Source: Maricaulis alexandrii
GTDB taxonomy: Bacteria > Pseudomonadota > Alphaproteobacteria > Caulobacterales > Maricaulaceae
Length of the DNA: 64,000 nt
Assembly (NCBI RefSeq): GCF_005871165.1
Contig: NZ_SWKP01000007.1
Coordinates: 1 to 64,000, forward strand
Direction of reading: 5' to 3'
Both the position numbers and the translations under genes were made by a program. Below the pieces are notes generated by a model that searched no databases, was not told the origin of the DNA, and saw only the letters and a list, made by a program, of their open reading frames with translations. This document shows, piece after piece, positions 1-64,000 of this stretch; position 1 is the stretch's first letter; each line of letters starts with the position of its first letter.

Positions 1-431
1 CGCCCGGGCCACACGGCACAAGGTCACGACCGTGCTGGCACCCAGGCGGTTTCGGTGCGTCGCCCGCAAGGGAAGACGATCAAATCTCCGCGTGCGGGAG
101 ACCGGTCAGGTCACTCACACTCATAGCAAAATCCGACCCGTCAGGTCTCCCGCACACCTCTCATACCGCCAGGCGGAAACGCCGTGGCGCTACGTCCGCT
201 TCTTCAACCGCATCCATTTGTCATCCCGGACACACGCCTCTTTCCCAGGCAAAGCCCCGGGACCACGCCCGGGGGAAATGGAGATACAAGCCCCTCCCCA
301 AAACAGGGGATGCCGCTTCTGCCCGGCCCGACCTAGCGTTGCGGGCATGGGGTGGCGCTGGTCGTTTCCGGTCCTTTTCAACCTGGCCCGCACCGCCCCG
401 CCTTATCGAACGGCAGGGGGAGATCATTGCC
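1..431. other. Left-edge stretch without a supported gene
   Basis: No reading frame here looks like a conserved protein. The long forward frame that runs through it lacks a recognisable domain and overlaps the true secreted-protein gene in another frame. The stretch holds the hairpin repeat at 82-191 and a second GC-rich inverted repeat (CCCCGGG at 255-261 with CCCGGGG at 268-274). The promoter of the downstream gene should lie between about 300 and 431. Confidence 0.6.
82..191 (+). repeat. Dispersed ~110-bp hairpin repeat, copy A
   Basis: A perfect 12-bp inverted repeat (GTGCGGGAGACC at 92-103, complement at 144-155) encloses a 40-nt loop. It is preceded by AAATCTCCG and followed by CTCATACCGCCAGGCGGAAA and GTGGCGCT. 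The same flanks and a related stem occur in opposite orientation at 30899-31008. Arms differ between copies in a compensated way (GGAGACC versus GGACGCC), so pairing is kept while sequence changes. It probably belongs to an interspersed palindromic element family; function unknown. Confidence 0.75.
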
Positions 432-875
432 ATGAAACAAGTTTTAGCCTTGGGCCTTCTGGCTCTCGCTGCAGCCGCACCGGCTTCGGCCCAGACCTTC
501 GGGTCCGTCAATCTGCGCGCCGGCTTCACGCCGGATCCCTACCGCACGACAATCACTTCGGGCGGGAATATCCAGGCCAGCAGCTATTTTTCCAATTGCA
601 CGGGCTGGGTCGCGGACAATGTGGATTACCGGATCACCTATCAGGCGGGCAGTTTCGACCTGACCATCTCGGCCAATTCCAATGCCGACACGACCCTGCT
701 CGTGCGTGCGCCCAACGGCCAGTTCTATTGCGATGATGACAGCGGCGCCGGTCTCAACCCGGCCCTGACCATCCGCAACCCGCAATCGGGCACATATTCG
801 GTCTGGGTCGGTTCCTATCGCCAGGGCGAGTTTGCCCGGGCCACACTGTCCATTTCCGAACTGGGCCTGCAATAG
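432..875 (+). CDS. Secreted protein with a PPC (pre-peptidase C-terminal) type domain
   Basis: This 147-residue protein begins with a clear Sec signal peptide (MKQVLALGLLALAAAAPASA, cleavage expected near residue 20). The rest resembles a stand-alone pre-peptidase C-terminal beta-sandwich: an early Cys in SNCTGW, alternating hydrophobic strands, the FYCDDDSG loop with a second Cys, and a closing GTYSVWVGSY strand typical of the family. The two cysteines could form a disulphide in the periplasm. I chose ATG at 432 rather than the upstream in-frame ATG at 339 because the signal peptide starts there and AGGGGGAG precedes it. No enzyme domain is attached, so a binding or structural role is more likely than catalysis. 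Confidence 0.75.
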   Translation: MKQVLALGLLALAAAAPASAQTFGSVNLRAGFTPDPYRTTITSGGNIQASSYFSNCTGWVADNVDYRITYQAGSFDLTISANSNADTTLLVRAPNGQFYCDDDSGAGLNPALTIRNPQSGTYSVWVGSYRQGEFARATLSISELGLQ

Positions 876-881
876 GCCGGA

Positions 882-1721
882 TCAGGCCGTCAGCGACTTG
901 GCGTGGTGGCGGAGGTGGTCCTCCATGAAGGAAGCGATGAACCAGTAGGAATGGTCGTAACCGGGATGGCGGCGCAGGGTCAGGGACTGGCCCGCTTCCC
1001 GGCAAGCGGCCTCGAACAGTTCCGGTTTGAGCTGTTCTTCAAGGAGTTGGTCGTCCTCGCCCTGATCAACCAGGATATGCGCCTCTGTGGGCTGGCGTTT
1101 GACCAGTTCGCAGGCATCATGCTCGCCCCATTCCGGGCATTCATCGCCGAGATAGGCCTTGAACGCCTTCTGGCCCCAGGGCACCCGCGCCGGCGCCACG
1201 ATGGGCGCAAAGGCGGAGACACTGCGAAAGCGCTTGGGCTGTTTGAAATGCAGGGTCAGCGCGCCATGCCCGCCCATGGAATGACCGAAAATGCCCTGAC
1301 GCTCCATGTCGGCCGGGAATTCCGCCCCGATCAGGGCCGGCAATTCCTCCACGATATAGGACTGCATGGAAAAGTGCGGCGTCCAGGGTGGTTCAGTCGC
1401 ATCGATATAGAAGCCGGCCCCCTGCCCCAGATCATAGCTGTCATCATCGGCGACATCCTCGCCGCGCGGAGAGGTGTCGGGTGCGATCACCATCAGACCC
1501 AGTTCCGCCGCCATGCGCTGCAGGCCCGATTTCTCCATCACATTGGACCAATTGCAGGTCAGCCCGGACAGATACCAGAGCACCGGCACCGGACCGTCCT
1601 TGGCCTGGGGCGGCGTGAAGACCGCAAACCGCATCGTGCAGGCACAGGCCTCGCTGTCGTGATCATGCACGGACAGTGTGCCGCCGAAACTGCTCCAGGA
1701 CGAAACTCGGGTCAGGCTCAT
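882..1721 (-). CDS. fghA: S-formylglutathione hydrolase
   Basis: The 279-residue protein is an esterase D family alpha/beta hydrolase. It hydrolyses S-formylglutathione to formate and glutathione, the second step of glutathione-dependent formaldehyde oxidation in the cytoplasm. The nucleophile elbow is GHSMGGHGAL (Ser148), with the acid near Asp223/224 (VDQGEDDQ) and His257 in GYDHSYW. LSGLTCNWSN near residue 52 is also characteristic. The ATG overlaps the stop of the upstream small gene as ATGA, so the two are probably translationally coupled. The partner dehydrogenase frmA lies upstream on the same strand, separated by a lipoprotein and a vapBC pair. Confidence 0.95.
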   Translation of the reverse strand: MSLTRVSSWSSFGGTLSVHDHDSEACACTMRFAVFTPPQAKDGPVPVLWYLSGLTCNWSNVMEKSGLQRMAAELGLMVIAPDTSPRGEDVADDDSYDLGQGAGFYIDATEPPWTPHFSMQSYIVEELPALIGAEFPADMERQGIFGHSMGGHGALTLHFKQPKRFRSVSAFAPIVAPARVPWGQKAFKAYLGDECPEWGEHDACELVKRQPTEAHILVDQGEDDQLLEEQLKPELFEAACREAGQSLTLRRHPGYDHSYWFIASFMEDHLRHHAKSLTA

Positions 1722-2017
1722 GATGCGGTCCTTTCTTCAAAATCCTCGTGCAGGCGTTTCAGCACGGTCTCGAAATCCTTGAAGATCTCCGTGGCCGGCC
1801 ATTTCGGATCGGTCTCCGCCTTCCAGGTCAGGTGGACCAGGGCCCAGCGGCCATCCTCGATCTCGAACAGGCTGTCATCGGACCAGTCGGCCACCGCGAC
1901 CGCCCGCACTTCCAGACCATGCAGGACATGGCCAGGAATGCATTCCCGGCGCAGCTCGTCCTCGAAGGCGATGGCCTGCTCATCCTCCATCTCGAACCAG
2001 TCGGGCGGGAAGGTCAT
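1718..2017 (-). CDS. Small acidic protein of unknown function between vapC and fghA
   Basis: A 99-residue acidic, soluble protein with no signal peptide or membrane segment. It has a Trp-containing core (FEIEDGRWALVHLTW) and an amphipathic acidic C-terminal helix. I do not recognise a named family. The ATG at 2017 is chosen because it overlaps the vapC stop as ATGA; a longer frame to 2155 would lie inside vapC. Its own stop overlaps the fghA ATG. It therefore sits in a coupled vapC-x-fghA series and may assist or be co-expressed with the hydrolase, but this is inference. Confidence 0.75.
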   Translation of the reverse strand: MTFPPDWFEMEDEQAIAFEDELRRECIPGHVLHGLEVRAVAVADWSDDSLFEIEDGRWALVHLTWKAETDPKWPATEIFKDFETVLKRLHEDFEERTAS

Positions 2018-2445
2018 GGTGCGGCGGTCTCCAAAGGGAAGGTGGTGAGGTCTATGGCCTCGATGGCGAGCTGCTCGCAAGCCAGTTTGAGCATGCGCTT
2101 GTCGGCTGAAATCAGGGGCAAGCTCTCGCGGTGCGCCAGGGCCAGATACAGGCAATCATACACGGGATGCTGCAATCGGGCCGCCAACTCAAGCGCCTCG
2201 GGATAGAGCGTTCGATCCGGATGCAGATCAGCGAAACCGCTCAGATTCCTCAGGGCAATCGTGCAATCTTCCAACGGTGCCAACGCCTCCCGGACGTATT
2301 TCCAGAACGCGTTTGCTGTTTCGACCAGAATGAGTTCCGGTGCCACCATGCCAAAGGTCTGAACGGCCGCTTCGGCCCGTTCTGAACCGGCGACTGGCAG
2401 AAAGACTTTCACAGCGACACTGGCATCGAAAACCGCAAGCCTCAC
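2014..2445 (-). CDS. vapC: PIN-domain toxin, VapC/FitB type
   Basis: The 143-residue protein is a PIN-domain ribonuclease, a family whose toxins cleave tRNA or other RNA with Mg2+. The acidic site is visible: Asp7 in VFDASVAVK, Glu42 in LVETANAFW, Asp97 in VYDCLYLALA and Asp115 in ISADKRM. Translation starts at GTG (2443-2445), overlapping the antitoxin stop as GTGA, the usual coupled arrangement of vapBC. All four acidic residues are present, so the toxin looks intact. The RNA target cannot be read from sequence. Confidence 0.88.
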   Translation of the reverse strand: MRLAVFDASVAVKVFLPVAGSERAEAAVQTFGMVAPELILVETANAFWKYVREALAPLEDCTIALRNLSGFADLHPDRTLYPEALELAARLQHPVYDCLYLALAHRESLPLISADKRMLKLACEQLAIEAIDLTTFPLETAAP

Positions 2446-2669
2446 CGGTCCCGGTCCTCGCGGATGAGATCTGTCGGATCAAGGTCAATCGGCTTGCATC
2501 GCTCCCGCATGCCGCGCGCGAACTCAATGAAACCGCTGCGCTCACGCAAGGCCGTTTCCGCCAGCACTTCCCGCAGGAATTGCTCCAGCGACTTATCCTC
2601 CCGTGCCGCCATTCGCTTAAGATTGGCCACAACGCTGTCGTCGAGGTTGCGGATGATGACCTGGCCCAT
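2442..2669 (-). CDS. vapB: Ribbon-helix-helix antitoxin, VapB/FitA type
   Basis: A 75-residue protein whose N-terminal 40 residues form a ribbon-helix-helix DNA-binding domain (GQVIIRNLDDSVVANLKRMA, then AREDKSLEQFLREVL), as in FitA-type antitoxins. The C-terminal tail is charged and should wrap around the toxin. A strong ribosome binding site (AGGAGG) precedes the ATG at 2669. The palindrome at 2683-2695 just upstream is a likely operator for autoregulation by the VapBC complex. Confidence 0.88.
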   Translation of the reverse strand: MGQVIIRNLDDSVVANLKRMAAREDKSLEQFLREVLAETALRERSGFIEFARGMRERCKPIDLDPTDLIREDRDR

Positions 2670-2682
2670 GAGCGCCTCCTGC

Positions 2683-2695
2683 TATCATGATGATA
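2683..2695. promoter_or_regulatory. Candidate VapB operator palindrome
   Basis: TATCAT-G-ATGATA is a perfect 6+1+6 inverted repeat ending 13 bp upstream of the antitoxin ATG. RHH antitoxins usually bind short palindromes at this position. It is AT-rich against a GC-rich background. The assignment is inference from position and symmetry. Confidence 0.6.
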
Positions 2696-2726
2696 TCACA
2701 ATCCCACGAGCCATTGAAGCCAGGTC

Positions 2727-3230
2727 TCAACCGTCCGGACGCGACCGGAAAGAAGCGCAGCCAGAGCTGCCCGGCGGCTCATCTGTCGCCCGGAAGGCGC
2801 AGCGGTCCTCGAAGAAGCTGACATCAACCTGTGCTCCGGCATGCTCGAAACTCGACGTCATGAATTCGACAAAACCGTACTCACCCATCCGCACCTGCGC
2901 CTCAGCGCCAAAGCATCTGGACACTGCCCAGGCGAACTCACCCAGCGCGACGGAATGAGTGTACCGGCTGAGGCCGTCATACAGGGCGTGATCATATTCA
3001 TCGGCAACATGATCCGCCGTGGACCCTGCCACCATTCTGGCGCGCATGCCGATCACATCGGGACCGTAATTCCAGTCCCAACTGACGACACGTTCCGCGA
3101 CCGCACCCTGTTCGGCCCATGCGGCAAGGGCAGAGCACGCCTCGGGAGGCAACTCGAAATCAAGCTGTGACGACATTTGGCAAGCCCCCAACAAGAGACA
3201 ACTTGCCAGAATTCGCACAGCCCGTCCCAT
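2727..3230 (-). CDS. Putative lipoprotein of unknown function
   Basis: A 167-residue protein with a short lipoprotein signal (ILASCLLLGACQ; lipobox LLGAC, lipidated Cys at about residue 17). The mature part is acidic with several cysteines and no domain I recognise. Its gene abuts frmA: the frmA stop is at 3231, so frmA lies directly upstream on the same strand and the two could be co-transcribed, although nothing in the protein points to formaldehyde metabolism. Composition is slightly less GC-rich than the neighbouring enzymes. Confidence 0.65.
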   Translation of the reverse strand: MGRAVRILASCLLLGACQMSSQLDFELPPEACSALAAWAEQGAVAERVVSWDWNYGPDVIGMRARMVAGSTADHVADEYDHALYDGLSRYTHSVALGEFAWAVSRCFGAEAQVRMGEYGFVEFMTSSFEHAGAQVDVSFFEDRCAFRATDEPPGSSGCASFRSRPDG

Positions 3231-4340
3231 CTAGTACTCCACCACGCTCCGGATGCTTTCGCCGGCATGCATCAGGTCGAAGCCCTTATTGATGTCGTCG
3301 AGCTTGAGCTTGTGGGTGATCAGGCTGTCGATATTGATGCGGCCATCCATGTACATGTCGACGATCTTGGGCACGTCCGTGCGGCCACGGGCGCCGCCGA
3401 AGGCGGAGCCGCGCCAATTGCGGCCGGTGACCAGCTGGAAGGGACGGGTGGAGATTTCCGCACCGGCCGGCGCGACGCCGATCACGATGGAGGTGCCCCA
3501 GCCCTTGTGCGAGCATTCCAGCGCCGTGCGCATCACGTCGACATTGCCGATGCATTCGAACGTGTAGTCGGCGCCACCCCCGGTCAGCTCCACCAGATGG
3601 CCGACCAGATCACCCTTCACATCCTTGGGATTGACGAAATCGGTCATGCCGAACTGGCGCGCCATGGCTTCCTTGGCCGGGTTCATGTCGACACCGACAA
3701 TCTGGCGCGCGCCGATCATTTTCAGGCCCTGGATGACATTGAGGCCGATCCCGCCCAGACCGAAAACGACGGCGGTGCAATTCGGCTCGGCCTTGGCGGT
3801 GAAGACGACGGCGCCAATGCCCGTCGTCACGCCACAGCCGATATAGCAGATCTTGTCGAAGGGCGCGTCCTGGCGGACCTTGGCCAGCGCGATCTCGGGC
3901 AGGACCGTGTAGTTCGAGAAGGTCGAGCAGCCCATATAGTGCAGGATTTTCTCGCCCTTGTAGGAGAAGCGCGACGTGCCGTCCGGCATCACGCCCTGGC
4001 CCTGGGTCGAGCGGATCGACTGGCACAGATTGGTCTTGGGATTGAGGCAGTATTCGCACTCCCGGCATTCCGGCGTGTAGAGTGGAATGACATGGTCGCC
4101 CGGCTTCAGCCCGGTCACGCCCGGTCCGCATTCCACCACGACGCCGGCGCCTTCATGACCCAGAATGGCCGGAAACGCCCCTTCCGGGTCGGCACCGGAC
4201 AGGGTGAATTCATCGGTATGACAGATGCCCGTCGCCTTGATCTCGACCAGGACTTCTCCCGCCTGCGGGCCCTCCAGATCAACCTCGACAACTTCCAGCG
4301 GCTTGCCGGCTTCGAACGCAACTGCGGCACGGGTCTTCAT
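3231..4340 (-). CDS. frmA: S-(hydroxymethyl)glutathione dehydrogenase / class III alcohol dehydrogenase
   Basis: This 369-residue zinc-dependent medium-chain dehydrogenase oxidises the formaldehyde-glutathione adduct to S-formylglutathione with NAD. Visible features are the catalytic zinc ligands in GICHTDE and LGHEGAG, the structural zinc loop with four cysteines (PECRECEYC then NLC), the Rossmann motif GLGGIGLNV and a class III C-terminus. Length is exactly that of the family. It heads a leftward group that ends with fghA, which takes the next step. The region upstream carries a perfect 15-bp inverted repeat at 4428-4442. Confidence 0.96.
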   Translation of the reverse strand: MKTRAAVAFEAGKPLEVVEVDLEGPQAGEVLVEIKATGICHTDEFTLSGADPEGAFPAILGHEGAGVVVECGPGVTGLKPGDHVIPLYTPECRECEYCLNPKTNLCQSIRSTQGQGVMPDGTSRFSYKGEKILHYMGCSTFSNYTVLPEIALAKVRQDAPFDKICYIGCGVTTGIGAVVFTAKAEPNCTAVVFGLGGIGLNVIQGLKMIGARQIVGVDMNPAKEAMARQFGMTDFVNPKDVKGDLVGHLVELTGGGADYTFECIGNVDVMRTALECSHKGWGTSIVIGVAPAGAEISTRPFQLVTGRNWRGSAFGGARGRTDVPKIVDMYMDGRINIDSLITHKLKLDDINKGFDLMHAGESIRSVVEY

Positions 4341-4427
4341 GGGGCATCTCCGGGATTGGTGTTCGGGGTGTTTCGACCAGATTTGCCAGACGAGGTCAAA
4401 GGCAGAATGACACCGCTTGCGCAGTTC

Positions 4428-4442
4428 GCGAGGTGACCTCGC
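4428..4442. promoter_or_regulatory. Perfect 15-bp inverted repeat between frmA and a ketoacyl synthase
   Basis: GCGAGGT-G-ACCTCGC is a perfect 7+1+7 palindrome in the 155-bp divergent intergenic region. It lies 54 bp before the ketoacyl synthase start and 88 bp before the frmA start, so a bound protein could affect either promoter. No regulator gene is adjacent, so the binding factor is unknown. Confidence 0.5.
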
Positions 4443-4495
4443 TGGCGCTTGGTACTAGGTTGCGCGCCCTGACTGCCCGTTTCGGAGTGAAATGA

Positions 4496-5611
4496 ATGAG
4501 CGTTGTGATCCGGTCGACCGGCCTTTGGACCCCTGAAGAGTCGGTCTCGAATGACGAACTCGTCGCTTGCTTCAACGCCTATGTGGAACAGTTCAACGCC
4601 GACAATGCTGACGCCATCGAGCGCGGCGTCGTCGAACCGCTGAACCCCTCCTCCTCGGCTTTCATCGAGAAGGCTTCGGGCATCCAGTCGCGCTACACGA
4701 TCGACAAGGACGGCGTGCTGGATGTCGACCGGATGCGCCCCCGTGTCGCGCCGCGTCCGAACGAAGACCTGGCCCTGACGGCGGAAGCCGGCGTGGCGGC
4801 CGCCCGCGACGCGCTGAAAGCCGCCGGTCGCGATCCCAAGGATGTCGACGCCGTGATCTGCTCGGCCACCTCCATGCAGCGCACCTATCCCTGCATGGCG
4901 ATCGAGATGCAGAGCGAGCTGGGCATTACCGGGTTCGGCTTCGACATGACCGTCGCATGCTCCTCCGGCACGTTCGGCATGATCAATGCGATCAACATGA
5001 TCGAGACAGGCATGGCGAAATCGGTTCTGGTCATCGTGCCGGAAATCACCACGCCGCAGCTGAATTTCCGCGACCGCGACAGCCATTTCATCTTCGGCGA
5101 TGTCGCCGTGGCCATGCTGATCGAGCATGAAGACGTGGCTGGCGGCGAGGGCTGGCGGGTTCTGGGCCGCAACATGATGACCCAGTTCTCCAACAATATC
5201 CGCTCCAATTTCGGCTTCCTGAATGCATCCGAAGATCCGGAGCCTGAATTCGAGGACCGCTATTTCGTGCAGGAGGGCCGCAAGGTCTTCAAGGAAGTCT
5301 GTCCGATGGTCGCCGAGATGATCCTGTCCGACATGGACACATTCGGCCTGGCGCCGGACCAGATGAAGCGCCTGTGGCTGCACCAGGCCAATATCAACAT
5401 GAACATGCTGGTCGCGAAGAAGGTTTTGGGCCGCGAGTTCACCGAGGACGAAGCGCCGGTCATCCTTGACGAGTTTGCCAATACGGCAGGCGCCGGCTCC
5501 CTGGTCGCCTTCCATCGCCACAGTGACGGGTTTGCCGCGGGCGAGAAGGGGCTGATCTGCTCCTTCGGCGCGGGCTATTCCGCCGGCACGGTCTTCGTCG
5601 AAAAACTCTAA
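4496..5611 (+). CDS. FabH-like 3-ketoacyl-ACP synthase, beta-ketodecanoyl-ACP synthase type (copy 1)
   Basis: A 371-residue thiolase-fold condensing enzyme. The Cys-His-Asn triad of the KAS III group is present: Cys155 in VACSSGTFG, His296 in LHQANIN and Asn329 in EFANTAG. It is longer than FabH (about 320 residues) and carries the SNDELV...FNAYV N-terminus and IEKASGI...YTIDKDG region of the Pseudomonas PA3286-type enzymes, which condense octanoyl-CoA with malonyl-ACP and so feed beta-oxidation products into fatty-acid synthesis. GGAGTGA precedes the ATG. A second copy lies at 7466-8581 beyond amtB. Substrate is inferred from family, not proven. Confidence 0.85.
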   Translation: MSVVIRSTGLWTPEESVSNDELVACFNAYVEQFNADNADAIERGVVEPLNPSSSAFIEKASGIQSRYTIDKDGVLDVDRMRPRVAPRPNEDLALTAEAGVAAARDALKAAGRDPKDVDAVICSATSMQRTYPCMAIEMQSELGITGFGFDMTVACSSGTFGMINAINMIETGMAKSVLVIVPEITTPQLNFRDRDSHFIFGDVAVAMLIEHEDVAGGEGWRVLGRNMMTQFSNNIRSNFGFLNASEDPEPEFEDRYFVQEGRKVFKEVCPMVAEMILSDMDTFGLAPDQMKRLWLHQANINMNMLVAKKVLGREFTEDEAPVILDEFANTAGAGSLVAFHRHSDGFAAGEKGLICSFGAGYSAGTVFVEKL

Positions 5612-5791
5612 TCCCCGCCCTCAGCGGCCGGACTATCCTTCCCGCTCCATGACGGATGGGGGGATGATGAGGTGTGGCCGGAACCGGTGACAGTGACAGG
5701 ACGGGCTGGGCCCTCGGGAAGGCCCGCCTCGCGCGCCCGACAGCGCCATACAAAAACGTATAACAAAGTCGGCAAATCTGACACCGGTGCC

Positions 5792-5840
5792 AAAAAAAGA
5801 CCCGGCCCTGTCCAGTACAACGCACTGGCAGGGCCGGGTC
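5792..5840 (-). terminator. Rho-independent terminator for amtB
   Basis: A long stem (GACCCGGCCCTG, bulged T, CCAGT pairing with ACTGG, CAGGGCCGGGTC) spans 5799-5840. On the minus strand it is followed by seven T residues (A-run at 5792-5798 on the plus strand). Orientation fits termination of the leftward amtB transcript, about 170 nt after its stop codon. Confidence 0.8.
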
Positions 5841-5927
5841 AGTATGCGTCTCAAGCCGGGGAGGACAGGCCTGGACGTGCGAAACCCAATAACGGGTCCA
5901 GCCCCGAAGGGCAACTCTGTTTGGGTC

Positions 5928-5965
5928 GGGAGCGGGCGCCGCAACCCCTTACAGCACCCGCTCCC
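5928..5965. repeat. GC-rich inverted repeat downstream of amtB
   Basis: GGGAGCGGG (5928-5936) pairs with CCCGCTCCC (5957-5965) around a 20-nt loop. It lies between the amtB stop and the strong terminator. It has no T-run. It may stabilise the 3' end of the amtB transcript. Confidence 0.45.
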
Positions 5966-6009
5966 GCTCTCCGGCCCCCAACCGGCCGAAGATGGGTGGT
6001 GGGGTCAGA

Positions 6010-7221
6010 CTAACTGCCGACCGACTCACCATGCAAACTTGTATCGAGACCGGAGACCTCGGATTCCTCATCCACCCGCAGCGTCATCAGCTTGGATTGG
6101 ACGAAGAGGATGATGAAGGTGACGACACCGCAGTAAGCCGCCGCTGCCAGAGCCCCCCAGGCCTGGGTCCAGACCTGCAGGAGATTGCCCTCGATCGCGC
6201 CCGGCGTGCCGCCGATGGCCTCGCTGGCGAAGACACCGGTCAGGATGGCCCCGACCAGACCGCCCACACCATGCAGGCCGAACGCGTCCAGCGTGTCATC
6301 GATCTTGAGAGCCTTCTTCAGGGCGGTAACGCCCCAATAGGCACCGAAGGACCCGCCCGCACCGACCAGGAAGGCCGCCCAGGCCGGCACGAAACCGGCC
6401 GCCGGTGTGATCGCAACCAGACCGGCCACGGCACCCGATGCAGCGCCAAGCACGCTGGCCTTGCCGCGCAGGATCCATTCCAGACAGATCCAGACGATGA
6501 CCGCCGTCGCCGTCGCGACCTGCGTGGTCACGAGCGCGTGGGCCGCTGCGCCATCGGCAGCCAGAGCGGAACCACCATTGAAGCCGAACCAGCCCACCCA
6601 GAGGAAGCCGGCACCGGCGACCGTCAGCACCAGATTGTCCGGCGCCAGATTGGACCCCGGATAGCCTTTGCGCGGCCCCAGGAATTTCGCCAGGACCAGT
6701 CCTGCGACACCGGCATTGATATGCACCACCGCGCCGCCGGCAAAGTCGAGCACGCCCGCTTCACCCAGGAAGCCGCCGCCCCAGACCCAGTGGCAGATCG
6801 GGGCATAGACCAGGACCAGCCAAGCCGCGCCAAACACCATGAAGGCGGAGAAACGGATTCGTTCGACAGCCGCGCCGGCAATGATCGCCACCGTGATGAT
6901 GGCGAAGGTGAGCTGGAACATGAGGAAGAGGTTTTCCGGCAGGTCACCGGACATGCTGTCCGGCGTGATCCCGGCCAGACCGGCACTGGACAATCCGCCG
7001 ACAAAGGCGTTCAGCCCGCCGCCATCCGTGAATGCCAGGGAATAGGCCACCAGCGCCCAGACCACGGTGACGATGGCCGCAGCGCCGAGGCTCTGCATCA
7101 GCGTCGACAACACATTCTTCCGCCGCACCATACCGCCATAGAACAGGGCCAGACCCGGCAGGGTCATGAGCAGGACCAGAGCGGTCGAAGTCAAAATCCA
7201 GGCGTTGTTACCACTGTCCAT
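6010..7221 (-). CDS. amtB: Ammonium transporter
   Basis: A 403-residue Amt/MEP/Rh family channel of the inner membrane with about eleven membrane helices. The signature region is intact: Asp159 in VLDFAGGAVVHINAG, the pore twin-histidines His167 and His317 (AFGLHGVGG), and the N-terminal FYGGMVRRKNVL segment. There is no long cleaved signal peptide. Many bacteria have glnK immediately upstream of amtB; here the upstream neighbour is a divergent ketoacyl synthase, and the transporter stands alone. It ends with a strong terminator. Confidence 0.95.
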   Translation of the reverse strand: MDSGNNAWILTSTALVLLMTLPGLALFYGGMVRRKNVLSTLMQSLGAAAIVTVVWALVAYSLAFTDGGGLNAFVGGLSSAGLAGITPDSMSGDLPENLFLMFQLTFAIITVAIIAGAAVERIRFSAFMVFGAAWLVLVYAPICHWVWGGGFLGEAGVLDFAGGAVVHINAGVAGLVLAKFLGPRKGYPGSNLAPDNLVLTVAGAGFLWVGWFGFNGGSALAADGAAAHALVTTQVATATAVIVWICLEWILRGKASVLGAASGAVAGLVAITPAAGFVPAWAAFLVGAGGSFGAYWGVTALKKALKIDDTLDAFGLHGVGGLVGAILTGVFASEAIGGTPGAIEGNLLQVWTQAWGALAAAAYCGVVTFIILFVQSKLMTLRVDEESEVSGLDTSLHGESVGS

Positions 7222-7339
7222 GTGTGGGGCCTCCGGCGGGGTTGTTGCCGCTTTTTGCGATCTGCCGACGAGCTAAGCGGGCCATGCGGAGGGGAGTCGA
7301 CTATCGGCCCGGGATTTCCTGCATTTGCCGTTTTTGCGC

Positions 7340-7353
7340 TGCACAAATGTGCA
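7340..7353. promoter_or_regulatory. Palindrome in the amtB / ketoacyl synthase divergent region
   Basis: TGCACA-AA-TGTGCA is a 6+2+6 inverted repeat midway between the two divergent genes. It resembles a dimeric regulator site. I see no convincing sigma-54 motif in the region, so nitrogen control of amtB by that route is not supported. Confidence 0.4.
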
Positions 7354-7465
7354 CGATTGCTCGATTCTGATGCGAGCTCGCGCGGAGCGCCATGCGCGGA
7401 CGCATTGATCCGGGCCATTCATGGAGTAGGCTGCACCCCACCGGGAAGGAAATCAGAGACACGCC

Positions 7466-8581
7466 GTGCCAAACAGCCTCATCCGCTCAACGGGCTACTG
7501 GGTCCCTTCGAACGTCATCACCAATGACGAGCTCGTCGCCAGCTACAATGCCTATGCCGAGCGCTTCAACGCCGAGAATGCTGCCGCCATTGCCGCCGGC
7601 GAGGTGGAGGAAGTGCCGCTCTCCAACTCCGACTTCATCGTCAATGCCTCCGGGATCAAGCGGCGGCACGTCTATGAAAAAGAGGGCATTCTGGACATCG
7701 ACAAGATGGTGCCGCAGATCGCGCCCCGTCCGATCGACCAGATTTCGACCCAGGCCGAATTCGCGCTCAAATCCGTCCACCAGGCGCTCGAGCGGGCCGG
7801 TTACACGGGGGCCGATATCGACGGCGTGATCGTGGCCTCTTCGGCCCAGCAACGAAATTTCCCGGGCCTGTCCTGCGAGATCCAGGATGCGATCGGGGCC
7901 AAGGGCTTCTCCTTTGACCTGACCATGGCCTGCGCCGCGGCGCTCTACGGGCTCCACATTGCCAACGGCCTGATCAAGTCGGGCGAAGCCAAGCGCATCC
8001 TGGTGTGCTCGCCGGAAATGATGACCTGCATCAATGTGCACACGCGCCGCGACGTCCACTTCATCTTCGGCGATGCCTCCGCCGCCATGATCGTGGAGGC
8101 CGATGATGGCCGCCCGGGTGGCTGGGACGTTCTGGGCACCCATGCCGAGAACAAATGGTCCTCGGCCCTGCGCTCCGATTTCGGCTTCATCAACCGCGCC
8201 GAACGCCAGATCGACTCGGATTATGAGCCGCATCTCGACCAGGACGGTCACCGCGTCTTCAAGGATGTGGTCGGTTTCGCGCCCAAGGTGGCGCGCAATC
8301 TGATGAAGAAGGTCGACCTTGAGCCGGAGGATGTCCGGCGGACCTGGCTGCACCAGGCCAATATCCGCATGGTCGACATGATCGCCAAACGCATCCTCGG
8401 CCGCGACCGCACCGAAGAAAATGCGCCGGCAATACTGGACGAGTACGGCAATACGTCCTCTTCTTCCGTCGTGATGAATTTCCAGATGCATTCCGACGAC
8501 ATGGCCGCGGGCGAGACAGGTGTGATGTGCGCCTTCGGGGCCGGCTATGGCGTGGGAGCCGCCGCTGTAAGGAAGCGCTGA
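7466..8581 (+). CDS. FabH-like 3-ketoacyl-ACP synthase, beta-ketodecanoyl-ACP synthase type (copy 2)
   Basis: A 371-residue paralogue of the protein at 4496-5611, equal in length and alignable throughout (SNVITNDELVASYNAY, NASGIKRRHVYEKEGILDID). The triad is Cys156 in MACAAALYG, His296 in LHQANIR and Asn329 in EYGNTSSS. The segment after the nucleophile differs (AAALYG versus SSGTFG), hinting at a different acyl-chain preference. Translation starts at GTG, with GGAAGGA some distance upstream. Its stop overlaps the start of the next gene by one base (TGATG), so they are probably one operon. Confidence 0.85.
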   Translation: MPNSLIRSTGYWVPSNVITNDELVASYNAYAERFNAENAAAIAAGEVEEVPLSNSDFIVNASGIKRRHVYEKEGILDIDKMVPQIAPRPIDQISTQAEFALKSVHQALERAGYTGADIDGVIVASSAQQRNFPGLSCEIQDAIGAKGFSFDLTMACAAALYGLHIANGLIKSGEAKRILVCSPEMMTCINVHTRRDVHFIFGDASAAMIVEADDGRPGGWDVLGTHAENKWSSALRSDFGFINRAERQIDSDYEPHLDQDGHRVFKDVVGFAPKVARNLMKKVDLEPEDVRRTWLHQANIRMVDMIAKRILGRDRTEENAPAILDEYGNTSSSSVVMNFQMHSDDMAAGETGVMCAFGAGYGVGAAAVRKR

Positions 8582-9600
8582 TGACCCGACTTCTTCTCGC
8601 CGGCACGGCCGGTATCCTGGCCCTGCTGGCCGCCTGTTCGGCCCCGCAAGACCAGGCCGCGCCCGACGAGACGGCTGACGGGAACAGCCCGGCACAAACG
8701 GCCGCACCGGACGCGGCGCCAGACGAGGCTGATACCGAAGAGGCCGATGCGTCTGCGGCCAGCCTGCCGGGCGTCGATATCTATATTGCGCCGCTGAACT
8801 GGGTGGGCGACATCCCCACCCTCGGCCCCGTCCACAATGCCACCCGGCGGCCCGGATATGACAATCAGCCGGCTTTCTCCGCAGACGGGCAGTCCTTCTA
8901 TTACGCCTCCGGCAATGGTCCCCTGACCGATGTCTGGCGCTGCAATCTGGACTGTTCCGAACGGGTCCGGATCACCGACACACCCTTGTCCGGCGAGTAC
9001 TCGCCGCGCCCGACCCCGGCCGGCGAAGCCCTGTCCTACATCTACCAGCCACCGAACGGTTATGGCGGCGAGGTCTGGCTGGACCGGCTCGAGGGTGGCG
9101 AACCCCGCCCGGCCTCCACGGTCGGACCTAACGGGTATTACGCCTTCAATGCCGACATGACCCGGCTGGCCGTGTTTGCGCTGGATGACGAAGCCCATCT
9201 CAAAGTCTTCGACCGCTTCGAGGACAGCGTGCCGCAGAGCGTCGCCGATCCGATCGGACGGGCGCTCTATGCACGTCCGGACCATGGCGCGGTCCTGTTC
9301 ACCCAGGCCCGCGAGGATAGTGGCTTTGCAGTGTTTGAAACCGGTTTCGACGGCACGGGCACCCACAGCCTGTTCGATCTTCCGGGCGAAACGCAGGACT
9401 ATGCGGTCTTCGCGCTTGCGGATGGCCGGGACGCGTTTTTCGCGGTTGATGAAGGCGTGCTGATGATGCGGACCCGGGATTTGCCCTGGGCTTCGATTGC
9501 CGATCTGGAAGAACAGGGCCTGAGCGGTGTCAGCCGAATGGCCGTCAGCCCGGACCGGTCCCATATCGCGCTGGTCGCGTTCGAATCCGACGCCGACTAG
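8581..9600 (+). CDS. Lipoprotein with TolB/PD40-like beta-propeller repeats
   Basis: A 339-residue exported protein. The signal MTRLLLAGTAGILALLAAC ends in an LAAC lipobox; an acidic, Ala/Pro-rich linker follows (to about residue 62). The remainder has PD40-type propeller strands such as NQPAFSADGQSFYYAS and SPRPTPAGEALSYIYQ, which occur in TolB-like propellers. It probably sits at the outer membrane or in the periplasm. The ATG shares a base with the stop of the preceding ketoacyl synthase. A role in lipid or envelope metabolism would be guesswork. Confidence 0.75.
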   Translation: MTRLLLAGTAGILALLAACSAPQDQAAPDETADGNSPAQTAAPDAAPDEADTEEADASAASLPGVDIYIAPLNWVGDIPTLGPVHNATRRPGYDNQPAFSADGQSFYYASGNGPLTDVWRCNLDCSERVRITDTPLSGEYSPRPTPAGEALSYIYQPPNGYGGEVWLDRLEGGEPRPASTVGPNGYYAFNADMTRLAVFALDDEAHLKVFDRFEDSVPQSVADPIGRALYARPDHGAVLFTQAREDSGFAVFETGFDGTGTHSLFDLPGETQDYAVFALADGRDAFFAVDEGVLMMRTRDLPWASIADLEEQGLSGVSRMAVSPDRSHIALVAFESDAD

Positions 9601-9613
9601 CCGGGCCGGGCCG

Positions 9614-10660
9614 ATGGGCGAGCACGGACGCCACAAGACACTGATTGAAATCCAGTTCCTCAGGGCCATCGCCGTGCTGATGGTCGTGATCGCGCACATT
9701 CATCAGGCCAATGACCGTTTCTACAGTGATGCGGTGCTGGGACAGGCCAGCCTGTTCGGATTTGCCGGCGTGGACGTCTTCTTCGTCCTGTCCGGCTTCA
9801 TCATCCATCATCTCTACAAGGACCATGCCGGGTTCGACCTGCGCTATTTCCTCAACCGGCTGAACCGCATCTTCCCGCTCTACTGGATTTTCACCGGCTT
9901 CGCCGTGCTGGGCTATGTCACCATGGGCGGGTCCCTGACACGGTCGGCGGACGAGCTGGACATACTGGCCTCGCTGACCCTGATCCCGACGGGGGATCTG
10001 CCGGTCCTGCAGGTCGGTTGGACCCTGACCCACGAGCTCTACTTTTATCTCGCCTACGGGCTGGCCCTGCTCCTGCCGCAGCCCGCGCGGGTCTCGGCGG
10101 GGATGGGCTGGGCCCTGGCGAGCCTCGGCTACATCCTGGTTCCCCACGGCATCGCGTCGCCCTGGCTGGACCTGGTGTTCAGCCCGTTCAACTTTCTCTT
10201 CCTGTCCGGTGTCCTGCTGGCCACTCTGTATCCGCGGATCCGGCGCCTGCGCTGGCCGGCCCTGCTCATCTTGGCCAGTGGGCTGGCTCTCGGCCTGACC
10301 TGGATACACATCCATGGCCTGGCCGGACTGGTTGCAGCCCCGCTGCGCGTGGTGATGCTGGCCCCGTTCGCCATGGGCCTGGTGGCGACCTTGCTGGCTT
10401 GGACGCCAGCACTTCCCAAACCACTCGCCCAGGTCGGCGACTGGTCCTACGCGATCTATCTCTCGCACATCCTGGTGATCGGGGTTCTGGCCCGGCTCAT
10501 GCCCGGCCTGACCGGCGACGGTCTCGCCGGCGCTGTCCTGCTATACCTCGCCGGCCTGATGGCCTGCCTGGCCCTGGGCGGGCTGGTGCATGCCGGGGTC
10601 GAACGCCCCTTGCTGGACCGGGGCAAGGCACTCATCCGGCACCTCGCCCCGTCCCGTTAG
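9614..10660 (+). CDS. Acyltransferase 3 family membrane protein (OafA/YrhL type)
   Basis: A 348-residue integral membrane protein with about ten helices. The start region has the family pattern IQFLRAIAVLMVVIAHIHQ with the conserved histidine, followed by GVDVFFVLSGFIIHH and an FLNRLNRIFPLYW segment. Such proteins O-acylate glycans or other envelope molecules. ATG at 9614 follows the lipoprotein stop by 13 bp; the longer frame upstream would overlap that gene. The target is unknown. Confidence 0.85.
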   Translation: MGEHGRHKTLIEIQFLRAIAVLMVVIAHIHQANDRFYSDAVLGQASLFGFAGVDVFFVLSGFIIHHLYKDHAGFDLRYFLNRLNRIFPLYWIFTGFAVLGYVTMGGSLTRSADELDILASLTLIPTGDLPVLQVGWTLTHELYFYLAYGLALLLPQPARVSAGMGWALASLGYILVPHGIASPWLDLVFSPFNFLFLSGVLLATLYPRIRRLRWPALLILASGLALGLTWIHIHGLAGLVAAPLRVVMLAPFAMGLVATLLAWTPALPKPLAQVGDWSYAIYLSHILVIGVLARLMPGLTGDGLAGAVLLYLAGLMACLALGGLVHAGVERPLLDRGKALIRHLAPSR

Positions 10661-10667
10661 CGCGCCG

Positions 10668-11042
10668 TCAGACCGACGTCGTCTCGGTGATCTTGTAGGT
10701 CAGATCATCCCCGTCAGCTTCGTGGATGGTGAGATAATCCCCGAGCCGCAAGGTGTGATCACCCAAGCGATAGACCGGCTCGTCCGGCCCTTCGCCTTCC
10801 TCGTCATAATGGAAAAACCAGTGCGAGCCGCGATGGGTCAGCCAGCCATCGGCCTTCTCCGCCGGATCGGGCGAAAAACGGTCGACGGTGCAATCGGCCT
10901 TGTTGGCCCGCCACAGGTCGAGATCCAGGCGGCCATCCTTGTCCAGCGGCGCCACGATCACATAACCCTGATCATTGTCACCATCGGGGAATCCCGCGTC
11001 CGGATTGCGTCCCAGTCTCATCACAACACGTGTCAGGCTCAT
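10668..11042 (-). CDS. Conserved hypothetical acidic protein
   Basis: A 124-residue soluble acidic protein rich in Asp and Trp, with strands such as GYVIVAPLDKDGRLD and HWFFHYDEEGEG and a C-terminal TIHEADGDDLTYKI segment. I do not recognise the family; it resembles small alphaproteobacterial proteins annotated only as hypothetical. ATG at 11042 is chosen because the longer frame to 11588 runs opposite the HD hydrolase gene. It is convergent with the acyltransferase and divergent from the HD gene. Confidence 0.65.
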   Translation of the reverse strand: MSLTRVVMRLGRNPDAGFPDGDNDQGYVIVAPLDKDGRLDLDLWRANKADCTVDRFSPDPAEKADGWLTHRGSHWFFHYDEEGEGPDEPVYRLGDHTLRLGDYLTIHEADGDDLTYKITETTSV

Positions 11043-11216
11043 GCCAGTCTCCCGATTATTTCTGAGGCCTATCCATCCCGTTTTTGCGCGGAAGGTCAAT
11101 TCACTCCACGATGCGTCAAGAGCGCACATCCGCTGTGAATTTGGGTCGCGGCCGGAGTGGAGATGGCGGGGCAAGAATGCTATCTCCCCTGTCCGCGATT
11201 TTGAGGAAGGGATGAC

Positions 11217-11834
11217 ATGCCGGCAGCGGCCCGCAAGAAAGACACGGCTCCACGCGCCTGGCAGCGCATGATTTCCGGCCGCCGGCTGGACCTTCTGGAT
11301 CCCTCGCCCTTCGATGTCGAAATCGAGGACATCGCCCACGGACTGGCGCGCGTGGCGCGCTGGAATGGCCAGACCCATGGGGACCACGCCTTCTCCGTGG
11401 CCGAGCATTCCGTCGTCGTGCTGCAGATCCTCGACCATCTCTACCCCAAGCTGGACCCGAAATGGCGGCTCGCCGCCATCCTGCATGACGCCTCCGAATA
11501 TGTGATTGGCGACATGATCAGCCCGTTCAAGGCGGCGTTGGGCGTGAACTACCGCGAATTCGAGGACCGGCTGGAACGCGCCATTCACCTGCGCTACGGC
11601 TTGCCGCCGAAACTGCCGGCCGAGGTGAAACGCAAGATCAAGCGCGCCGACGTGATCTGCGCTTATTTCGAAGCCACGCAGATTGCGGGCTTTACCCGGG
11701 AAGAAGCGTTGAAATTTTTCGGCCGCCCGCCCGCCGACCTGGAGATCGAGATCAGCCCCATGCCGGTCAAGAAGGCGCAGGTCCTGATGCTCGACACGTT
11801 CAACACCGTGCTGGCCGAAGTCGAGGGGCGCTGA
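11217..11834 (+). CDS. HD-domain phosphohydrolase, YfbR-like
   Basis: A 205-residue cytoplasmic protein with the HD metal-dependent hydrolase signature: the first His in RWNGQTHGDHAFSVAEHS, the paired His-Asp in AAILHDASEYVIGD, and a later Asp in KRADVICAYFEA. This arrangement is that of YfbR-like 5'-nucleotidases, which dephosphorylate deoxynucleoside monophosphates. GAGGAAGGGATGAC precedes the ATG. Its stop overlaps the start of the NadQ-type regulator, so the pair is co-transcribed. Nucleotide turnover is a plausible link to NAD metabolism. Confidence 0.82.
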   Translation: MPAAARKKDTAPRAWQRMISGRRLDLLDPSPFDVEIEDIAHGLARVARWNGQTHGDHAFSVAEHSVVVLQILDHLYPKLDPKWRLAAILHDASEYVIGDMISPFKAALGVNYREFEDRLERAIHLRYGLPPKLPAEVKRKIKRADVICAYFEATQIAGFTREEALKFFGRPPADLEIEISPMPVKKAQVLMLDTFNTVLAEVEGR

Positions 11835-12805
11835 TGGAACTGGCCGGCCAGTCCCTTTCTGTCGGCCTCAATGCGGTCATCCTGTCCGTCGACAGCGATA
11901 CGCCCCGCGTCCTGATCGTGCCGCAATCGGGCGGCGGCGTCGCCCTGCCCTTCGGTCCGTTCGACCCGGCCCGCCATCGGACTTTCGAGATCGGCCTTCG
12001 CCGCTGGGTGGCCGAACAGGCCCGCTTCCAGCTGGGCTATGTGGAACAGCTCTACACCTTCGGAGACCGGGGCCGCGAAGCGCCGCTGGCCGCCCTGACC
12101 GGGTCCGAGGATGCCCGCATCATCTCGATCGGCTATCTCGCCCTCACCGCCGACACCGCGACCCCGCCCGATGGCGGCGGACGCTGGCGCGACTGGTATG
12201 ATTTCTTTCCCTGGGAAGACTGGCGCCAGGGCAAACCGGAGGTCATCGACACCGACATCATCCCGCGCCTGTCAGCCTGGGCCGATGAAGCCGGTGTGCC
12301 CGGCCGCCGCGCCTCGCGCCATGACCGCTTGAAGACCACATTCGGCATGGGCGGCGAGACCTGGAATGAGGAACGCGTGCTGGACCGGTATGAGCTGCTC
12401 TATGAAGCCGGCCTGGTCGCGGAAGCCGCCCGGGACGGACAGGTGGACGATCCGACCCTGTGCCCGGCCCTGGGCTTATCCATGGCCTCCGATCACCGGC
12501 GTATACTGGCGACCGCCATTTCCCGGCTGCGCGGCAAGATCAAGTATCGTCCCATTGTCTTTGAACTCATGCCTGACCTCTTCACCCTCTCCGGGCTGCA
12601 ACAGGCTGTCGAAGCCATCATCGGCTATCGCCTGCACAAGCAGAATTTCCGGCGCGCCCTGGACCGGACCGGTTTCGTGGAAGGCACGGGCAAGGTGGAG
12701 AGCCGCACGGGCGGACGCCCTGCTGAACTCTACAGCTATCGCCGCGAGGCCCTGGCCGGCCTGCCCTCCCTGGGCCTGGCCACACCCCGCCTCAAGGAGA
12801 GCTGA
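11834..12805 (+). CDS. nadQ: NadQ/NrtR-type NUDIX-fold repressor of NAD biosynthesis
   Basis: A 323-residue protein with an N-terminal NUDIX-like domain (LNAVILSVDSDTPRVLIVPQ and following) that lacks an intact Nudix catalytic box, and a C-terminal winged-helix domain (from about residue 230; LPDLFTLSGLQQAVEAI region, then GYRLHKQNFRRALDR). This is the architecture of NrtR and the related alphaproteobacterial NadQ, repressors of NAD genes. The nadA-nadB-nadC operon begins 944 bp downstream and has three repeated inverted motifs in its promoter. NadQ is preferred over NrtR because of the nadABC context, but the two cannot be separated firmly by eye. Confidence 0.75.
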   Translation: MELAGQSLSVGLNAVILSVDSDTPRVLIVPQSGGGVALPFGPFDPARHRTFEIGLRRWVAEQARFQLGYVEQLYTFGDRGREAPLAALTGSEDARIISIGYLALTADTATPPDGGGRWRDWYDFFPWEDWRQGKPEVIDTDIIPRLSAWADEAGVPGRRASRHDRLKTTFGMGGETWNEERVLDRYELLYEAGLVAEAARDGQVDDPTLCPALGLSMASDHRRILATAISRLRGKIKYRPIVFELMPDLFTLSGLQQAVEAIIGYRLHKQNFRRALDRTGFVEGTGKVESRTGGRPAELYSYRREALAGLPSLGLATPRLKES

Positions 12806-12873
12806 CCCCGTCCGGCTGGCCAGTCGTCCGGCGAGACGCCATGATGCCCGCGCACAATCACAGGGGGCAGACC

Positions 12874-13140
12874 ATGACGACGACATCCACTATTCCGGTA
12901 AACCCCGACGTGACCGATGCGGTGACGCAGGCGAATATCAAGGTGCTGGGCGAAGCGCCCGCTCTGGCCCTGGGCCTGCTCTACCAGACCATTGGCACGG
13001 CTTCCGGGCTGGAACTGGAGGATGCCACACGAATACGCGACGCGCTGGAAGACGCGCTGGAAGACGCCACGCCGGAACAGATGCACGAGATCCTCGAGAC
13101 CATCCTCCACATGGCCACACTGGCAGACCCCTCGCACTGA
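12874..13140 (+). CDS. RebB-family (R-body) protein
   Basis: An 88-residue protein whose first 50 residues match the RebB pattern closely: VNPDVTDAVTQANIKVLGEA followed by PALALGLLYQT. RebB-type proteins polymerise into R-bodies, coiled ribbons known from Caedibacter and present in many free-living proteobacteria. The C-terminal third is acidic and helical. The ATG at 12874 follows AGGGGGCAG; the earlier in-frame ATG at 12841 lacks such a site. No second reb gene is visible nearby, so assembly would need subunits elsewhere or a different use of the fold. Confidence 0.8.
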   Translation: MTTTSTIPVNPDVTDAVTQANIKVLGEAPALALGLLYQTIGTASGLELEDATRIRDALEDALEDATPEQMHEILETILHMATLADPSH

Positions 13141-13235
13141 GGCCTTCCGATATTGCACTGCACAATTTTTTTCTTGCGCACTGCAACGAATTGGTTTTGC
13201 ATACCAAAATTCTACGAGAGCGCAGTGGGGCTGTG

Positions 13236-13565
13236 ATGCGTCAGGCATGGGTATTCGAGACGGGCGCCGGTTTTCTGGTCTGCTGCCTCACCGTGCTCGC
13301 CCTGCATTTCATCAGTCTGGAACACTATGCGCTGGGCGCTCCGCTCGTTCTGATCCTTGCGATCAGTTTGTGCGTCATGCCGATGAACCGGCTCACGCGT
13401 GGCCAGCTCCTCATGCCGGCCGCCATCAACAGCGTCATCACCTTTGCGCTCCTGGCCGCCGGGGTCAGCTTCCCGGCCTGTTTCCTGCTGGGGCTCGCCC
13501 TCACCGGTCTCGGTTATGCCCTCTGGAAGCTTCACAGCCGCGGTTTCAAATTCCCCGAAGCCTGA
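13236..13565 (+). CDS. Small integral membrane protein
   Basis: A 109-residue hydrophobic protein with three or four membrane helices (about residues 10-28, 32-48, 60-76, 79-96) and a basic C-terminal tail (LHSRGFKFPEA). No family recognised. It lies between rebB and the NAD operon promoter. The ribosome binding site is weak. Codon use matches the neighbours in this frame, which supports the gene. Confidence 0.55.
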   Translation: MRQAWVFETGAGFLVCCLTVLALHFISLEHYALGAPLVLILAISLCVMPMNRLTRGQLLMPAAINSVITFALLAAGVSFPACFLLGLALTGLGYALWKLHSRGFKFPEA

Positions 13566-13616
13566 CCCATCGCGCCCCGCCAAGCCGTTCATGTCCGCCT
13601 GATGTCAGGCCATGCC

Positions 13617-13645
13617 TTGCTTTGCTCATTGTGAGCATTTATATC
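13617..13645 (+). promoter_or_regulatory. Predicted nadA operon promoter
   Basis: TTGCTT (13617-13622) and TATATC (13640-13645) are separated by exactly 17 bp, a plausible sigma-70 pair. The first inverted repeat (13623-13637) fills the spacer, an ideal repressor position. The expected start site is near 13652, giving a leader of about 97 nt before the nadA ATG. Confidence 0.6.
13623..13637. promoter_or_regulatory. NAD operator site 1
   Basis: TGCTCA-TTG-TGAGCA is a perfect 6+3+6 inverted repeat lying between the predicted -35 and -10 elements of the nadA promoter. Two related sites follow downstream. It is the probable main operator for the NadQ/NrtR-type regulator encoded at 11834-12805. 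Confidence 0.7.
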
Positions 13646-13657
13646 CTTTCCCAGTAA

Positions 13658-13672
13658 AGCTCATTTCGAGCA
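13658..13672. promoter_or_regulatory. NAD operator site 2
   Basis: AGCTCATTTCGAGCA matches the site 1 pattern in 11 of the 12 half-site bases except for A at the first and C at the tenth position. Its start is 35 bp from that of site 1 and it lies near the expected transcription start. Confidence 0.6.
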
Positions 13673-13719
13673 TAAGGGGGCGGCCCAATGACGAGCCGCC
13701 CATTTTCAGATCCCACTAA

Positions 13720-13734
13720 TGCTCATAACGAGCA
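13720..13734. promoter_or_regulatory. NAD operator site 3
   Basis: TGCTCATAACGAGCA repeats the motif again, 62 bp beyond site 2 and 14 bp before the nadA ATG, close to the ribosome binding site (AGGGAGGGG). Binding here could block elongation or loop with site 1. Confidence 0.6.
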
Positions 13735-13748
13735 AAAGGGAGGGGAAA

Positions 13749-14858
13749 ATGGACCGATTGAATTGGGATGGCACGCCTGAAGGCTTAGATCAGGACCGGC
13801 CGGAACTCGCGTACACGGATGAGGTCAAGGCGGCCACGGATCACCTCTATGAGAAGGTGAAGCATGTCGTCACGCCCATGGAGTGGCCGGCCAAGGCGCC
13901 GCTGATCCATGCGATCAACCAGCTCAAGAAAGAGAAAAACGCGGTCATCCTCGCCCACAATTACATGACCGCCGACATCTTCCACTGCGTCGGCGACCTG
14001 ATGGGCGACAGCCTCGCCCTCGCCCGCATGGCGGCAGAGAGCGAAGCCGATATCATCGTCCAGGCCGGCGTCCACTTCATGGCCGAGACCGCCAAGGTGC
14101 TCGCGCCGAACAAAAAAGTCCTGATCCCCGACACGCGCGCCGGCTGTTCGCTGGCAAGCTCGATCACGGGCGAGGATGTCCGCCGCATCAAGGCCGCCTA
14201 TCCCGGCATTCCGGTGGCGACCTATGTGAACACCTCGGCCGATGTGAAAGCGGAATGCGATATCTGCTGCACATCGTCGAACGCCGTCCAGGTCGTCGAG
14301 AGCCTGGGTTCGGACACAGTCATTCTCCTGCCCGACCAGTATCTGGCCAAGAATGTCGCCGCCCAGACCGATGTGAAAATCCTCACCTGGGCCGGCAGTT
14401 GCGAAGTGCATGAGCAATTCACCGCCCAGGACATCCAGGACCTGCGCGACGCCCATCCCGGTGTCGTCATCATCACCCACCCGGAAAGCCCGCTCGACGT
14501 GGTCCAGGCCGCCGACTATGCCGGCTCGACCGCCGCCATGGCTGATTGGGCCAAGAACAGCGGCGCGAAGAAGGCGGTCCTGCTGACCGAATGCTCGATG
14601 AGCGACAATGTCGCCGCCGACGTGCCGGAGATCGAGTTCATCCGCCCGTGCAACCTCTGCCCGCACATGAAGCGGATCACGCTGGAAAACATCTATGACT
14701 GCCTGCGTCTGGAACAGCATGAAGTGACCGTCCCGGACGCCGTCATCGAAGGCGCCCGCGCCTCCGTCCAGGCCATGCTCGACCTGCCCAAGCCGGACAA
14801 GCCCGCCAGCTTTGATCCGACGAAGCAGGAGAAGCCGGTGGACCTGGTGGCGATCTAG
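13749..14858 (+). CDS. nadA: Quinolinate synthase
   Basis: A 369-residue 4Fe-4S enzyme that condenses iminoaspartate with dihydroxyacetone phosphate to quinolinate. The three cluster cysteines correspond to Cys133 (AGCSLAS), Cys218 (AGSCEVHEQF) and one of the pair in CNLCPHMK (301/304). The AHNYMTADI motif near residue 70 is typical. ATG at 13749 follows AGGGAGGGG; an upstream in-frame ATG at 13719 would overlap operator site 3 and lacks support. First gene of the NAD operon. Confidence 0.96.
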   Translation: MDRLNWDGTPEGLDQDRPELAYTDEVKAATDHLYEKVKHVVTPMEWPAKAPLIHAINQLKKEKNAVILAHNYMTADIFHCVGDLMGDSLALARMAAESEADIIVQAGVHFMAETAKVLAPNKKVLIPDTRAGCSLASSITGEDVRRIKAAYPGIPVATYVNTSADVKAECDICCTSSNAVQVVESLGSDTVILLPDQYLAKNVAAQTDVKILTWAGSCEVHEQFTAQDIQDLRDAHPGVVIITHPESPLDVVQAADYAGSTAAMADWAKNSGAKKAVLLTECSMSDNVAADVPEIEFIRPCNLCPHMKRITLENIYDCLRLEQHEVTVPDAVIEGARASVQAMLDLPKPDKPASFDPTKQEKPVDLVAI

Positions 14859-14864
14859 GGGGCC

Positions 14865-15917
14865 ATGGTGACCCGCGCCTTCATCTGGCTCGCCTGCCTG
14901 CTCAGCGCTCTTTGCAGCGCAAGTCTGAAGGCAGAGGCACAAACGACGCTCATGGCAGCCTTGCCTGAATTGGGCATCGAAGAGCATTGCCAATCGCTTG
15001 GCATAGAGGACCAGACCGCGCGATTCTTCCACGTGTCGCTCTTGCCGCCTTCTCAGACGGGAGACACCCAATTGGACTGCGTGCGGGTCCAGATCGGCGG
15101 GCACTTTCGCTGGATTGACGAGGGGGGAGCCGCTTTACACCCAAGTGTTCACTCGGCCTATCTCGCCTCGGATAGAGAGATCATTGCACCTCGTATTTAC
15201 CTTGGAGATTGGCCTGACGGCGCGCCTTCACTTTACCATCTCAATGGCGCGAACGTCGTCGTTGAGGGCGTGATCTTCAATTATTGCCAAGCAATCGAGA
15301 CTGCGATCGAGGCCGGAAATCCACATGCATTTGTGGTCGAGCTCGGTCTGGAAGACTTCCCGGACCCATGTGACGGCTATCCGCTGGATGGTTATCTCCT
15401 TTATGATGTCCGCCTCGTTTCGACAGCCCCGGGGCCGGCACAACGCGTCCGTGGCGAGATCAATCGCGGCGTCCTTGGCAATTTGGCTCGAATAGGTGTC
15501 GACCAGCCTCACTATGATGGCATTGAAACAGCGACCCGCCGTTGGGCAGAGGAGTTAGGTCGGGGCGAGGCGTATTATCTGACAAACCATACGCCTTCCA
15601 TCGACCGCGAGAGCCGCATATTTCTCAGGGATCGTCCCTTCAATATCACCGATTTGTATGGCGATAGCGAAGCACTCCGCACGGCTTCCGGCGTTGCGCT
15701 ATCTTCGCAACCGATTGCAGTTTTCCAGAACGGGGAAGGCGACCCGACAGATAGCGCTTGGGGCCCTGCCGTTTTCGGCTGCATCTGCTTGCAGGATGAA
15801 TGCTCGGAAGTTTGGCCGCTCGACACAATCGACCTGCCCTGGATGCCCGAAGCCTACATCTGCACCGGGCCCTTCCGTTTCAACCGCGAAAACGACAATT
15901 GGGAGCGACATCATTGA
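14865..15917 (+). CDS. Secreted cysteine-containing protein inserted between nadA and nadB
   Basis: A 350-residue exported protein. Residues 1-25 form a Sec signal (FIWLACLLSALCSASLKAEA). The mature part has eight cysteines, suggesting disulphides, and several Trp/Tyr-rich acidic segments (RIYLGDWPDG, GEAYYLTNHTPSI). I recognise no domain. It starts 6 bp after the nadA stop with AGGGGG as binding site and its stop overlaps the nadB TTG start. Its third-position GC is visibly lower than that of nadA and nadB, which suggests later insertion. No link to NAD chemistry is visible. Confidence 0.7.
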   Translation: MVTRAFIWLACLLSALCSASLKAEAQTTLMAALPELGIEEHCQSLGIEDQTARFFHVSLLPPSQTGDTQLDCVRVQIGGHFRWIDEGGAALHPSVHSAYLASDREIIAPRIYLGDWPDGAPSLYHLNGANVVVEGVIFNYCQAIETAIEAGNPHAFVVELGLEDFPDPCDGYPLDGYLLYDVRLVSTAPGPAQRVRGEINRGVLGNLARIGVDQPHYDGIETATRRWAEELGRGEAYYLTNHTPSIDRESRIFLRDRPFNITDLYGDSEALRTASGVALSSQPIAVFQNGEGDPTDSAWGPAVFGCICLQDECSEVWPLDTIDLPWMPEAYICTGPFRFNRENDNWERHH

Positions 15918-17539
15918 CCCGCCCCGTTCTCATCTGTGGTGCCGGCATTGCCGGGCTCTGGGCAGCGCTGAAATTGGCGCCGCGCAAGGTCGTTCTGTTG
16001 ACCGGTTCGCCGCTGGGTGAAGGCGCAGCCTCGGGCTGGGCCCAGGGCGGGGTGGCAGCAGCTCTGGCCGAAGATGACACGCCGGCCCTGCACACGAATG
16101 ACACCCTTACCGCCGGCGCCGGACTGGTGGAGGTCGAAGCGGCCCGGGCGCTGGCCGAAGGGGCTGCCGCCGAGGTCGCGGAACTGGCTGCGCTGGGCGC
16201 CCCCTTCGAGCGCGAGGGCGAGACCTGGTCGCTGTCCCGGGAAGCGGCCCATTCGCGCCACCGGGTGGCCCGGGTCAAGGGCGACGGCGCGGGCGCCGCG
16301 ATCATGGCGACGCTGATCGAAGCGGTGCGTCGGGCGGACCACATCGAGATCCGCGGTGGCTGGAAAGCCGTCTCCCTGCTGGGCGATGCGCAGGCCTGCG
16401 CCGGCGCAATTGCCCTTTCACCCGATGGACGGACAGAGGCGATCAATGCCGACGCCACCATCCTCGCCATGGGCGGGGCCGGCGGCCTGTTCGCCCTGAC
16501 CACGACACCGGCCGGAGCCCAAGGCCAGGCCATGGTGATGGCAGCCCGTCTGGGCGCGACCGTCCAGGATCCGGAATTCGTGCAATTCCACCCGACCGCG
16601 CTCAATGCCGGACTGGATCCTGCGCCGCTGTGCACCGAAGCGCTGCGCGGTGAAGGCGCGACCCTGATCGACCGCACCGGACACCGTTTCATGAAGGCCG
16701 TCCATGCCGACGCCGAACTGGCCCCGCGCGATGTCGTCGCCCGGGCCGTGCACCGGCAGAATGCCACCGGCAAGGGGGCGTATCTTGATTGCCGCACAGC
16801 GATCGGCGACGCTTTTCCGAACGAGTTCCCCGCCGTCTTCGCCGCCTGTCAGAAGGCCGGGATCGATCCGCGCATCGAGCCCATCCCGGTAGCCCCGACG
16901 GCGCACTATCACATGGGCGGCGTGAAGGCCGATGTGGATGGTCGCACGGATGTGCCGGGCCTCTACGCCATCGGCGAATGCGCCTCGACCGGCCTGCACG
17001 GCGCCAACCGTCTGGCCTCCAACTCGCTGGCCGAAGGCTTGGTGAGTGCTGCGCGAGTGGCGCGTTTATTCTCCTCGCCCTTGACGGGCGAGGGGGACCG
17101 CTGCGCAAGCCGCGGGGGAGTGGGTGACCCGTCGAAACTCGGAGCGCGTCGCGCTTCACTCCTTCCGCCTCGCCGCTCAGCGGCGAGCCTCCTTCCCCAT
17201 CAAGGGGAAGGAGAGACCTTGGGTGAACTCCCCCCTCACGCGCTCCAGAGCCTGCGCCAGGCCATGTCCCGGCATTGCGGGGTGGAACGTTCGGAGAGCG
17301 GGCTGACCGCCTTGAAATCCCTGATATGCGACCTGCGCGCCGAGCATGGTGATGCGGATGCCCTGATCGCGGCGGACTTCATTGTCACCGGCGCCCTGAA
17401 CCGTTGCGAAAGCCGCGGCGGCCACTTCCGCACGGATTGCCCGCAGACCGCAACCAAGGCTTTACACACGCGCCTGACCCTCAATGATCTGACGCTCGCC
17501 CAAACGGGGGCACAGCGTTATCAGACCCCGGCCGAATGA
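15914..17539 (+). CDS. nadB: L-aspartate oxidase with an in-frame hairpin-element insertion
   Basis: A 541-residue flavoprotein that oxidises aspartate to iminoaspartate for NadA. The FAD motif GAGIAGLWAAL is at the N-terminus, with GWAQGGVAAAL, GGAGGLF and the SNSLAEGLVSAARVA helix in order. Start is TTG at 15914, overlapping the previous stop; no ATG fits. Residues about 388-438 (SSPLTGEG to HQGEGE) are foreign: the DNA there (17073-17213) is three hairpins, and the segment falls between the FAD/capping part and the C-terminal helical domain, so the enzyme may remain active. The stop overlaps the nadC ATG. Confidence 0.92.
   Translation: MTRPVLICGAGIAGLWAALKLAPRKVVLLTGSPLGEGAASGWAQGGVAAALAEDDTPALHTNDTLTAGAGLVEVEAARALAEGAAAEVAELAALGAPFEREGETWSLSREAAHSRHRVARVKGDGAGAAIMATLIEAVRRADHIEIRGGWKAVSLLGDAQACAGAIALSPDGRTEAINADATILAMGGAGGLFALTTTPAGAQGQAMVMAARLGATVQDPEFVQFHPTALNAGLDPAPLCTEALRGEGATLIDRTGHRFMKAVHADAELAPRDVVARAVHRQNATGKGAYLDCRTAIGDAFPNEFPAVFAACQKAGIDPRIEPIPVAPTAHYHMGGVKADVDGRTDVPGLYAIGECASTGLHGANRLASNSLAEGLVSAARVARLFSSPLTGEGDRCASRGGVGDPSKLGARRASLLPPRRSAASLLPHQGEGETLGELPPHALQSLRQAMSRHCGVERSESGLTALKSLICDLRAEHGDADALIAADFIVTGALNRCESRGGHFRTDCPQTATKALHTRLTLNDLTLAQTGAQRYQTPAE
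17073..17213 (+). repeat. Palindromic element inside nadB
   Basis: Three perfect hairpins follow one another: CCTCGCCC/GGGCGAGG (17073-17093), CTCGCCGCT/AGCGGCGAG (17169-17187) and CTCCTTCCCC/GGGGAAGGAG (17189-17213). The element keeps the reading frame and adds roughly 50 residues to NadB. It resembles interspersed palindromic elements that are usually intergenic, and protein-coding insertions known from Rickettsia palindromic elements. No other copy was seen in this window. Confidence 0.75.
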
Positions 17540-18399
17540 CAGGAACCCCCATGTCCGTGATGCCCCTGCCCCGCCATGTCGTGACCGAGGCGGTCACTCG
17601 CGCCATTGCCGAGGACCAGGGCGGTCGCGGCGATATCACTTCACTGGCGTGCATTCCGGCCAAGGTCGAGGCCAAATTCTATTTCAAGGCCCGCGAGGCC
17701 GGCGTGATCTGCGGCCTGCAGCCGGCGCTGGAAGCCATCTGGCAGTGCGATCCGGAAGCCCTGATCAGCCCGCAAGTCTCCGATGGCGAGCGCGTGGAGC
17801 CGGGCGATGTCCTGATCAGCGTGACCGGTCAGGCCCGCGGCCTGCTGTCGGCCGAGCGGATTGCCCTCAATTTCATGGGCCGGATGAGCGGGGTTGCGAG
17901 CTTCACCCGCACCTATGTCGATGCGGTTGCGGGCACCGGAGTCCGCATCGCTCACACCCGCAAGACCACGCCGGGTTTTCGCGCCTTCGAGCTCCAGGCC
18001 GTGCAGGCGGGCGGCGGCGCGCTGCACCGCTTCGGTCTGGATGACGCCATCCTGATCAAGGACAATCATGTCGCCGTGTGCGGTGGCGTTGCAGAGGCCG
18101 TCCAGGCCGCCCGCCAGAGCGCAGGCCACATGACGCGTATCGCCGTCGAAGTGGACCGGCTGGACCAGCTGGGCGCCGCCATCGAAGCGGGCGCGGAGAG
18201 CGTCTTGCTGGACAATTTCAGCCTGGACGATCTGCGCGCTGCCGTAGACCAGGCCAAGGACAAAGTCATTCTGGAAGCGTCGGGTGGGGTCAATCTGGAC
18301 ACGGTTCGCGGCATTGCCGAGACCGGTGTCGATGTCATTTCGGTCGGGGCGCTGACCCATTCGGCGCCCAATTTCGACATTGGGCTGGATGAACGCTAG
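17536..18399 (+). CDS. nadC: Nicotinate-nucleotide pyrophosphorylase (quinolinate phosphoribosyltransferase)
   Basis: A 287-residue enzyme that converts quinolinate and PRPP to nicotinate mononucleotide. Family features are HTRKTTPGFR, the KDNHV motif, EVDRLDQL and the glycine-rich EASGGVNLDTV region near the C-terminus. The ATG at 17536 overlaps the nadB stop as ATGA; a second ATG at 17551, preceded by AGGA, could be the actual start and would remove five residues. Last enzyme of the NAD operon. Confidence 0.95.
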   Translation: MTGTPMSVMPLPRHVVTEAVTRAIAEDQGGRGDITSLACIPAKVEAKFYFKAREAGVICGLQPALEAIWQCDPEALISPQVSDGERVEPGDVLISVTGQARGLLSAERIALNFMGRMSGVASFTRTYVDAVAGTGVRIAHTRKTTPGFRAFELQAVQAGGGALHRFGLDDAILIKDNHVAVCGGVAEAVQAARQSAGHMTRIAVEVDRLDQLGAAIEAGAESVLLDNFSLDDLRAAVDQAKDKVILEASGGVNLDTVRGIAETGVDVISVGALTHSAPNFDIGLDER

Positions 18400-18436
18400 C
18401 CGTCGCAAACAACAGACATCAGAGAGAGGAATACGC

Positions 18437-18829
18437 GTGTTCAATCATATCATGGTAGGGTCGAACGACATCGAAAAGTCCAAGGCATTCTATGATGCCG
18501 TGCTCGGCGTACTTGGCGCCGGCAATGCCATCCGCAACGAAGCCCCGACCGGGCATGTGCGCTATTTCTACCTGCATGACGGCAATGCCTTCTGCATCAG
18601 CGAACCGATCAATGGCGAACCGGCGACCCATGCCAATGGCGCCACGATAGGCTTCAAGTGCAGCTCGCCGGAACAGGTGAAAACCTTCCATGACGTCGCC
18701 GTGGAAAATGGTGGCGTCTCGATCGAGGACGCGCCCGGCCCGCGCACCAGTGATATGGGGACGCTGCATCTGTCCTATGTCCGCGATCCGGACGGCAACA
18801 AGCTGTGCGCGATTCATCGCCCCGGCTAG
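18437..18829 (+). CDS. VOC (glyoxalase/bleomycin-resistance) family protein
   Basis: A 130-residue single-module vicinal oxygen chelate protein (FNHIMVGSNDIEKSKAFYDA at the start, YVRDPDGNKLCAIH at the end). The position usually occupied by the final metal-binding Glu reads Cys here, a variant known in some subgroups. Start is GTG at 18437 after AGAGAGGA; an upstream ATG at 18380 overlaps nadC. It may be transcribed with the NAD operon, 37 bp after nadC. Substrate unknown. Confidence 0.82.
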   Translation: MFNHIMVGSNDIEKSKAFYDAVLGVLGAGNAIRNEAPTGHVRYFYLHDGNAFCISEPINGEPATHANGATIGFKCSSPEQVKTFHDVAVENGGVSIEDAPGPRTSDMGTLHLSYVRDPDGNKLCAIHRPG

Positions 18830-19257
18830 CGGCAGATCCCGACCCGGTTGGTCAACCAGAGCAGGAGAGAGAGCACACCGGCATAGGCGAGGCTGAAATA
18901 GCCAGCCTCCGGCTGCTGATCATTCCCGGCCAGTCCGGTGAGAATCCAGTCGATATTGAACAGAAGTGAGGCAGCGACATAGGCCCAAAAGGCCCAAGCC
19001 TTGCGCATGACCAGTCCCGCGAAGCTGACAGTCAGGATCGCCGTGGCGAGAAAATAGATCGAGTCCTGGGCCAGGCTGGTGCCCAGGACCAGATCCACCC
19101 AGCTGTCTCTGTAATAGGCATGGGTCGCAGGAACGGTCCGGATCAGGATATCGCCGACACCCCACCAGACGGAGTAAGCGGTCTCGACCAGATGGAGCAG
19201 AAAGACACCGCCGAACAACGCAATTTGCCAGCCCGACAAATTCCTGAAATAGGCCAT
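18826..19257 (-). CDS. Small membrane protein, tandem paralogue 1
   Basis: A 143-residue protein with four predicted membrane helices. It aligns throughout with the next gene upstream (19336-19770): both share a Trp-rich start, a DILIR..P...A motif (GDILIRTVPATHA here), a conserved DLVLG/DFVL segment, an internal DW pair and a C-terminal LLWLTNRVGICR/LLLLNRRLIR end. I prefer ATG at 19257 over an upstream TTG at 19311 because it matches the paralogue length. It is convergent with the VOC gene and overlaps it by 4 bp. Confidence 0.65.
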   Translation of the reverse strand: MAYFRNLSGWQIALFGGVFLLHLVETAYSVWWGVGDILIRTVPATHAYYRDSWVDLVLGTSLAQDSIYFLATAILTVSFAGLVMRKAWAFWAYVAASLLFNIDWILTGLAGNDQQPEAGYFSLAYAGVLSLLLWLTNRVGICR

Positions 19258-19335
19258 CGCCCAGATTTCCCCTGCCCAATTCTCCACGAGAATGGCGTGA
19301 GTTCCGGACAACTACAAGCCGGGCAGGAAAATGCT

Positions 19336-19770
19336 CTAGCGGATCAGGCGGCGGTTCAGGAGCAGAAATAGAAGCGTGATCACCAACCCCTGATACACCA
19401 GCGAGATGTATCCCGGCGCCGTCAGGAAGTCGGCACCACTCGGTGCGGCCACGACCCAGTCCACGCTGAACATGAGCATGGCGAGGGGATAGGTCACAAT
19501 GACCAGCTGACGCCGCTGTGTGACCAGAACGAAACTCGCCACAATGAGCGCGACGCCAGTGAAATAGACCACTTCCTGCCAGAGCGGCACGGTCAGGACG
19601 AAATCGACCATCTCGGCGGGAAAAATTGCGCGCGGACGGGGCAGAACCCGGATCAGCAGATCGCTGCCAGCCCAGTACAGCGTATAGCACAGCTCCATGA
19701 ACATCAGGAGCCAGGTCGCGCCATACATCCATCCCCATCGGGCTAATGGCGTGCCGTCAATCTTGACCAC
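19336..19770 (-). CDS. Small membrane protein, tandem paralogue 2
   Basis: A 144-residue four-helix membrane protein, upstream of and similar to 18826-19257. It carries SDLLIRVLPRPRA, VDFVLTVPLWQEVVYFTG and SVDWVVAAPSG. Translation starts at GTG with AAGGAGAG nine bases before. The two probably arose by tandem duplication and may form a hetero-oligomer. No family recognised. Confidence 0.68.
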   Translation of the reverse strand: MVKIDGTPLARWGWMYGATWLLMFMELCYTLYWAGSDLLIRVLPRPRAIFPAEMVDFVLTVPLWQEVVYFTGVALIVASFVLVTQRRQLVIVTYPLAMLMFSVDWVVAAPSGADFLTAPGYISLVYQGLVITLLFLLLNRRLIR

Positions 19771-19793
19771 GTTCCACTCTCCTTCTGCCGGAA

Positions 19794-20351
19794 TCAGTCA
19801 TCCAACAGACTGCGCCCGACCTTGCCCTTTGCCCGTATTTCATCCGGGCTCAGCCCGCACAATTCATGCGGAAAGACGAGCCAGGCATCTGTCTCTTCTA
19901 CGTAGAAGTCGGGGGTCATGGATGACCGGTTCCGCTCGGGTTTGAAGTAGACTGTGGCGATTTTGGTTTCCTGCGGGAAATTCCGGCGGCATTTTGCCCT
20001 GAGCACATCGATGATGGCCTCGATCGAACTGCCGCTGTCGAACACGTCATCCACGATCAGGAGCCGGTCATCCGCATTGAGAGCATCGACAAGATAGCTT
20101 TCACCATGAACACGAACTTCCCGCGCCATCTGATCAATGCCGGTATAGGCGGAGGTTCGCAGGGCGATGTGATCGGTCTCCACCCCTTTCCAGGCCAGAT
20201 ATTCCTGAACCGCAATCCCCACCGGCGCACCACCGCGCCAGACCCCGACGATATAGGTGGGTCGAAAGCCGCTCGCGAGGATATAGGCGGCCAGCTTGAA
20301 ACTCAGGGCCAGAAGATCATCTGCTGAAATGAAAGTCTTTTGATCGCTCAT
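19794..20351 (-). CDS. Purine-type phosphoribosyltransferase
   Basis: A 185-residue type I phosphoribosyltransferase. The PRPP-binding motif is LLIVDDVFDSGSSIEAI, and the N-terminal IVGVWRGGAPVG segment forms the pyrophosphate loop. Such proteins salvage hypoxanthine, xanthine or guanine, or serve as related enzymes of unknown base specificity. ATG at 20351 is used; a longer frame to 20519 overlaps the divergent gene. It lies 23 bp downstream of the tandem membrane proteins' GTG region on the same strand. Confidence 0.85.
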   Translation of the reverse strand: MSDQKTFISADDLLALSFKLAAYILASGFRPTYIVGVWRGGAPVGIAVQEYLAWKGVETDHIALRTSAYTGIDQMAREVRVHGESYLVDALNADDRLLIVDDVFDSGSSIEAIIDVLRAKCRRNFPQETKIATVYFKPERNRSSMTPDFYVEETDAWLVFPHELCGLSPDEIRAKGKVGRSLLDD

Positions 20352-20469
20352 CCCAGCAGCTTCCGTCAGCCCCTGCCACTTCACAACCCCGCCCGCACGC
20401 AGAAAATAACTTGCAACACCACCCAACCTCCCCGTTAGATTGAATCCTGTGAAAGAGGCGGCAGCTTCC

Positions 20470-20925
20470 ATGCCCCGACGAAACCCCGTTACAGACAAGC
20501 GGCCCGGTTCCGCCCGCACTCTGAGCTGGTTCCTGGTCCTGCCCCTGGCAACCGTGTCGGCCCTCGTCTCGACCTACTGGATCTTTGCCTACTGGATGCT
20601 AACGCGGGGACCGCCGTCCACCGTCTTGCCCCTGGCCGCCCATGATGCGGCCACCGGAGCCCCCTTCATCACCATCATTCTTGGACACGCCTGCATGCTG
20701 GCCTTCTGGTTCGCCTTGGGAGCCCTTCTGCTAAGGCGCGGACGGATATTCCTGACCGCCTATGTGTGCGGAGCCGGCATCCGGGCAACCAGCTGGATCT
20801 TCCAGTCCTTCAATCCGGACTTTCCCTCCGAAATCGGGTTTTTCCAAATCGGACTGGAGGCGACTGCGGTCTGGCTTTTCCTGCGATGGCGGCAAGAGGC
20901 AAATCCACCTAGTCTGGACGCATGA
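20470..20925 (+). CDS. Four-helix membrane protein of unknown function
   Basis: A 151-residue protein with a basic N-terminus (MPRRNPVTDKRPGSARTLSW) and four helices at about residues 20-42, 65-85, 92-112 and 125-143. No family recognised. ATG at 20470 follows GAGGCGG; TTG 20440 is an alternative. Its stop overlaps the esterase ATG as ATGA, so the two are coupled. Confidence 0.6.
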   Translation: MPRRNPVTDKRPGSARTLSWFLVLPLATVSALVSTYWIFAYWMLTRGPPSTVLPLAAHDAATGAPFITIILGHACMLAFWFALGALLLRRGRIFLTAYVCGAGIRATSWIFQSFNPDFPSEIGFFQIGLEATAVWLFLRWRQEANPPSLDA

Positions 20926-21935
20926 GACAGACAGACATTCCCGCCGGAACCCTTCACACGCTTCACGTCGACAGCCAGGCCGTGGCTGGCAACATGCTGG
21001 GAGACAGCCCGCATCGCCGTATCGACGTCTATGTCCCGCACGGCCATGACGGACAGGGCCTGCCCCTGCTGGTCGACCTGGTCGGCTTCACCTCGGGCGG
21101 TCCGGGTCACACAAACTGGCGCAATTTCGGGGAAAATGTCCCCGAACGCGCGGACCGGCTGATCCATGAGGGCGAGATGGCGCCCTGTGTAATCGCCTTC
21201 CCCGACTGTTTCACCCGCCTGGGCGGCAACCAATATGTGAACTCCGTTGCGATGGGCCATTGGGATGATTTCCTCCGGCAGGAGGCCGTCCCGGCCGTCG
21301 AGGTCCGGTTCGGTTGTGGCGGAGCCGGCAAGCGCGGCTGTTTCGGCAAAAGCTCAGGCGGCTATGCCTCCATGGTTCATGCCCTGCTCCACCCGGACTT
21401 CTGGTCGGCGGCCGCCTGCCATTCCGGGGATATGGGGTTCGAGCTCATGTTCGCAGCCGACTTCGCCCACACGCTGCGCCGGATCGCCAAGCATGGCGGA
21501 ACGATCGAGAGCTTCATCGAGGCCTGGGAAACCGAGAGCCGGATCAAGGTCAGCGGTGATGACCTACACGCGCTCATGATCCTGGCCATGGCCGCGACCT
21601 ACGATCCCGATCCCGACGCCTATCTGGGCATCCGCTTGCCGGTGACGATGGACACCTGTGAACGCATTCCCGAGCGCTGGGCGGAATGGATGAAATGGGA
21701 CCCTCTGGAAATGCTGGATGAGCACGCCGATGGCCTTAAGGATCTGAAAGGCCTGTTCATCGATTGCGGCGATGTCGACCAGTACAATCTGGTCTATGGT
21801 GCCCGCCGCATGAACAAGGCCCTCGCCGCGCGCGGCATTCCGCATGTCTATGAAGAGTTTGCCGGCACGCATTCCTCCATCGACTTCCGGATGGATACGT
21901 CCCTGCCCTATCTGGCCAAGGTTCTCAGCGCCTGA
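20922..21935 (+). CDS. Esterase D-like alpha/beta hydrolase
   Basis: A 337-residue serine hydrolase of the enterochelin esterase/esterase D fold. The nucleophile elbow is CFGKSSGGYASM, and the His is in FAGTHSSIDFR near the end; LFIDCGDVDQYN probably carries the acid. No signal peptide, so cytoplasmic. The upstream membrane protein is translationally coupled. Substrate unknown. Confidence 0.75.
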   Translation: MRQTDIPAGTLHTLHVDSQAVAGNMLGDSPHRRIDVYVPHGHDGQGLPLLVDLVGFTSGGPGHTNWRNFGENVPERADRLIHEGEMAPCVIAFPDCFTRLGGNQYVNSVAMGHWDDFLRQEAVPAVEVRFGCGGAGKRGCFGKSSGGYASMVHALLHPDFWSAAACHSGDMGFELMFAADFAHTLRRIAKHGGTIESFIEAWETESRIKVSGDDLHALMILAMAATYDPDPDAYLGIRLPVTMDTCERIPERWAEWMKWDPLEMLDEHADGLKDLKGLFIDCGDVDQYNLVYGARRMNKALAARGIPHVYEEFAGTHSSIDFRMDTSLPYLAKVLSA

Positions 21936-21950
21936 ACAAGGCCGTCTGTT

Positions 21951-22604
21951 TCAGGCCGGCACCTTGATCGTCTGGGTCTTCTTGCCGCCTGTCACCGACC
22001 GGACCGATTGCGTGAACGCGGTCGCTACAAGCGCAATCAGCACCCGTGCAATGATGGTGAAGAAGAGCAGCAGGATCTTGTCGTCCGAGACAGCAAAGCG
22101 TACGCCCGACTGCCAGCGCCCGGTCAAGGGAAGGTGGGAAAGCTGGTCTTCCACCCAGTCTGCCGCATCCAGCATGGTATGAAGCACGTGCTCCATCGTC
22201 AGGGCGATGAAGGCGAGCATGATGATGGCCAGCACGAAGGACAGGAAGAGCGTCGCCATCATCGAGGAGATACGGCTGACGAAGGGCGCTTCGGACACGC
22301 GGATCTTGTTCATTCCTGTCGCCGCCGAGAAGCCCGTACCGACAATACCCAGAATGATGCGGGCGATGATCGTGAAGATGAGCAGGACGATCTTGTCGTC
22401 ACTGGCATAGATCCGGACCAGATTATTGTACTGCTCCGGGATGGGCAGGCTCGCCACGGCGTCTTCGACCAGATCCGCGCCATCCTGCACCCAGCCGAGC
22501 CAGTGCGGCAGGTAGAACCAGAGCAGGACCAGCATGGCCATGGCCATCAGCATGGACACAAACAGCGTGGCCGAAATTTTCGTCAGACGCGCAAACAAGA
22601 ACAT
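21951..22604 (-). CDS. Membrane protein made of two repeated halves
   Basis: A 217-residue protein with four long helices. Residues about 7-97 and 109-199 repeat one another: each half has a TM helix, an acidic amphipathic stretch (GADLVEDAVASLP / AADWVEDQLSHLP), then an ASDDKIVLLIFTIIARI / VSDDKILLLFFTIIARV helix. It resembles an internally duplicated channel or scaffold, but no family is recognised. The C-terminus is basic and cytoplasmic. Confidence 0.7.
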   Translation of the reverse strand: MFLFARLTKISATLFVSMLMAMAMLVLLWFYLPHWLGWVQDGADLVEDAVASLPIPEQYNNLVRIYASDDKIVLLIFTIIARIILGIVGTGFSAATGMNKIRVSEAPFVSRISSMMATLFLSFVLAIIMLAFIALTMEHVLHTMLDAADWVEDQLSHLPLTGRWQSGVRFAVSDDKILLLFFTIIARVLIALVATAFTQSVRSVTGGKKTQTIKVPA

Positions 22605-22725
22605 GACTTCCCCCGGATCGCAGACGCGACGATCGCCAGACTAACGGCAAATCGTGTCAGAGTCGCGGTAGATCGCGTCGCAGGCGAACCGGAGAGGCGC
22701 TCTGCCCCTCCGGTAGCCCGTTTGG

Positions 22726-23067
22726 TCAGTGTGCCAGAATCTCGATCGTGATCGCGCTGCCGTCTTCGGACCAGCCTGTGGTGGACCAGACCTCTCCCGG
22801 CATCAGATCCGGATTCCACGGCCCGCAATTGGAGGCCGTGCCCTGCTCGGTCTCGACATGGATGCACAATTCGCTGTCCAGGGTCCAGGAGCCAGCAACA
22901 CCGCGGCTGTCCGAATAACTGCCATCATCGCCGAACCAGGCATCAAAGCCGTCCTCGCCGAATGTGACCCGCACGGTCTGACCCGCGACATTGTCCATTC
23001 CGTCAGCCAGCGCCACCGGCGCCAGCGTCACGACCAGTGCGGCAGCGGCCGCCAGATAGTTGTTCAT
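22726..23067 (-). CDS. Small secreted protein
   Basis: A 113-residue protein with a Sec signal (NNYLAAAAALVVTLAPVALA). The mature domain is acidic, with two cysteines (SELCIHVE, ASNCGPW) that may pair, and alternating strands with Trp and Gly. It looks like a small beta-barrel periplasmic protein; family unknown. Confidence 0.62.
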   Translation of the reverse strand: MNNYLAAAAALVVTLAPVALADGMDNVAGQTVRVTFGEDGFDAWFGDDGSYSDSRGVAGSWTLDSELCIHVETEQGTASNCGPWNPDLMPGEVWSTTGWSEDGSAITIEILAH

Positions 23068-23159
23068 GGGTATCTCCCCGCATGATTGGCCCGTATCGGG
23101 CCTCGCGCCCCCTGCGCGAAGCCAGACTAGACCATTCTCCTCTTGCGGGAAAACCGGCG

Positions 23160-23636
23160 TCAGTCGATCGGGTCTTCATCCCCATTGTCGGACTGGGGCA
23201 CTTCCACGATCTGGACCCAGTATTCGCCAATGGAATTGACCACGCGCATCAACCGGTCGAGCGAGATCGGCTTGACGATGTAGGAGGAGGCGCCAAGCCC
23301 ATAGCTCGACAGGATGTCATCCTCATCCTTGGAGGTCGTCAGGACGATGATCGGGATATGGCGCAGATCGGCGTCATTCTTGATCTCCTCGAGAGCCTCG
23401 CGGCCATCCTTCAGCGGCATGTTCAGATCGAGCAGGATGATGCCCGGATAAGGCGCGCCCTCGAGATGCGTGTAGGCACCCTTGCGTCGCAGATAGTCGA
23501 CCAGCTGCTCGCCATTCTCGAGGAATTCCAGAGGATTGCGAAGACGGACTTCCTCACAGGCCTCTTTGAACAACAGACGATCATCCGGATCGTCATCGAC
23601 CATGAGAATGGTGAAAAGCCGGTTTTCCTGGCTCAT
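23160..23636 (-). CDS. Single-domain response regulator (CheY/Rcp1-like)
   Basis: A 158-residue receiver domain with no output domain. The acidic pocket is LMVDDDPDD, the phosphoacceptor Asp is in ILLDLNMPLKDG, with LTTSKD (Thr/Ser) and VKPI (Lys) in canonical order. The insert after residue 30 and the long C-terminus resemble Rcp1-type regulators that pair with phytochrome-like kinases. It ends a leftward operon with two histidine kinases. Confidence 0.9.
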   Translation of the reverse strand: MSQENRLFTILMVDDDPDDRLLFKEACEEVRLRNPLEFLENGEQLVDYLRRKGAYTHLEGAPYPGIILLDLNMPLKDGREALEEIKNDADLRHIPIIVLTTSKDEDDILSSYGLGASSYIVKPISLDRLMRVVNSIGEYWVQIVEVPQSDNGDEDPID

Positions 23637-23674
23637 GTTTTAGGCCCCGTCCTGCTGGACCCGTCCAAGACGGG

Positions 23675-24619
23675 TCATGTGTCTGCCAGATTCGCCCGAT
23701 GTCGCGGCAAGATCAAGGTGAAGCAGGCACCTTTCCCCTCCTCACCGCGGGCGGTGATGCCTCCACCATGCCGTTCCGCAATTTTGCGGCAAGTCGCCAG
23801 ACCGACACCGGACCCGGGATAGGCATCCCGTGCATGCAGGCGTTCCAGGAGACCGAAAATGCGATCCGCATGCCGGTTGTCAAACCCGATGCCGTTATCG
23901 CTCACCTCGATCACCGCCAGTTCGCCTGTGGTGTCTGCCTCCGACCGAGCGGAGATTCGAATATCCACATTCGCGTCCGGACGCCGATATTTCAAGGCAT
24001 TATCGATCAGGTTTTCGAACAGGACCCGCATCTGGTCTGCATCCGCCTCGACAACGGGAAGGGTATCCAGCGCCACAGTGTGCGGTGCGGCCACCCGGGC
24101 TTCGATGATCGAAGTCACCACGTCGTCCAAGGCGACCGGGGCGGTTTTTGTGTGATCATCGCGGACACGGGCATGCGTCTTGAGCTTGTCGAGCAGGTCC
24201 CGAAGACGCGTCGCCCCGTCCATCATGCGCTCGAGATAACGCGCCTGTTTTTCGTCCGGCACCGGCCCCAGCGTGTCGTGGAGGCGCTGTCCGAACATTT
24301 CGATCTTGCGCAGGGGTTCGTGCAGGTCGTGCGTGGTGACGGACACAAACTCGGTCAGATCGGCATTGTCCCGCCGCAAGCGCGCCAGCTCCGCCTGCCG
24401 CTGGTCTTCCGCCCGCCATGTCAGGACCGCGATGGCCGACAGAAGGCCGGCCACAGCAATGGGCGCGACCAGGGCGGCGCCTTGTCCCCAGGACATCGGA
24501 ACCCAGACGACCAGCACCAGGAGCAGACCCAGTCCGGACAGGATCGGAACCAGCCGGTCGCGCCAGGCAGGGATGTCGATAGAAGATGGCTTCATGCGTG
24601 TCATTCCCGGCTGACGCAT
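23675..24619 (-). CDS. Short membrane histidine kinase
   Basis: A 314-residue sensor kinase. Two membrane helices lie at the N-terminus (about residues 22-62) with almost no external loop. The DHp helix carries the phosphorylated His in TTHDLHEPLRKIEMFG; the catalytic domain has ENLIDNALKYRR (N box), VSDNGIGF (G1) and GSGVGLATCRKI (G2). Its kinase core resembles that of the upstream kinase closely, including ATCRKIAERHGG. ATG at 24619 is favoured by GGAGG ten bases before; 24604 and 24595 are alternatives. Confidence 0.85.
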   Translation of the reverse strand: MRQPGMTRMKPSSIDIPAWRDRLVPILSGLGLLLVLVVWVPMSWGQGAALVAPIAVAGLLSAIAVLTWRAEDQRQAELARLRRDNADLTEFVSVTTHDLHEPLRKIEMFGQRLHDTLGPVPDEKQARYLERMMDGATRLRDLLDKLKTHARVRDDHTKTAPVALDDVVTSIIEARVAAPHTVALDTLPVVEADADQMRVLFENLIDNALKYRRPDANVDIRISARSEADTTGELAVIEVSDNGIGFDNRHADRIFGLLERLHARDAYPGSGVGLATCRKIAERHGGGITARGEEGKGACFTLILPRHRANLADT

Positions 24620-24635
24620 CAGGGGCCGGCCTCCA

Positions 24636-26966
24636 TCAGGTGACACTGCCCTGCCGCACGGGCAGGAGCAGGGTGAAGACAGCACCGGAATCGGGCTCTC
24701 CCCAAGCGGTCAGTTCGCCGGCATGCCGTTCCGCGATCTTGCGGCAGGTCGCCAGTCCGACACCCGTGCCATCGAATTCATCCCGCCCGTGCAAACGCTC
24801 GAACATGCCGAAAATGCGTTCGGCATGGCGCGGCTCGAACCCGACCCCGTTATCCGCCACCGCAATCCGCGCCATGGCGCCGTTCTCACCCACCTCGACA
24901 CTGCCCTCAATGGAAATCGAGGGCTGTACGCCCGGCCGGCGGAATTTCAGGGAATTGGCCACCAGGTTCAGGAAGAGCTGGTGCATCTGACCCGGATCCG
25001 CCTCGATCGCCGGCATCTCCCCGACCCGGATCGTGGCATTCTCCGCCGTGATCCGCGGTTCCAGATCCGACAGGACATCGGCGATCACGGTCGACAGCTC
25101 CACGGGCAGGAAGGAGGTCGTCTTCGAATTGACGCGGGAATAGCTCAACAGGTCATCGATCAGGCGGCGCATTCGCGTGGCGGCATCCACCATGCGTTCC
25201 AGATAGTGCCGGCCCGTATCATCCAGCGCGTCATAGCATTTGTTGTTCAGACGCTCGCCGAAAGCCTGGATCTTGCGCAACGGCTCCTGCAAATCGTGCG
25301 AGGCGGCATAGGCAAATTCCTGGAGTTCGGAGTTGGAGCGTTTGAGCTCCTGCGCATAGCGGCGCAGGGCCAGCTCATCGCGCTTGCGATTGGTGATGTC
25401 GCGAAAGGTGATCACGGCACCGGCCGACTTGTCGGCCGGATCCAGCGGCGAGGACGCCGATTCAATCGGGATGGGTTGTCCGGCCTTGGTCCAGAACACA
25501 TCGCCCTCAGCCGATTCGCCCAGCAGATCGGGGAAGTGGATACCGCATTCCTCGCGTGGATAGATCGATCCGTCGCGGCGCGAATGGTGGACCGTGGCGT
25601 GCATGTCCTTGCCGATCAGCTCGTGCTCCTCATAGCCGAGCATCTGGCAGGCGCGCGGATTGATGAAGGTGACCGTGCCATTGCCATCAATGCCGTAAAT
25701 GCCTTCGGCGGCCGTGTTCAGGATCTGGGACAGGCGCTGGTTGGCGGCCGCCGTGGCCTGGGCCCGGCGCCTTGTGATGGTCCGGTGTGCGCTGAACAGG
25801 ACGGCCAGGAGAATGAAGGACAGGGCCATCGCGACAGCGAAGACGCGCAGCACGGCCCGGGCCTGGTTGGCCCCCGCCAGGGCATCAATGACATCGATTT
25901 CGGTGATCACGCCGATATCGCGGACATCATCCCATCGCCAGGCCCCCATGACGAGCACGCCGCGACTGTCGCGATAGCCGCGCAGATTGTGGCCACGCCC
26001 TTCGGAGATGACGCTGCGGGCCGCCAGGGTCAGCGGCCATTGCGCATAGGGGCGCGACGGGATGGCACCGCGGGTGACGTCGACACCGGGGTCGCGCACC
26101 TCGACATGCAGCATGGAGGGATGTCCCTCCGCCAGCAGGCCGGCATTGATGAATTCCTCGCCATAGCGCGTTTCGGTCAGCAGCCGCCCGGTCCGGTCGA
26201 TGGCATAGGTCTCGCCGGAAACACCGGTCCGGCCGACCCGGAATGTGGCGGCATACTCGCCCAGCGGATCGATCCTCAGCGCGAGATAGCCCAGGCGTTC
26301 CCCGTCCTCGTCACGCACTTCGGCGATCGAGTACATGAGGATTTCCTCGTCGACCTGACCATTCTCTTCCCCGGGGTTCAGGGTGACGAGATCGACGATA
26401 TGCGGGCGGGTCAGCAGGGCGCCGGTGGTGGACAGGCGCTCCAGATTGACCAGGTCCAGCATGAGGGCCGGCTCGGCCAGATCGCTGTTGCGCACCGAAG
26501 CCAGCGTGGTGCCATTGTTGGAAATCAGCAGATAGCCGCGATAGCCGTACTCGGTCAGCCAGGGCCCCAGATTCTCCCGCAGGCGCTGCTGGGCCGGTGC
26601 GGTTTCCAAACTGCCGCGAACCGGAGAGACGGACAATTCCTGCAACGCCGAGACGACGCTCTCATCCTGCGCCCAGACCCGGACATCATTCTCCCGGTCG
26701 CGGGCCCAGTCGTCGAAGCGCTGGATCGTGTTGGACAGGACGGCTTCCAGCGTGGACAGGTTGGTCGAGCGCGCCGAGGCCATCAGCGCGCCTTCGCCGG
26801 CCATCACGGCCAGAGCCACAATCACAATGAAGAAAACGGCGACAAGGCCTGGCAGAACCTGACCGATCCAGCCATCCGTATCCGCCAGACGCTGGAAGGG
26901 CGAACGAGTTGATTCGGCCCCCTCTTCGTCCTGGAGATAGGTGTCGCTCTCTGGCTGGGCGGTCAT
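24636..26966 (-). CDS. Hybrid-sensor histidine kinase with dCache, PAS, HisKA and HATPase domains
   Basis: A 776-residue sensor. TM1 (about residues 33-58) and TM2 (about 370-395) flank a ~310-residue periplasmic domain with double-Cache features (VSGETYAIDRTGRLLTETRY). A PAS domain follows (ILNTAAEGIYGIDGNGTVTF), then the DHp helix with AASHDLQEPLRKI and an ATPase domain with VADNGVGF and GTGVGLATCRKI. It heads the operon with the short kinase and the receiver. ATG at 26966 is used; the frame to 27086 lacks a binding site. The ligand is unknown; Cache domains often bind amino or organic acids. Confidence 0.88.
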   Translation of the reverse strand: MTAQPESDTYLQDEEGAESTRSPFQRLADTDGWIGQVLPGLVAVFFIVIVALAVMAGEGALMASARSTNLSTLEAVLSNTIQRFDDWARDRENDVRVWAQDESVVSALQELSVSPVRGSLETAPAQQRLRENLGPWLTEYGYRGYLLISNNGTTLASVRNSDLAEPALMLDLVNLERLSTTGALLTRPHIVDLVTLNPGEENGQVDEEILMYSIAEVRDEDGERLGYLALRIDPLGEYAATFRVGRTGVSGETYAIDRTGRLLTETRYGEEFINAGLLAEGHPSMLHVEVRDPGVDVTRGAIPSRPYAQWPLTLAARSVISEGRGHNLRGYRDSRGVLVMGAWRWDDVRDIGVITEIDVIDALAGANQARAVLRVFAVAMALSFILLAVLFSAHRTITRRRAQATAAANQRLSQILNTAAEGIYGIDGNGTVTFINPRACQMLGYEEHELIGKDMHATVHHSRRDGSIYPREECGIHFPDLLGESAEGDVFWTKAGQPIPIESASSPLDPADKSAGAVITFRDITNRKRDELALRRYAQELKRSNSELQEFAYAASHDLQEPLRKIQAFGERLNNKCYDALDDTGRHYLERMVDAATRMRRLIDDLLSYSRVNSKTTSFLPVELSTVIADVLSDLEPRITAENATIRVGEMPAIEADPGQMHQLFLNLVANSLKFRRPGVQPSISIEGSVEVGENGAMARIAVADNGVGFEPRHAERIFGMFERLHGRDEFDGTGVGLATCRKIAERHAGELTAWGEPDSGAVFTLLLPVRQGSVT

Positions 26967-27188
26967 TCCAATCGACTCTGCGGCCTCCCCGGCGTTGTAT
27001 CCTAGCGATTTTGTTGCACGTGTCGCGCAATCTCGCCACATCCGCGGCGAAAAAGTGCCGATTTGCTTCAGATCGGGTTCAGCCACCCTTGCCTAGTTTC
27101 GACAGCGTGCGCCCCGCGGTGTATCGGTCCGGGCGTCGGCATAACCCTCGCTTTGCACGGGTTCGGGCCGGTACACCGCACCTTTCAC

Positions 27189-27656
27189 CTACCAGACAGA
27201 CGCCGAATCCCCCGAGCGGAACTCGTCCAGCCGCCGCCGTGTGGCTGGAGTGACATCGTCGGGCAGCCGGTCCGGGTCGAACCAGTCGACCGCCTCGATC
27301 TCCCCGTCATGATCACACTCACAGGCCTGCCAGTGCTCGGCGACATAGACGAGGACATGATCGCCGCGAAAGCGCGGCTCGTTGGAATAGATGCCCTGCA
27401 ACCGTACCGGACCGGTCAGATCAACCCCGCACTCCTCCTGCAATTCGCGCCGCAGCGAGAGCTCAGCCGGTTCCCCGCGCTCCACGCCGCCGCCCGGCAG
27501 GTGCCAGCCGGGAACATAGGTATGCTTGACGAGGACCACACGACCATCGCCACGCAGGACGATGCCACGAACGCCCAGCGTCATGCCCCGCGTCATCCGC
27601 CACCAGGTCTGCAAAAGCGGACGGACCAACGGCTCGAAACGCCGCTTCCAGCTCAT
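27189..27656 (-). CDS. Nudix hydrolase
   Basis: A 155-residue protein with an intact Nudix box, starting GGGVERGEPAELSL and ending REL-QEE-CGV, so the Mg2+-binding Glu residues are present. The substrate is a nucleoside diphosphate derivative of unknown identity. It sits alone, divergent from the miniprotein/exchanger genes. It is unrelated to the NadQ-like NUDIX-fold repressor, which lacks this box. Confidence 0.88.
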   Translation of the reverse strand: MSWKRRFEPLVRPLLQTWWRMTRGMTLGVRGIVLRGDGRVVLVKHTYVPGWHLPGGGVERGEPAELSLRRELQEECGVDLTGPVRLQGIYSNEPRFRGDHVLVYVAEHWQACECDHDGEIEAVDWFDPDRLPDDVTPATRRRLDEFRSGDSASVW

Positions 27657-27734
27657 GCCGCAAACCCCGCTAGCCAGTGTCGGATGAGCGCGCTATGTAC
27701 GGGGTCAGTACACGACATTGTGGGAAGGTTTCGC

Positions 27735-27815
27735 ATGTTTGCTCTGGTTGCCATCGGCGGCGTCGCCGTCATTTTCGGTCTGCTCAACCTTATCGAATAC
27801 CGTCGCCTCGACTAG
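27735..27815 (+). CDS. 26-residue membrane miniprotein
   Basis: A tiny frame encodes 26 residues consisting of one helix (FALVAIGGVAVIFGLLNLI) and a charged tail (EYRRLD). GGGAAGG lies six bases before the ATG, an excellent ribosome binding site for such a short frame. It ends 23 bp before the Na/Ca exchanger ATG. A small regulatory partner for the exchanger is possible but unproven. An imperfect palindrome (TGTAC-N7-GTACA, 27696-27712) lies upstream. Confidence 0.6.
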   Translation: MFALVAIGGVAVIFGLLNLIEYRRLD

Positions 27816-27838
27816 TCCGCGAGCCGTAGGTTCCTGAC

Positions 27839-28828
27839 ATGGCTGCTCCCGTTTTCATCGGCCTCATCCTGGGTGGGATCGTCGTCCTCTTGTTTGGCGG
27901 CGATTTGCTCGTGCGTGGCGGGGCGGCCCTGGCGCGGATCTGGAAACTGCCACCGCTCTTGGTCGGCCTGACGATCATTGCCTTCGGCACGTCGGCCCCG
28001 GAACTCGTGGTGTCCATCCAGTCCGCCCTGTCCGGCGCGCCCGGCCTCGCCCTGGGCAATATCGTCGGCTCCAATATCGCCAATTTCCTCCTGATCCTGG
28101 GACTTCCCGCGATTTTCGGGGCCATTGCGACGACCACGCCCGGCGTGCGGCGCAATGCGATCTTCGCCCTGGTCGCAGCGATCATCCTGGTCGTGGTCAG
28201 TTGGGGCGATCACACGATCACCCTGGTGGAAAGCGTGATCCTGTTCGCCCTGATCATCGGCTATGTGAGCCTGCTGGGCATCCTCGCCCAACGCGAGAAA
28301 GACGATCCCAGCCTTGCCGAACTGACCGATCTGGAACAGATGGACGGCCTGCCCAAGAGCCTGGGCAAGAGCGTTTTGACGGTCATTGTCGGTCTGGTCG
28401 CCCTGCCCGTCGGTGCGCAGATGATTGTCGTCGGGGGCACGGAAGCCGCCGCCACGCTGGGCGTGGACGAAGCCATTATCGGCCTGACCGCCGTGGCCTT
28501 CGGCACCTCCTTGCCGGAACTGGCCACCGTCGTGATGGCCTCGGTCCGCCGGCAGGCGGAAATGGCGATCGGCAATGTTCTGGGCTCGAACATCTTCAAC
28601 GTCTTTGCCGTCGGCGGCGCGACCGGTCTGGCTGCGTCCATGGCGGGGCATGACCTGCCGGTTCCCGAAGGTTTCTTCGGCCTGGATTTCTGGGTCATGC
28701 TGGGTGCCAGTGTCGCGATTGCCGGCATCATCCTGGCCAAGCAGCCGATCAACCGCCTGTTCGGCCTCATCCTGTTCGGCGCCTATCTGGCCTATATTGC
28801 GGTCCTCGCCCGCGGCGTGATGGGCTAG
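27839..28828 (+). CDS. CaCA-family sodium/calcium exchanger (YrbG-like)
   Basis: A 329-residue inner-membrane antiporter with about ten helices. The two inverted alpha repeats are explicit: GTSAPELVVS with GNIVGSNIANF in the first half, and GTSLPELATVV with GNVLGSNIFNV in the second. These carry the ion-binding Glu residues. The gene directly follows the miniprotein and converges with the DUF4197 gene, overlapping by 4 bp. Confidence 0.93.
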   Translation: MAAPVFIGLILGGIVVLLFGGDLLVRGGAALARIWKLPPLLVGLTIIAFGTSAPELVVSIQSALSGAPGLALGNIVGSNIANFLLILGLPAIFGAIATTTPGVRRNAIFALVAAIILVVVSWGDHTITLVESVILFALIIGYVSLLGILAQREKDDPSLAELTDLEQMDGLPKSLGKSVLTVIVGLVALPVGAQMIVVGGTEAAATLGVDEAIIGLTAVAFGTSLPELATVVMASVRRQAEMAIGNVLGSNIFNVFAVGGATGLAASMAGHDLPVPEGFFGLDFWVMLGASVAIAGIILAKQPINRLFGLILFGAYLAYIAVLARGVMG

Positions 28829-29538
28829 CCGAAGACGCGGCGCAGGATGTCCGTGGTCCGGTTGACCGGGTCCCGGCGAATTGCCCGCTCTTCCTCTCCG
28901 ACATAGTGAAACACACCGGACAGGGTGCGCCGCGACGCATCATCCGTCAGCTGCTCCGACAGGGAGCGCCCGCCCGACCGGCTGCGCATGAGCCCGCCGA
29001 GAAAACCGCCCTGATTATTGAGGCGCTGCTCGATCGGCTGCAGCGTGCGATAGGCGCCCGATGATTCCAGCGTCTGCTCCATGCGGGGACGCACCAGGGC
29101 GTAAAGCGAATCCGAGGTGCGGCGCTCCAGATAGTCCGTCGCGGACCGGTCTCCGCCGCGCACAATCCCCAGCGCATCCTGCAGGCTGATCGATTGGACC
29201 GCATCGAGGAAGATGGACTGCACGGCCGGCATGACGGCTTCGGCCGCGCGGTTGATGGACAGCTCCAGATCGTCCAACTGACCGGCCAGACCGACCCGGC
29301 GCAGCATGGATTGCACGTCGCGGACCCGCGACGGCAGCGGAATTCGAACCTGCGGGTCCCCGAAGAAACCGTCGCGCTGGCCCAGCTGGTTGGTGGCCAG
29401 TCGGGCCGCCTGGCGCAGGGCGGCCCGCACCCCGTCGGCAGCCTGGCGCTCTGTCAGCCCCCATTGGGCCGCCTGTGCGGCCGGTGACAGGGACAGGCCA
29501 AGGCCGGCGAGTGAAAGCAGAACAGTGCGACGATGCAT
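28825..29538 (-). CDS. Secreted DUF4197 protein
   Basis: A 237-residue protein with a basic signal peptide of Tat-like or Sec character (MHRRTVLLSLAGLGLSLSPA). The mature helical part contains FFGDPQVRIPLP, DAVQSISLQDALGI and GVFHYVGEEERAIRRDP, hallmarks of DUF4197. Family function is unknown; members are periplasmic. Length is normal. Confidence 0.85.
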   Translation of the reverse strand: MHRRTVLLSLAGLGLSLSPAAQAAQWGLTERQAADGVRAALRQAARLATNQLGQRDGFFGDPQVRIPLPSRVRDVQSMLRRVGLAGQLDDLELSINRAAEAVMPAVQSIFLDAVQSISLQDALGIVRGGDRSATDYLERRTSDSLYALVRPRMEQTLESSGAYRTLQPIEQRLNNQGGFLGGLMRSRSGGRSLSEQLTDDASRRTLSGVFHYVGEEERAIRRDPVNRTTDILRRVFG

Positions 29539-29690
29539 GATGAAACCCCGATGATTTGAGCCGAGTTTGGCACAAGCCCCGCCCCCGGCAAACGGCCTTG
29601 CCCGGACACGGGACGATCCCGGCCCGTGTCCCGGCGACAGACCGGCAAAGTGGGACTAGGATGCGCCTCAAACAGGATCAGGGGGATAAG

Positions 29691-30887
29691 ATGGCTTCAC
29701 CAAGACTGGACCGTTTCGTGTCCATCGATGCGCTGCGAGGCATCGCCGTGCTGGGCATTCTGATGATGAATGTGCAGGGCTTCGCCATGTCGCCCTTCGC
29801 CTATGACGACCCCACCATGCAAATGGATCTGACCGGCGCCAATCTCTCGGTCTGGGCCTTCGCCCACACCTTCTTCGCCTTCAAATTCATCACGATCTTC
29901 TCCGCCCTGTTCGGTGCGGGCATCATCCTGATGGCCGGCGAAGGTGAGGATACCGGCCGGCACTATCCGCGCATGGTCTGGCTGCTCGTGATCGGCCTGA
30001 TCCACGCCTATCTGATCTGGTGGGGTGACATCCTCGTCACTTACGCGCTGCTCGGCATGCTGGCCGTGAAGGCCCGCCGCCTGAATCCCCGCCCCCTGGT
30101 CATCTGGGGCCTGGTCCTGATCGGGGTCAGCGGGGTGATCATGGTCGGCGGAGCCTATGTCGGTGCCATGTTCGGTGGCGGTGAAGGTGCCGCCGAGCAG
30201 GAAGCCATGATGGCCAGTTGGCTCGACCAGTCCACGGCAGCCTACCAGGCCGGCTATCTCAACCGCCTGCCCTGGAACATGGGCTTTGCCCTGATGGGCC
30301 AGACGGTCGGCATGATCATGCTGGGCGCCCGCACGCTGGGCCTGATGTTCATCGGTATGGCGCTGATGAAATCGGGCTTCCTGTCGGCCAGCTGGTCGAT
30401 GACGCGCTATGCCGTGCTCGCCGCTGTCGGCCTCGCCCTGGGCTGGTGGATGAACCACATGTCGACGACCGCGCTGATCGCCGGCGAGTTCGGCCTTCAA
30501 GCCGTCGCGGATGGCAATACCTGGTCCTATTTCGGCAGCCTGATCCTGGCCTTCGGCTATGCCTCCACCGTCATGCTGATCTCGAAGATCGGCGTGTTCA
30601 GCCTGATCGTGAACCTCTTCGCCGCGACCGGGCGGATGGCCTTCACGAACTATCTGACCCAGAGCCTGATCATGACCTACATCTTCGTCGGCACGCCCGG
30701 TCTGGGCCTGTTCGCGACGGTTGAACGGGTCGACCAGGCCAAGCTGGTCCTGCTGGTCTGGGCGCTGCAACTGGTCTGGTCGCCGATCTGGCTGCACTTC
30801 TTCCGCTTCGGTCCGCTGGAATGGGTCTGGCGCACGCTGACCTATGGCCAGGCGCAACCGCTGCTGAAAGGGAAAACGGCCGCCTGA
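29691..30887 (+). CDS. DUF418 (YeiB-like) membrane protein
   Basis: A 398-residue membrane protein with about ten helices. The N-terminal SIDALRGIAVLGILMMNVQG is the family signature, with YLIWWGDILVTYALLGM and a C-terminal DUF418 part (GRMAFTNYLTQSLIMTY). Function of YeiB-like proteins is not established. ATG at 29691 follows AGGGGGAT; upstream ATGs lack sites. The hairpin repeat copy B begins just 11 bp after its stop. Confidence 0.88.
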   Translation: MASPRLDRFVSIDALRGIAVLGILMMNVQGFAMSPFAYDDPTMQMDLTGANLSVWAFAHTFFAFKFITIFSALFGAGIILMAGEGEDTGRHYPRMVWLLVIGLIHAYLIWWGDILVTYALLGMLAVKARRLNPRPLVIWGLVLIGVSGVIMVGGAYVGAMFGGGEGAAEQEAMMASWLDQSTAAYQAGYLNRLPWNMGFALMGQTVGMIMLGARTLGLMFIGMALMKSGFLSASWSMTRYAVLAAVGLALGWWMNHMSTTALIAGEFGLQAVADGNTWSYFGSLILAFGYASTVMLISKIGVFSLIVNLFAATGRMAFTNYLTQSLIMTYIFVGTPGLGLFATVERVDQAKLVLLVWALQLVWSPIWLHFFRFGPLEWVWRTLTYGQAQPLLKGKTAA

Positions 30888-30898
30888 GCCACACCAAC

Positions 30899-31008
30899 AG
30901 CGCCACGCGCTTTCACGCTGGCGATATGAGGAGTGCGGGACGCCTTCCGGCATCGTCGCTAATGAATTTGTGTGTGACACCGAAAGGCGTCCCGCACACG
31001 GAGATTTC
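30899..31008 (-). repeat. Dispersed ~110-bp hairpin repeat, copy B
   Basis: The stem GTGCGGGACGCCTTCCGG (30933-30950) pairs with 30980-30997 at 17 of 18 positions around a 29-nt loop. Read on the minus strand it matches copy A (82-191) in the flanks AAATCTCCG and CTCATAtCGCCAG...GTGGCGCT. It follows the DUF418 stop directly and might help end that transcript, though no T-run is present. Confidence 0.75.
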
Positions 31009-31296
31009 CTCCCGCCTCTCGACGGGTATTCAAGACCGGGTGGGTACAGGTTCCAACCCTTGGAACCAGCGGACCCCCTCGATAGCCGCTCCTTCCTTCC
31101 GGTGGTCAGCCCGGATGTCCGAAACGCTCCGCTAACTCATCACCCCCGACCTGACCGGGCCGGGCCTCGAGTGGTGAAGAGGCTTGAGAAGTATGGGGCT
31201 GGAGAAGGGGGTGGGGATAAGTTGGGCCGAGACGGCATCCCCTCTTTCCTGAAAAAGGGTAGCCGGCATGCGCCGGGAGCGCGGGACAACCGCCTG
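31009..31296. other. Intergenic stretch beyond repeat copy B
   Basis: Between the repeat and the LysR stop I find no gene. A perfect short inverted repeat GGTTCCAA-CCC-TTGGAACC lies at 31049-31067 and a run rich in G and A follows (31190-31260). The two flanking genes converge on it, so termination is the likely use. Confidence 0.5.
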
Positions 31297-32190
31297 TCAT
31301 GTCAGATTACGCGCCCAGGATTTCATGAGATGCTCGATGAAAACCAGCCGCACGGGTGATTTGGTTTTCTGGGCGGGCCAGACCGCATGTAGTTCGATAG
31401 GCGGGACCTGCCAGCCCGGCGCTGCCTCAACGAGGCGGCCCTCACCCAAAGCCGCATGAACACGATGCGCGGGCGGCGTGGCCAATCCCATGCCTGCCAG
31501 GGCAAGCTCGATCATGGCCTCTATACTGCCGGCAATGATCGCATCCCGCGTCTCGATCTCGACCGGATCCCCTGCCGGATTCACCAAAGAACGCCGCGAT
31601 GACATGGCCGCGAGCCGGATCCATGGCTGGTGATGCCAATCGGCCTCCAATGCCTCGCTGGAACCGGCTACCAACAAATCTGGTGAACAGACAAGGACAC
31701 GCCGGATCTGTCCGAGCCGCCGGGTTCCCTGCGTACTGTTCTCCAGACGGCCAGCCCGGATCGCCAGGTCAAATCGGTCCCGGATCAGGTCCCGGGCCGT
31801 GTCACTGGCATCCAGGTCAAAGCGGACATCGGGGTGCGTGTTCCTGAAGGCTGCAACGGCCTCCCCGAAACCGGACCCCATGACCGCCGACGTAACCGTG
31901 ACTCGAAACCGGCCCTGCAGGCGCCCCGACGGGCGCTGAACCTGCTGGGTTATCGTCTCGGCCTCCGCCAGGACGGCAAGAGCACCGGGCAGGATGTTCT
32001 CCCCCAACGGGGTCAAGGAAATATGGCGCGTAGACCGGTTGAGCAGGGGGGCCCCCATGTGCCGTTCCAGCTCATTGATGTGATAGCTCACGGTGGAAGG
32101 CGACAGACCCAGCCGACCAGCGGCGCCGCGGAATGAGCCCGCCTCCATCACGGCGGCAAACGTTGCGAGCGATTTCAGGGCATCCAACAT
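31297..32190 (-). CDS. LysR-family transcriptional regulator
   Basis: A 297-residue regulator with an N-terminal winged helix-turn-helix (LATFAAVMEAGSFRGAAGRL, then SPSTVSYHINELERHMG) and a periplasmic-binding-protein-like effector domain. It is divergent from a LysE-type exporter, a standard LysR/LysE pairing in which the regulator controls amino-acid export. ATG at 32190 starts the conserved HTH; the frame to 32229 adds a non-conserved extension. Confidence 0.92.
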   Translation of the reverse strand: MLDALKSLATFAAVMEAGSFRGAAGRLGLSPSTVSYHINELERHMGAPLLNRSTRHISLTPLGENILPGALAVLAEAETITQQVQRPSGRLQGRFRVTVTSAVMGSGFGEAVAAFRNTHPDVRFDLDASDTARDLIRDRFDLAIRAGRLENSTQGTRRLGQIRRVLVCSPDLLVAGSSEALEADWHHQPWIRLAAMSSRRSLVNPAGDPVEIETRDAIIAGSIEAMIELALAGMGLATPPAHRVHAALGEGRLVEAAPGWQVPPIELHAVWPAQKTKSPVRLVFIEHLMKSWARNLT

Positions 32191-32192
32191 TG

Positions 32193-32207
32193 TTCGAATA
32201 TATCGAA
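32193..32207. promoter_or_regulatory. Candidate LysR binding box
   Basis: TTCGA-ATATA-TCGAA, a perfect 5+5+5 inverted repeat with the LysR T-N11-A pattern, lies just upstream of the regulator ATG in the 89-bp divergent region. A half-like TATCGAAC follows at 32232-32239. Both fit autoregulation and control of the exporter. Confidence 0.55.
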
Positions 32208-32279
32208 TTATGAAAACGTAATCACCCATATTATCGAACTAGATTCTGTCGGGCACAGTTGCGGGACAAGGAGAGACCC

Positions 32280-32885
32280 ATGCCCATTCTGATCCCGATG
32301 GCCCTGTTTGCCCTCACCCTCTCGATTTCACCGGGACCGGTGAACATGCTGACCCTCTCCGCCGGCGTGCATCACGGCGTGAGGCGCTCCTTTCCCTTCA
32401 TCCTGGGCGCGAGCATCGGCTTCACAGCACTTCTGGTTATGGTCGGCTTGTCGGCGCAAGTACTGGCAGGGCTCAATCCAATCTGGCTAAAGGCTCTGGG
32501 CCTGATCGGTGCCGCCATCATCGTCTATTTCGGCTACCGGATCGCCACAGCTCCGCCCCGGTTCGATGCAGCGGCGACACCAGACTTGCCCCGATTTTCC
32601 CAGGGGGCCCTCTTGCAGGCCGCCAATCCCAAGGCCTGGGCCGCCTGTCTGGCTGCTGTTTCCCTGTTCGAACTGGCTGGGGCCCCGGCAAGGCTGGCGG
32701 TTTTTGTCGGCCTGTATTTCGTGATCTGCCTGATTGGCGTGGGCAGCTGGGCCTTACTCGGACAGGGAATCCGCCGCTTTCTCAGCAATCCTGTACGAAT
32801 GCGGCTCTTCAACGGCCTGGTCGGCGGGACGCTGATTTTACTGGCCGGGTTGATGGCCGCCGACTCGCTCCTGCAATTGCCCTGA
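32280..32885 (+). CDS. LysE/RhtB-family exporter
   Basis: A 201-residue inner-membrane protein with about six helices. The start LFALTLSISPGPVNMLTLSA carries the family SPGP motif, and AANPKAWAA is the second conserved stretch. Such proteins export amino acids or derivatives. AAGGAGAG precedes the ATG. Substrate unknown. Confidence 0.9.
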   Translation: MPILIPMALFALTLSISPGPVNMLTLSAGVHHGVRRSFPFILGASIGFTALLVMVGLSAQVLAGLNPIWLKALGLIGAAIIVYFGYRIATAPPRFDAAATPDLPRFSQGALLQAANPKAWAACLAAVSLFELAGAPARLAVFVGLYFVICLIGVGSWALLGQGIRRFLSNPVRMRLFNGLVGGTLILLAGLMAADSLLQLP

Positions 32886-33287
32886 TCAGCGCTTCATCCG
32901 GAAGCGCGTCAGGCCGACGGCTTCGGCGTCGGCGTAGGCGTCGATCTTGCGGGTGGTGACCTGGGCGGCGGAAACGGCCTTGGGCTCCAGGGCGAGGTCG
33001 AGGATGGTGCCACAGAGGGTTTCCTGCAGGTCGAACTGTTTGTCCTCCAGCGCCTTGATGCCGTGCAGGATGTAGTCGTAATCGACCACGGTGGCGATAT
33101 CGTCCGTGCCGCACCAGGCCTTGGAGACGACCGTCACCACGTCCACCAGGACGCGCTGTTTCACGCCGCGCTCATAGTCATGGATGCCGATCTCGACATC
33201 CAGTTTCACGCCTTCCAGCCGGTAGACGAAAGCGTCTTCGCCGGTGGCATTGACCAGCGCGTTCTCGATGACCTGATCCAGTCTCAC
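32886..33287 (-). CDS. folB: Dihydroneopterin aldolase
   Basis: A 133-residue FolB-like protein: VKLDVEIGIHDYERGVKQ at the active-site strand (Tyr/Glu region), then VDYDYILHGI and the conserved C-terminal KPKAV-type strand (LEPKAVSAAQVTTRKI). It cleaves dihydroneopterin in folate synthesis. GTG start overlaps the stop of the upstream SDR gene as GTGA, so they are coupled and probably act on pteridines together. Confidence 0.85.
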   Translation of the reverse strand: MRLDQVIENALVNATGEDAFVYRLEGVKLDVEIGIHDYERGVKQRVLVDVVTVVSKAWCGTDDIATVVDYDYILHGIKALEDKQFDLQETLCGTILDLALEPKAVSAAQVTTRKIDAYADAEAVGLTRFRMKR

Positions 33288-34051
33288 TTGCTCTCATCCT
33301 CCGGAATTCCGGCAGCGTACATGACATCGCCGTCGCGGGCGTCGAAATGCTGCCCGCCATCCACGATGATCGTCTCGCCCGTCATGGACGGCGTCGCAAG
33401 GATGAAGCGCACCGTCCGGATGATATCGTCCGGCGTGGAACCGCCCTGCATCGGGTTCATGCGATGGGCCCGCTCGAACTCGGCCTGACTTTGTCCGCCG
33501 GAAGGCAGGGTGATGCCCGGCGCGATCCCGTTGACCCGGACGCGCGGCGCCAGCGCCATCGCCATGGTGGTCGTGGCCGAGAGCAGGCCCGACTTGGCCA
33601 GTGTGTAGGAGAAGAAGTCGGGATTCAGGTTGAAGAGCTTCTGGTCGAGAATGTTGATGATACAGCCCGACGCCCGTTCGGTATGGGCCTGCGCCATTGC
33701 CGAGGCGAGCACGACGGGCGCAACGAGATTGATGCTGAGCGTGTGCTCCAGCGTCGCCGCATCGACATCCTCGGGCCGGTCCATCTCGAAAATGGACGCG
33801 GAATTGATCAGCGCATCCACGCGCCCCACCCGATCCATGAAATCGCGGACCCCGGCCGTGTCGGCCATGTCGAACTGGACAGTCTCGGCCGAGCCCCCGG
33901 CCTCCCGGATCGCCGCTTCCACGGCGCGCGCTTCGGTTCCGGACCGGTTATAGTGGATCACCACATGCCAGCCATCCGCACCCAGGGCACTGGCAATTTT
34001 GGCACCCAGGCGCTTGCCGCCACCGGTCACGAGCGCGATCTTGTCAGACAT
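33284..34051 (-). CDS. Short-chain dehydrogenase, pteridine reductase-like
   Basis: A 255-residue SDR. The NADPH site reads TGGGKRLG rather than the usual TGxxxGIG, which is typical of pteridine reductases (PTR1/FolM). The catalytic Tyr and Lys are in [10 protein letters not shown], and Asp in NILDQKLF replaces the common Ser, as in PTR1. Coupling to folB supports pteridine reduction. ATG at 34051 shares bases with the uvrC ATG on the other strand; a GTG at 34057 is the alternative. Confidence 0.82.
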
Positions 34052-35942
34052 GTCCACGTCTACTCCTCATTCCGGTCCGATCAATGACGCTTCCGACCCG
34101 CCGGCGCAATCGCTCAGCGGACCGAAAATCATTGCGGACTACGTCAAACGCCTGCCCTCGAAGCCGGGCGTTTACCGGATGATCGGGGAAGATGGCACGC
34201 TGCTTTATGTCGGCAAGGCCCGCAATCTGAAGAATCGGGTCTCCAACTATGCGGCCGGGCGCGGGCACTCCAACCGGATTGCCCTGATGATCGCGCTGAC
34301 GCGGTCGATGGAATTCGTGGTCACCCAGACCGAGACCGAAGCCCTGCTGCTGGAAGCCAATCTGATCAAGCGGCTGAAGCCCCGCTTCAACATCCTGCTG
34401 CGCGACGACAAGAGCTTTCCCTATATCCTGATCCGCAAGGACCATCCGGCGCCGCAATTGCTCAAGCATCGCGGCTCGCGCAAGACGAAGGGCGATTATT
34501 TCGGCCCGTTTGCCTCGGTCGGAGCGGTGAACCAGACGCTGAACACGCTGCAGAAGGCCTTCCTGATCCGGACCTGCAGCGACAGTGTCTATGAGGGCCG
34601 CTCGCGCCCCTGCATGCTCTACCAGATCAAACGCTGTGCCGGCCCCTGCGTCGACCTGGTCGAGCCGGCCGCCTATGACGAGCTGGTCAAGGAAGCCACG
34701 GACTTCCTGCGCGGCCGCTCCAATACGCTGCGCCAGGAGCTGCAGTCGCGGATGGCTGAAGCCTCCGAGGCGATGGATTTCGAGACCGCCGCCAAGCTGC
34801 GCGACCGCATCCGGGCCATTGCCGCGGTCACGACGGACCAGGGCATCAATCCGGACGGGGTGGAAGAGGCCGATGTCATCGCCATCGCCCAGGATGGCGG
34901 CAAGTCCTGCGTCCAGGTCTTCTTCTTCCGGGCCGGGCAGAACTGGGGCAACCAGTCCTTCTTCCCGCGCCATGAGGCCGATGCCGAACCGGCCGACGTT
35001 CTGGCCGCCTTCCTGGCGCAATTCTATGACGACAAGCCGGCCCCGGGCCTGATCCTGCTCTCCCACGAACTGGAAGAGGCCGAGCTGCTGGGCGAGGCCC
35101 TGTCCCTGAAGGCCGAACGCAAGGTCCAGCTTGCAACACCGCAGCGGGGCGAAAAGCGCAAACTGGTGGAACGTACCGCCACGAATGCCCGCGAAGCCCT
35201 GGCCCGACGGCTGGCAGAGAGCGCCACCCAGACCCAATTGCTCAAGGGCGTGCAGCGTGTCTTCGCCCTGGAGGACATCCCCCAGCGGATCGAGGTCTAT
35301 GACAACTCCCACATCCAGGGCACGAATGCGCTGGGCGCGATGATCGTGGCCGGACCGGAAGGGTTTGAGAAAAACCATTATCGCCGCTTCAACATGAAGG
35401 GGGATGACGCCGCCACGAATGATGATTTCGGCATGATGAAAGCCATGCTGCGGCGCCGTTTCTCCCGCCTGCAGAAAGAGCGGGATGAAGGCGCCCCCGT
35501 GCCGGACCTGGTCCTGATCGATGGCGGCAAGGGCCAGCTTTCCATGGTGCTGGACGTCGCGGAGGAGCTTGGCATCACGGATGTCCCGATCGCCGCGATT
35601 GCCAAGGGGCCGGAGCGGGATGCGGGCCGGGAAGCCTTCTACCTGCCGGGCCAGGCGCCCTTCAAACTGCCGCAGAAGGACCCGGTCCTCTACTATCTCC
35701 AGCGGCTGCGGGACGAGGCCCACCGCTTCGCCATTGGCGGCCACCGGGCCAAGCGCAAGAAGCAGATGAAAGAGAACCCGCTGGACGGGATTCCCGGCAT
35801 CGGTCCGTCGCGCAAAAAGGCGCTGCTGGCGCATTTCGGATCGGCCAAGGCGGTGCGCAATGCTGCACTCGCCGACCTGGAAGCGGTTGACGGGGTGTCC
35901 AAAGCCATGGCCAAAAAGATCCATGACTGGTTCCAGAGCTAG
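34050..35942 (+). CDS. uvrC: Excinuclease ABC subunit C
   Basis: A 630-residue nucleotide-excision-repair endonuclease. Domains in order: GIY-YIG nuclease (KPGVYRM...[14 protein letters not shown], residues ~35-115), a cysteine-containing segment, UVR motif ([17 protein letters not shown]), the RNase H-like nuclease (YDNSHIQG...[10 protein letters not shown]) and C-terminal helix-hairpin-helices ([18 protein letters not shown]). The start is head-to-head with the SDR gene, sharing a CATG. Confidence 0.96.
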
Positions 35943-35951
35943 GCAAGACAC

Positions 35952-36587
35952 GTGCTGAAAGCTTTACCCAACATCCTGACCGTTCTGCGCATCATCCTCG
36001 CCGTGGCGGGGGCATGGGCGCTCTGGCAATCCTATTTCTGGGCGGTGGACTACAATATCCCGCTCTGGCTGGGCGATGCATCGGTGGCGACCGGGAGCCT
36101 GGCCGTTTTCTCGGTCAGCGCCTTCGTGATCGCGGCGGCGACGGACTGGCTGGACGGCTGGCTGGCGCGGCGCCTGTCGGCCCAGTCGGCCCTGGGCGCC
36201 CTGCTCGACCCGATCGCCGACAAGATCCTGGTGGACGCCTATCTCCTGGTCTACGTGCTGATCCTGAACCTCAGCTCCGAGAACGGGGTGTCGGCCTATA
36301 TCCTCGCACCGGTCCTGGTGATCGTGCTGCGCGATGTCGCTCTGACCCTGGTGCGCATGGTGTCGAACAAGCCGGGCCATGAAGCCCTGCCGGTCTCCAT
36401 GTCGGCCAAGCTGAAGACGCTGGTGGCCTTCATCGTCACCGCCCTGCCCCTGATCGCCATCCCGGCGGGGCTGGGCCAGCACACCTGGATCGTCGAGGCC
36501 TGGATCGGCCTGTTGTGGATCACGGCCATGCTGAGCCTGGGCACCGGATTGAGCTATCTGCGCCGCAAGCCGGACCAGCAAGCTTGA
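35952..36587 (+). CDS. pgsA: CDP-diacylglycerol-glycerol-3-phosphate 3-phosphatidyltransferase
   Basis: A 211-residue membrane enzyme that makes phosphatidylglycerol phosphate. The CDP-alcohol phosphatidyltransferase signature is complete: DWLDGWLARRLSAQSALG followed by ALLDPIADK. N-terminal PNILTVLRIILA is typical of PgsA. Start is GTG, 9 bp after uvrC, as in many alphaproteobacteria where uvrC and pgsA are neighbours. Confidence 0.93.
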   Translation: MLKALPNILTVLRIILAVAGAWALWQSYFWAVDYNIPLWLGDASVATGSLAVFSVSAFVIAAATDWLDGWLARRLSAQSALGALLDPIADKILVDAYLLVYVLILNLSSENGVSAYILAPVLVIVLRDVALTLVRMVSNKPGHEALPVSMSAKLKTLVAFIVTALPLIAIPAGLGQHTWIVEAWIGLLWITAMLSLGTGLSYLRRKPDQQA

Positions 36588-36637
36588 GCGCGCTGCCAGT
36601 CCGCGCCATTCTAACCCCCTGAAACTCTGGAGACGGC

Positions 36638-37339
36638 ATGGCGGACCTGGCCGGCGATGACGCCCATATCCTGGTGGTCGATGATGACGACCGCATCCGC
36701 ACGCTGTTGAAACGCTTCCTGCAGGAACGCGGTTACCGGGTCTCCACGGCCCCGAATGCGGACAAGGCCCTGTCCACGCTCAACTCCCTCGCCTTCGACC
36801 TGCTGGTACTGGACGTGATGATGCCCGGCATGGACGGGTTCGAACTGACCGAGGCGATCCGCAAGCGCGGCGACACGCCGATCCTGCTGCTGACCGCCCG
36901 CGGCGAGGCGGAGGACCGGATCAAGGGGCTCAGCCTGGGCGCGGATGATTATCTGGCCAAACCCTTCGAGCCGGAGGAACTGGTCCTGCGCATCAATGCC
37001 ATCCTGCGGCGCGCCCGGCCGACCAGTGCCGCCATCCGGCAGGTGGTGTTCGGCGATTGGCAGTTCGATGTGGAGCGCGAGAGCCTGACCCAGGCCGGAC
37101 AACCGGTCCGCCTGACCGGCGGCGAAGCCGCCCTGCTCGCCGCCCTCGCCGCCTCGGCCGGCCAGACCGTGTCCCGCCTCTTCCTGTCCGAACGCACGGG
37201 TGGTGGTGAACGGGCGGTGGATGTCCAGGTCACCCGCCTGCGCCGGAAGATCGAGGCGGACCCCAAGGAACCCCTGCACCTGCAGACCGTGCGCGGGGAA
37301 GGCTATCGTCTGGTCGCCGATCCCGTCTTCGAGGACTAG
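36638..37339 (+). CDS. OmpR-family response regulator
   Basis: A 233-residue regulator: receiver domain (ILVVDDDDRIRTLL, phosphoacceptor in LLVLDVMMPGMDG, LLLTARG, ADDYLAKPF) and a C-terminal winged helix (from residue ~135; VDVQVTRLRRKIE then TVRGEGYRLVADP). The partner kinase follows 5 bp later. The sequence resembles PetR-type regulators, but the symbol is not assigned. Confidence 0.93.
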   Translation: MADLAGDDAHILVVDDDDRIRTLLKRFLQERGYRVSTAPNADKALSTLNSLAFDLLVLDVMMPGMDGFELTEAIRKRGDTPILLLTARGEAEDRIKGLSLGADDYLAKPFEPEELVLRINAILRRARPTSAAIRQVVFGDWQFDVERESLTQAGQPVRLTGGEAALLAALAASAGQTVSRLFLSERTGGGERAVDVQVTRLRRKIEADPKEPLHLQTVRGEGYRLVADPVFED

Positions 37340-37344
37340 GGGCA

Positions 37345-38661
37345 ATGGCTGTGTTGCGCCGCTTCCTGCCCAAGGGCCTGTTTGCCCGGACCCTGCTGAT
37401 CATCGTCCTGCCGGTGGCCCTGATGCAGGTGGCCGTGGCCTGGTCCTTCTTCGAGGAACACTGGGAGACGGTCACCAGCCGGCTTTCCGAGGGGGTGGCG
37501 GGCGATATCGCCATGATGGTGCGGCTCTACGAGGCCGAGGAGGAAACCCCGGAGGCCTTCGAACGGCATTCGGAAATGGCCTATGAGACGATGCGGCTTT
37601 CGGTGGATTTCCGTCCGGGAGAAAGCCTGCCGACCTCGCGCCGCACCTCCTTCTTCCGAACACTGGACCGGACCCTGCGCAGTGCCCTCTCGGCCCAGAT
37701 CGACAATCCGGTCTGGTTCGATACGACGCGCTATCCCAGCTATGTCGATGTGCGGGTGGAGGTGGATGGCGGTGTGCTGCGCTTCATCGCCCTGCGCGAG
37801 CGCGTCTTTGCCACGACCGGGCATATCTTCCTGTTATGGATCATCGGCGCGACCTGTCTTCTGACCGCCGTCTCCGTCGTCTTCATCCGGAACCAGGTCA
37901 AACCCATCCGCCGCCTCGCCGATGCCGCCGAGCAATTCGGCCGCGGCCAGGATGTGGCGCATTTCCGTCCGGCCGGCGCGACCGAAGTCCGCCAGGCGGC
38001 GCATGCCTTCCTGGAGATGCGGGCCCGGATCCGCCGTCACCTGGAACAGCGTACCGCCCTTCTGGCCGGTGTGAGCCATGATCTGCGCACGCCGCTGACC
38101 CGGCTGAAACTCCAGCTCGCCCTGATGCCGGAAAGTCCGGAACGCGAGGACGCCAAGAAGGACCTGGCGGAGATGGAAGAGATGCTGGACGAGTATCTCG
38201 ACTTTGCCCGCGGTCAGGCGAGCGAGGAGACTGAACGCTCCGACCTGGTCGCCCTGGCCCGCGAGGTCGTCGACAATGCGGTGCGTCAGGAGGGGCAGGT
38301 GGACTTTCTGGCCGATGGTCCGATCGAGACGGAAATCCGCCCTGGCCCGATGCGCCGCGCCCTGGGCAATCTGATCGGCAATGCCCTGTCCTATGGCGAC
38401 AAGGCCCGCGTCATCGTGCGCCGGACCAGTACCCGGGTCGAGATCGTGGTGGAGGATAATGGCCCCGGCATTCCGGAAGACCAGTATGAAGAGGCGTTGA
38501 AGCCCTTCAATCGCCTCGATGAGAGCCGCAACCAGAACCGCAAGGGTGTCGGCCTCGGCCTCGCCATTGCCCGCGACGTCGCCCGCAATCATGGCGGGGA
38601 TATCCGGCTGGAAACGTCGGATATGGGCGGCCTGAAGGCGACGATCAGCCTGCCGGGCTAG
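37345..38661 (+). CDS. EnvZ-like sensor histidine kinase
   Basis: A 438-residue inner-membrane kinase. TM1 is near residue 12-35, a ~130-residue periplasmic segment follows, TM2 about 160-182, then HAMP (RNQVKPIRRLADAAEQFGRG). The DHp helix has GVSHDLRTPLTRLKL and the ATPase domain NLIGNALSYGD, VEDNGPGIP and KGVGLGLAIARD. It pairs with the regulator just upstream. Confidence 0.94.
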   Translation: MAVLRRFLPKGLFARTLLIIVLPVALMQVAVAWSFFEEHWETVTSRLSEGVAGDIAMMVRLYEAEEETPEAFERHSEMAYETMRLSVDFRPGESLPTSRRTSFFRTLDRTLRSALSAQIDNPVWFDTTRYPSYVDVRVEVDGGVLRFIALRERVFATTGHIFLLWIIGATCLLTAVSVVFIRNQVKPIRRLADAAEQFGRGQDVAHFRPAGATEVRQAAHAFLEMRARIRRHLEQRTALLAGVSHDLRTPLTRLKLQLALMPESPEREDAKKDLAEMEEMLDEYLDFARGQASEETERSDLVALAREVVDNAVRQEGQVDFLADGPIETEIRPGPMRRALGNLIGNALSYGDKARVIVRRTSTRVEIVVEDNGPGIPEDQYEEALKPFNRLDESRNQNRKGVGLGLAIARDVARNHGGDIRLETSDMGGLKATISLPG

Positions 38662-38680
38662 CGGGAGCAAGGAACATCAA

Positions 38681-39025
38681 TCAGCTCTTGTTATCATCGT
38701 TCTCCATGTCTTGCATCTCTCTTAGATACTCTTCGTAGGTCTGTTTGGCCGGGAAAAGCGCTTCGCGTTGATCAGGGCTGGCGAGAAGCCAAACAATCTG
38801 CGCTCCACGCGTCAGCCCCTCCGAAACGGCCATGCAAATCAGCGACTGAGTGCCTGCTAACACAAGGACCGCTCCGCCAGCGAGCAGCCCGCCAAGTTCG
38901 CCGGATAAGTCCCCGACAATTCGGCTGAAAAGAAACCCTCCAACTACGGCGATGACAAGAAATGCATAGCCCGCGTACCGAAACCACTGAGCAGTCGGGC
39001 TTTGGGGTGGAGCGACTTCGCTCAT
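38681..39025 (-). CDS. Small two-helix membrane protein
   Basis: A 114-residue protein with helices at about residues 17-33 and 45-68, and a charged helical tail (QTYEEYLREMQDMENDDNKS). No family recognised. It and the 138 bp upstream are clearly less GC-rich than the surrounding genes, suggesting recent acquisition or weak constraint. Confidence 0.55.
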   Translation of the reverse strand: MSEVAPPQSPTAQWFRYAGYAFLVIAVVGGFLFSRIVGDLSGELGGLLAGGAVLVLAGTQSLICMAVSEGLTRGAQIVWLLASPDQREALFPAKQTYEEYLREMQDMENDDNKS

Positions 39026-39163
39026 TTCTACCTCCCTCAGCTAAGCAAAAAACTACTGAAGGGAGAAATGGAGAATTATTCAACCTAAACATTTAGGCTG
39101 GTACCTAAGCTGAATGCTTAAAGAGGAGGTTCGGCATCATACCATTCGGTGCGAATCTGCAGC

Positions 39164-40003
39164 TCAGCGGTTATTGCCATTGCCCAGCTGGCGCGAGCGG
39201 CGTTCGGCGGCGTTGACGGCGTTGCGGACGAGTTCCGGCAGACCACCGCCCGATCCCATCAGGGCATCCAGCGCGGCCTGGGTCGTGCCGCCCGGCGAGG
39301 TGATGGAGCGGCGCAATTCCTGCGGGGACTTGTCGCTGGACGCCAGCAGAGCCCCGGCGCCGATGATGGTCTCGCGGGCCAGTTTCTCGGCCAGGTCTCG
39401 CGGCAGGCCTTCGGCGGTACCGGCCCCGGCCAGCGCTTCGGCCAGCAGGAAGACATAGGCCGGACCGGATCCGGACACGGCCGTGACGGCGCCGATCAGG
39501 CGCTCATCCTTGACCCATTCCACAGAACCGACCGGCTTGAAGAGCTTGGTGACGGTCTTTTCCAGCGCCCCGCCCGCCTCATTGGTCACGCAAACGCTGA
39601 CACCGGCGCCGACCGAGGCCGGCATGTTCGGCATGACGCGGACAATCGCCCGGTCGCCGAACGCCATGGACAGGCGGTTGAGGGTGACGCCGGCCATGAT
39701 CGAGATCAACGCGGTGTCCTTGCCCAGCATGGCGGCCAGCGGCGCCGCCACGGTCTCCAGTGCCTGGGGTTTCACGGCGAGCACGACCAGATCCATCTCG
39801 GCCGCCAGCGCCGCATCCAGGGCAACAACACAGCGGACGCCGTGTCTCTCGACCAGATCCTGCACGGGTTCACCCGGGGACGGATCCACGATGACAAGAC
39901 TGTCCGCGGTCACGCCGGAGCGTTTGGTCCGCAGCCATCCGGCTGCCAGGGCACCGCCCATATGGCCGCCCCCGATGAGGGCAATCTTCAAGGTTTGTGT
40001 CAT
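39164..40003 (-). CDS. proC: Pyrroline-5-carboxylate reductase
   Basis: A 279-residue enzyme of proline synthesis. N-terminal IALIGGGHMGGALAAGW binds NADPH; the C-terminal family stretch contains VSGSGPAYVFLLAEAL and the end motif TSPGGTTQAALDAL. ATG at 40003 is at the conserved N-terminus; the longer frame to 40129 overlaps the YbjN gene. YbjN lies 8 bp upstream, a common alphaproteobacterial pairing. Confidence 0.95.
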   Translation of the reverse strand: MTQTLKIALIGGGHMGGALAAGWLRTKRSGVTADSLVIVDPSPGEPVQDLVERHGVRCVVALDAALAAEMDLVVLAVKPQALETVAAPLAAMLGKDTALISIMAGVTLNRLSMAFGDRAIVRVMPNMPASVGAGVSVCVTNEAGGALEKTVTKLFKPVGSVEWVKDERLIGAVTAVSGSGPAYVFLLAEALAGAGTAEGLPRDLAEKLARETIIGAGALLASSDKSPQELRRSITSPGGTTQAALDALMGSGGGLPELVRNAVNAAERRSRQLGNGNNR

Positions 40004-40010
40004 GCTCGTG

Positions 40011-40514
40011 TCAGGCTTCGCCGGCCGTCTCGAACATCGCAGCGGCCACGGCTTCTTCCACTCCTTTACCGCCCCAGACGAGGAAGTGGAATGCCGGATA
40101 GAAGCGTTCGCCCGCATCACGCGCAGCACTGATCATGCCGGCGGCCTGGGCCGGTGAGACGGTTTCACCCGCCGGCAGTCCCAGCGCATGGCGGTAGACG
40201 ATGGAACCATCCTCGAACCAGACGTCGAAATGCCCCATCCAGAGCTTCTCGTTCAGTCGTGCAACCAGTTCACAAACATCACGAAATCGCTTTTGCGGAA
40301 CTTTCAGGTCGAGGCTGGCGCAAATGTGGAGCGCTTCCAGCTCCGGCCGCCAGGCGAACCAGATCTGGTGATCCCGCCAGGCCCCGGAGGCCGTCAGATG
40401 CAGCTCACCACCCTCATCACGATCATAGGGATATTGTTCGGCGATCACGGCCTGTTCCACCGAATCGAGCGGATCGGCCGCGGTCGGTGCGAATTCATCT
40501 GAGAGCAGGTCCAT
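40011..40514 (-). CDS. YbjN-domain protein
   Basis: A 167-residue soluble protein of the YbjN family (IWFAWRPELEALHICASLDL, NEKLWMGHFDVWFEDGSIVY, YPAFHFLVWGG). These proteins are linked to type III secretion chaperone-like folds; the exact role is unclear. ATG at 40514 has AGGAG at a good distance; GTG at 40547 is an alternative. It is upstream of proC. Confidence 0.82.
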   Translation of the reverse strand: MDLLSDEFAPTAADPLDSVEQAVIAEQYPYDRDEGGELHLTASGAWRDHQIWFAWRPELEALHICASLDLKVPQKRFRDVCELVARLNEKLWMGHFDVWFEDGSIVYRHALGLPAGETVSPAQAAGMISAARDAGERFYPAFHFLVWGGKGVEEAVAAAMFETAGEA

Positions 40515-40615
40515 GGAGGGGTCTCCTTCGTCTGCGCGGCGACTCACACCGTAGCTGGACGGTATGGCCGCGCCGCGACAGGCGCAATGAAAAGCAGAAA
40601 AATGTCAGCGAGGGG

Positions 40616-40933
40616 TCAGGGCTTGGCCTTGCCGGTCGCCTTCGGGGCCGCCTTGGCCGCGGGCTTTTTGGCCCGGCTGGCCGACTTCGGCTTGGCCGCC
40701 GCTTCCAGGGCGTCGATCCGCGCCTTGAGCGCCTCGACCTCATCCTGGGACGCATCGAGCGCGGCCTTCACCGCGTCGAATTCCTCACGCGTGACCAGAT
40801 CCATTTCCGCGACCATGCGATCAGCCCGGGCCCGGAAAACCGCGCGGGCTTCCTCGCCCATCGCCTGGGCCGCGCCGAAGGCATCGGTCATCAGATCGGC
40901 AAAATCATTCAGAAGCGGGTTGCGCGTTTGCAT
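40616..40933 (-). CDS. ubiK: UbiK-like accessory factor (YqiC/BMFP family)
   Basis: A 105-residue protein: an amphipathic helix (NPLLNDFADLMTDAFGAAQ) binds membranes, a coiled coil follows (LVTREEFDAVKAALDASQDE and on), then an Ala/Lys-rich tail. UbiK helps ubiquinone synthesis by aiding hydroxylase assembly. ATG at 40933; TTG immediately before is an alternative. Divergent from lgt. Confidence 0.82.
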   Translation of the reverse strand: MQTRNPLLNDFADLMTDAFGAAQAMGEEARAVFRARADRMVAEMDLVTREEFDAVKAALDASQDEVEALKARIDALEAAAKPKSASRAKKPAAKAAPKATGKAKP

Positions 40934-41057
40934 CAAAGAAAGCCATTAGAGAGTTCAACAAGAGCCTATATGCGGCCCATGCGGAAAAATCGCAATGCGT
41001 GCTTCCGTCACATCTGCAGGTCGTACCCGCCAAATACCGACACACACAGAGTGATTG

Positions 41058-41909
41058 ATGGAAATTTGTCCCCCCAGCTTTGACCTGCTCGAGCCGGAGA
41101 TTTTCGATCTCGGCTGGTTTGCCCTGCGCTGGTATGCCGTGGCCTATATCGCCGGCCTGATGATCGGCTGGCGCTATATGATGGCACTGGCCCGCCGTCC
41201 GCACATGTGGAATCCGCCAGGCACCCAATCGCCGAAATCGCCCTTCAGCGTCGAACAGGTCGACGATCTGCTCATCTGGGCGACCCTGGGTGTGATTGTC
41301 GGCGGACGTCTGGGCTATGTGGTCTTCTACATGCCCGACATGATCTGGGAGCGACCGCAGGACATCATCCTGGGCATCACGGATGGCGGCATGGCCTTCC
41401 ATGGCGGACTGATCGGTGTCTCGCTGGCCCTGTTTGTCTATTCCCGCCGCCAGGAAATCGATCTCTGGCGCATCGCGGATGCCGCTGCCGTGGTCACGCC
41501 GATCGGCCTCTTCTTCGGACGGCTCGCGAATTTCATCAATGGCGAGCTTTGGGGCCGTCCGACCGACCTGCCCTGGGGCATGACCTTTGAAGCCGACCGC
41601 CTGTGCGTACCGCGCCATCCCAGCCAGCTCTACGAAGCTGCTCTGGAAGGCCTGGCCCTGTTCGCGATCATCAATATCGCGACCTGGAAATTCCGCTCGC
41701 TGGAGAAGCCCGGCCTCAATGCCGGTCTCTTCCTGGTCTTCTACGGCCTGTTCCGGGCGCTGCTGGAAACCGTGCGGGAGCCGGATGCCCACATGCCGGA
41801 AGCCCTGCGCGGCTATGTCACCATGGGCCTGCTCCTGTCGCTGCCGATGATTGCCCTGGGGGTCTGGCTGATCCACCGCGCCATGAAGCAAGACAGCGCG
41901 AAAGCCTGA
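41058..41909 (+). CDS. lgt: Prolipoprotein diacylglyceryl transferase
   Basis: A 283-residue membrane enzyme that transfers diacylglycerol to the lipobox Cys of prolipoproteins. The signature GRLANFINGELWGRPT is present, with ALRWYAVAYIAGLMIGW at the start, GGMAFHGGLIG, and RHPSQLYEAALEG. Several lipoproteins in this window are its likely substrates. ATG at 41058; TTG at 41055 adjoins it. Confidence 0.95.
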   Translation: MEICPPSFDLLEPEIFDLGWFALRWYAVAYIAGLMIGWRYMMALARRPHMWNPPGTQSPKSPFSVEQVDDLLIWATLGVIVGGRLGYVVFYMPDMIWERPQDIILGITDGGMAFHGGLIGVSLALFVYSRRQEIDLWRIADAAAVVTPIGLFFGRLANFINGELWGRPTDLPWGMTFEADRLCVPRHPSQLYEAALEGLALFAIINIATWKFRSLEKPGLNAGLFLVFYGLFRALLETVREPDAHMPEALRGYVTMGLLLSLPMIALGVWLIHRAMKQDSAKA

Positions 41910-41914
41910 ACGAG

Positions 41915-43000
41915 ATGATCACTGAACGCCTGCGCGACCGGATCCGGCAGACGGGTCCGGTCTCCATCGCCGCTTTCATGACCGAGGCCCTGTTCGACCC
42001 GAAGGATGGCTATTACGCCACCAAGGACCCGATCGGCGCCGGATCGGACTTCATCACTGCGCCGGAAATCAGCCAGATGTTCGGCGAGCTGATGGGATTG
42101 TGGACCGCCCAGTCCTGGATCGACATGGGCTCGCCTGACGAGTTCCAGCTGGTGGAACTGGGACCGGGGCGCGGCACGATGATGGCCGATGCCCTGCGGG
42201 CTGCCCGCACCGTGCCCGGTTTCATGGACGCCGCCCGGGTCAATCTGATCGAGGCCAGCGCCGCGCTGAAAGCCGTGCAGGCGCAGACACTGGGCCCGAC
42301 CGGGGCGCAGATCCGCTGGGTCGACCGGCTGGACGCCGTTCCTGCCGGCCCCGCCATCATCCTGGGCAATGAGTTTCTGGACTGCCTGCCCGTCCGCCAG
42401 GCCATCCGCCACAAGGGGGAATGGTGTGAACGCATGGTCGGTCTGGATGAGGATGATGAGGGTTTTGTCTTCCTCATGGGCCCGCCCATGGGTGTGGATA
42501 CCGCGCTCATCCCGGACACCCTGAAGGACGCGCCGGACGGCGCCCTGGTCGAGATCCGGCCAGGCGACCAGCAGGTCGTGGACCTGCTGGCAGAGCGCTT
42601 CCAAGCCCATCCGGGCCGTGCCCTGCTGATCGATTACGGTCCGGCGCAGAGCGAGATCGGCGATACGTTGCAAGCGATCAAGGCGCACGAGAAAGTGGCT
42701 GTGCTGGACGCACCGGGCACGGCGGACCTGACCGCGCGCGTCGATTTCCAGTCCCTGCTGGCGCGCGCAGCCAAGGCTGAGCTGACCGGTTACGGGCCCG
42801 AGGAACAGGGAGACTTCCTGATGGGGCTGGGCCTGGAAGCCCGCGCCGCCGTCCTCAGCCAGAATGCGCCGGACAAGCGAGCCCAGATCGCCCGCCAGGT
42901 CTGGCGACTGACCGACCCCGACCAAATGGGCCAGCTGTTCAAACTGGTTTGTCTGGATAGTGCCGGATTACCACCCCCGCCGGGTTTTTCCGCAAGCTGA
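41915..43000 (+). CDS. MidA/NDUFAF7-type SAM-dependent methyltransferase
   Basis: A 361-residue COG1565 methyltransferase. The SAM loop is LVELGPGRGTMMADAL; SDFITAPEISQMFGE and NEFLDCLPVRQ are family markers. The human homologue NDUFAF7 methylates an arginine of complex I and is needed for its assembly, so a respiratory role is plausible. It starts 5 bp after lgt. Confidence 0.9.
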   Translation: MITERLRDRIRQTGPVSIAAFMTEALFDPKDGYYATKDPIGAGSDFITAPEISQMFGELMGLWTAQSWIDMGSPDEFQLVELGPGRGTMMADALRAARTVPGFMDAARVNLIEASAALKAVQAQTLGPTGAQIRWVDRLDAVPAGPAIILGNEFLDCLPVRQAIRHKGEWCERMVGLDEDDEGFVFLMGPPMGVDTALIPDTLKDAPDGALVEIRPGDQQVVDLLAERFQAHPGRALLIDYGPAQSEIGDTLQAIKAHEKVAVLDAPGTADLTARVDFQSLLARAAKAELTGYGPEEQGDFLMGLGLEARAAVLSQNAPDKRAQIARQVWRLTDPDQMGQLFKLVCLDSAGLPPPPGFSAS

Positions 43001-43072
43001 GCATTTCGGCTTCAATCTGGAGCCCGGCTCTGTTAATCAGCGCGCGTCTTGGACTGCCGGGGACCACCAGCC

Positions 43073-44005
43073 ATGAAACTGATGTCGGGAACGGCCAATA
43101 CTGATTTGGCCAAGGCGATTGCCGATTATCTGGATGCACCCTTGTGTGCGAGTGAGATCGAGCGTTTCGCTGACGGCGAAATCTTCGTCCGGATCGATGA
43201 GAATGTGCGCGGCGAGGATGTCTTCATCATCCAGTCGACCTCGTCTCCGGCGAACGACCATCTGATGGAATTGCTGATCATCATCGACGCCCTGGTTCGT
43301 GCCAGTGCGCGCCGGATCACCGCCGTCATCCCCTATTTCGGCTATGCCCGCCAGGACCGCAAGACCGGTGGCCGGACGCCGATCTCCGCCAAACTGGTCG
43401 CCAATCTGATCGCCAAGGCCGGCGCCGACCGCGTTCTGACCGTCGATCTGCATGCCGGCCAGATCCAGGGCTTTTTCGACATCCCGACGGACAATCTCTT
43501 CGCCACCAAGGTGATGGAAGATGACATCCGCCGGAACTACAAGATCGATGACCTGATGATCGTGTCGCCGGATGTCGGCGGTGTGGTCCGCGCCCGGGCC
43601 CTGGCCAAACTGCTCGATGCCGAGATCGCCATCGTCGACAAGCGCCGCCCCAAGGCCGGCGTGTCGGAAGTGATGAATATCATCGGTGAAGTGGAAGGCC
43701 GGCGCTGCATCCTGTTCGACGACATGTGCGACAGTGGCGGAACGCTGGTGAATGCCGCCGAGGCCCTGCTGGAAAAGGGTGCGGTGGAAGTCTCCGCCTA
43801 TGTCACGCACGGCGTTCTGTCCAAGGACGCGCAGGGCCGGGTCGCCAAGTCGCGCCTGCGCGAACTGGTCGTGACCGATTCGATCGTCGTTCCGCCCAAC
43901 TCCACCGAAACGGAAAAGGTCCGTCGCCTGTCGGTGGCACCGCTTCTGGGTGAAGCCATCCGACGCATCGCGAATGATGAATCGGTGTCGAAGCTGTTCG
44001 ACTAG
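43073..44005 (+). CDS. prs: Ribose-phosphate pyrophosphokinase
   Basis: A 310-residue PRPP synthetase. Typical segments: [30 protein letters not shown], the [15 protein letters not shown] loop and the PRPP motif [10 protein letters not shown]. It supplies PRPP for nadC and the phosphoribosyltransferases seen in this window. Longer frames upstream start in non-conserved sequence; the ATG at 43073 starts MKLMSGTAN. Confidence 0.96.
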
Positions 44006-44125
44006 ACCGGCCCCGGCTGACCGCGCGAGCCAAATCGCTGTTTCTGAAGCCTTTTGCCACGTCATGCTTGACAGGAACGTCCAAGCGCGGCTCATTTTTG
44101 TGCGTTTCAAGTTGGAGTTGCATTC

Positions 44126-44614
44126 ATGTCCGGTCCCCGTCTCAAACCGCGTTTTCTGAAAGGGGCCGGGCTTGCGGCCCTGGTCCTGCTGGCCGGGTGC
44201 GCCAGCTACCGCCAAAGCGTGCAATGGGGCGGCGTGATGGCCCCCGCGACTGTCCCCGGGGACACCGTGGCCTGCGAGAGCGTCGCGTTTGATGCGATCA
44301 ACCTGGTTGAGCCCCGGATGACCAATGACATTGCGCTGACCGCCTACACCGTGTTCGGCGAGGACGGCTTCACGGTTCAGATGGTGTTCGATGTCGACGC
44401 CGACGGCCAGCCCGTGAATATCCGTTACACCGGGGATGAAGACCTGTTGCTCAATGCCGCCATCCGCGACGGCGTCTACCGGACGGCACACGCCCTGCGC
44501 CGCAGTCAGTACACTTGGGCCGACAGTGCAGCACCGCGCTTTGCGGTGAATTGCCAGCACGCAGAGACCTTCCAGAGTGACGCCCGTTGGGGCGCAACGG
44601 CGACACCGCTCTAA
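44126..44614 (+). CDS. Lipoprotein, tandem paralogue 1 (TonB-C-like fold)
   Basis: A 162-residue lipoprotein (LVLLAGCASY lipobox). It has SVQWGGVMAPATVPG followed by FDVDADGQPVNIRYTGDEDL and NAAIRDGVYRTA. The FDID-DG-P-NIR pattern resembles the TonB C-terminal-like strand. The next gene is similar throughout, so they are a tandem duplicate. Location is probably the outer membrane; function unknown. Confidence 0.68.
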   Translation: MSGPRLKPRFLKGAGLAALVLLAGCASYRQSVQWGGVMAPATVPGDTVACESVAFDAINLVEPRMTNDIALTAYTVFGEDGFTVQMVFDVDADGQPVNIRYTGDEDLLLNAAIRDGVYRTAHALRRSQYTWADSAAPRFAVNCQHAETFQSDARWGATATPL

Positions 44615-44656
44615 AAGCCCCCTTCCCTGCGCCGATCGCGCAATCGGAGAAGCAAC

Positions 44657-45100
44657 ATGACCGGACTTTCCAGGATCGCCGCCCTTGGCGGCCTCGCCCT
44701 CCTCGCCGGATGCGCCACCTCGCAGGGCGTGCAATGGGGCGGTGTGATGGATCCCGTCGACGTGCCCGAAGCCAGTGTCCATTGCCGGATCGCCCGCGTG
44801 AACCTGGTCGAGTGGGGAACGGTCAACAATTCCGAGGCCATGGCTCTGACCCTGTTTGCCAATCAGGGGCGTGAGACCCGGACCATCCCGATGATCTTCG
44901 ATATCGACGCGGACGGGCGGCCCCGGAACATCCGCTATACCGGCGATCCGGAACTGCTCGGGAACGGCGCCATCCGCGACGGCATCTACCGGACCGCAGG
45001 CGGGATCAGCCGTTCCCGCTTTGCCTGGGCCGATGACGCGGCGGTTCGCTTTGCCACGGATTGCCCGTACGAGCCGGATTACGAGGTCCGCGTCTACTGA
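44657..45100 (+). CDS. Lipoprotein, tandem paralogue 2
   Basis: A 147-residue lipoprotein (LALLAGCATS). Shared stretches with its neighbour: GVQWGGVMDPVDVPE, MIFDIDADGRPRNIRYTGDP and GAIRDGIYRTAGGI. The paralogue lies 42 bp upstream. AGAAGCAAC precedes the ATG. The conserved cysteines beyond the lipobox (VHCRI, TDCPY) may pair. Confidence 0.68.
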   Translation: MTGLSRIAALGGLALLAGCATSQGVQWGGVMDPVDVPEASVHCRIARVNLVEWGTVNNSEAMALTLFANQGRETRTIPMIFDIDADGRPRNIRYTGDPELLGNGAIRDGIYRTAGGISRSRFAWADDAAVRFATDCPYEPDYEVRVY

Positions 45101-45190
45101 ATATGACGCACAGACGCTGTTGCGCCCCCCTCAAGGATCGGCTATAGCCCGCCGCTCGAATTATCACTGTGGCTTTTGACCATGACAGAT

Positions 45191-45226
45191 CGCCGCCCGC
45201 CGGGGCCAAACCGGCTGGAGGCGGCG
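45191..45226 (+). promoter_or_regulatory. Hairpin in the rplY leader
   Basis: CGCCGCC (45191-45197) pairs with GGCGGCG (45220-45226), and GCCGG pairs with CCGGC inside. TTTGCATTT follows, so this is terminator-like and lies 24 bp before the rplY ATG. It could attenuate rplY or end the lipoprotein transcript. Confidence 0.45.
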
Positions 45227-45249
45227 TTTGCATTTAAGGATCTGGACCG

Positions 45250-45897
45250 ATGAGCTCCAACATCGTTCTCACCGTTGACGTTCGTGAAGGCACCGGCAAG
45301 GGCGCGGCGCGCGCTGCCCGCCGTGAAGACCTGGTCCCGGGCGTCCTGTACGGCGGCAAGCAAGGTCCGGTCTCGATCAACCTGCGCGGCAATGAAATCC
45401 GCAAGGCTCTGCTGACCGGCCAGTTCATCTCCAACATGATGGAGCTTGAGCACGACGGTAAGCGCCAGCAAGTCATCGCGCGCGACATCCAGTTCCACCC
45501 GGTCTCCGACGCGCCGCTGCACGTCGACCTGTTCCGCGTGGACGAGAACACGAAGATCGACGTCGAAGTGGCTGTCCACTTCATCAATGAAGAGAAGTCC
45601 CCGGGCATGAAGCGCGGTGGCGTTCTGAACATCGTGCGTCACACGGTCGAGCTGAACTGCCCGGCCGGCTCCATTCCGGACGCGCTGGAAGCCGACCTGT
45701 CCGGTCTGGACATTGGCGACACGATCCACATGTCCTCCATCGCCCTGCCGAAGGGCGTGGTCCCGACGATCTCCGATCGCGACTTCACCGTCGCCACCCT
45801 GCAGGGTTCGCGCGCTGTCCTGACGCCGGAATCCGAGGAAGAGGAAGAGACGCCGGAAACGGAAGTCATCAACCAGAAGAGCGAAGACGAGGACTAA
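45250..45897 (+). CDS. rplY: 50S ribosomal protein L25 / Ctc
   Basis: A 215-residue two-domain Ctc-type L25. The N-terminal 5S-rRNA-binding domain (REGTGKGAARAARREDLVPG) is followed by the TL5/Ctc domain (VHFINEEKSPGMKRGGVLNI). The acidic C-terminal tail (SEEEEETPETEV) is common in alphaproteobacteria. It starts the rplY-pth run. Confidence 0.95.
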   Translation: MSSNIVLTVDVREGTGKGAARAARREDLVPGVLYGGKQGPVSINLRGNEIRKALLTGQFISNMMELEHDGKRQQVIARDIQFHPVSDAPLHVDLFRVDENTKIDVEVAVHFINEEKSPGMKRGGVLNIVRHTVELNCPAGSIPDALEADLSGLDIGDTIHMSSIALPKGVVPTISDRDFTVATLQGSRAVLTPESEEEEETPETEVINQKSEDED

Positions 45898-45930
45898 GCC
45901 CTCGCCCCTTCCTGGTTCGAACCGCATTGT

Positions 45931-45963
45931 CAGCGAAGCCGAAACCGGCTTCGCTGATTTTGT
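45931..45963 (+). terminator. Rho-independent terminator after rplY
   Basis: CAGCGAAGCCG (45931-45941) pairs perfectly with CGGCTTCGCTG (45946-45956) around AAAC, followed by ATTTTGT. It sits between rplY and pth, so pth may need its own promoter or readthrough. Confidence 0.8.
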
Positions 45964-45993
45964 ATCCGGACACCGTCAAGGAAACTGCCCAAG

Positions 45994-46599
45994 ATGATGA
46001 TCCTGGCCGGCCTCGGCAATTGCGAACCGAAATATCTGAAAAACCGTCACAATGTCGGCTTCATGGCGATGGATTTCATCGCCCAGGCCTGGAATGCCGG
46101 CCCCTGGCGCAAGCGTTTCCAGTCACTGGCCTGTGAGCTCACTGTCGGTTCGAACAAGCTGCTCCTGCTGAAGCCACAGACCTTCTACAATAATTCCGGC
46201 CATGCCGTGGGCGAGGCTGCGAATTTCTACAAGGTCGAACCCAAGAATGTCGTGGTCTTCCATGACGAGCTGGATCTGGCGCCAGGCAAGTTCCGCATGA
46301 AGCTGGGCGGTGGTGCGGCCGGCAATAACGGAATCAAGTCCGTCACCTCGCAGATCGGCCCGGATTTCCGCCGCGCCCGCATCGGGGTCGGCCATCCGGG
46401 CGACCGCAACCGCGTCACCGGCTATGTCCTGTCAGACTTCGCCAAGGCGGAAGAGACCTGGCTGGTGGACCTGCTGGACGCGATCGCCGGGTCCATCGAC
46501 CTGCTCGCCAGCGGCGATGTCGACGCCTTCCAGACCCGCGTGACGCACAAGGCCCCGGCCCCGGAAGCGGTCAAGCGCGGCCGGCCTGACGCGGACTGA
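45994..46599 (+). CDS. pth: Peptidyl-tRNA hydrolase
   Basis: A 201-residue enzyme that releases peptides from prematurely dropped peptidyl-tRNA. The catalytic His19 lies in NRHNVGF, Asn and Asp in FYNNSG and VFHDELDL, with GGAAGNNGIKS downstream. The usual GNPGP loop reads GNCEP here, an unusual substitution next to the active site. The product is otherwise full-length. Confidence 0.94.
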   Translation: MMILAGLGNCEPKYLKNRHNVGFMAMDFIAQAWNAGPWRKRFQSLACELTVGSNKLLLLKPQTFYNNSGHAVGEAANFYKVEPKNVVVFHDELDLAPGKFRMKLGGGAAGNNGIKSVTSQIGPDFRRARIGVGHPGDRNRVTGYVLSDFAKAEETWLVDLLDAIAGSIDLLASGDVDAFQTRVTHKAPAPEAVKRGRPDAD

Positions 46600-46716
46600 T
46601 CTCGCCCCCCTCACACCCTAGTGAAATCCCGGCATTGCTCCGTGCGGCGAGTTGATTGGCGTCCGCCGATCAATCCGCGCATTCCTTCTCTCGTCGAAAC
46701 CACGGGAGACACAGCC

Positions 46717-47085
46717 ATGCCACGCCTTTTCAGCCAAAGCCTGATTGCCGCCAGCCTTGCCGCCGGCATCGCCCTGCCCGCCCTCGCGCAGGACCAGGAC
46801 GCAATGATGCAGGATGACGACGCCATGATGGCCGAGGACCACATGATGGAGGATGACTCCATGATGTCGGACGCGGACCACATGATGGCCGACGATGACC
46901 ACATGATGGCCGATGAGCCGATGATGGACGACGACTCCATGATGTCGGAGGACAGCATGATGTCGGACGATGCGATGATGTCCGATGAGGACATGATGCA
47001 CGAAGGCGATGATCACATGATGGAAATGGACGATCCGACCGAAGACCGCCGCAAGAGCGGGAAAGCCGGACAGCCGGCCTCTTAA
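46717..47085 (+). CDS. Secreted Met-Met/Asp repeat protein
   Basis: A 122-residue protein with a signal peptide (FSQSLIAASLAAGIALPALA). Residues ~25-105 contain twelve Met-Met pairs spaced every 6-8 residues between acidic blocks, for example DDAMMAEDHMMEDDSMM. Several pairs follow His. Met- and His-rich acidic periplasmic proteins bind copper or other soft metals; that role is likely but not shown. The repetitive codons suggest growth by short DNA duplications. Confidence 0.75.
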   Translation: MPRLFSQSLIAASLAAGIALPALAQDQDAMMQDDDAMMAEDHMMEDDSMMSDADHMMADDDHMMADEPMMDDDSMMSEDSMMSDDAMMSDEDMMHEGDDHMMEMDDPTEDRRKSGKAGQPAS

Positions 47086-47170
47086 TCCCCCCGGGATCGT
47101 CCCTTGCGCCTGCCTGCTTCCCCCGCGGGCAGGCCGACAGTGCCGGCTCTGCGCCGGTGGAGGTGCGGGG

Positions 47171-47262
47171 TCCTGTCCATCTCTCACACCTCCGGTTCCC
47201 GGCCCCCGGGATTGCTCGCCCCCTCAAGTCCGCATCCCCGGGGGCCGGAACCACTGACAGGA
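47171..47262. repeat. Structured intergenic element upstream of ychF
   Basis: An outer pair TCCTGTC/GACAGGA (47171-47177, 47256-47262) encloses a long stem: GGTTCC, bulged C, GGCCCCCGGG (47194-47210) with its complement at 47237-47252. It lies between the Met-rich gene and ychF, with no T-run. It may be a leader RNA or palindromic element. Confidence 0.55.
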
Positions 47263-47325
47263 CAGTCGACCCCGGCGTTCAAAATCCCTATAAGGCGGCG
47301 CTCAACACACGAGGGATTTAGCGCC

Positions 47326-48426
47326 ATGGGATTCAAATGCGGCATCGTCGGACTGCCCAATGTCGGCAAGTCGACCCTGTTCAATGCGCTCACCCAGACC
47401 GCGGCAGCCCAAGCGGCGAACTATCCCTTCTGCACGATCGAGCCGAATGTCGGTGATGTGGCCGTGCCCGAGCCGCGCCTGAAGAAGCTGGCCGAGATTG
47501 CCGGTTCCAAGGACGTGATTCCGGCCCGCATGAATTTCGTCGATATTGCCGGCCTGGTCGCGGGCGCCTCCAAGGGCGAAGGCCTGGGCAACCAGTTCCT
47601 GGCCAATATCCGCGAGACCGACGCAATTGCCTATGTGCTGCGCTGTTTCGACGATGATGACATCACCCATGTGAACAACAAGATCGACCCGCTGGCCGAC
47701 CTGGAAACCGTCGAGACCGAGCTGATGCTGGCCGACATGGAAAGCCTGGACAAGCGCCGCTCCAATCTGGAGAAGAAGGCCAAGACCGGCGACAAGGAAG
47801 CCAAGGCCGCCCTCTCCCTGATCGATCTGGCGCTGGAACAGCTCAATAATGGCAAACCGGCGCGTTTCGCCGAAGTTTCCAAGGAAGACCTCAAGGCCTG
47901 GAAAGGCCTGCAATTGCTGACGACCAAGCCGGTTCTGTTCATCGCCAATGTCGATGAGGACTCCGCCGCGACGGGCAATGCCTATTCTGAAATCGTGATG
48001 AAGCGCGCCGAGGAAGAAGGTGCCCAGGCCGTGGTCATCTCCGCCAAGATCGAGAGCGAACTCGCCCTGCTCGAGGACGAGGAGGAGCGCGCCGAGTATC
48101 TGGAAACCCTGGGCCTGGACGAGCCGGGCCTGGATCGCCTGATCCACACGGGATACTCCCTGCTGGGCCTGCAGACCTATTTCACGGCCGGCCCGAAAGA
48201 GGCCCGCGCCTGGACCATCCGCGAAGGCTATACTGCGCCGCAAGCGGCCGGTGTCATCCACGGGGATTTCGAGAAAGGCTTCATCCGCGCCGAAACCATC
48301 GCCTTTGACGACTATGTCGCCTGCGGCGGTGAAGGTCCGGCCAAGGACGCCGGCAAGATGCGCGCGGAAGGCAAGGACTACATCGTCCAGGACGGCGATG
48401 TGATGCACTTCCGCTTCAACGTCTAG
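47326..48426 (+). CDS. ychF: Redox-regulated ATPase/GTPase YchF
   Basis: A 366-residue Obg-family protein. G1 is GIVGLPNVGKSTL, G3 is NFVDIAGLV, and the G4 position reads NVDE in place of NKxD, the known reason for ATP preference. A coiled-coil follows and a C-terminal TGS domain ends VMHFRFNV. Long upstream frame parts are not conserved. It acts on ribosomes or translation. Confidence 0.95.
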   Translation: MGFKCGIVGLPNVGKSTLFNALTQTAAAQAANYPFCTIEPNVGDVAVPEPRLKKLAEIAGSKDVIPARMNFVDIAGLVAGASKGEGLGNQFLANIRETDAIAYVLRCFDDDDITHVNNKIDPLADLETVETELMLADMESLDKRRSNLEKKAKTGDKEAKAALSLIDLALEQLNNGKPARFAEVSKEDLKAWKGLQLLTTKPVLFIANVDEDSAATGNAYSEIVMKRAEEEGAQAVVISAKIESELALLEDEEERAEYLETLGLDEPGLDRLIHTGYSLLGLQTYFTAGPKEARAWTIREGYTAPQAAGVIHGDFEKGFIRAETIAFDDYVACGGEGPAKDAGKMRAEGKDYIVQDGDVMHFRFNV

Positions 48427-48519
48427 GCGGGACAGCCGCCTGCGCGCTCTGGTCACAGGGCCGGCACATTGCGCCGCCCTGCCCGGATCGCTACCTCGGC
48501 CTTGCAGCCAGGAGGTCCC

Positions 48520-48957
48520 ATGTCATCACCCCAACCGCCTCGCGTAACAGAAGCCCGGCAAGCCGCCCGCGCCGAGGCGGCCGAAATGGGCATTACCACC
48601 GAACTTGTCTCCGACCTGGTCGAGACCTTTTACGGCCATGTCCGCGAGGACGACATGCTGGGTCCGGTGTTCGACAAGGCCGTGAAAGGCGACTGGGATC
48701 CGCACCTGGCCACCATGAAACGCTTCTGGTCGTCCATGGTTTTCCATGATGGCAGCTATTCCGGACGCCCCATGCCGGCGCACATGAAGATCAAGGCGGA
48801 CATCTCGCCGGCGCATTTCACGCGCTGGCTGAGCCTGTTCGAGAAGACCCTGTCAGAGATCGGCGCCAGTGACGCCGCACAGGCCGCTTTCCTGGCCCGG
48901 GCCCAGCGGATCGGCCAGAGCTTCCAGATGCACCTGTTCTACTCGCCATACGATTAG
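48520..48957 (+). CDS. Truncated haemoglobin, group III-like
   Basis: A 145-residue 2-on-2 globin. Family stretches are LVETFYGHVREDDMLGPVF, WSSMVFHDGSYSGRPMPAHM and FTRWLSLFEKTL with the proximal His in AHFTRW. Group III globins bind O2 or NO; function is unsettled. ATG at 48520 follows AGGAGG; an upstream start is non-conserved. Confidence 0.85.
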   Translation: MSSPQPPRVTEARQAARAEAAEMGITTELVSDLVETFYGHVREDDMLGPVFDKAVKGDWDPHLATMKRFWSSMVFHDGSYSGRPMPAHMKIKADISPAHFTRWLSLFEKTLSEIGASDAAQAAFLARAQRIGQSFQMHLFYSPYD

Positions 48958-49051
48958 ATCAGGGCTGGCATGCACGGGCCGCTCTTGCATCTTGCGGACG
49001 AAGGGCGCAAATCAAGCGCGTGCAGGCCTGCACACGCCCCCGGAGTCCGTC

Positions 49052-50296
49052 ATGTCGAAACAGCAGCACCCGCTGGGTGAGAGCTTTCCCCTATCGCTGA
49101 CAGAATTCGTCGCCCTTCTGGTGGCGATGACCTCGGTCGTTGCCCTGGCGATCGACATGATGCTGCCGGCCCTTGACGATATCGCGCTGGACCTCGGCGT
49201 GACCGAGGCCAATGACCAGCAATTCGTGATTACCGCCTATCTGACCGGTTTCGGCGCGGCCCAGCTCTTCTATGGACCGCTGTCCGACCGGTTCGGCCGC
49301 AAACCCGTGATCCAGGTCGCGTTGGGCTTTTTCCTGCTCACCACGCTGATCTGCACGCTTTCACCCTCCTATGACCTGCTCTTGATCGCCCGCTTCATGC
49401 AGGGCGCCGCCGCAGCCGCATGCCGCGTGATCGCCGTGGCGATCGCCCGCGACGTCGCGTCCGGACGACGCATGGCCGAAGTGATGTCCATGGTGATGAC
49501 AGCCTTCATGGCGGTGCCGGTGCTGGCTCCGACCCTGGGCCAGATCATCCTGACCTTCGCGCCCTGGCGCTGGATTTTCGCCTTCCTCATGCTGTTCGGG
49601 GCCGGATTGATGGTGTGGCTGCAGATGCGCCTGCCGGAAACCCTGCATCCGGAATACCGCGTTCCCCTCAAGCTGCGATCCCTGATCGCCGCGTTCAGTG
49701 AGACAGCGCGGCATCGCCTGATGGTGGGCTATACGCTGGCCGCCATGCCGTTCTTTGGCGGCCTGTACGGGTTTCTGGGCACCTCCCAGCAGGTTTTTGT
49801 CGACCATTTCGGACTGAGTGACGGACATTTCCCGCTTGCCTTTGCCGCGATTGCCGGCGGGATCGGCCTGACCAGCTACGCCAATTCGCGCCTTGTGATG
49901 CGGGTGGGGCAGCGCCGTCTGTCGCACAGCGCACTGGTCGCCTTCGTGCTCATCAGTGCCGTGCACAGTGTGGTTCTGATGGCGGGAATCGACAATCTCT
50001 ACCTCTTCCTGGTCCTGCTCGCCGCCGCCATGGCCTTCCTCGGCCTGATTGCCGCGAACTTCTCGGCCCTGGCCATGGAGCCTGTCGGACACATCGCCGG
50101 GACAGCATCGGCGGCCTATGGTTTCCTGACCGGCGTGGTCGGCGCCCTGATCGGCTCGGCCATCGGACAGATGTATGACGGCACGGCCGTGCCACTGGTT
50201 GTCAGTCAGGCGGTCATGTCCGCCCTCGCCCTGGCGATCGTCTTCTGGACGGAACGCGGCAAGCTGTTCGCTGTGGTGGACGACGAGGAGGACTAG
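49052..50296 (+). CDS. Bcr/CflA-family multidrug MFS transporter
   Basis: A 414-residue twelve-helix transporter. The start EFVALLVAMTSVVALAIDMM and YGPLSDRFGRKPV mark the DHA1 Bcr/CflA group, which exports drugs and amino-acid-like molecules. ATG at 49052 is preceded by GGAGTCCGTC. The frame upstream overlaps the globin gene. Substrate unknown. Confidence 0.92.
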   Translation: MSKQQHPLGESFPLSLTEFVALLVAMTSVVALAIDMMLPALDDIALDLGVTEANDQQFVITAYLTGFGAAQLFYGPLSDRFGRKPVIQVALGFFLLTTLICTLSPSYDLLLIARFMQGAAAAACRVIAVAIARDVASGRRMAEVMSMVMTAFMAVPVLAPTLGQIILTFAPWRWIFAFLMLFGAGLMVWLQMRLPETLHPEYRVPLKLRSLIAAFSETARHRLMVGYTLAAMPFFGGLYGFLGTSQQVFVDHFGLSDGHFPLAFAAIAGGIGLTSYANSRLVMRVGQRRLSHSALVAFVLISAVHSVVLMAGIDNLYLFLVLLAAAMAFLGLIAANFSALAMEPVGHIAGTASAAYGFLTGVVGALIGSAIGQMYDGTAVPLVVSQAVMSALALAIVFWTERGKLFAVVDDEED

Positions 50297-50343
50297 CCGG
50301 CCTCACTCGTTGCCGTCATTCTGGCAAAAAAGCGGGAGTCGAC

Positions 50344-51222
50344 ATGTCGTTTGAAACCATCCGCTACGCGGTCGAGGACCACGTGGCCACCATCACGCTG
50401 AACCGGCCGCACCGGCTGAATGCGTTCACCCTGGAAATGGGTGATGAAATCATCGCGGCCTTCGATGCGGCCGATGCGGATGACGAGGTCCGGGCGGTCA
50501 TCGTCACCGGCGAGCCTCCAGCCTTCTGTGCGGGGGCCGACCTGTCCACCGGTGCCGATACGTTCAACCGGGTGGCCGACGAAACCCAGAGCGGCACCTT
50601 CGACGATAATGACCCCAAATGGCGGGACCGCGGCGGCCGCGTCAATCTGCGCATCTGGCAGAGTGCGAAACCCGTGATCGGCGCCATCAACGGCGCCGCC
50701 GTGGGGATCGGGGCCACGATGATCCTGCCCATGGACATCCGCCTGGCGTCGATGGAAGCGAAGTTTGCCTATCCCTTCGCCAAGCGCGGCATCGTCTGGG
50801 ATGGCTGCGCCAGCTGGTTCCTGCCGCGCGTCGTGGGCATTTCCACCGCCATGGACTGGGGGCTGACAGGTCGGACTTTCACCGCCGCCGAAGCGTTTGA
50901 AAACGGGCTGGTGGCGCGGGTTCTGCCGGCCGAGGATCTCCTGCCCGAGGCCCGCGAACGCGCCCGTCTCATCGTCGAGAAATGCTCCCCCGTCTCCGTC
51001 TCCCTGATGCGGCAGATGGCCTGGCGCATGCTGACGGAGAACAGTCCGATGCAGGCGCACCGGGTTGAGACCAAGGGCATTCTGCATGCCGGCATGGGGC
51101 CGGATGCCAAGGAGGGCGTGATGTCCTTCCTGGAAAAGCGCGATCCGGATTTCCCGATGCGCGTCTCCGAAGACATGCCGCCCTGGTATCCTTTCTGGGA
51201 CGGGGCTGACGACGCCTACTGA
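50344..51222 (+). CDS. Enoyl-CoA hydratase/isomerase family protein
   Basis: A 292-residue crotonase. VATITLNRPHRLNAFT opens it, PAFCAGADLS forms the oxyanion hole, and GAAVGIGATMILPMDIRLAS follows. The expected first catalytic Glu is less clear; the AKRGIVWDGCASWFLPRVVG stretch suggests a hydratase subgroup with Asp. Substrate cannot be told. It converges with PhzF, overlapping by 7 bp. Confidence 0.9.
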   Translation: MSFETIRYAVEDHVATITLNRPHRLNAFTLEMGDEIIAAFDAADADDEVRAVIVTGEPPAFCAGADLSTGADTFNRVADETQSGTFDDNDPKWRDRGGRVNLRIWQSAKPVIGAINGAAVGIGATMILPMDIRLASMEAKFAYPFAKRGIVWDGCASWFLPRVVGISTAMDWGLTGRTFTAAEAFENGLVARVLPAEDLLPEARERARLIVEKCSPVSVSLMRQMAWRMLTENSPMQAHRVETKGILHAGMGPDAKEGVMSFLEKRDPDFPMRVSEDMPPWYPFWDGADDAY

Positions 51223-52145
51223 GCGTCCGCGCCGGGGATCGCCAGCAGCTCGCCTTCGGCGATCTTCACCGCATCCCCGCCGAGCATGAGATCGGCCAGC
51301 TTGCCGCCCTCCATGCGCAGACGCAGGCGGATCAGGCTGGGCCGGCCCATCTCGACACCCTGGAACAGCGACACGCCGTGCTCGCCCTCACCCAAGCCGG
51401 TCTGTTCCGCAAGCAGGCCGGCAAAGGCCGCTGCTGCGCCACCAGTGGCCGGATCCTCGGCAATGCCCAGATTGGGACCGAACATGCGCACCCGCCAGTC
51501 GGTCGTGTGCTCGGTCGAGCTCGCCTTGGCGACCACATAGGCACAAACCGGCGCGTCGCCGCCGAAGGCGGTCTCAAAGGCCGCCAGATCGATCCTGATA
51601 TCGGCCAGTACATCCGCGTCGCGCACCGGCACGATGGCGAAGGGCACGCCCGCCGACCAGATACCGCCCTGGATGGACGTATCCATGAGATCACCGGGCA
51701 TGATGTCCAGTGCATCGGCGATGGCCCCGAATTCCGGCAATTCCCCGACCTGTTCGGGCAGTCTGGGTGCGAAGAAGCGGGCCGAGCCTGAGCGCGGGCC
51801 ATTGACCCGGCCATCCGCCGTGACATCGCCGACCGTTTCCTCCAGCACGAAGCGCCGGCGCTCGCCCTCACCGGCGCCACTGGCCAGTGTCAGGGCAACG
51901 GTCGCGCCGACCGTCGGATGGCCGGCGAAGGGCAGTTCATCGACGGGTGTGAAAATGCGCAGGCCGTAATCGGCATCGCGGCCCTTGGGCTCTGTGATGA
52001 AAACCGTCTCGGACAGATTGAACTCGCCCGCAATGGCCTGCATCGCCATCGTGTCCAGCTCATCGGCGCCAAACACGACAGCGAGCGGATTACCCGCCAT
52101 CGCCGTGTCGGTGAAGACGTCATAAATCGCGTATTTCAGGCTCAC
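51216..52145 (-). CDS. PhzF-family isomerase
   Basis: A 309-residue protein of the PhzF/diaminopimelate-epimerase fold. The catalytic Glu is in FNLSETVFI; FAGHPTVGA and DPATGGAAAAFAGLL are family markers. PhzF-like enzymes in non-phenazine bacteria have unknown metabolite substrates. GTG at 52145 is used; the frame to 52187 overlaps rlmJ. Confidence 0.88.
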   Translation of the reverse strand: MSLKYAIYDVFTDTAMAGNPLAVVFGADELDTMAMQAIAGEFNLSETVFITEPKGRDADYGLRIFTPVDELPFAGHPTVGATVALTLASGAGEGERRRFVLEETVGDVTADGRVNGPRSGSARFFAPRLPEQVGELPEFGAIADALDIMPGDLMDTSIQGGIWSAGVPFAIVPVRDADVLADIRIDLAAFETAFGGDAPVCAYVVAKASSTEHTTDWRVRMFGPNLGIAEDPATGGAAAAFAGLLAEQTGLGEGEHGVSLFQGVEMGRPSLIRLRLRMEGGKLADLMLGGDAVKIAEGELLAIPGADAQ

Positions 52146-52155
52146 GGGACGGCTC

Positions 52156-53049
52156 CTACTCGGCGTCGATGTCTTCCAGGTCTTCATCGGTCAGCCCGCC
52201 ATCGACGCGCCAGCCATAGCCATCCCCCTGGGCCAGTGTGTCCGCCAGCCAGGGCAGCAGCTTCACCAGCTTGTCTTCCAGCGTGAAGGGCGGATTGACG
52301 ACCACCACACCAGCACCGGCAAGCTTGCCCTCGCTGGCCAGGTCGCGGATCCACAGATCGGCACGCAGGACTTTCTCCGGTTCCAGGCCCTTCTCGGAGA
52401 TCAGCCATTCGGCCAGACCATTGTCGAACCGGTCGGCGGCCCAAAGGTTTTTCAAGGAGCGCCAGAAGATATAGGTGCCAGTCGGCCATTGCCCGAAGGA
52501 CCCGATCACGGCCTCGGCCATGTGCGCCAGCTCGTCCCGGTCCTCGAAGGGCGGGTCGATCAGGACCAGGCCACGCTTTTCTTTCGGCGGCAGCAGGGAT
52601 TTGAGCGCCTTGTAGCCGTCGCGGCGCTCCACTTTCACACGCGCATCGCGGCGATAGCGGGTGTCCAGCGTGACGGCATCGGCCTCGTGCAGCTCGCACA
52701 AATGGATGCGGTCATCCTTGCGCGACAGGCGGGCGGAAATTTCCGGTGAGCCCGGATACTGTTTCATTCCGTCCGGATTGAGCTCGCGCACCAGGTCCAG
52801 ATAGGGCCCCAGCGCGTCGGCGGCCTCTTCCGGCAGGTCCGCGTCGAGGAGCCGGCCGATCCCGTCCTTCCATTCCGGCGAGCGCTGGGCCGCGTCGGAA
52901 GTCAGGTCATAGCCCCCGATCCCGGCATGCGTATCGATCACCCGGAAAGGTTTCGGTTTGGATTTGAGGTGTTCCAGGCACAGCGCGAGGACGCAGTGCT
53001 TGAGGACATCGGCAAAATTGCCGGCGTGAAAAGCGTGGCGGTAATTCAT
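52156..53049 (-). CDS. rlmJ: 23S rRNA (adenine2030-N6)-methyltransferase
   Basis: A 297-residue RlmJ homologue: MNYRHAFHAGNFADVLKH start, IDTHAGIGGYDL SAM loop and LVLIDPPFEDRDE catalytic motif (DPPF). It methylates A2030 of 23S rRNA. Downstream of it, 10 bp away, lies PhzF on the same strand. The ATG at 53049 is at the invariant family start. Confidence 0.93.
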   Translation of the reverse strand: MNYRHAFHAGNFADVLKHCVLALCLEHLKSKPKPFRVIDTHAGIGGYDLTSDAAQRSPEWKDGIGRLLDADLPEEAADALGPYLDLVRELNPDGMKQYPGSPEISARLSRKDDRIHLCELHEADAVTLDTRYRRDARVKVERRDGYKALKSLLPPKEKRGLVLIDPPFEDRDELAHMAEAVIGSFGQWPTGTYIFWRSLKNLWAADRFDNGLAEWLISEKGLEPEKVLRADLWIRDLASEGKLAGAGVVVVNPPFTLEDKLVKLLPWLADTLAQGDGYGWRVDGGLTDEDLEDIDAE

Positions 53050-53182
53050 GGCGCTGCCCTTAGCGCATTTCGGGGGCCGGACCCAAGATAATTGCGCGGA
53101 AACCGGCGGTCTGCAGACATGGTCTTTCCCCGCCCCGCTCACCCCCCTACTCTCCGGCCCGCACCAGTTTGGGGAGTTGCAC

Positions 53183-54661
53183 ATGATCCGCCTGTTTGCC
53201 GCGGCGCTTGCCGCCGTCAGCCTCACCCTTCCCGCCTTCGCCCAGGACACGGACAGCGCCTCGGAACGGCGCGTCTATGAGAGCCGGGGCCAGGTGACCG
53301 TCAATGGCGAGCGTATCCGCTATCGTGCCATAGCCGGAGAAACCTATCTGCGCGACGAGGACGGCAATCCGACCGCCTCCATCTTCTCCACGACCTATAT
53401 CGCGGACGGCACATCCGACCCGCGCACGCGCCCCGTCGCCTTCGTCTTCAATGGCGGCCCCGGTTCGGCCAGCCTGTGGCTGCACATGGGCGTGTTCGGC
53501 CCGCAGCGTCTCGTCCTGCCGGATGTCGGCGATGATGGCGCGGCCCCCTATGATGTGGTCGAGAATGTCTATTCCATCCTCGATGTCGCCGATCTCGTCT
53601 TCGTTGACCCGGTCGGCACGGGCTGGAGCCGCGCCTTGGGTGAAAGCTCGGGCGATGACTTCTGGGGCGTCAACGAGGACGCTGAAAGCCTGGCCCAGTT
53701 CATCCGCATCTGGCTGTCGGAAAACGAGCGCTGGAATTCTCCGAAATACCTGCTCGGCGAAAGCTATGGCACGCTGCGCATCGGCTCGCTGCTGAACCAG
53801 CTGGAAGGCGGGTTCACCGATGTCGCCATCAATGGCGTCGCGCTGATCTCCACCGTGCTGGACTTCCGCTATGACGACACGTCGGACGGCAATGATATCG
53901 GCTATGTCGGCCTGATGCCGGGCTTTGCCGCCACGGCCTGGTATCACGGCAAGGTCGACCGCTCCGCCTGGAACAATGACATCGAGGCCTTCCTGGACGA
54001 TGCCCGTGAATTCGCGGTCGAGGAATACATGCCGGCCCTGATGCATGGTGTGGCCCTGCCGGCCGATCGCGAAGCCCGGGTCATTGCCGACCTGTCGCGC
54101 TTCACCGGCCTGTCCGAGGACTTTCTCGAACGCGCCAACATGCGCGTCACCCTGCGCCGGTTCCAGCGCGAACTGCGCCGGGATGAGGGCCTGTCGGTGG
54201 GCCGTCTGGACAGCCGCTATACCGGTGTCGAGGTGGATGGTGTCGGCGAGAGCCCGGAGACCGATCCGAGCTTCTACGGCATTGATGGCAGCTATACCGC
54301 GTCCATGCTGGACTATTTCGGCCGCACGCTCGGCGTCGACATCACGGAGTATTATTCCACGATTGGCGGCGTGCGCGGCTGGAACTGGGATGCCGGCCGG
54401 TCCGGCAATAACAACTACATCAATGTCGCGCCGTGGATTGCCCGCGCCATGCGCCAGAATTCGGACCTCGAAGTGCTGGTGGCCCAGGGCTATTACGACC
54501 TGGCAACGCCCTTCTTCGCCGCCGAGCTGATGTTCAACCAGCCCGGCTTCGTGCAGGACCGGGTCCGCTTCGAATATTATGAAGCCGGTCACATGATGTA
54601 TATCCACCAGCCCTCGCTGGAGACCATGACCCAGCATGTGCGGGACCTGATCACGGACTGA
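53183..54661 (+). CDS. Secreted S10-family serine carboxypeptidase
   Basis: A 492-residue exported peptidase. Signal peptide IRLFAAALAAVSLTLPAFA; FNGGPGSASLWLHMG loop; nucleophile in LLGESYGTLR; Asp in GYYDLATPFF and His in EAGHMMYIHQPS complete the triad. S10 peptidases in bacteria act on peptides at acidic pH in the periplasm or outside. GGGGAG precedes the ATG. Confidence 0.9.
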   Translation: MIRLFAAALAAVSLTLPAFAQDTDSASERRVYESRGQVTVNGERIRYRAIAGETYLRDEDGNPTASIFSTTYIADGTSDPRTRPVAFVFNGGPGSASLWLHMGVFGPQRLVLPDVGDDGAAPYDVVENVYSILDVADLVFVDPVGTGWSRALGESSGDDFWGVNEDAESLAQFIRIWLSENERWNSPKYLLGESYGTLRIGSLLNQLEGGFTDVAINGVALISTVLDFRYDDTSDGNDIGYVGLMPGFAATAWYHGKVDRSAWNNDIEAFLDDAREFAVEEYMPALMHGVALPADREARVIADLSRFTGLSEDFLERANMRVTLRRFQRELRRDEGLSVGRLDSRYTGVEVDGVGESPETDPSFYGIDGSYTASMLDYFGRTLGVDITEYYSTIGGVRGWNWDAGRSGNNNYINVAPWIARAMRQNSDLEVLVAQGYYDLATPFFAAELMFNQPGFVQDRVRFEYYEAGHMMYIHQPSLETMTQHVRDLITD

Positions 54662-54672
54662 TCCGTATCACC

Positions 54673-54704
54673 ATCGGCCGGTGCCCTTTCGGGTGCCGGC
54701 CGAT
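54673..54704. terminator. Hairpin between convergent genes
   Basis: ATCGGCCGGTGCCC (54673-54686) pairs with 54691-54704 at 12 of 14 positions around a TTTC loop. It lies between the S10 and glycosyltransferase stops and could stop transcription from both sides, though neither strand has a T-run. Confidence 0.45.
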
Positions 54705-54711
54705 TCGCGGG

Positions 54712-55866
54712 TCAACTGTCCGGATCGCCCGTGGCCTTTCGCAGCGCGGCGTTTTCCGCCTCCAGCTTGCCCAGCCGGGCCTGGGCCATTTTCAGGGCAT
54801 GCTCGGCCACCCGCCGCTGATTGAAGTTCTCCGTGGAAGCCTTCACCAGCTCGGCGATGGATTGCAGGTAATTGCCCGCCGCGGTCAGACGGTCCGTCGC
54901 TGAAACCTGCGTCTCTTCGGTCCGCCAGCGTTTGATGGCACGGTCATAGACATCCACCCAGGACTGCGCCGCGCCCGACAGCGTCGCGGACTCGCGGACC
55001 CAGTCGGTTACCAGGGCGACATCCTCGGCCTTGTAGCGATCCAGTTCTGCGCGGACATTCGCCACCGTCAGCGGCAGGCCCTGCATGGTCCGCGCGCCGA
55101 AATTCAGACGGCGCAGGGTTTCAAGCCGCTCGGGCGTCACCAGACCACCCAAGCCATCCTTGTGGGTCAGGATCACCGCACAGCCGGACGCCATGGCTTC
55201 CATGGCCGCGCGGGCTTTCGCAAAGACCAGATCATAGCTGGTCAGCACCTCTTCCGGCTTCTTCAGGATGCGACCGGAGGGAATGCCGGCAATGTCCAGC
55301 ACCTCGATGCCGAATTCCTCGCACGCCTCCCGGATCGCCGCCGGAATCTCGCGGGTATAATTGGTGAAAACCAGCGCCCGTTTGGGCAGGGAGCGCGGCT
55401 CGCGGACACGATGGAAGCGTTTCATGTCGACGAAATTGTAGAGTGTCTCCACCCGGTCCTCGTCGATCCCGCCCTCGGTCAGCAGGCGTTCCCGGCACAG
55501 ATCATCAACCGCGACATGGGTCATGATGGTGGGATAGGCCACCGGCGCTTCCTGCGGAGGCGCCCAGCCATGGCAGACCTGGATGGCCGGCGTGAAGGGG
55601 AAGTGCAGAAGGGCGGTCAGCGTCTCGTGATGGTGTTGGCCGTGAATGATGTCGGGCGGACGCGACAGATTGTTCAGATCATCGATGACCGGAATGGTCG
55701 CCGCGCGCAACTCCTCGGCGACGTCTCCCAGGCGCGGACTGTAGGCGACGGGAAAATGTCCCAGTCGCGCCAGTTCCAGCGCCAAGTCGCGGACATAGAG
55801 TTCCGTTCCGCTGCGCGGCCCCAGCGTGTTGTTGGTCAGCAGGATGCGAAGGGGACGTCTGGGCAT
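54712..55866 (-). CDS. GT4-like glycosyltransferase with a C-terminal coiled coil
   Basis: A 384-residue GT-B type enzyme. N-terminal LLTNNTLGPRSGTELYVRDL and C-terminal AKARAAMEAMASGCAVILT (Glu of the EX7E-type motif) fit GT4. The last ~60 residues form a coiled coil (RLGKLEAENAALRKATG). No membrane helix. It follows the BKACE gene by 5 bp, so the three leftward genes here probably form an operon. Acceptor unknown. Confidence 0.78.
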   Translation of the reverse strand: MPRRPLRILLTNNTLGPRSGTELYVRDLALELARLGHFPVAYSPRLGDVAEELRAATIPVIDDLNNLSRPPDIIHGQHHHETLTALLHFPFTPAIQVCHGWAPPQEAPVAYPTIMTHVAVDDLCRERLLTEGGIDEDRVETLYNFVDMKRFHRVREPRSLPKRALVFTNYTREIPAAIREACEEFGIEVLDIAGIPSGRILKKPEEVLTSYDLVFAKARAAMEAMASGCAVILTHKDGLGGLVTPERLETLRRLNFGARTMQGLPLTVANVRAELDRYKAEDVALVTDWVRESATLSGAAQSWVDVYDRAIKRWRTEETQVSATDRLTAAGNYLQSIAELVKASTENFNQRRVAEHALKMAQARLGKLEAENAALRKATGDPDS

Positions 55867-55871
55867 GCGGC

Positions 55872-56705
55872 CTAGCGCTCCAATCCGAGTTGTTCGCGGA
55901 CCTGGACCGGGTCGGCAGGCTTGCGACCGAACAGCTCCGCCTGTTCGACAATCCGTTCCACCATGGCCGGATTGCTGGCGGGCCGGGTGCGGGCGTCGTC
56001 GAGCCAGAGATCATCCTCCAGTCCGATCCGGACCCCGTCAGCATAGAGTATGCCCAGCATGTTGGCGCGCAACTGGCTGCGCCCCAAGCCGCCGACAGCC
56101 CACAGCGCCCCGTGTGGCAGGGCGGACTTGAGGGCGGCGAAATGCGCCGGTTCCAGCTGGGCCGAAGCGATATTCCCGAGCAGGAGATTCACATATCCGC
56201 CCGGATCCAGAATGCCCTTGTCGATCAGATAGCCGGCATAATTCAGCATGCCGGTATCGAAGGCTTCCAGTTCCGGCCGGATGCCCCGATCCTTCATGAT
56301 ACCGGCCAGCCCTTTGATGATATCGGGCGCATTCACACTGGCCGTGGCCGTGAAGTTGAGGGAGGACAGGGTCAGGCTGCCCATGTCGGGTTTCAGATCG
56401 CCCTCCAGAAAGAGCGGATCCGCGCGTTTCTCGAGTTCCTGCACATCCCGGCCGCTCAGGGAGGCGCAGATGATCACGTCCGGATGCCGGTCTCGGATGC
56501 CCCCGATGATACGACCATAGACCTCCCGCGAATGGGTCGGCCGGCCGTCTTCATCCCGGGCATGGACATGCAGGATGGCTGCCCCCAGATCCGCGCACCG
56601 GCAGCAATCCGCGATGATCTCCTCCGGTGTCACCGGAACGGCGGGGTTCATCGCCTGGGTCGGGATCATTCCAGTGGGCGCCAGATTGATGATGAGGTCG
56701 GTCAA
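55872..56705 (-). CDS. BKACE family protein (beta-keto acid cleavage enzyme, DUF849)
   Basis: A 277-residue TIM-barrel metal enzyme. IINLAPTGMIPTQAMNPAVP at the start, ILHVHARDEDGRP (zinc His pair) and ASLSGRD are the family marks. BKACE enzymes condense a beta-keto acid with acetyl-CoA and release another acyl-CoA. Start is TTG at 56705; no ATG is in frame near the conserved start. The gene lies between a glycosyltransferase and a hexapeptide acyltransferase, an unusual setting. Confidence 0.8.
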   Translation of the reverse strand: MTDLIINLAPTGMIPTQAMNPAVPVTPEEIIADCCRCADLGAAILHVHARDEDGRPTHSREVYGRIIGGIRDRHPDVIICASLSGRDVQELEKRADPLFLEGDLKPDMGSLTLSSLNFTATASVNAPDIIKGLAGIMKDRGIRPELEAFDTGMLNYAGYLIDKGILDPGGYVNLLLGNIASAQLEPAHFAALKSALPHGALWAVGGLGRSQLRANMLGILYADGVRIGLEDDLWLDDARTRPASNPAMVERIVEQAELFGRKPADPVQVREQLGLER

Positions 56706-56739
56706 GGCATCGGTCTCTTCGGCAGCGGCATGAGCCGGA

Positions 56740-57213
56740 TCACGACACGGCCCGGGCCGGATTGCCCAGCACAGTGGTGTTGGCGGCGACATCACGGACC
56801 ACAACACTGCCAGCCCCGACCAGGGCGCCCGGGCCGACCTGGACGCCGGGCAGGATGGTGCTGCCGCCCCCGATGCGGGCCTTCTCCCCAATTCTCGGAT
56901 AGGACATGGGACCGGATTTCAGCTTGTCATTGAGAGTCACAACACCCGGCCCGATGAACACACCGGCTTCAATCACCACGCCCCGTGTGATGTGGCACCC
57001 GGTCTGGATCGACACCTCATCGCCGATTTCGCAATGACAAATATTGCAGTGCGATCCGATCGTGACACCACGACCGATCCGGGCCCCCTCATGCAGGATG
57101 GTCATGGAGCCGATCCGGCTACCCTCACCGATCTCCACATCATCCTGAACTTCCGTCAGGGCAGGATTGTAGAAATGCACGCCGGGGAACCGGTCCTGCA
57201 AACTCATCGCCAT
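56740..57213 (-). CDS. Left-handed beta-helix (hexapeptide) acyltransferase
   Basis: A 157-residue protein with hexapeptide repeats (IGEGSRIGSMTILHEGARIG, IGEKARIGGGSTILPGVQVG) and a C-terminal GNPARAV close, as in WbbJ/LpxA-like N- or O-acetyltransferases for sugars. It probably acylates a nucleotide-sugar or glycan used by the neighbouring glycosyltransferase. ATG at 57213; 57207 and 57234 are alternatives. Confidence 0.82.
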   Translation of the reverse strand: MAMSLQDRFPGVHFYNPALTEVQDDVEIGEGSRIGSMTILHEGARIGRGVTIGSHCNICHCEIGDEVSIQTGCHITRGVVIEAGVFIGPGVVTLNDKLKSGPMSYPRIGEKARIGGGSTILPGVQVGPGALVGAGSVVVRDVAANTTVLGNPARAVS

Positions 57214-57325
57214 GTCGAACGCCCTTGGTCGCAAACGGGCGGTACTTTAGCGTCCCTCATAAAGAAATACACGTTCAACCACAGGCCAATAGCCCCGAAA
57301 TCCGGTTGCCCGAAAAGGAAATCCA

Positions 57326-58015
57326 ATGTCCGACGTCCAACGAAAAGGCGAACTGCTGGCTGACGAGCATGGATTTCTGGGCGTCCCGACGAAAACCTTT
57401 GATGAGGGCGGCCGCCGGCAGATCATTTCACTCTTGCGTGAGGGCCTGTCGCCGGAGTCCAAAGTCCTGGAAATCGGCATGGGCCCTTTGCGGGTCGCCT
57501 ACTGGCTGATCCGGCTTCTGGCCCCCCAGGGTTATGCCGGAATCGAACCGCATAGCGGGCGTGTGCGCTGGAGTGCCGAGGCGCTTTTCCCGCGCGACAT
57601 GCTGGAGCACAAACAGCCTCGCTTCGACTTCAACGCCGATTTCAACACGGATGTGTTCGACGACAAATTCGATTTCTTCCTGGCCGGATCGATCTGGACG
57701 CATTGCGCCAAACACCACATCCGCACCATGCTGGACGGGTTCGTCCGCAATACGGTCGAAACTGGCGTCTTCCTGGTCTCCTATCTGCCACCGCGGACCG
57801 AGGACGAGGAATACTGGGGTGAGACCTGGGTCGGGACGAGCCATGAATCCAATACGCCCGGCATTGTCCGCCACTCCTTCGCCTGGATCGAGGCGGAATG
57901 CCAGGCACGCGGATTGCGGGTCGAGGAAGTGCCCGGACACGCTTTTGATTCCCAGTTCTGGCTGAAAATCATGCGCCAGGATGTGCCGGACCGGCCGGAA
58001 CGGATCACTGACTAG
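57326..58015 (+). CDS. SAM-dependent methyltransferase
   Basis: A 229-residue class I methyltransferase. The SAM motif is KVLEIGMGPLRVAYWLI; GYAGIEPHSGRV follows. No signal or TM helix. It is divergent from the hexapeptide acyltransferase by 112 bp and may modify a small molecule or glycan made by that group. Confidence 0.75.
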   Translation: MSDVQRKGELLADEHGFLGVPTKTFDEGGRRQIISLLREGLSPESKVLEIGMGPLRVAYWLIRLLAPQGYAGIEPHSGRVRWSAEALFPRDMLEHKQPRFDFNADFNTDVFDDKFDFFLAGSIWTHCAKHHIRTMLDGFVRNTVETGVFLVSYLPPRTEDEEYWGETWVGTSHESNTPGIVRHSFAWIEAECQARGLRVEEVPGHAFDSQFWLKIMRQDVPDRPERITD

Positions 58016-58674
58016 GCGGCGCGCGGCCGGCGGGTCAGGTCGCACAGGGCGGCGAGCCCGGTGATCAGGATGAAAGTCGCGGTGGCCGTATAGCCCAGCT
58101 GCGCCACGCGCTCCGGCGGAGGCATGGTGTGATTGAGCTGCTGGGCTGCAACCAGCAGGGCCACAAACACCCACGGCCAGATGCGTCCGACCAGGCCCTT
58201 GGGTTCGGTAACGCGCAGATAGACCGCAAATCCGGCCGCCAGCACTCCCATTTCAAGCGCCAGGGCAAGCCAGTAATTGTCCCACAGGCCGAGCCCGACG
58301 ACCGGGCCACCCGGCCAGAGCGGCAGATCGGGCACATGCACCAAAAGGTCCGTCACCCAGTGTGAGAAGACCGCCAGGGCGATGACGAGACCACCACGGA
58401 CTTTTTCCCGCGGCGCCCAGATCGCATAGATCAGGCCGGCCCCCGCTGCCCAGGCCAGGGCGGCCGGCAGGGAATGGGTGAGCGGCATGTCATAGAGGTC
58501 GAGCGCATTGGAGGCCGTGAAACCGGGGACGATCCGGACATGTTCGATCCCGTTGGCGACAAAGACGCCCCAAGCCACATCGACGAGTTGAACGGCGAAG
58601 ACCAGCGCCCACAGCGGGACCGAGCGGGCGATCGCCTTGCCGGCGAGGGCAGGTCCGTAATGTCCGACAAACAT
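58012..58674 (-). CDS. Membrane protein, YdjM-like putative hydrolase
   Basis: A 220-residue membrane protein with about six helices. FSHWVTDLLVHVPDLPLWP supplies a His-Asp-His pattern like YdjM/DUF457 membrane hydrolases. It converges with the methyltransferase (4-bp overlap) and follows apt. Substrate unknown. Confidence 0.6.
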   Translation of the reverse strand: MFVGHYGPALAGKAIARSVPLWALVFAVQLVDVAWGVFVANGIEHVRIVPGFTASNALDLYDMPLTHSLPAALAWAAGAGLIYAIWAPREKVRGGLVIALAVFSHWVTDLLVHVPDLPLWPGGPVVGLGLWDNYWLALALEMGVLAAGFAVYLRVTEPKGLVGRIWPWVFVALLVAAQQLNHTMPPPERVAQLGYTATATFILITGLAALCDLTRRPRAA

Positions 58675-58691
58675 GGTCCCGCCCCTTCCGG

Positions 58692-59219
58692 TTACTCGCC
58701 TTCGTAGGCGATCAGGCTGGAGACCGGGACGCCCAGCGCCTCGATCCGTTTGGCACCGCCCAGATCGGGCAGGTCGATGACGAAGGCGGCGCCGACCACG
58801 GTGGCGCCGGCACGCTGCAGGAGTTTGATCGAGGCTTCGGCGGTACCGCCTGTGGCGATGAGGTCATCGACCAGGAGGACCCGGTCTCCTTCGGTGACGG
58901 CATCGACATGGATCTCGATCGCGTCCTGGCCGTATTCCAGCTCGTATTCCTCGATCAGGGTCCGGTGCGGGAGCTTGCCGCGCTTGCGGACCGGGATGAA
59001 GCCGACGGAGAGCTGGTGCGCCACGGCGCCGCCCAGGATGAAGCCACGGGCCTCGGTGCCGGCGACCTGGTCGATCTTGGCACCGGCCCAGGGCTGGACC
59101 ATGCGATCAACCGCCACGCGGAAGGCGCGGGCATCCCCGATCAGCGTGGTGACATCGCGGAACATGATGCCCGGCTTGGGGTAGTCCGGAATGGTCCGGA
59201 TGGCTTTTTTCAGGTCCAT
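58692..59219 (-). CDS. apt: Adenine phosphoribosyltransferase
   Basis: A 175-residue enzyme that salvages adenine to AMP. The PRPP motif is [16 protein letters not shown], with [14 protein letters not shown] and [14 protein letters not shown] typical of Apt. Start ATG at 59219 has AGGA eight bases before; 59228 is an alternative adding three residues. Downstream of mtnP on the same strand, which makes adenine. Confidence 0.93.
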
Positions 59220-59238
59220 GTCAGTCATCCTGCGGGGC

Positions 59239-59880
59239 TCATTCGTCCGTTATGCCGGGATAGGGCATGCGCTCCAACAGCGCATCCGCACGCCAGTCAA
59301 GGAAGTCTTTATCGCTCAAAAGGGCATCACAATAGGTCTGCGCCGACGCATGCAAGGGTATGTCATAGGCCCGGAACCGGTCTGCCACCGGGGTGAAGAA
59401 GGCATCAGCAATGGTCCAGGGACCGAACAGGAAGGGACCGTCCACACTGGCAACATCATTCCACAAGGCCTGCACGGCGGCGATATCCGCCCGCGTCGCC
59501 TCATTCAGTCCGATGGCCTTGGGCGTGCGGCCCAGATCCATCCCGCACTGGTCGCGGAGCGCAAAGAAACCCGAATGCATTTTGGCAACGGCGGACCGGG
59601 CCATCGCACGCTGTTGCCGGTCTTCCGGCCACAGGGCGGGCGTGTGTTCCGCGGCCCATTCGGCAATCGCCAGGGAATCCCAGAACACGCCGCCCTGCCA
59701 TTCCAGCACCGGCACGGTATGACCCGGCGACAGCGCGGACAGGCGCTGTTTGAGATCCGCGCCGTGCAGCGGAACCATGGCCTCGTCGAACGCGATCCCG
59801 GCCTTGCGCAGGACCAGCCAGGCCCGCAAGGACCAGCTGGAATAGCGCTTGTTTCCGATATGGAGGACCGGCCGCGCCAC
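59239..59880 (-). CDS. Glutathione S-transferase
   Basis: A 213-residue GST. N-terminal thioredoxin-fold with [20 protein letters not shown] (Ser/Tyr catalytic region) and [21 protein letters not shown]-terminal helical domain with PWTIADAFF. Substrate unknown. It precedes apt by 10-19 bp on the same strand. Confidence 0.85.
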
Positions 59881-59881
59881 G

Positions 59882-60277
59882 CTATTCTTCCCGCAATTCG
59901 CGGGCGCGGTCGCGGGTCAGGCTGATGCGGCAGTCGAGGCCGATCTCCTCGCGGGACTGTTCGGAGATGAACATCAGGGCGACACGCCGGTCACACTCGG
60001 CATCCCGATAGGCGATCCAGGCCGACTGAGCGGTATCGAACTGGGCTTCGGCGCGGAACTGGCCGGCCGTGTCCTCATCAATCAACCGGGCCTCCTCGCG
60101 AGCGCCGTCCGCGGCGTCGGACAGGGCGTCCTCGGCATCGGACAGCAGGTCGCGCAGGCAGGAGTGGCGGGCGCGCCAGTCTGTCAGGAATTCGGCACAC
60201 TCCACCGCCGGGCGGGGCGGTGTGAATTGCGGTTGCGCTGCGGCCAGCAAAGACCCTGCGGCAAGCTCCAGAAGCAT
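59882..60277 (-). CDS. Secreted LprI/DUF1311-like protein
   Basis: A 131-residue exported protein (MLLELAAGSLLAAAQPQ signal). The mature part has ARHSCLRDLLSDAEDALSDA and SAWIAYRDAECDRRVALMF with DCRISLTRDRARELRE at the end: the four-Cys helical LprI N-terminal pattern of lysozyme-inhibitor-like proteins. ATG at 60277 follows GGAGAGGA. Next to a secreted protease. Confidence 0.75.
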   Translation of the reverse strand: MLLELAAGSLLAAAQPQFTPPRPAVECAEFLTDWRARHSCLRDLLSDAEDALSDAADGAREEARLIDEDTAGQFRAEAQFDTAQSAWIAYRDAECDRRVALMFISEQSREEIGLDCRISLTRDRARELREE

Positions 60278-60336
60278 GTCGTCCTCTCCATCCACCTGCG
60301 GTCTTTATGGACGAGGCCGCGGAAGGGGAAAAGGGG

Positions 60337-61104
60337 TCAGCGGCGGCCAATCTCCGCGCGATCCAGCACGGCATGGAGCGCCTCGAGGAAATCATCGCTC
60401 ACCCGGCGTGCCACGCCGTACTCGCGGCGCTCGCCATCGAGGAAGAGATAATGGCCGACATGCAGCGCCACGATATAGGGCTCATCCCCGATCTGGGTGA
60501 CCAGGGGCGTGCCGGACAGGCCCGGCCGGCGGGCGCAATCATGCAGGATGAGACTGGGGTCGGCGAGATAATCCGGGGCCTGCGCCAGACCGCAGGGCGC
60601 TTGCTCCACCGGTCGCCGCAGGAAAGTGAGCCGGCCGTCCATGTCCGCATCGGAGTCCAGGACGCGCAGGCGCGGCAGGCTGCCCGGCAGGCGGCCGCGG
60701 GTGACCAGAATGGCCCAATCCTGGCTGAATTGGGAGCTGTCGAACCGGCCCGGCTGACCGGCATCGATCTGCAGGATTTCGCCAATCTCCACCGGCACGC
60801 CCCGGACCCGGCACTGGCGGAACCCGTTCGGACCGGTGACACCGTGCCGGGTTGCCAGAAGGATGTCGAAATCGGCCCCGGCGGGCTGGTAGGCCAGGGC
60901 GACGGCCCGGCTGAGATGGAAGGCCTCCCCCTCCCCGTCCGAACACAGAAGCTGGACCACGCTTTCTCGTGATACGTCGTAGCGGGTCTCGTCGAGCGGC
61001 GAAAAACGGATTTCATCACTGCGCGCAAAGGCCGGACCTGCTGCCAGCAGGAGAAGCGGCAGGACAAGACAGGCCAGAAAAAGATCAGAGCGCCCATGTG
61101 TCAT
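60337..61104 (-). CDS. Secreted trypsin-like serine protease
   Basis: A 255-residue exported protein (SDLFLACLVLPLLLLAAGPA signal). The chymotrypsin triad is visible: His in LLATRHGVTG, Asp in SQDWAILVTRG and Ser in RPGLSGTPLVTQ (GxSGTP). Cysteines at VQLLCSD, FRQCRV, APCGLA and HDCARR may pair. No PDZ domain. Substrates unknown. It may act with the LprI-like protein on the envelope. Confidence 0.8.
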   Translation of the reverse strand: MTHGRSDLFLACLVLPLLLLAAGPAFARSDEIRFSPLDETRYDVSRESVVQLLCSDGEGEAFHLSRAVALAYQPAGADFDILLATRHGVTGPNGFRQCRVRGVPVEIGEILQIDAGQPGRFDSSQFSQDWAILVTRGRLPGSLPRLRVLDSDADMDGRLTFLRRPVEQAPCGLAQAPDYLADPSLILHDCARRPGLSGTPLVTQIGDEPYIVALHVGHYLFLDGERREYGVARRVSDDFLEALHAVLDRAEIGRR

Positions 61105-61146
61105 GCGGGCAATCTTGGCGCGGCGCGGGCCCGGCGTCCAGTCGCG

Positions 61147-62019
61147 TCAGAGAACCCGTCCGGCGATCACGTCCAGATCGGCCAGGATTTGCGGGTCGCG
61201 GGCCGACGGGGCCGTGATGAGCGCCGTGTCCAGCACGCGCTCGATCCCGTCCGGCGACGGGGTCCGTTGCAGGGAGGCCAGACGGCCGGTCAGGCGCGTC
61301 AGCATGGCCTTGGCCTTCACCGTATTGCCCTGCATGACCCGGAGGACTTCGGCGACATCGACCTCACCGGCTTCGTCGTACCAGCAGTCATAATCGGTCA
61401 CCATGGCCACGGAGGCATAGGGCAGCTCGGCTTCGCGGGCGAGCCGGGCTTCGGGCATGTTGGTCATGCCGATCACATCCATCCCCCATTGACGATAGAG
61501 CTCACTCTCGGCACGGGTGGAAAATTGCGGCCCCTCCATCACCAGATAGGTACCACCGCGCTGGGTCGGGATGCCCTCGGCCTCAGCCGCATCCGCCGCC
61601 AGGCCGCTCAGACGGCCACAAACGGGCCGCGCAAGGGGCACATGGGCGACACAGCCCGGACCGAAGAAAGAGCGCTCACGGCTCACCGTGCGGTCGACAT
61701 ACTGGTCCACCAGAACGAAATGGCCGGGCGCGAGATGCTCGCGCAGGGAGCCGCAGGCGGAGATCGACAGGATGTCCGTACAGCCCGCCATTTTCAGCGC
61801 CGCGATATTGGCGCGGAAGGGAATGTCGGATGGCGGGATCGGATGACCCGCACCATGGCGCGGCAGGAAAACCAGATCGGTTCCGTTGAGCCGGCCTAGG
61901 GTCAGCGGCGCGGAGGGCGCCCCCCAGGGCGTGGTCACAGCCTCGCTTCGGACCGCCTCGAGCCCGTCCAGGGCATAGAGGCCGGACCCGCCGATAATGC
62001 CGAGCTTCCACTGCGTCAT
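61147..62019 (-). CDS. mtnP: S-methyl-5'-thioadenosine phosphorylase
   Basis: A 290-residue enzyme that cleaves methylthioadenosine to adenine and methylthioribose-1-phosphate. GIIGGSGLYALDG opens it; FLPRHGAGHPIPPSDIPFRA and ISACGSLREHLAPGHF follow, with GMTNMPEARLARE at the base site. Adenine released feeds apt downstream. The ATG overlaps the secreted protein's stop as ATGA. Confidence 0.94.
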   Translation of the reverse strand: MTQWKLGIIGGSGLYALDGLEAVRSEAVTTPWGAPSAPLTLGRLNGTDLVFLPRHGAGHPIPPSDIPFRANIAALKMAGCTDILSISACGSLREHLAPGHFVLVDQYVDRTVSRERSFFGPGCVAHVPLARPVCGRLSGLAADAAEAEGIPTQRGGTYLVMEGPQFSTRAESELYRQWGMDVIGMTNMPEARLAREAELPYASVAMVTDYDCWYDEAGEVDVAEVLRVMQGNTVKAKAMLTRLTGRLASLQRTPSPDGIERVLDTALITAPSARDPQILADLDVIAGRVL

Positions 62020-62492
62020 GACACGATACTGCCGTCACACCGCTCCAAAGGCCGTGTCGTCCCGCCATTGGGGACCCAGTCTTCGCGGACCCAGACAAAA
62101 CGCGTCGGACCCGTCATGAACAGATACCAAGCGACCGGATTGCCCTGATCATCGAGGCGTTCTTCCCCGTCATACTGGATCAGGAAACCGGCTGTCGTTT
62201 CGGTCGAAGGCAAGCGGCGCAGGATCCGGGACGTGGACACATGCTCGCTCCCGTCCTCATCCACCCAGGCCGAATTATACCGCTCGCCATCCTCGCTGAA
62301 CCAGATACGCATGGGCTGGTTTTCGCAGGTCCCCGCCACGTCCTCGGGATCATCCGCCATCGGGACCCAGCCCCACCAGCCCGGCAGGAGTGTCTGCGGG
62401 TCCAGTGTTTGCGCCCCGGATATCCCGCAAGCAAAAACCGCCAGCGCGAGCGCGCCGGCGGTTCCTGTAATCCATCGCGTCGGTGAAGCCAC
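62016..62492 (-). CDS. Small secreted protein between petC and mtnP
   Basis: A 158-residue exported protein (ITGTAGALALAVFACGISGA signal). The mature part has two cysteines (GTCENQP, LERCDGS) and Trp-rich strands (LPGWWGWVPMADDP, RFVWVREDWVPNG). No family recognised. It lies 2 bp after petC and is coupled to mtnP, so it is part of the petABC transcript. Confidence 0.62.
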   Translation of the reverse strand: MASPTRWITGTAGALALAVFACGISGAQTLDPQTLLPGWWGWVPMADDPEDVAGTCENQPMRIWFSEDGERYNSAWVDEDGSEHVSTSRILRRLPSTETTAGFLIQYDGEERLDDQGNPVAWYLFMTGPTRFVWVREDWVPNGGTTRPLERCDGSIVS

Positions 62493-62494
62493 GC

Positions 62495-63292
62495 TTAGTG
62501 CTTCACGTTCGCCCAGATCTGGCGGTAGGCCAGATAGACCAGGATCGCGAAGATGAAGAGGTACATCAGCACCATGATGCCCATTTGCTTGCGGGCTTCC
62601 ATGTGCGGGTCACCGGCCCAGGTCAGGAAGGTGACAACATCTTCCGCCATCTGCTCGACCGTGGCTTCCGTGCCGTCGGCATAGCTCACAATGCCTTCCG
62701 CGAGCGGGGGCGCCATCGCGATGGCGCCGCCTTCGAAATAGGCGTTGTAGTACTGGCCCGGCGACAGGTGAGCGTCTTCCGGCGCTTCCTCATAGCCCAG
62801 CAGCAGCGAGCGGATGTAATCGGCACCACCACCGCGCGCCTTGACGATCAGGGACAGGTCCGGCGGATAGGCACCGCCATTGGACACGCGCGCCTGCTGT
62901 TCGTTCTCGAACGGCGCCGGGAAGGCGTCGGACGGCAGGCCGGGGCGCATGAACATGTCACCATCATCATTCGGTCCGTCCTGGACCTGATAGCTGGCGG
63001 CAATCTGCATCACGACCGGGTTGTCGTTCGGGTTCGGGAAACCCTCGGCCTCGAACGGACCGCCCCGCTGGCCCAGATTGCGGAAGCGCATCAGGTCCAT
63101 GGAGTGACAGGAGGCACAGACTTCCTGGTAGATCTGGAAGCCGCGCTGGACGGCGTGGTCGTCATAAGTGCCGAACGGGCCGTTGTGTTCCCATTCGTGC
63201 TTTTCCGGCGCATGGGCGTCGCCCTCCAGCGCGGATGCGCCGGCGGAGAGGCCAAGAGCCAGAGCGGCAGCGGCGAAAATACGGGTCATCAT
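62495..63292 (-). CDS. petC: Cytochrome c1 of the bc1 complex
   Basis: A 265-residue membrane-anchored c-type cytochrome. Signal peptide, then haem motif CASCH (Cys59, Cys62, His63), axial Met in the IAMAPPLAEG region, and a C-terminal anchor (MVLMYLFIFAILVYLAYRQ). It passes electrons from the Rieske protein to cytochrome c. Cytochrome b is 15 bp upstream. Confidence 0.95.
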   Translation of the reverse strand: MMTRIFAAAALALGLSAGASALEGDAHAPEKHEWEHNGPFGTYDDHAVQRGFQIYQEVCASCHSMDLMRFRNLGQRGGPFEAEGFPNPNDNPVVMQIAASYQVQDGPNDDGDMFMRPGLPSDAFPAPFENEQQARVSNGGAYPPDLSLIVKARGGGADYIRSLLLGYEEAPEDAHLSPGQYYNAYFEGGAIAMAPPLAEGIVSYADGTEATVEQMAEDVVTFLTWAGDPHMEARKQMGIMVLMYLFIFAILVYLAYRQIWANVKH

Positions 63293-63307
63293 GATCTCGT
63301 CGCTCCC

Positions 63308-64000
63308 TTAGGACTTGTCATTGCCGAGGACGGACGCCTCGATCGAGGCCGGACGATCCTTCGGCTTTTCGATGATGCCGAGCACCGGCAGGATCACCAC
63401 GAAATAGGCGAAGTAGTACAGGGTCAGGAACTGAGCCAGGTACACGAATTTGAAGCCCAGCAGCGGCACCGGATCATCCGGGTTCTTCGCACCACACCAG
63501 CCCAGGCCGAGCGCGGCGATCACGAAGAAGATGAAGAACCAGCGCGTCAGCGGACGGTAGCGCATGGAGCGAACCTTGGACGTGTCCAGCCAGGGCAGGA
63601 CGAACAGGATCGCGATGGCACCGAACATGGCCAGCACACCGCCCAGCTTGGCGTCGATCGGGCCGATGTCGAAGGTGACAGCGCGCAGGATCGCGTAGAA
63701 GGGCAGGAAGTACCATTCCGGCACGATGTGCGCCGGCGTCACCAGCGGGTCAGCCTCGATATAGTTGTCGGCATGGCCCAGGACACCCGGCATGTAGAAG
63801 ACGAAGGTGGCGAAGACCATCAGGTAGACGATGATCGCGAAGCCGTCCTTCACCGTGTAGTACGGGTGGAAGGGCAGCGCGTCCTTCTTCGGGTCCTTGA
63901 TTTCCAGACCGGCCGGATTGCCATTGCCCGGCACGTGCAGCGCCCAGATGTGCAGGCCGACGACGCCGGCAATCACGAAGGGCAGCAGATAGTGCAGGGA
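63308..64000 (-). CDS. petB: Cytochrome b of the bc1 complex, C-terminal part (cut by the window edge)
   Basis: The last ~230 residues of cytochrome b. The Qo-site PEWY motif ([17 protein letters not shown]) and the last helices are present ([20 protein letters not shown]). The frame continues to base 64000 ([18 protein letters not shown]), so the N-terminal half and petA lie beyond the window. C-terminal end is complete. Confidence 0.95.

Follow-up and report, generated by a model that had tools for sequence, protein, structure and literature searches.

Why should one palindrome stand three times within 120 bp in front of a single gene? This is the arrangement that precedes nadA in the window, a 64,000-nucleotide stretch of the Maricaulis alexandrii genome, and the first-pass annotation read it as a triple operator of a NUDIX-fold NAD repressor. 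We find that the regulator and its motif are already known. What appears worth testing is a terminator-like element whose distance to the operator nearest the gene is conserved over much of the class.

The regulator and its probable sites in front of nadA

The features that bear on the question are as follows.

11834..12805, forward strand: nadQ, Nudix-like NAD-biosynthesis repressor (COG4111), by its PDB 7q91 match and PF21906
12841-13140: RebB-type ('killing trait', PF11747) ORF between nadQ and nadA
13236-13565: small membrane-protein-like ORF between nadQ and the operators
13617..13622, forward strand: -35 element TTGCTT of promoter P1, from sequence and Maricaulis comparison
13623..13637, no strand: O1, predicted NadQ operator in the P1 spacer; TGCTCATTGTGAGCA, an exact palindrome, in 14/14 Maricaulis
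13640..13645, forward strand: -10 element TATATC of P1, from sequence and Maricaulis comparison
13658..13672, no strand: O2, predicted NadQ operator just 3' of the probable start and apparently the ancestral distal site; AGCTCATTTCGAGCA
13678..13701, forward strand: leader hairpin GGGCGGC-N10-GCCGCCC, arms 13678-13684 and 13695-13701, -14.9 kcal/mol
13703..13706, forward strand: T-run TTTT after the hairpin (ATTTT), 13 nt from O3, at a T-enriched position in the family
13720..13734, no strand: O3, predicted NadQ operator beside the ribosome binding site and proposed roadblock; TGCTCATAACGAGCA
13738..13745, forward strand: ribosome binding site GGGAGGGG, from sequence
13749..14858, forward strand: nadA, quinolinate synthase (TIGR00550 and NF006878 above cut-off)
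15914..17539, forward strand: nadB, L-aspartate oxidase, likely in the same operon (NF005701 above cut-off)
17536..18399, forward strand: nadC, quinolinate phosphoribosyltransferase, overlapping the nadB end (TIGR00078 above cut-off)

The open reading frame at 11834-12805 matches the solved NadQ structures (7q91-7q94) over nearly its full length (7q91, E=1.4e-84 over 12-308) and is a COG4111 regulator whose C-terminus is an NrtR-type winged helix (PF21906, NrtR_WHD, residues 242-301). With nadA, nadB and nadC it clusters within 11.8-18.4 kb, as genes of the NadQ regulon do. The annotated repressor identity therefore stands, but the gene is not immediately upstream of the operators, because the two small ORFs listed above intervene. 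NadQ was predicted in 2016 to regulate NAD biosynthesis through the palindrome ttATRCTCannntGAGYATaa (RegPrecise; PMC5343134), and a later paper, by its title as cited in PMC11452294, describes it as Nudix-like and ATP-responsive. Because the window encodes a NadQ orthologue, and because both regulator and palindrome had been predicted by 2016, the Maricaulis case belongs to this described regulon. The transcription unit under its control is probably nadA-ORF-nadB-nadC.

The three sites are where the first-pass annotation had put them. O1, with two further bases (TT), makes up the whole 17-bp spacer of P1 (13623-13639). Three bases separate O3 from GGGAGGGG, and the nadA ATG follows at 13749. 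Exact matches to TRCTCANNNYGAGYA occur in the 3.35-Mb genome at O1 and O3 only; tested for the operator consensus against TRCTCANNNTGAGYA, O1, O3 and O2 have zero, one and two mismatches, respectively. Outside the cluster about 6 sites with at most two mismatches are found in 64 kb, so that three within 120 bp would arise by chance at about 2e-7 per position. O1-O3 are very probably the operators of the NadQ encoded nearby. The best-scoring P1 has TTG in 14/14 Maricaulis, at 17 bp from TATA among the matches listed, and in M. alexandrii would start transcription near 13652.

Several observations concern the surroundings. An operator-like near-match lies elsewhere in the genome (C7:71344), and we found no NAD-gene context there. 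A second protein of this genome has an NrtR-type DNA-binding domain (G000:C4:302236-302511) with 46% identity to the NadQ C-terminus; its open frame is 247 aa and it is possibly NrtR. The ORF between nadA and nadB (14865-15917) encodes 350 aa with a signal-like N-terminus and has no Pfam or NCBIfam match; weak relatives (~25% identity) follow nadA at three further loci from Maricaulis (L083, L085, L087). Finally, nadB contains an in-frame stretch of palindromic repeats (17070-17215, with CTCCTTCCCCATCAAGGGGAAGGAG at 17189), through which its 541-aa product is about 30 residues longer than the 511-codon match in the nearest relative, M. parjimensis (L081).

Operators in relatives

The first-pass annotation proposed that the motif should recur at nadA in relatives that carry the regulator, and it does. 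We surveyed 80 genomes of the order, counting as a site any match with at most two mismatches within 400 nt of nadA. A site is present in all 71 genomes that have both NadQ and nadA, and in none of the seven that have nadA without NadQ. Across the class the same holds for 37 of 37 NadQ-positive genomes examined and 0 of 3 NadQ-negative genomes with nadA. Within the Maricaulis family, leaders from genomes without NadQ are short, lack the sites and have a TATA-like element not far from nadA. In two genomes of this family (G004 and G014) a nadA match was not found, yet a NadQ-like protein, diverged to 34-36% identity, is retained.

The number of operators varies. Elsewhere in the family there are two: the first directly follows P1, the second is closer to the ribosome binding site, and the usual distance between them is 60-65 bp. 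The P1 spacers of these members are empty of a site. All 14 Maricaulis have O1, O2 and O3, with O2 degraded in one (L089). O1 is a Maricaulis-specific addition to an older pair, O2 and O3; the third operator is a modest variation. O1 and O2 keep a nearly constant spacing in the genus (34-37 bp), and O2 and O3 lie 56, 57, 58, 61, 62, 63, 72, 73 or 80 bp apart, with no preferred helical phase.

Outside this order the distal site in many cases overlaps the -10 element and reads TGCTCANNNTAGCAT; the overlap may account for a right half that differs from GAGCA. At class loci L215, L218, L220, L221, L244 and others, TGCTCANNNTAGCAT often follows TTGAC by about 16 bp, and its right half thus apparently serves as the -10 element too.

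A hairpin with a T-run in the O2-O3 interval

The first-pass annotation had the operators right and overlooked what lies between them. Between O2 and O3 is a GC-rich hairpin followed directly by a T-run, the sequence pattern of an intrinsic terminator, here with a weak U-tract. Given the predicted P1, this stretch would be transcribed as part of the leader. The hairpin at 13678-13701 was not listed by a terminator scan. A loose count of terminators in the 300 nt upstream of nadA did not discriminate (control segments scored 50/127); we therefore used only tests that are specific for position.

In the position-specific test an element was defined as a hairpin of -6 kcal/mol or lower whose eight following bases include at least 4 T and whose end falls 16-22 nt upstream of the proximal operator, and non-redundant leaders were counted in the Maricaulis family (f1) and in four others (f2-f5). 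It is present in 23/24 leaders of f1, 11/13 of f3, 11/16 of f5, 3/15 of f2 and 4/17 of f4. Shuffled sequences yield it at a rate of 0.03-0.08 (3% for f1; 3-6% for f1 and the class-wide set), and other offsets give 0-2 matches. Across the class it occurs in 19 of 27 non-tandem leaders and in none of the ten whose two operators sit 22-29 bp apart. The mean hairpin energy in f1 at 19 nt is -11.4 kcal/mol, versus -0.6 in shuffles, and in the stretch 16-13 nt upstream of the proximal operator the T fraction is 0.7-1.0. As secondary evidence, a covariation count in f1 gives 98.6% paired positions versus at most 69% after shuffling, a figure biased by the fact that hairpins had been chosen for pairing.

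The hairpin keeps its place relative to the proximal operator. In 14/14 Maricaulis its 3' base lies 18-19 nt from O3, despite an O2-O3 spacing of 56-80 bp. Because this gap is constant while the other varies, the hairpin is tied to O3, and not to O2 or to helical phase, with the qualification that constancy within the genus partly reflects shared descent. Between the T-run and the proximal operator, at 13707-13716 and its equivalents, many genomes also conserve a C-rich block (GATCCC, GGCCCC, GACCCC).

A proposed roadblock on a terminator, its alternatives and its relatives

What would such an arrangement do? The usual view is that repressors work at initiation and that roadblocks need Mfd to clear the stalled polymerase. 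We consider it a little more likely than not that O1 and O2 block initiation and that NadQ bound at O3 acts as a roadblock, holding the polymerase on an intrinsic terminator. By its position, NadQ on O1 and O2 would occlude P1 and early transcription. A polymerase that escaped would transcribe the hairpin and T-run and then meet NadQ on O3, about 70 bp into the transcript. At the stall, to within a few bp, the T-run would lie under the active site with the hairpin just completed behind it, and the polymerase would terminate because the hairpin-O3 distance (18-20 nt) is approximately the one that places the T-run there. With NadQ off its sites (the protein is reported to respond to ATP), polymerase would read through the terminator, which is weak here, with four Us.

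In E. coli, LacI bound 3' of a promoter blocks elongation and Mfd usually removes the stalled enzyme; at 30-60 bp from the promoter Mfd seems less effective and readthrough rises, for which sigma that stays on the polymerase and impedes Mfd may be the reason (PMC4132739). With a terminator built in, readthrough at such short promoter-roadblock spacings would cease to be a problem.

The fit is not exact. O3 lies downstream of the predicted start, and the geometry suits a roadblock only to within a few bp: a stall 14-15 nt before the operator core would leave 4-5 nt between hairpin and RNA end, versus the ~8 nt of bacterial termination (PMC12366685). A four-U tract makes a weak terminator, the terminator scan passed over this hairpin, and families f2 and f4 mostly lack one; all three count against the model. 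The wider proposal, that across the class a metabolite-sensing repressor triggers intrinsic termination through a hairpin and T-run set upstream of its operator by the length of a polymerase front, we put forward tentatively, as rather short of an even chance.

The simplest alternative is plain NadQ repression, in which three operators (elsewhere two) occlude or block the polymerase, while the hairpin has no part in control or does no more than stabilize the mRNA. The NadQ regulon was published on that basis (PMC5343134), and the class members with tandem operators lack the hairpin and presumably still regulate. We nevertheless regard it as unlikely, since hairpin, T-run and their distance to the proximal operator are conserved in many families at a single offset, and NadQ-negative genomes have short leaders devoid of the sites.

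Could the hairpin instead be the by-product of a second promoter, P2, with a TTG in the loop, a T-rich spacer and a -10 element touching the proximal operator? In f2 and f5 the stretch can indeed be read in this way (TTG as -35, TATATA as -10), scoring 10.1 and 9.2 versus 6.1 and 5.7 in shuffles, with the TTG in 17/18 and 15/16 leaders, respectively. P2 is therefore a serious alternative in those two families by sequence score, and may coexist there with a terminator; it is not one in the Maricaulis family. A promoter has no need of complementary arms, and a TTG occupies the P2 -35 position in 0/31 f1 and 1/16 f3 leaders, yet these have the strongest hairpins. As a general explanation we hold P2 to be a shade less credible still than plain repression.

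Attenuation is what a terminator in a 5' leader usually points to, and an attenuator independent of NadQ would place a riboswitch or leader peptide in control of this one. We think this very improbable. Only about 26 nt would separate the predicted start from the hairpin, a stretch too short for an aptamer, in which there is neither an ATG nor an evident anti-terminator; this makes either device unlikely, and no Rfam family matched the leader above threshold. Moreover, the site and the long leader are missing where NadQ is missing, and the hairpin distance is tied to the NadQ site.

Cooperative looping between operators can draw on their number, which the first-pass annotation took to suggest cooperative or looping repression, and on the nearly constant O1-O2 spacing, but we rejected it on helical phase (O2-O3 spacings within the genus cover most phases) and give it scarcely any credence, O1 and O2 at 34-35 bp (~3.3 turns) being too close for an easy loop.

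If the roadblock-terminator model is true, repressor binding is converted directly into termination, in the pathway that controls how much NAD is supplied in many Alphaproteobacteria, and the leader amounts to a bacterial equivalent, under regulation, of the Reb1/Pol I terminator. The parts of the proposed device are short and amenable to work in vitro.

How does the locus compare with known systems? It shares with the COG4111 NadQ regulon the regulator, the consensus, the nadABC clustering and nadA as core target. Maricaulis differs in adding a third operator within the promoter spacer, and in this genome we found no credible NadQ site near nadD or nadE; control of these genes, described in Caulobacterales, widens the regulon in certain lineages and is not its defining feature. 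The accessible part of PMC5343134 does not mention a leader terminator of nadA, and we found no report of one in the openly accessible literature. NrtR systems share with NadQ the NAD pathway and a homologous DNA-binding domain, whereas the likeness of the M. alexandrii protein is confined to the C-terminal domain and its score lies far below the NrtR equivalog cut-off (69.9 versus 400 bits).

In roadblock repression (LacI constructs, CodY, CcpA) a repressor 3' of the promoter stops elongating polymerase, as we propose for O3. There Mfd is the main remover of the stalled enzyme, whereas the nadA leader has a hairpin and T-run at the predicted stall point. A LexA roadblock in yeast, cited in PMC12366685, did not support hairpin termination at a distance that requires backtracking, which speaks against our model. 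Another likeness is to the yeast Pol I terminator (Reb1/Nsi1), which has the same order of hairpin, T-rich stretch and bound protein: Pol I is halted by Reb1 15 bp short of the Reb1 site, and the T-rich stretch and RNA hairpin release the polymerase (PMC12366685). Unlike the nadA leader, that terminator is eukaryotic, stands at a gene end and is not controlled by a metabolite, and it needs backtracking, since 20 nt separate its hairpin from the stop.
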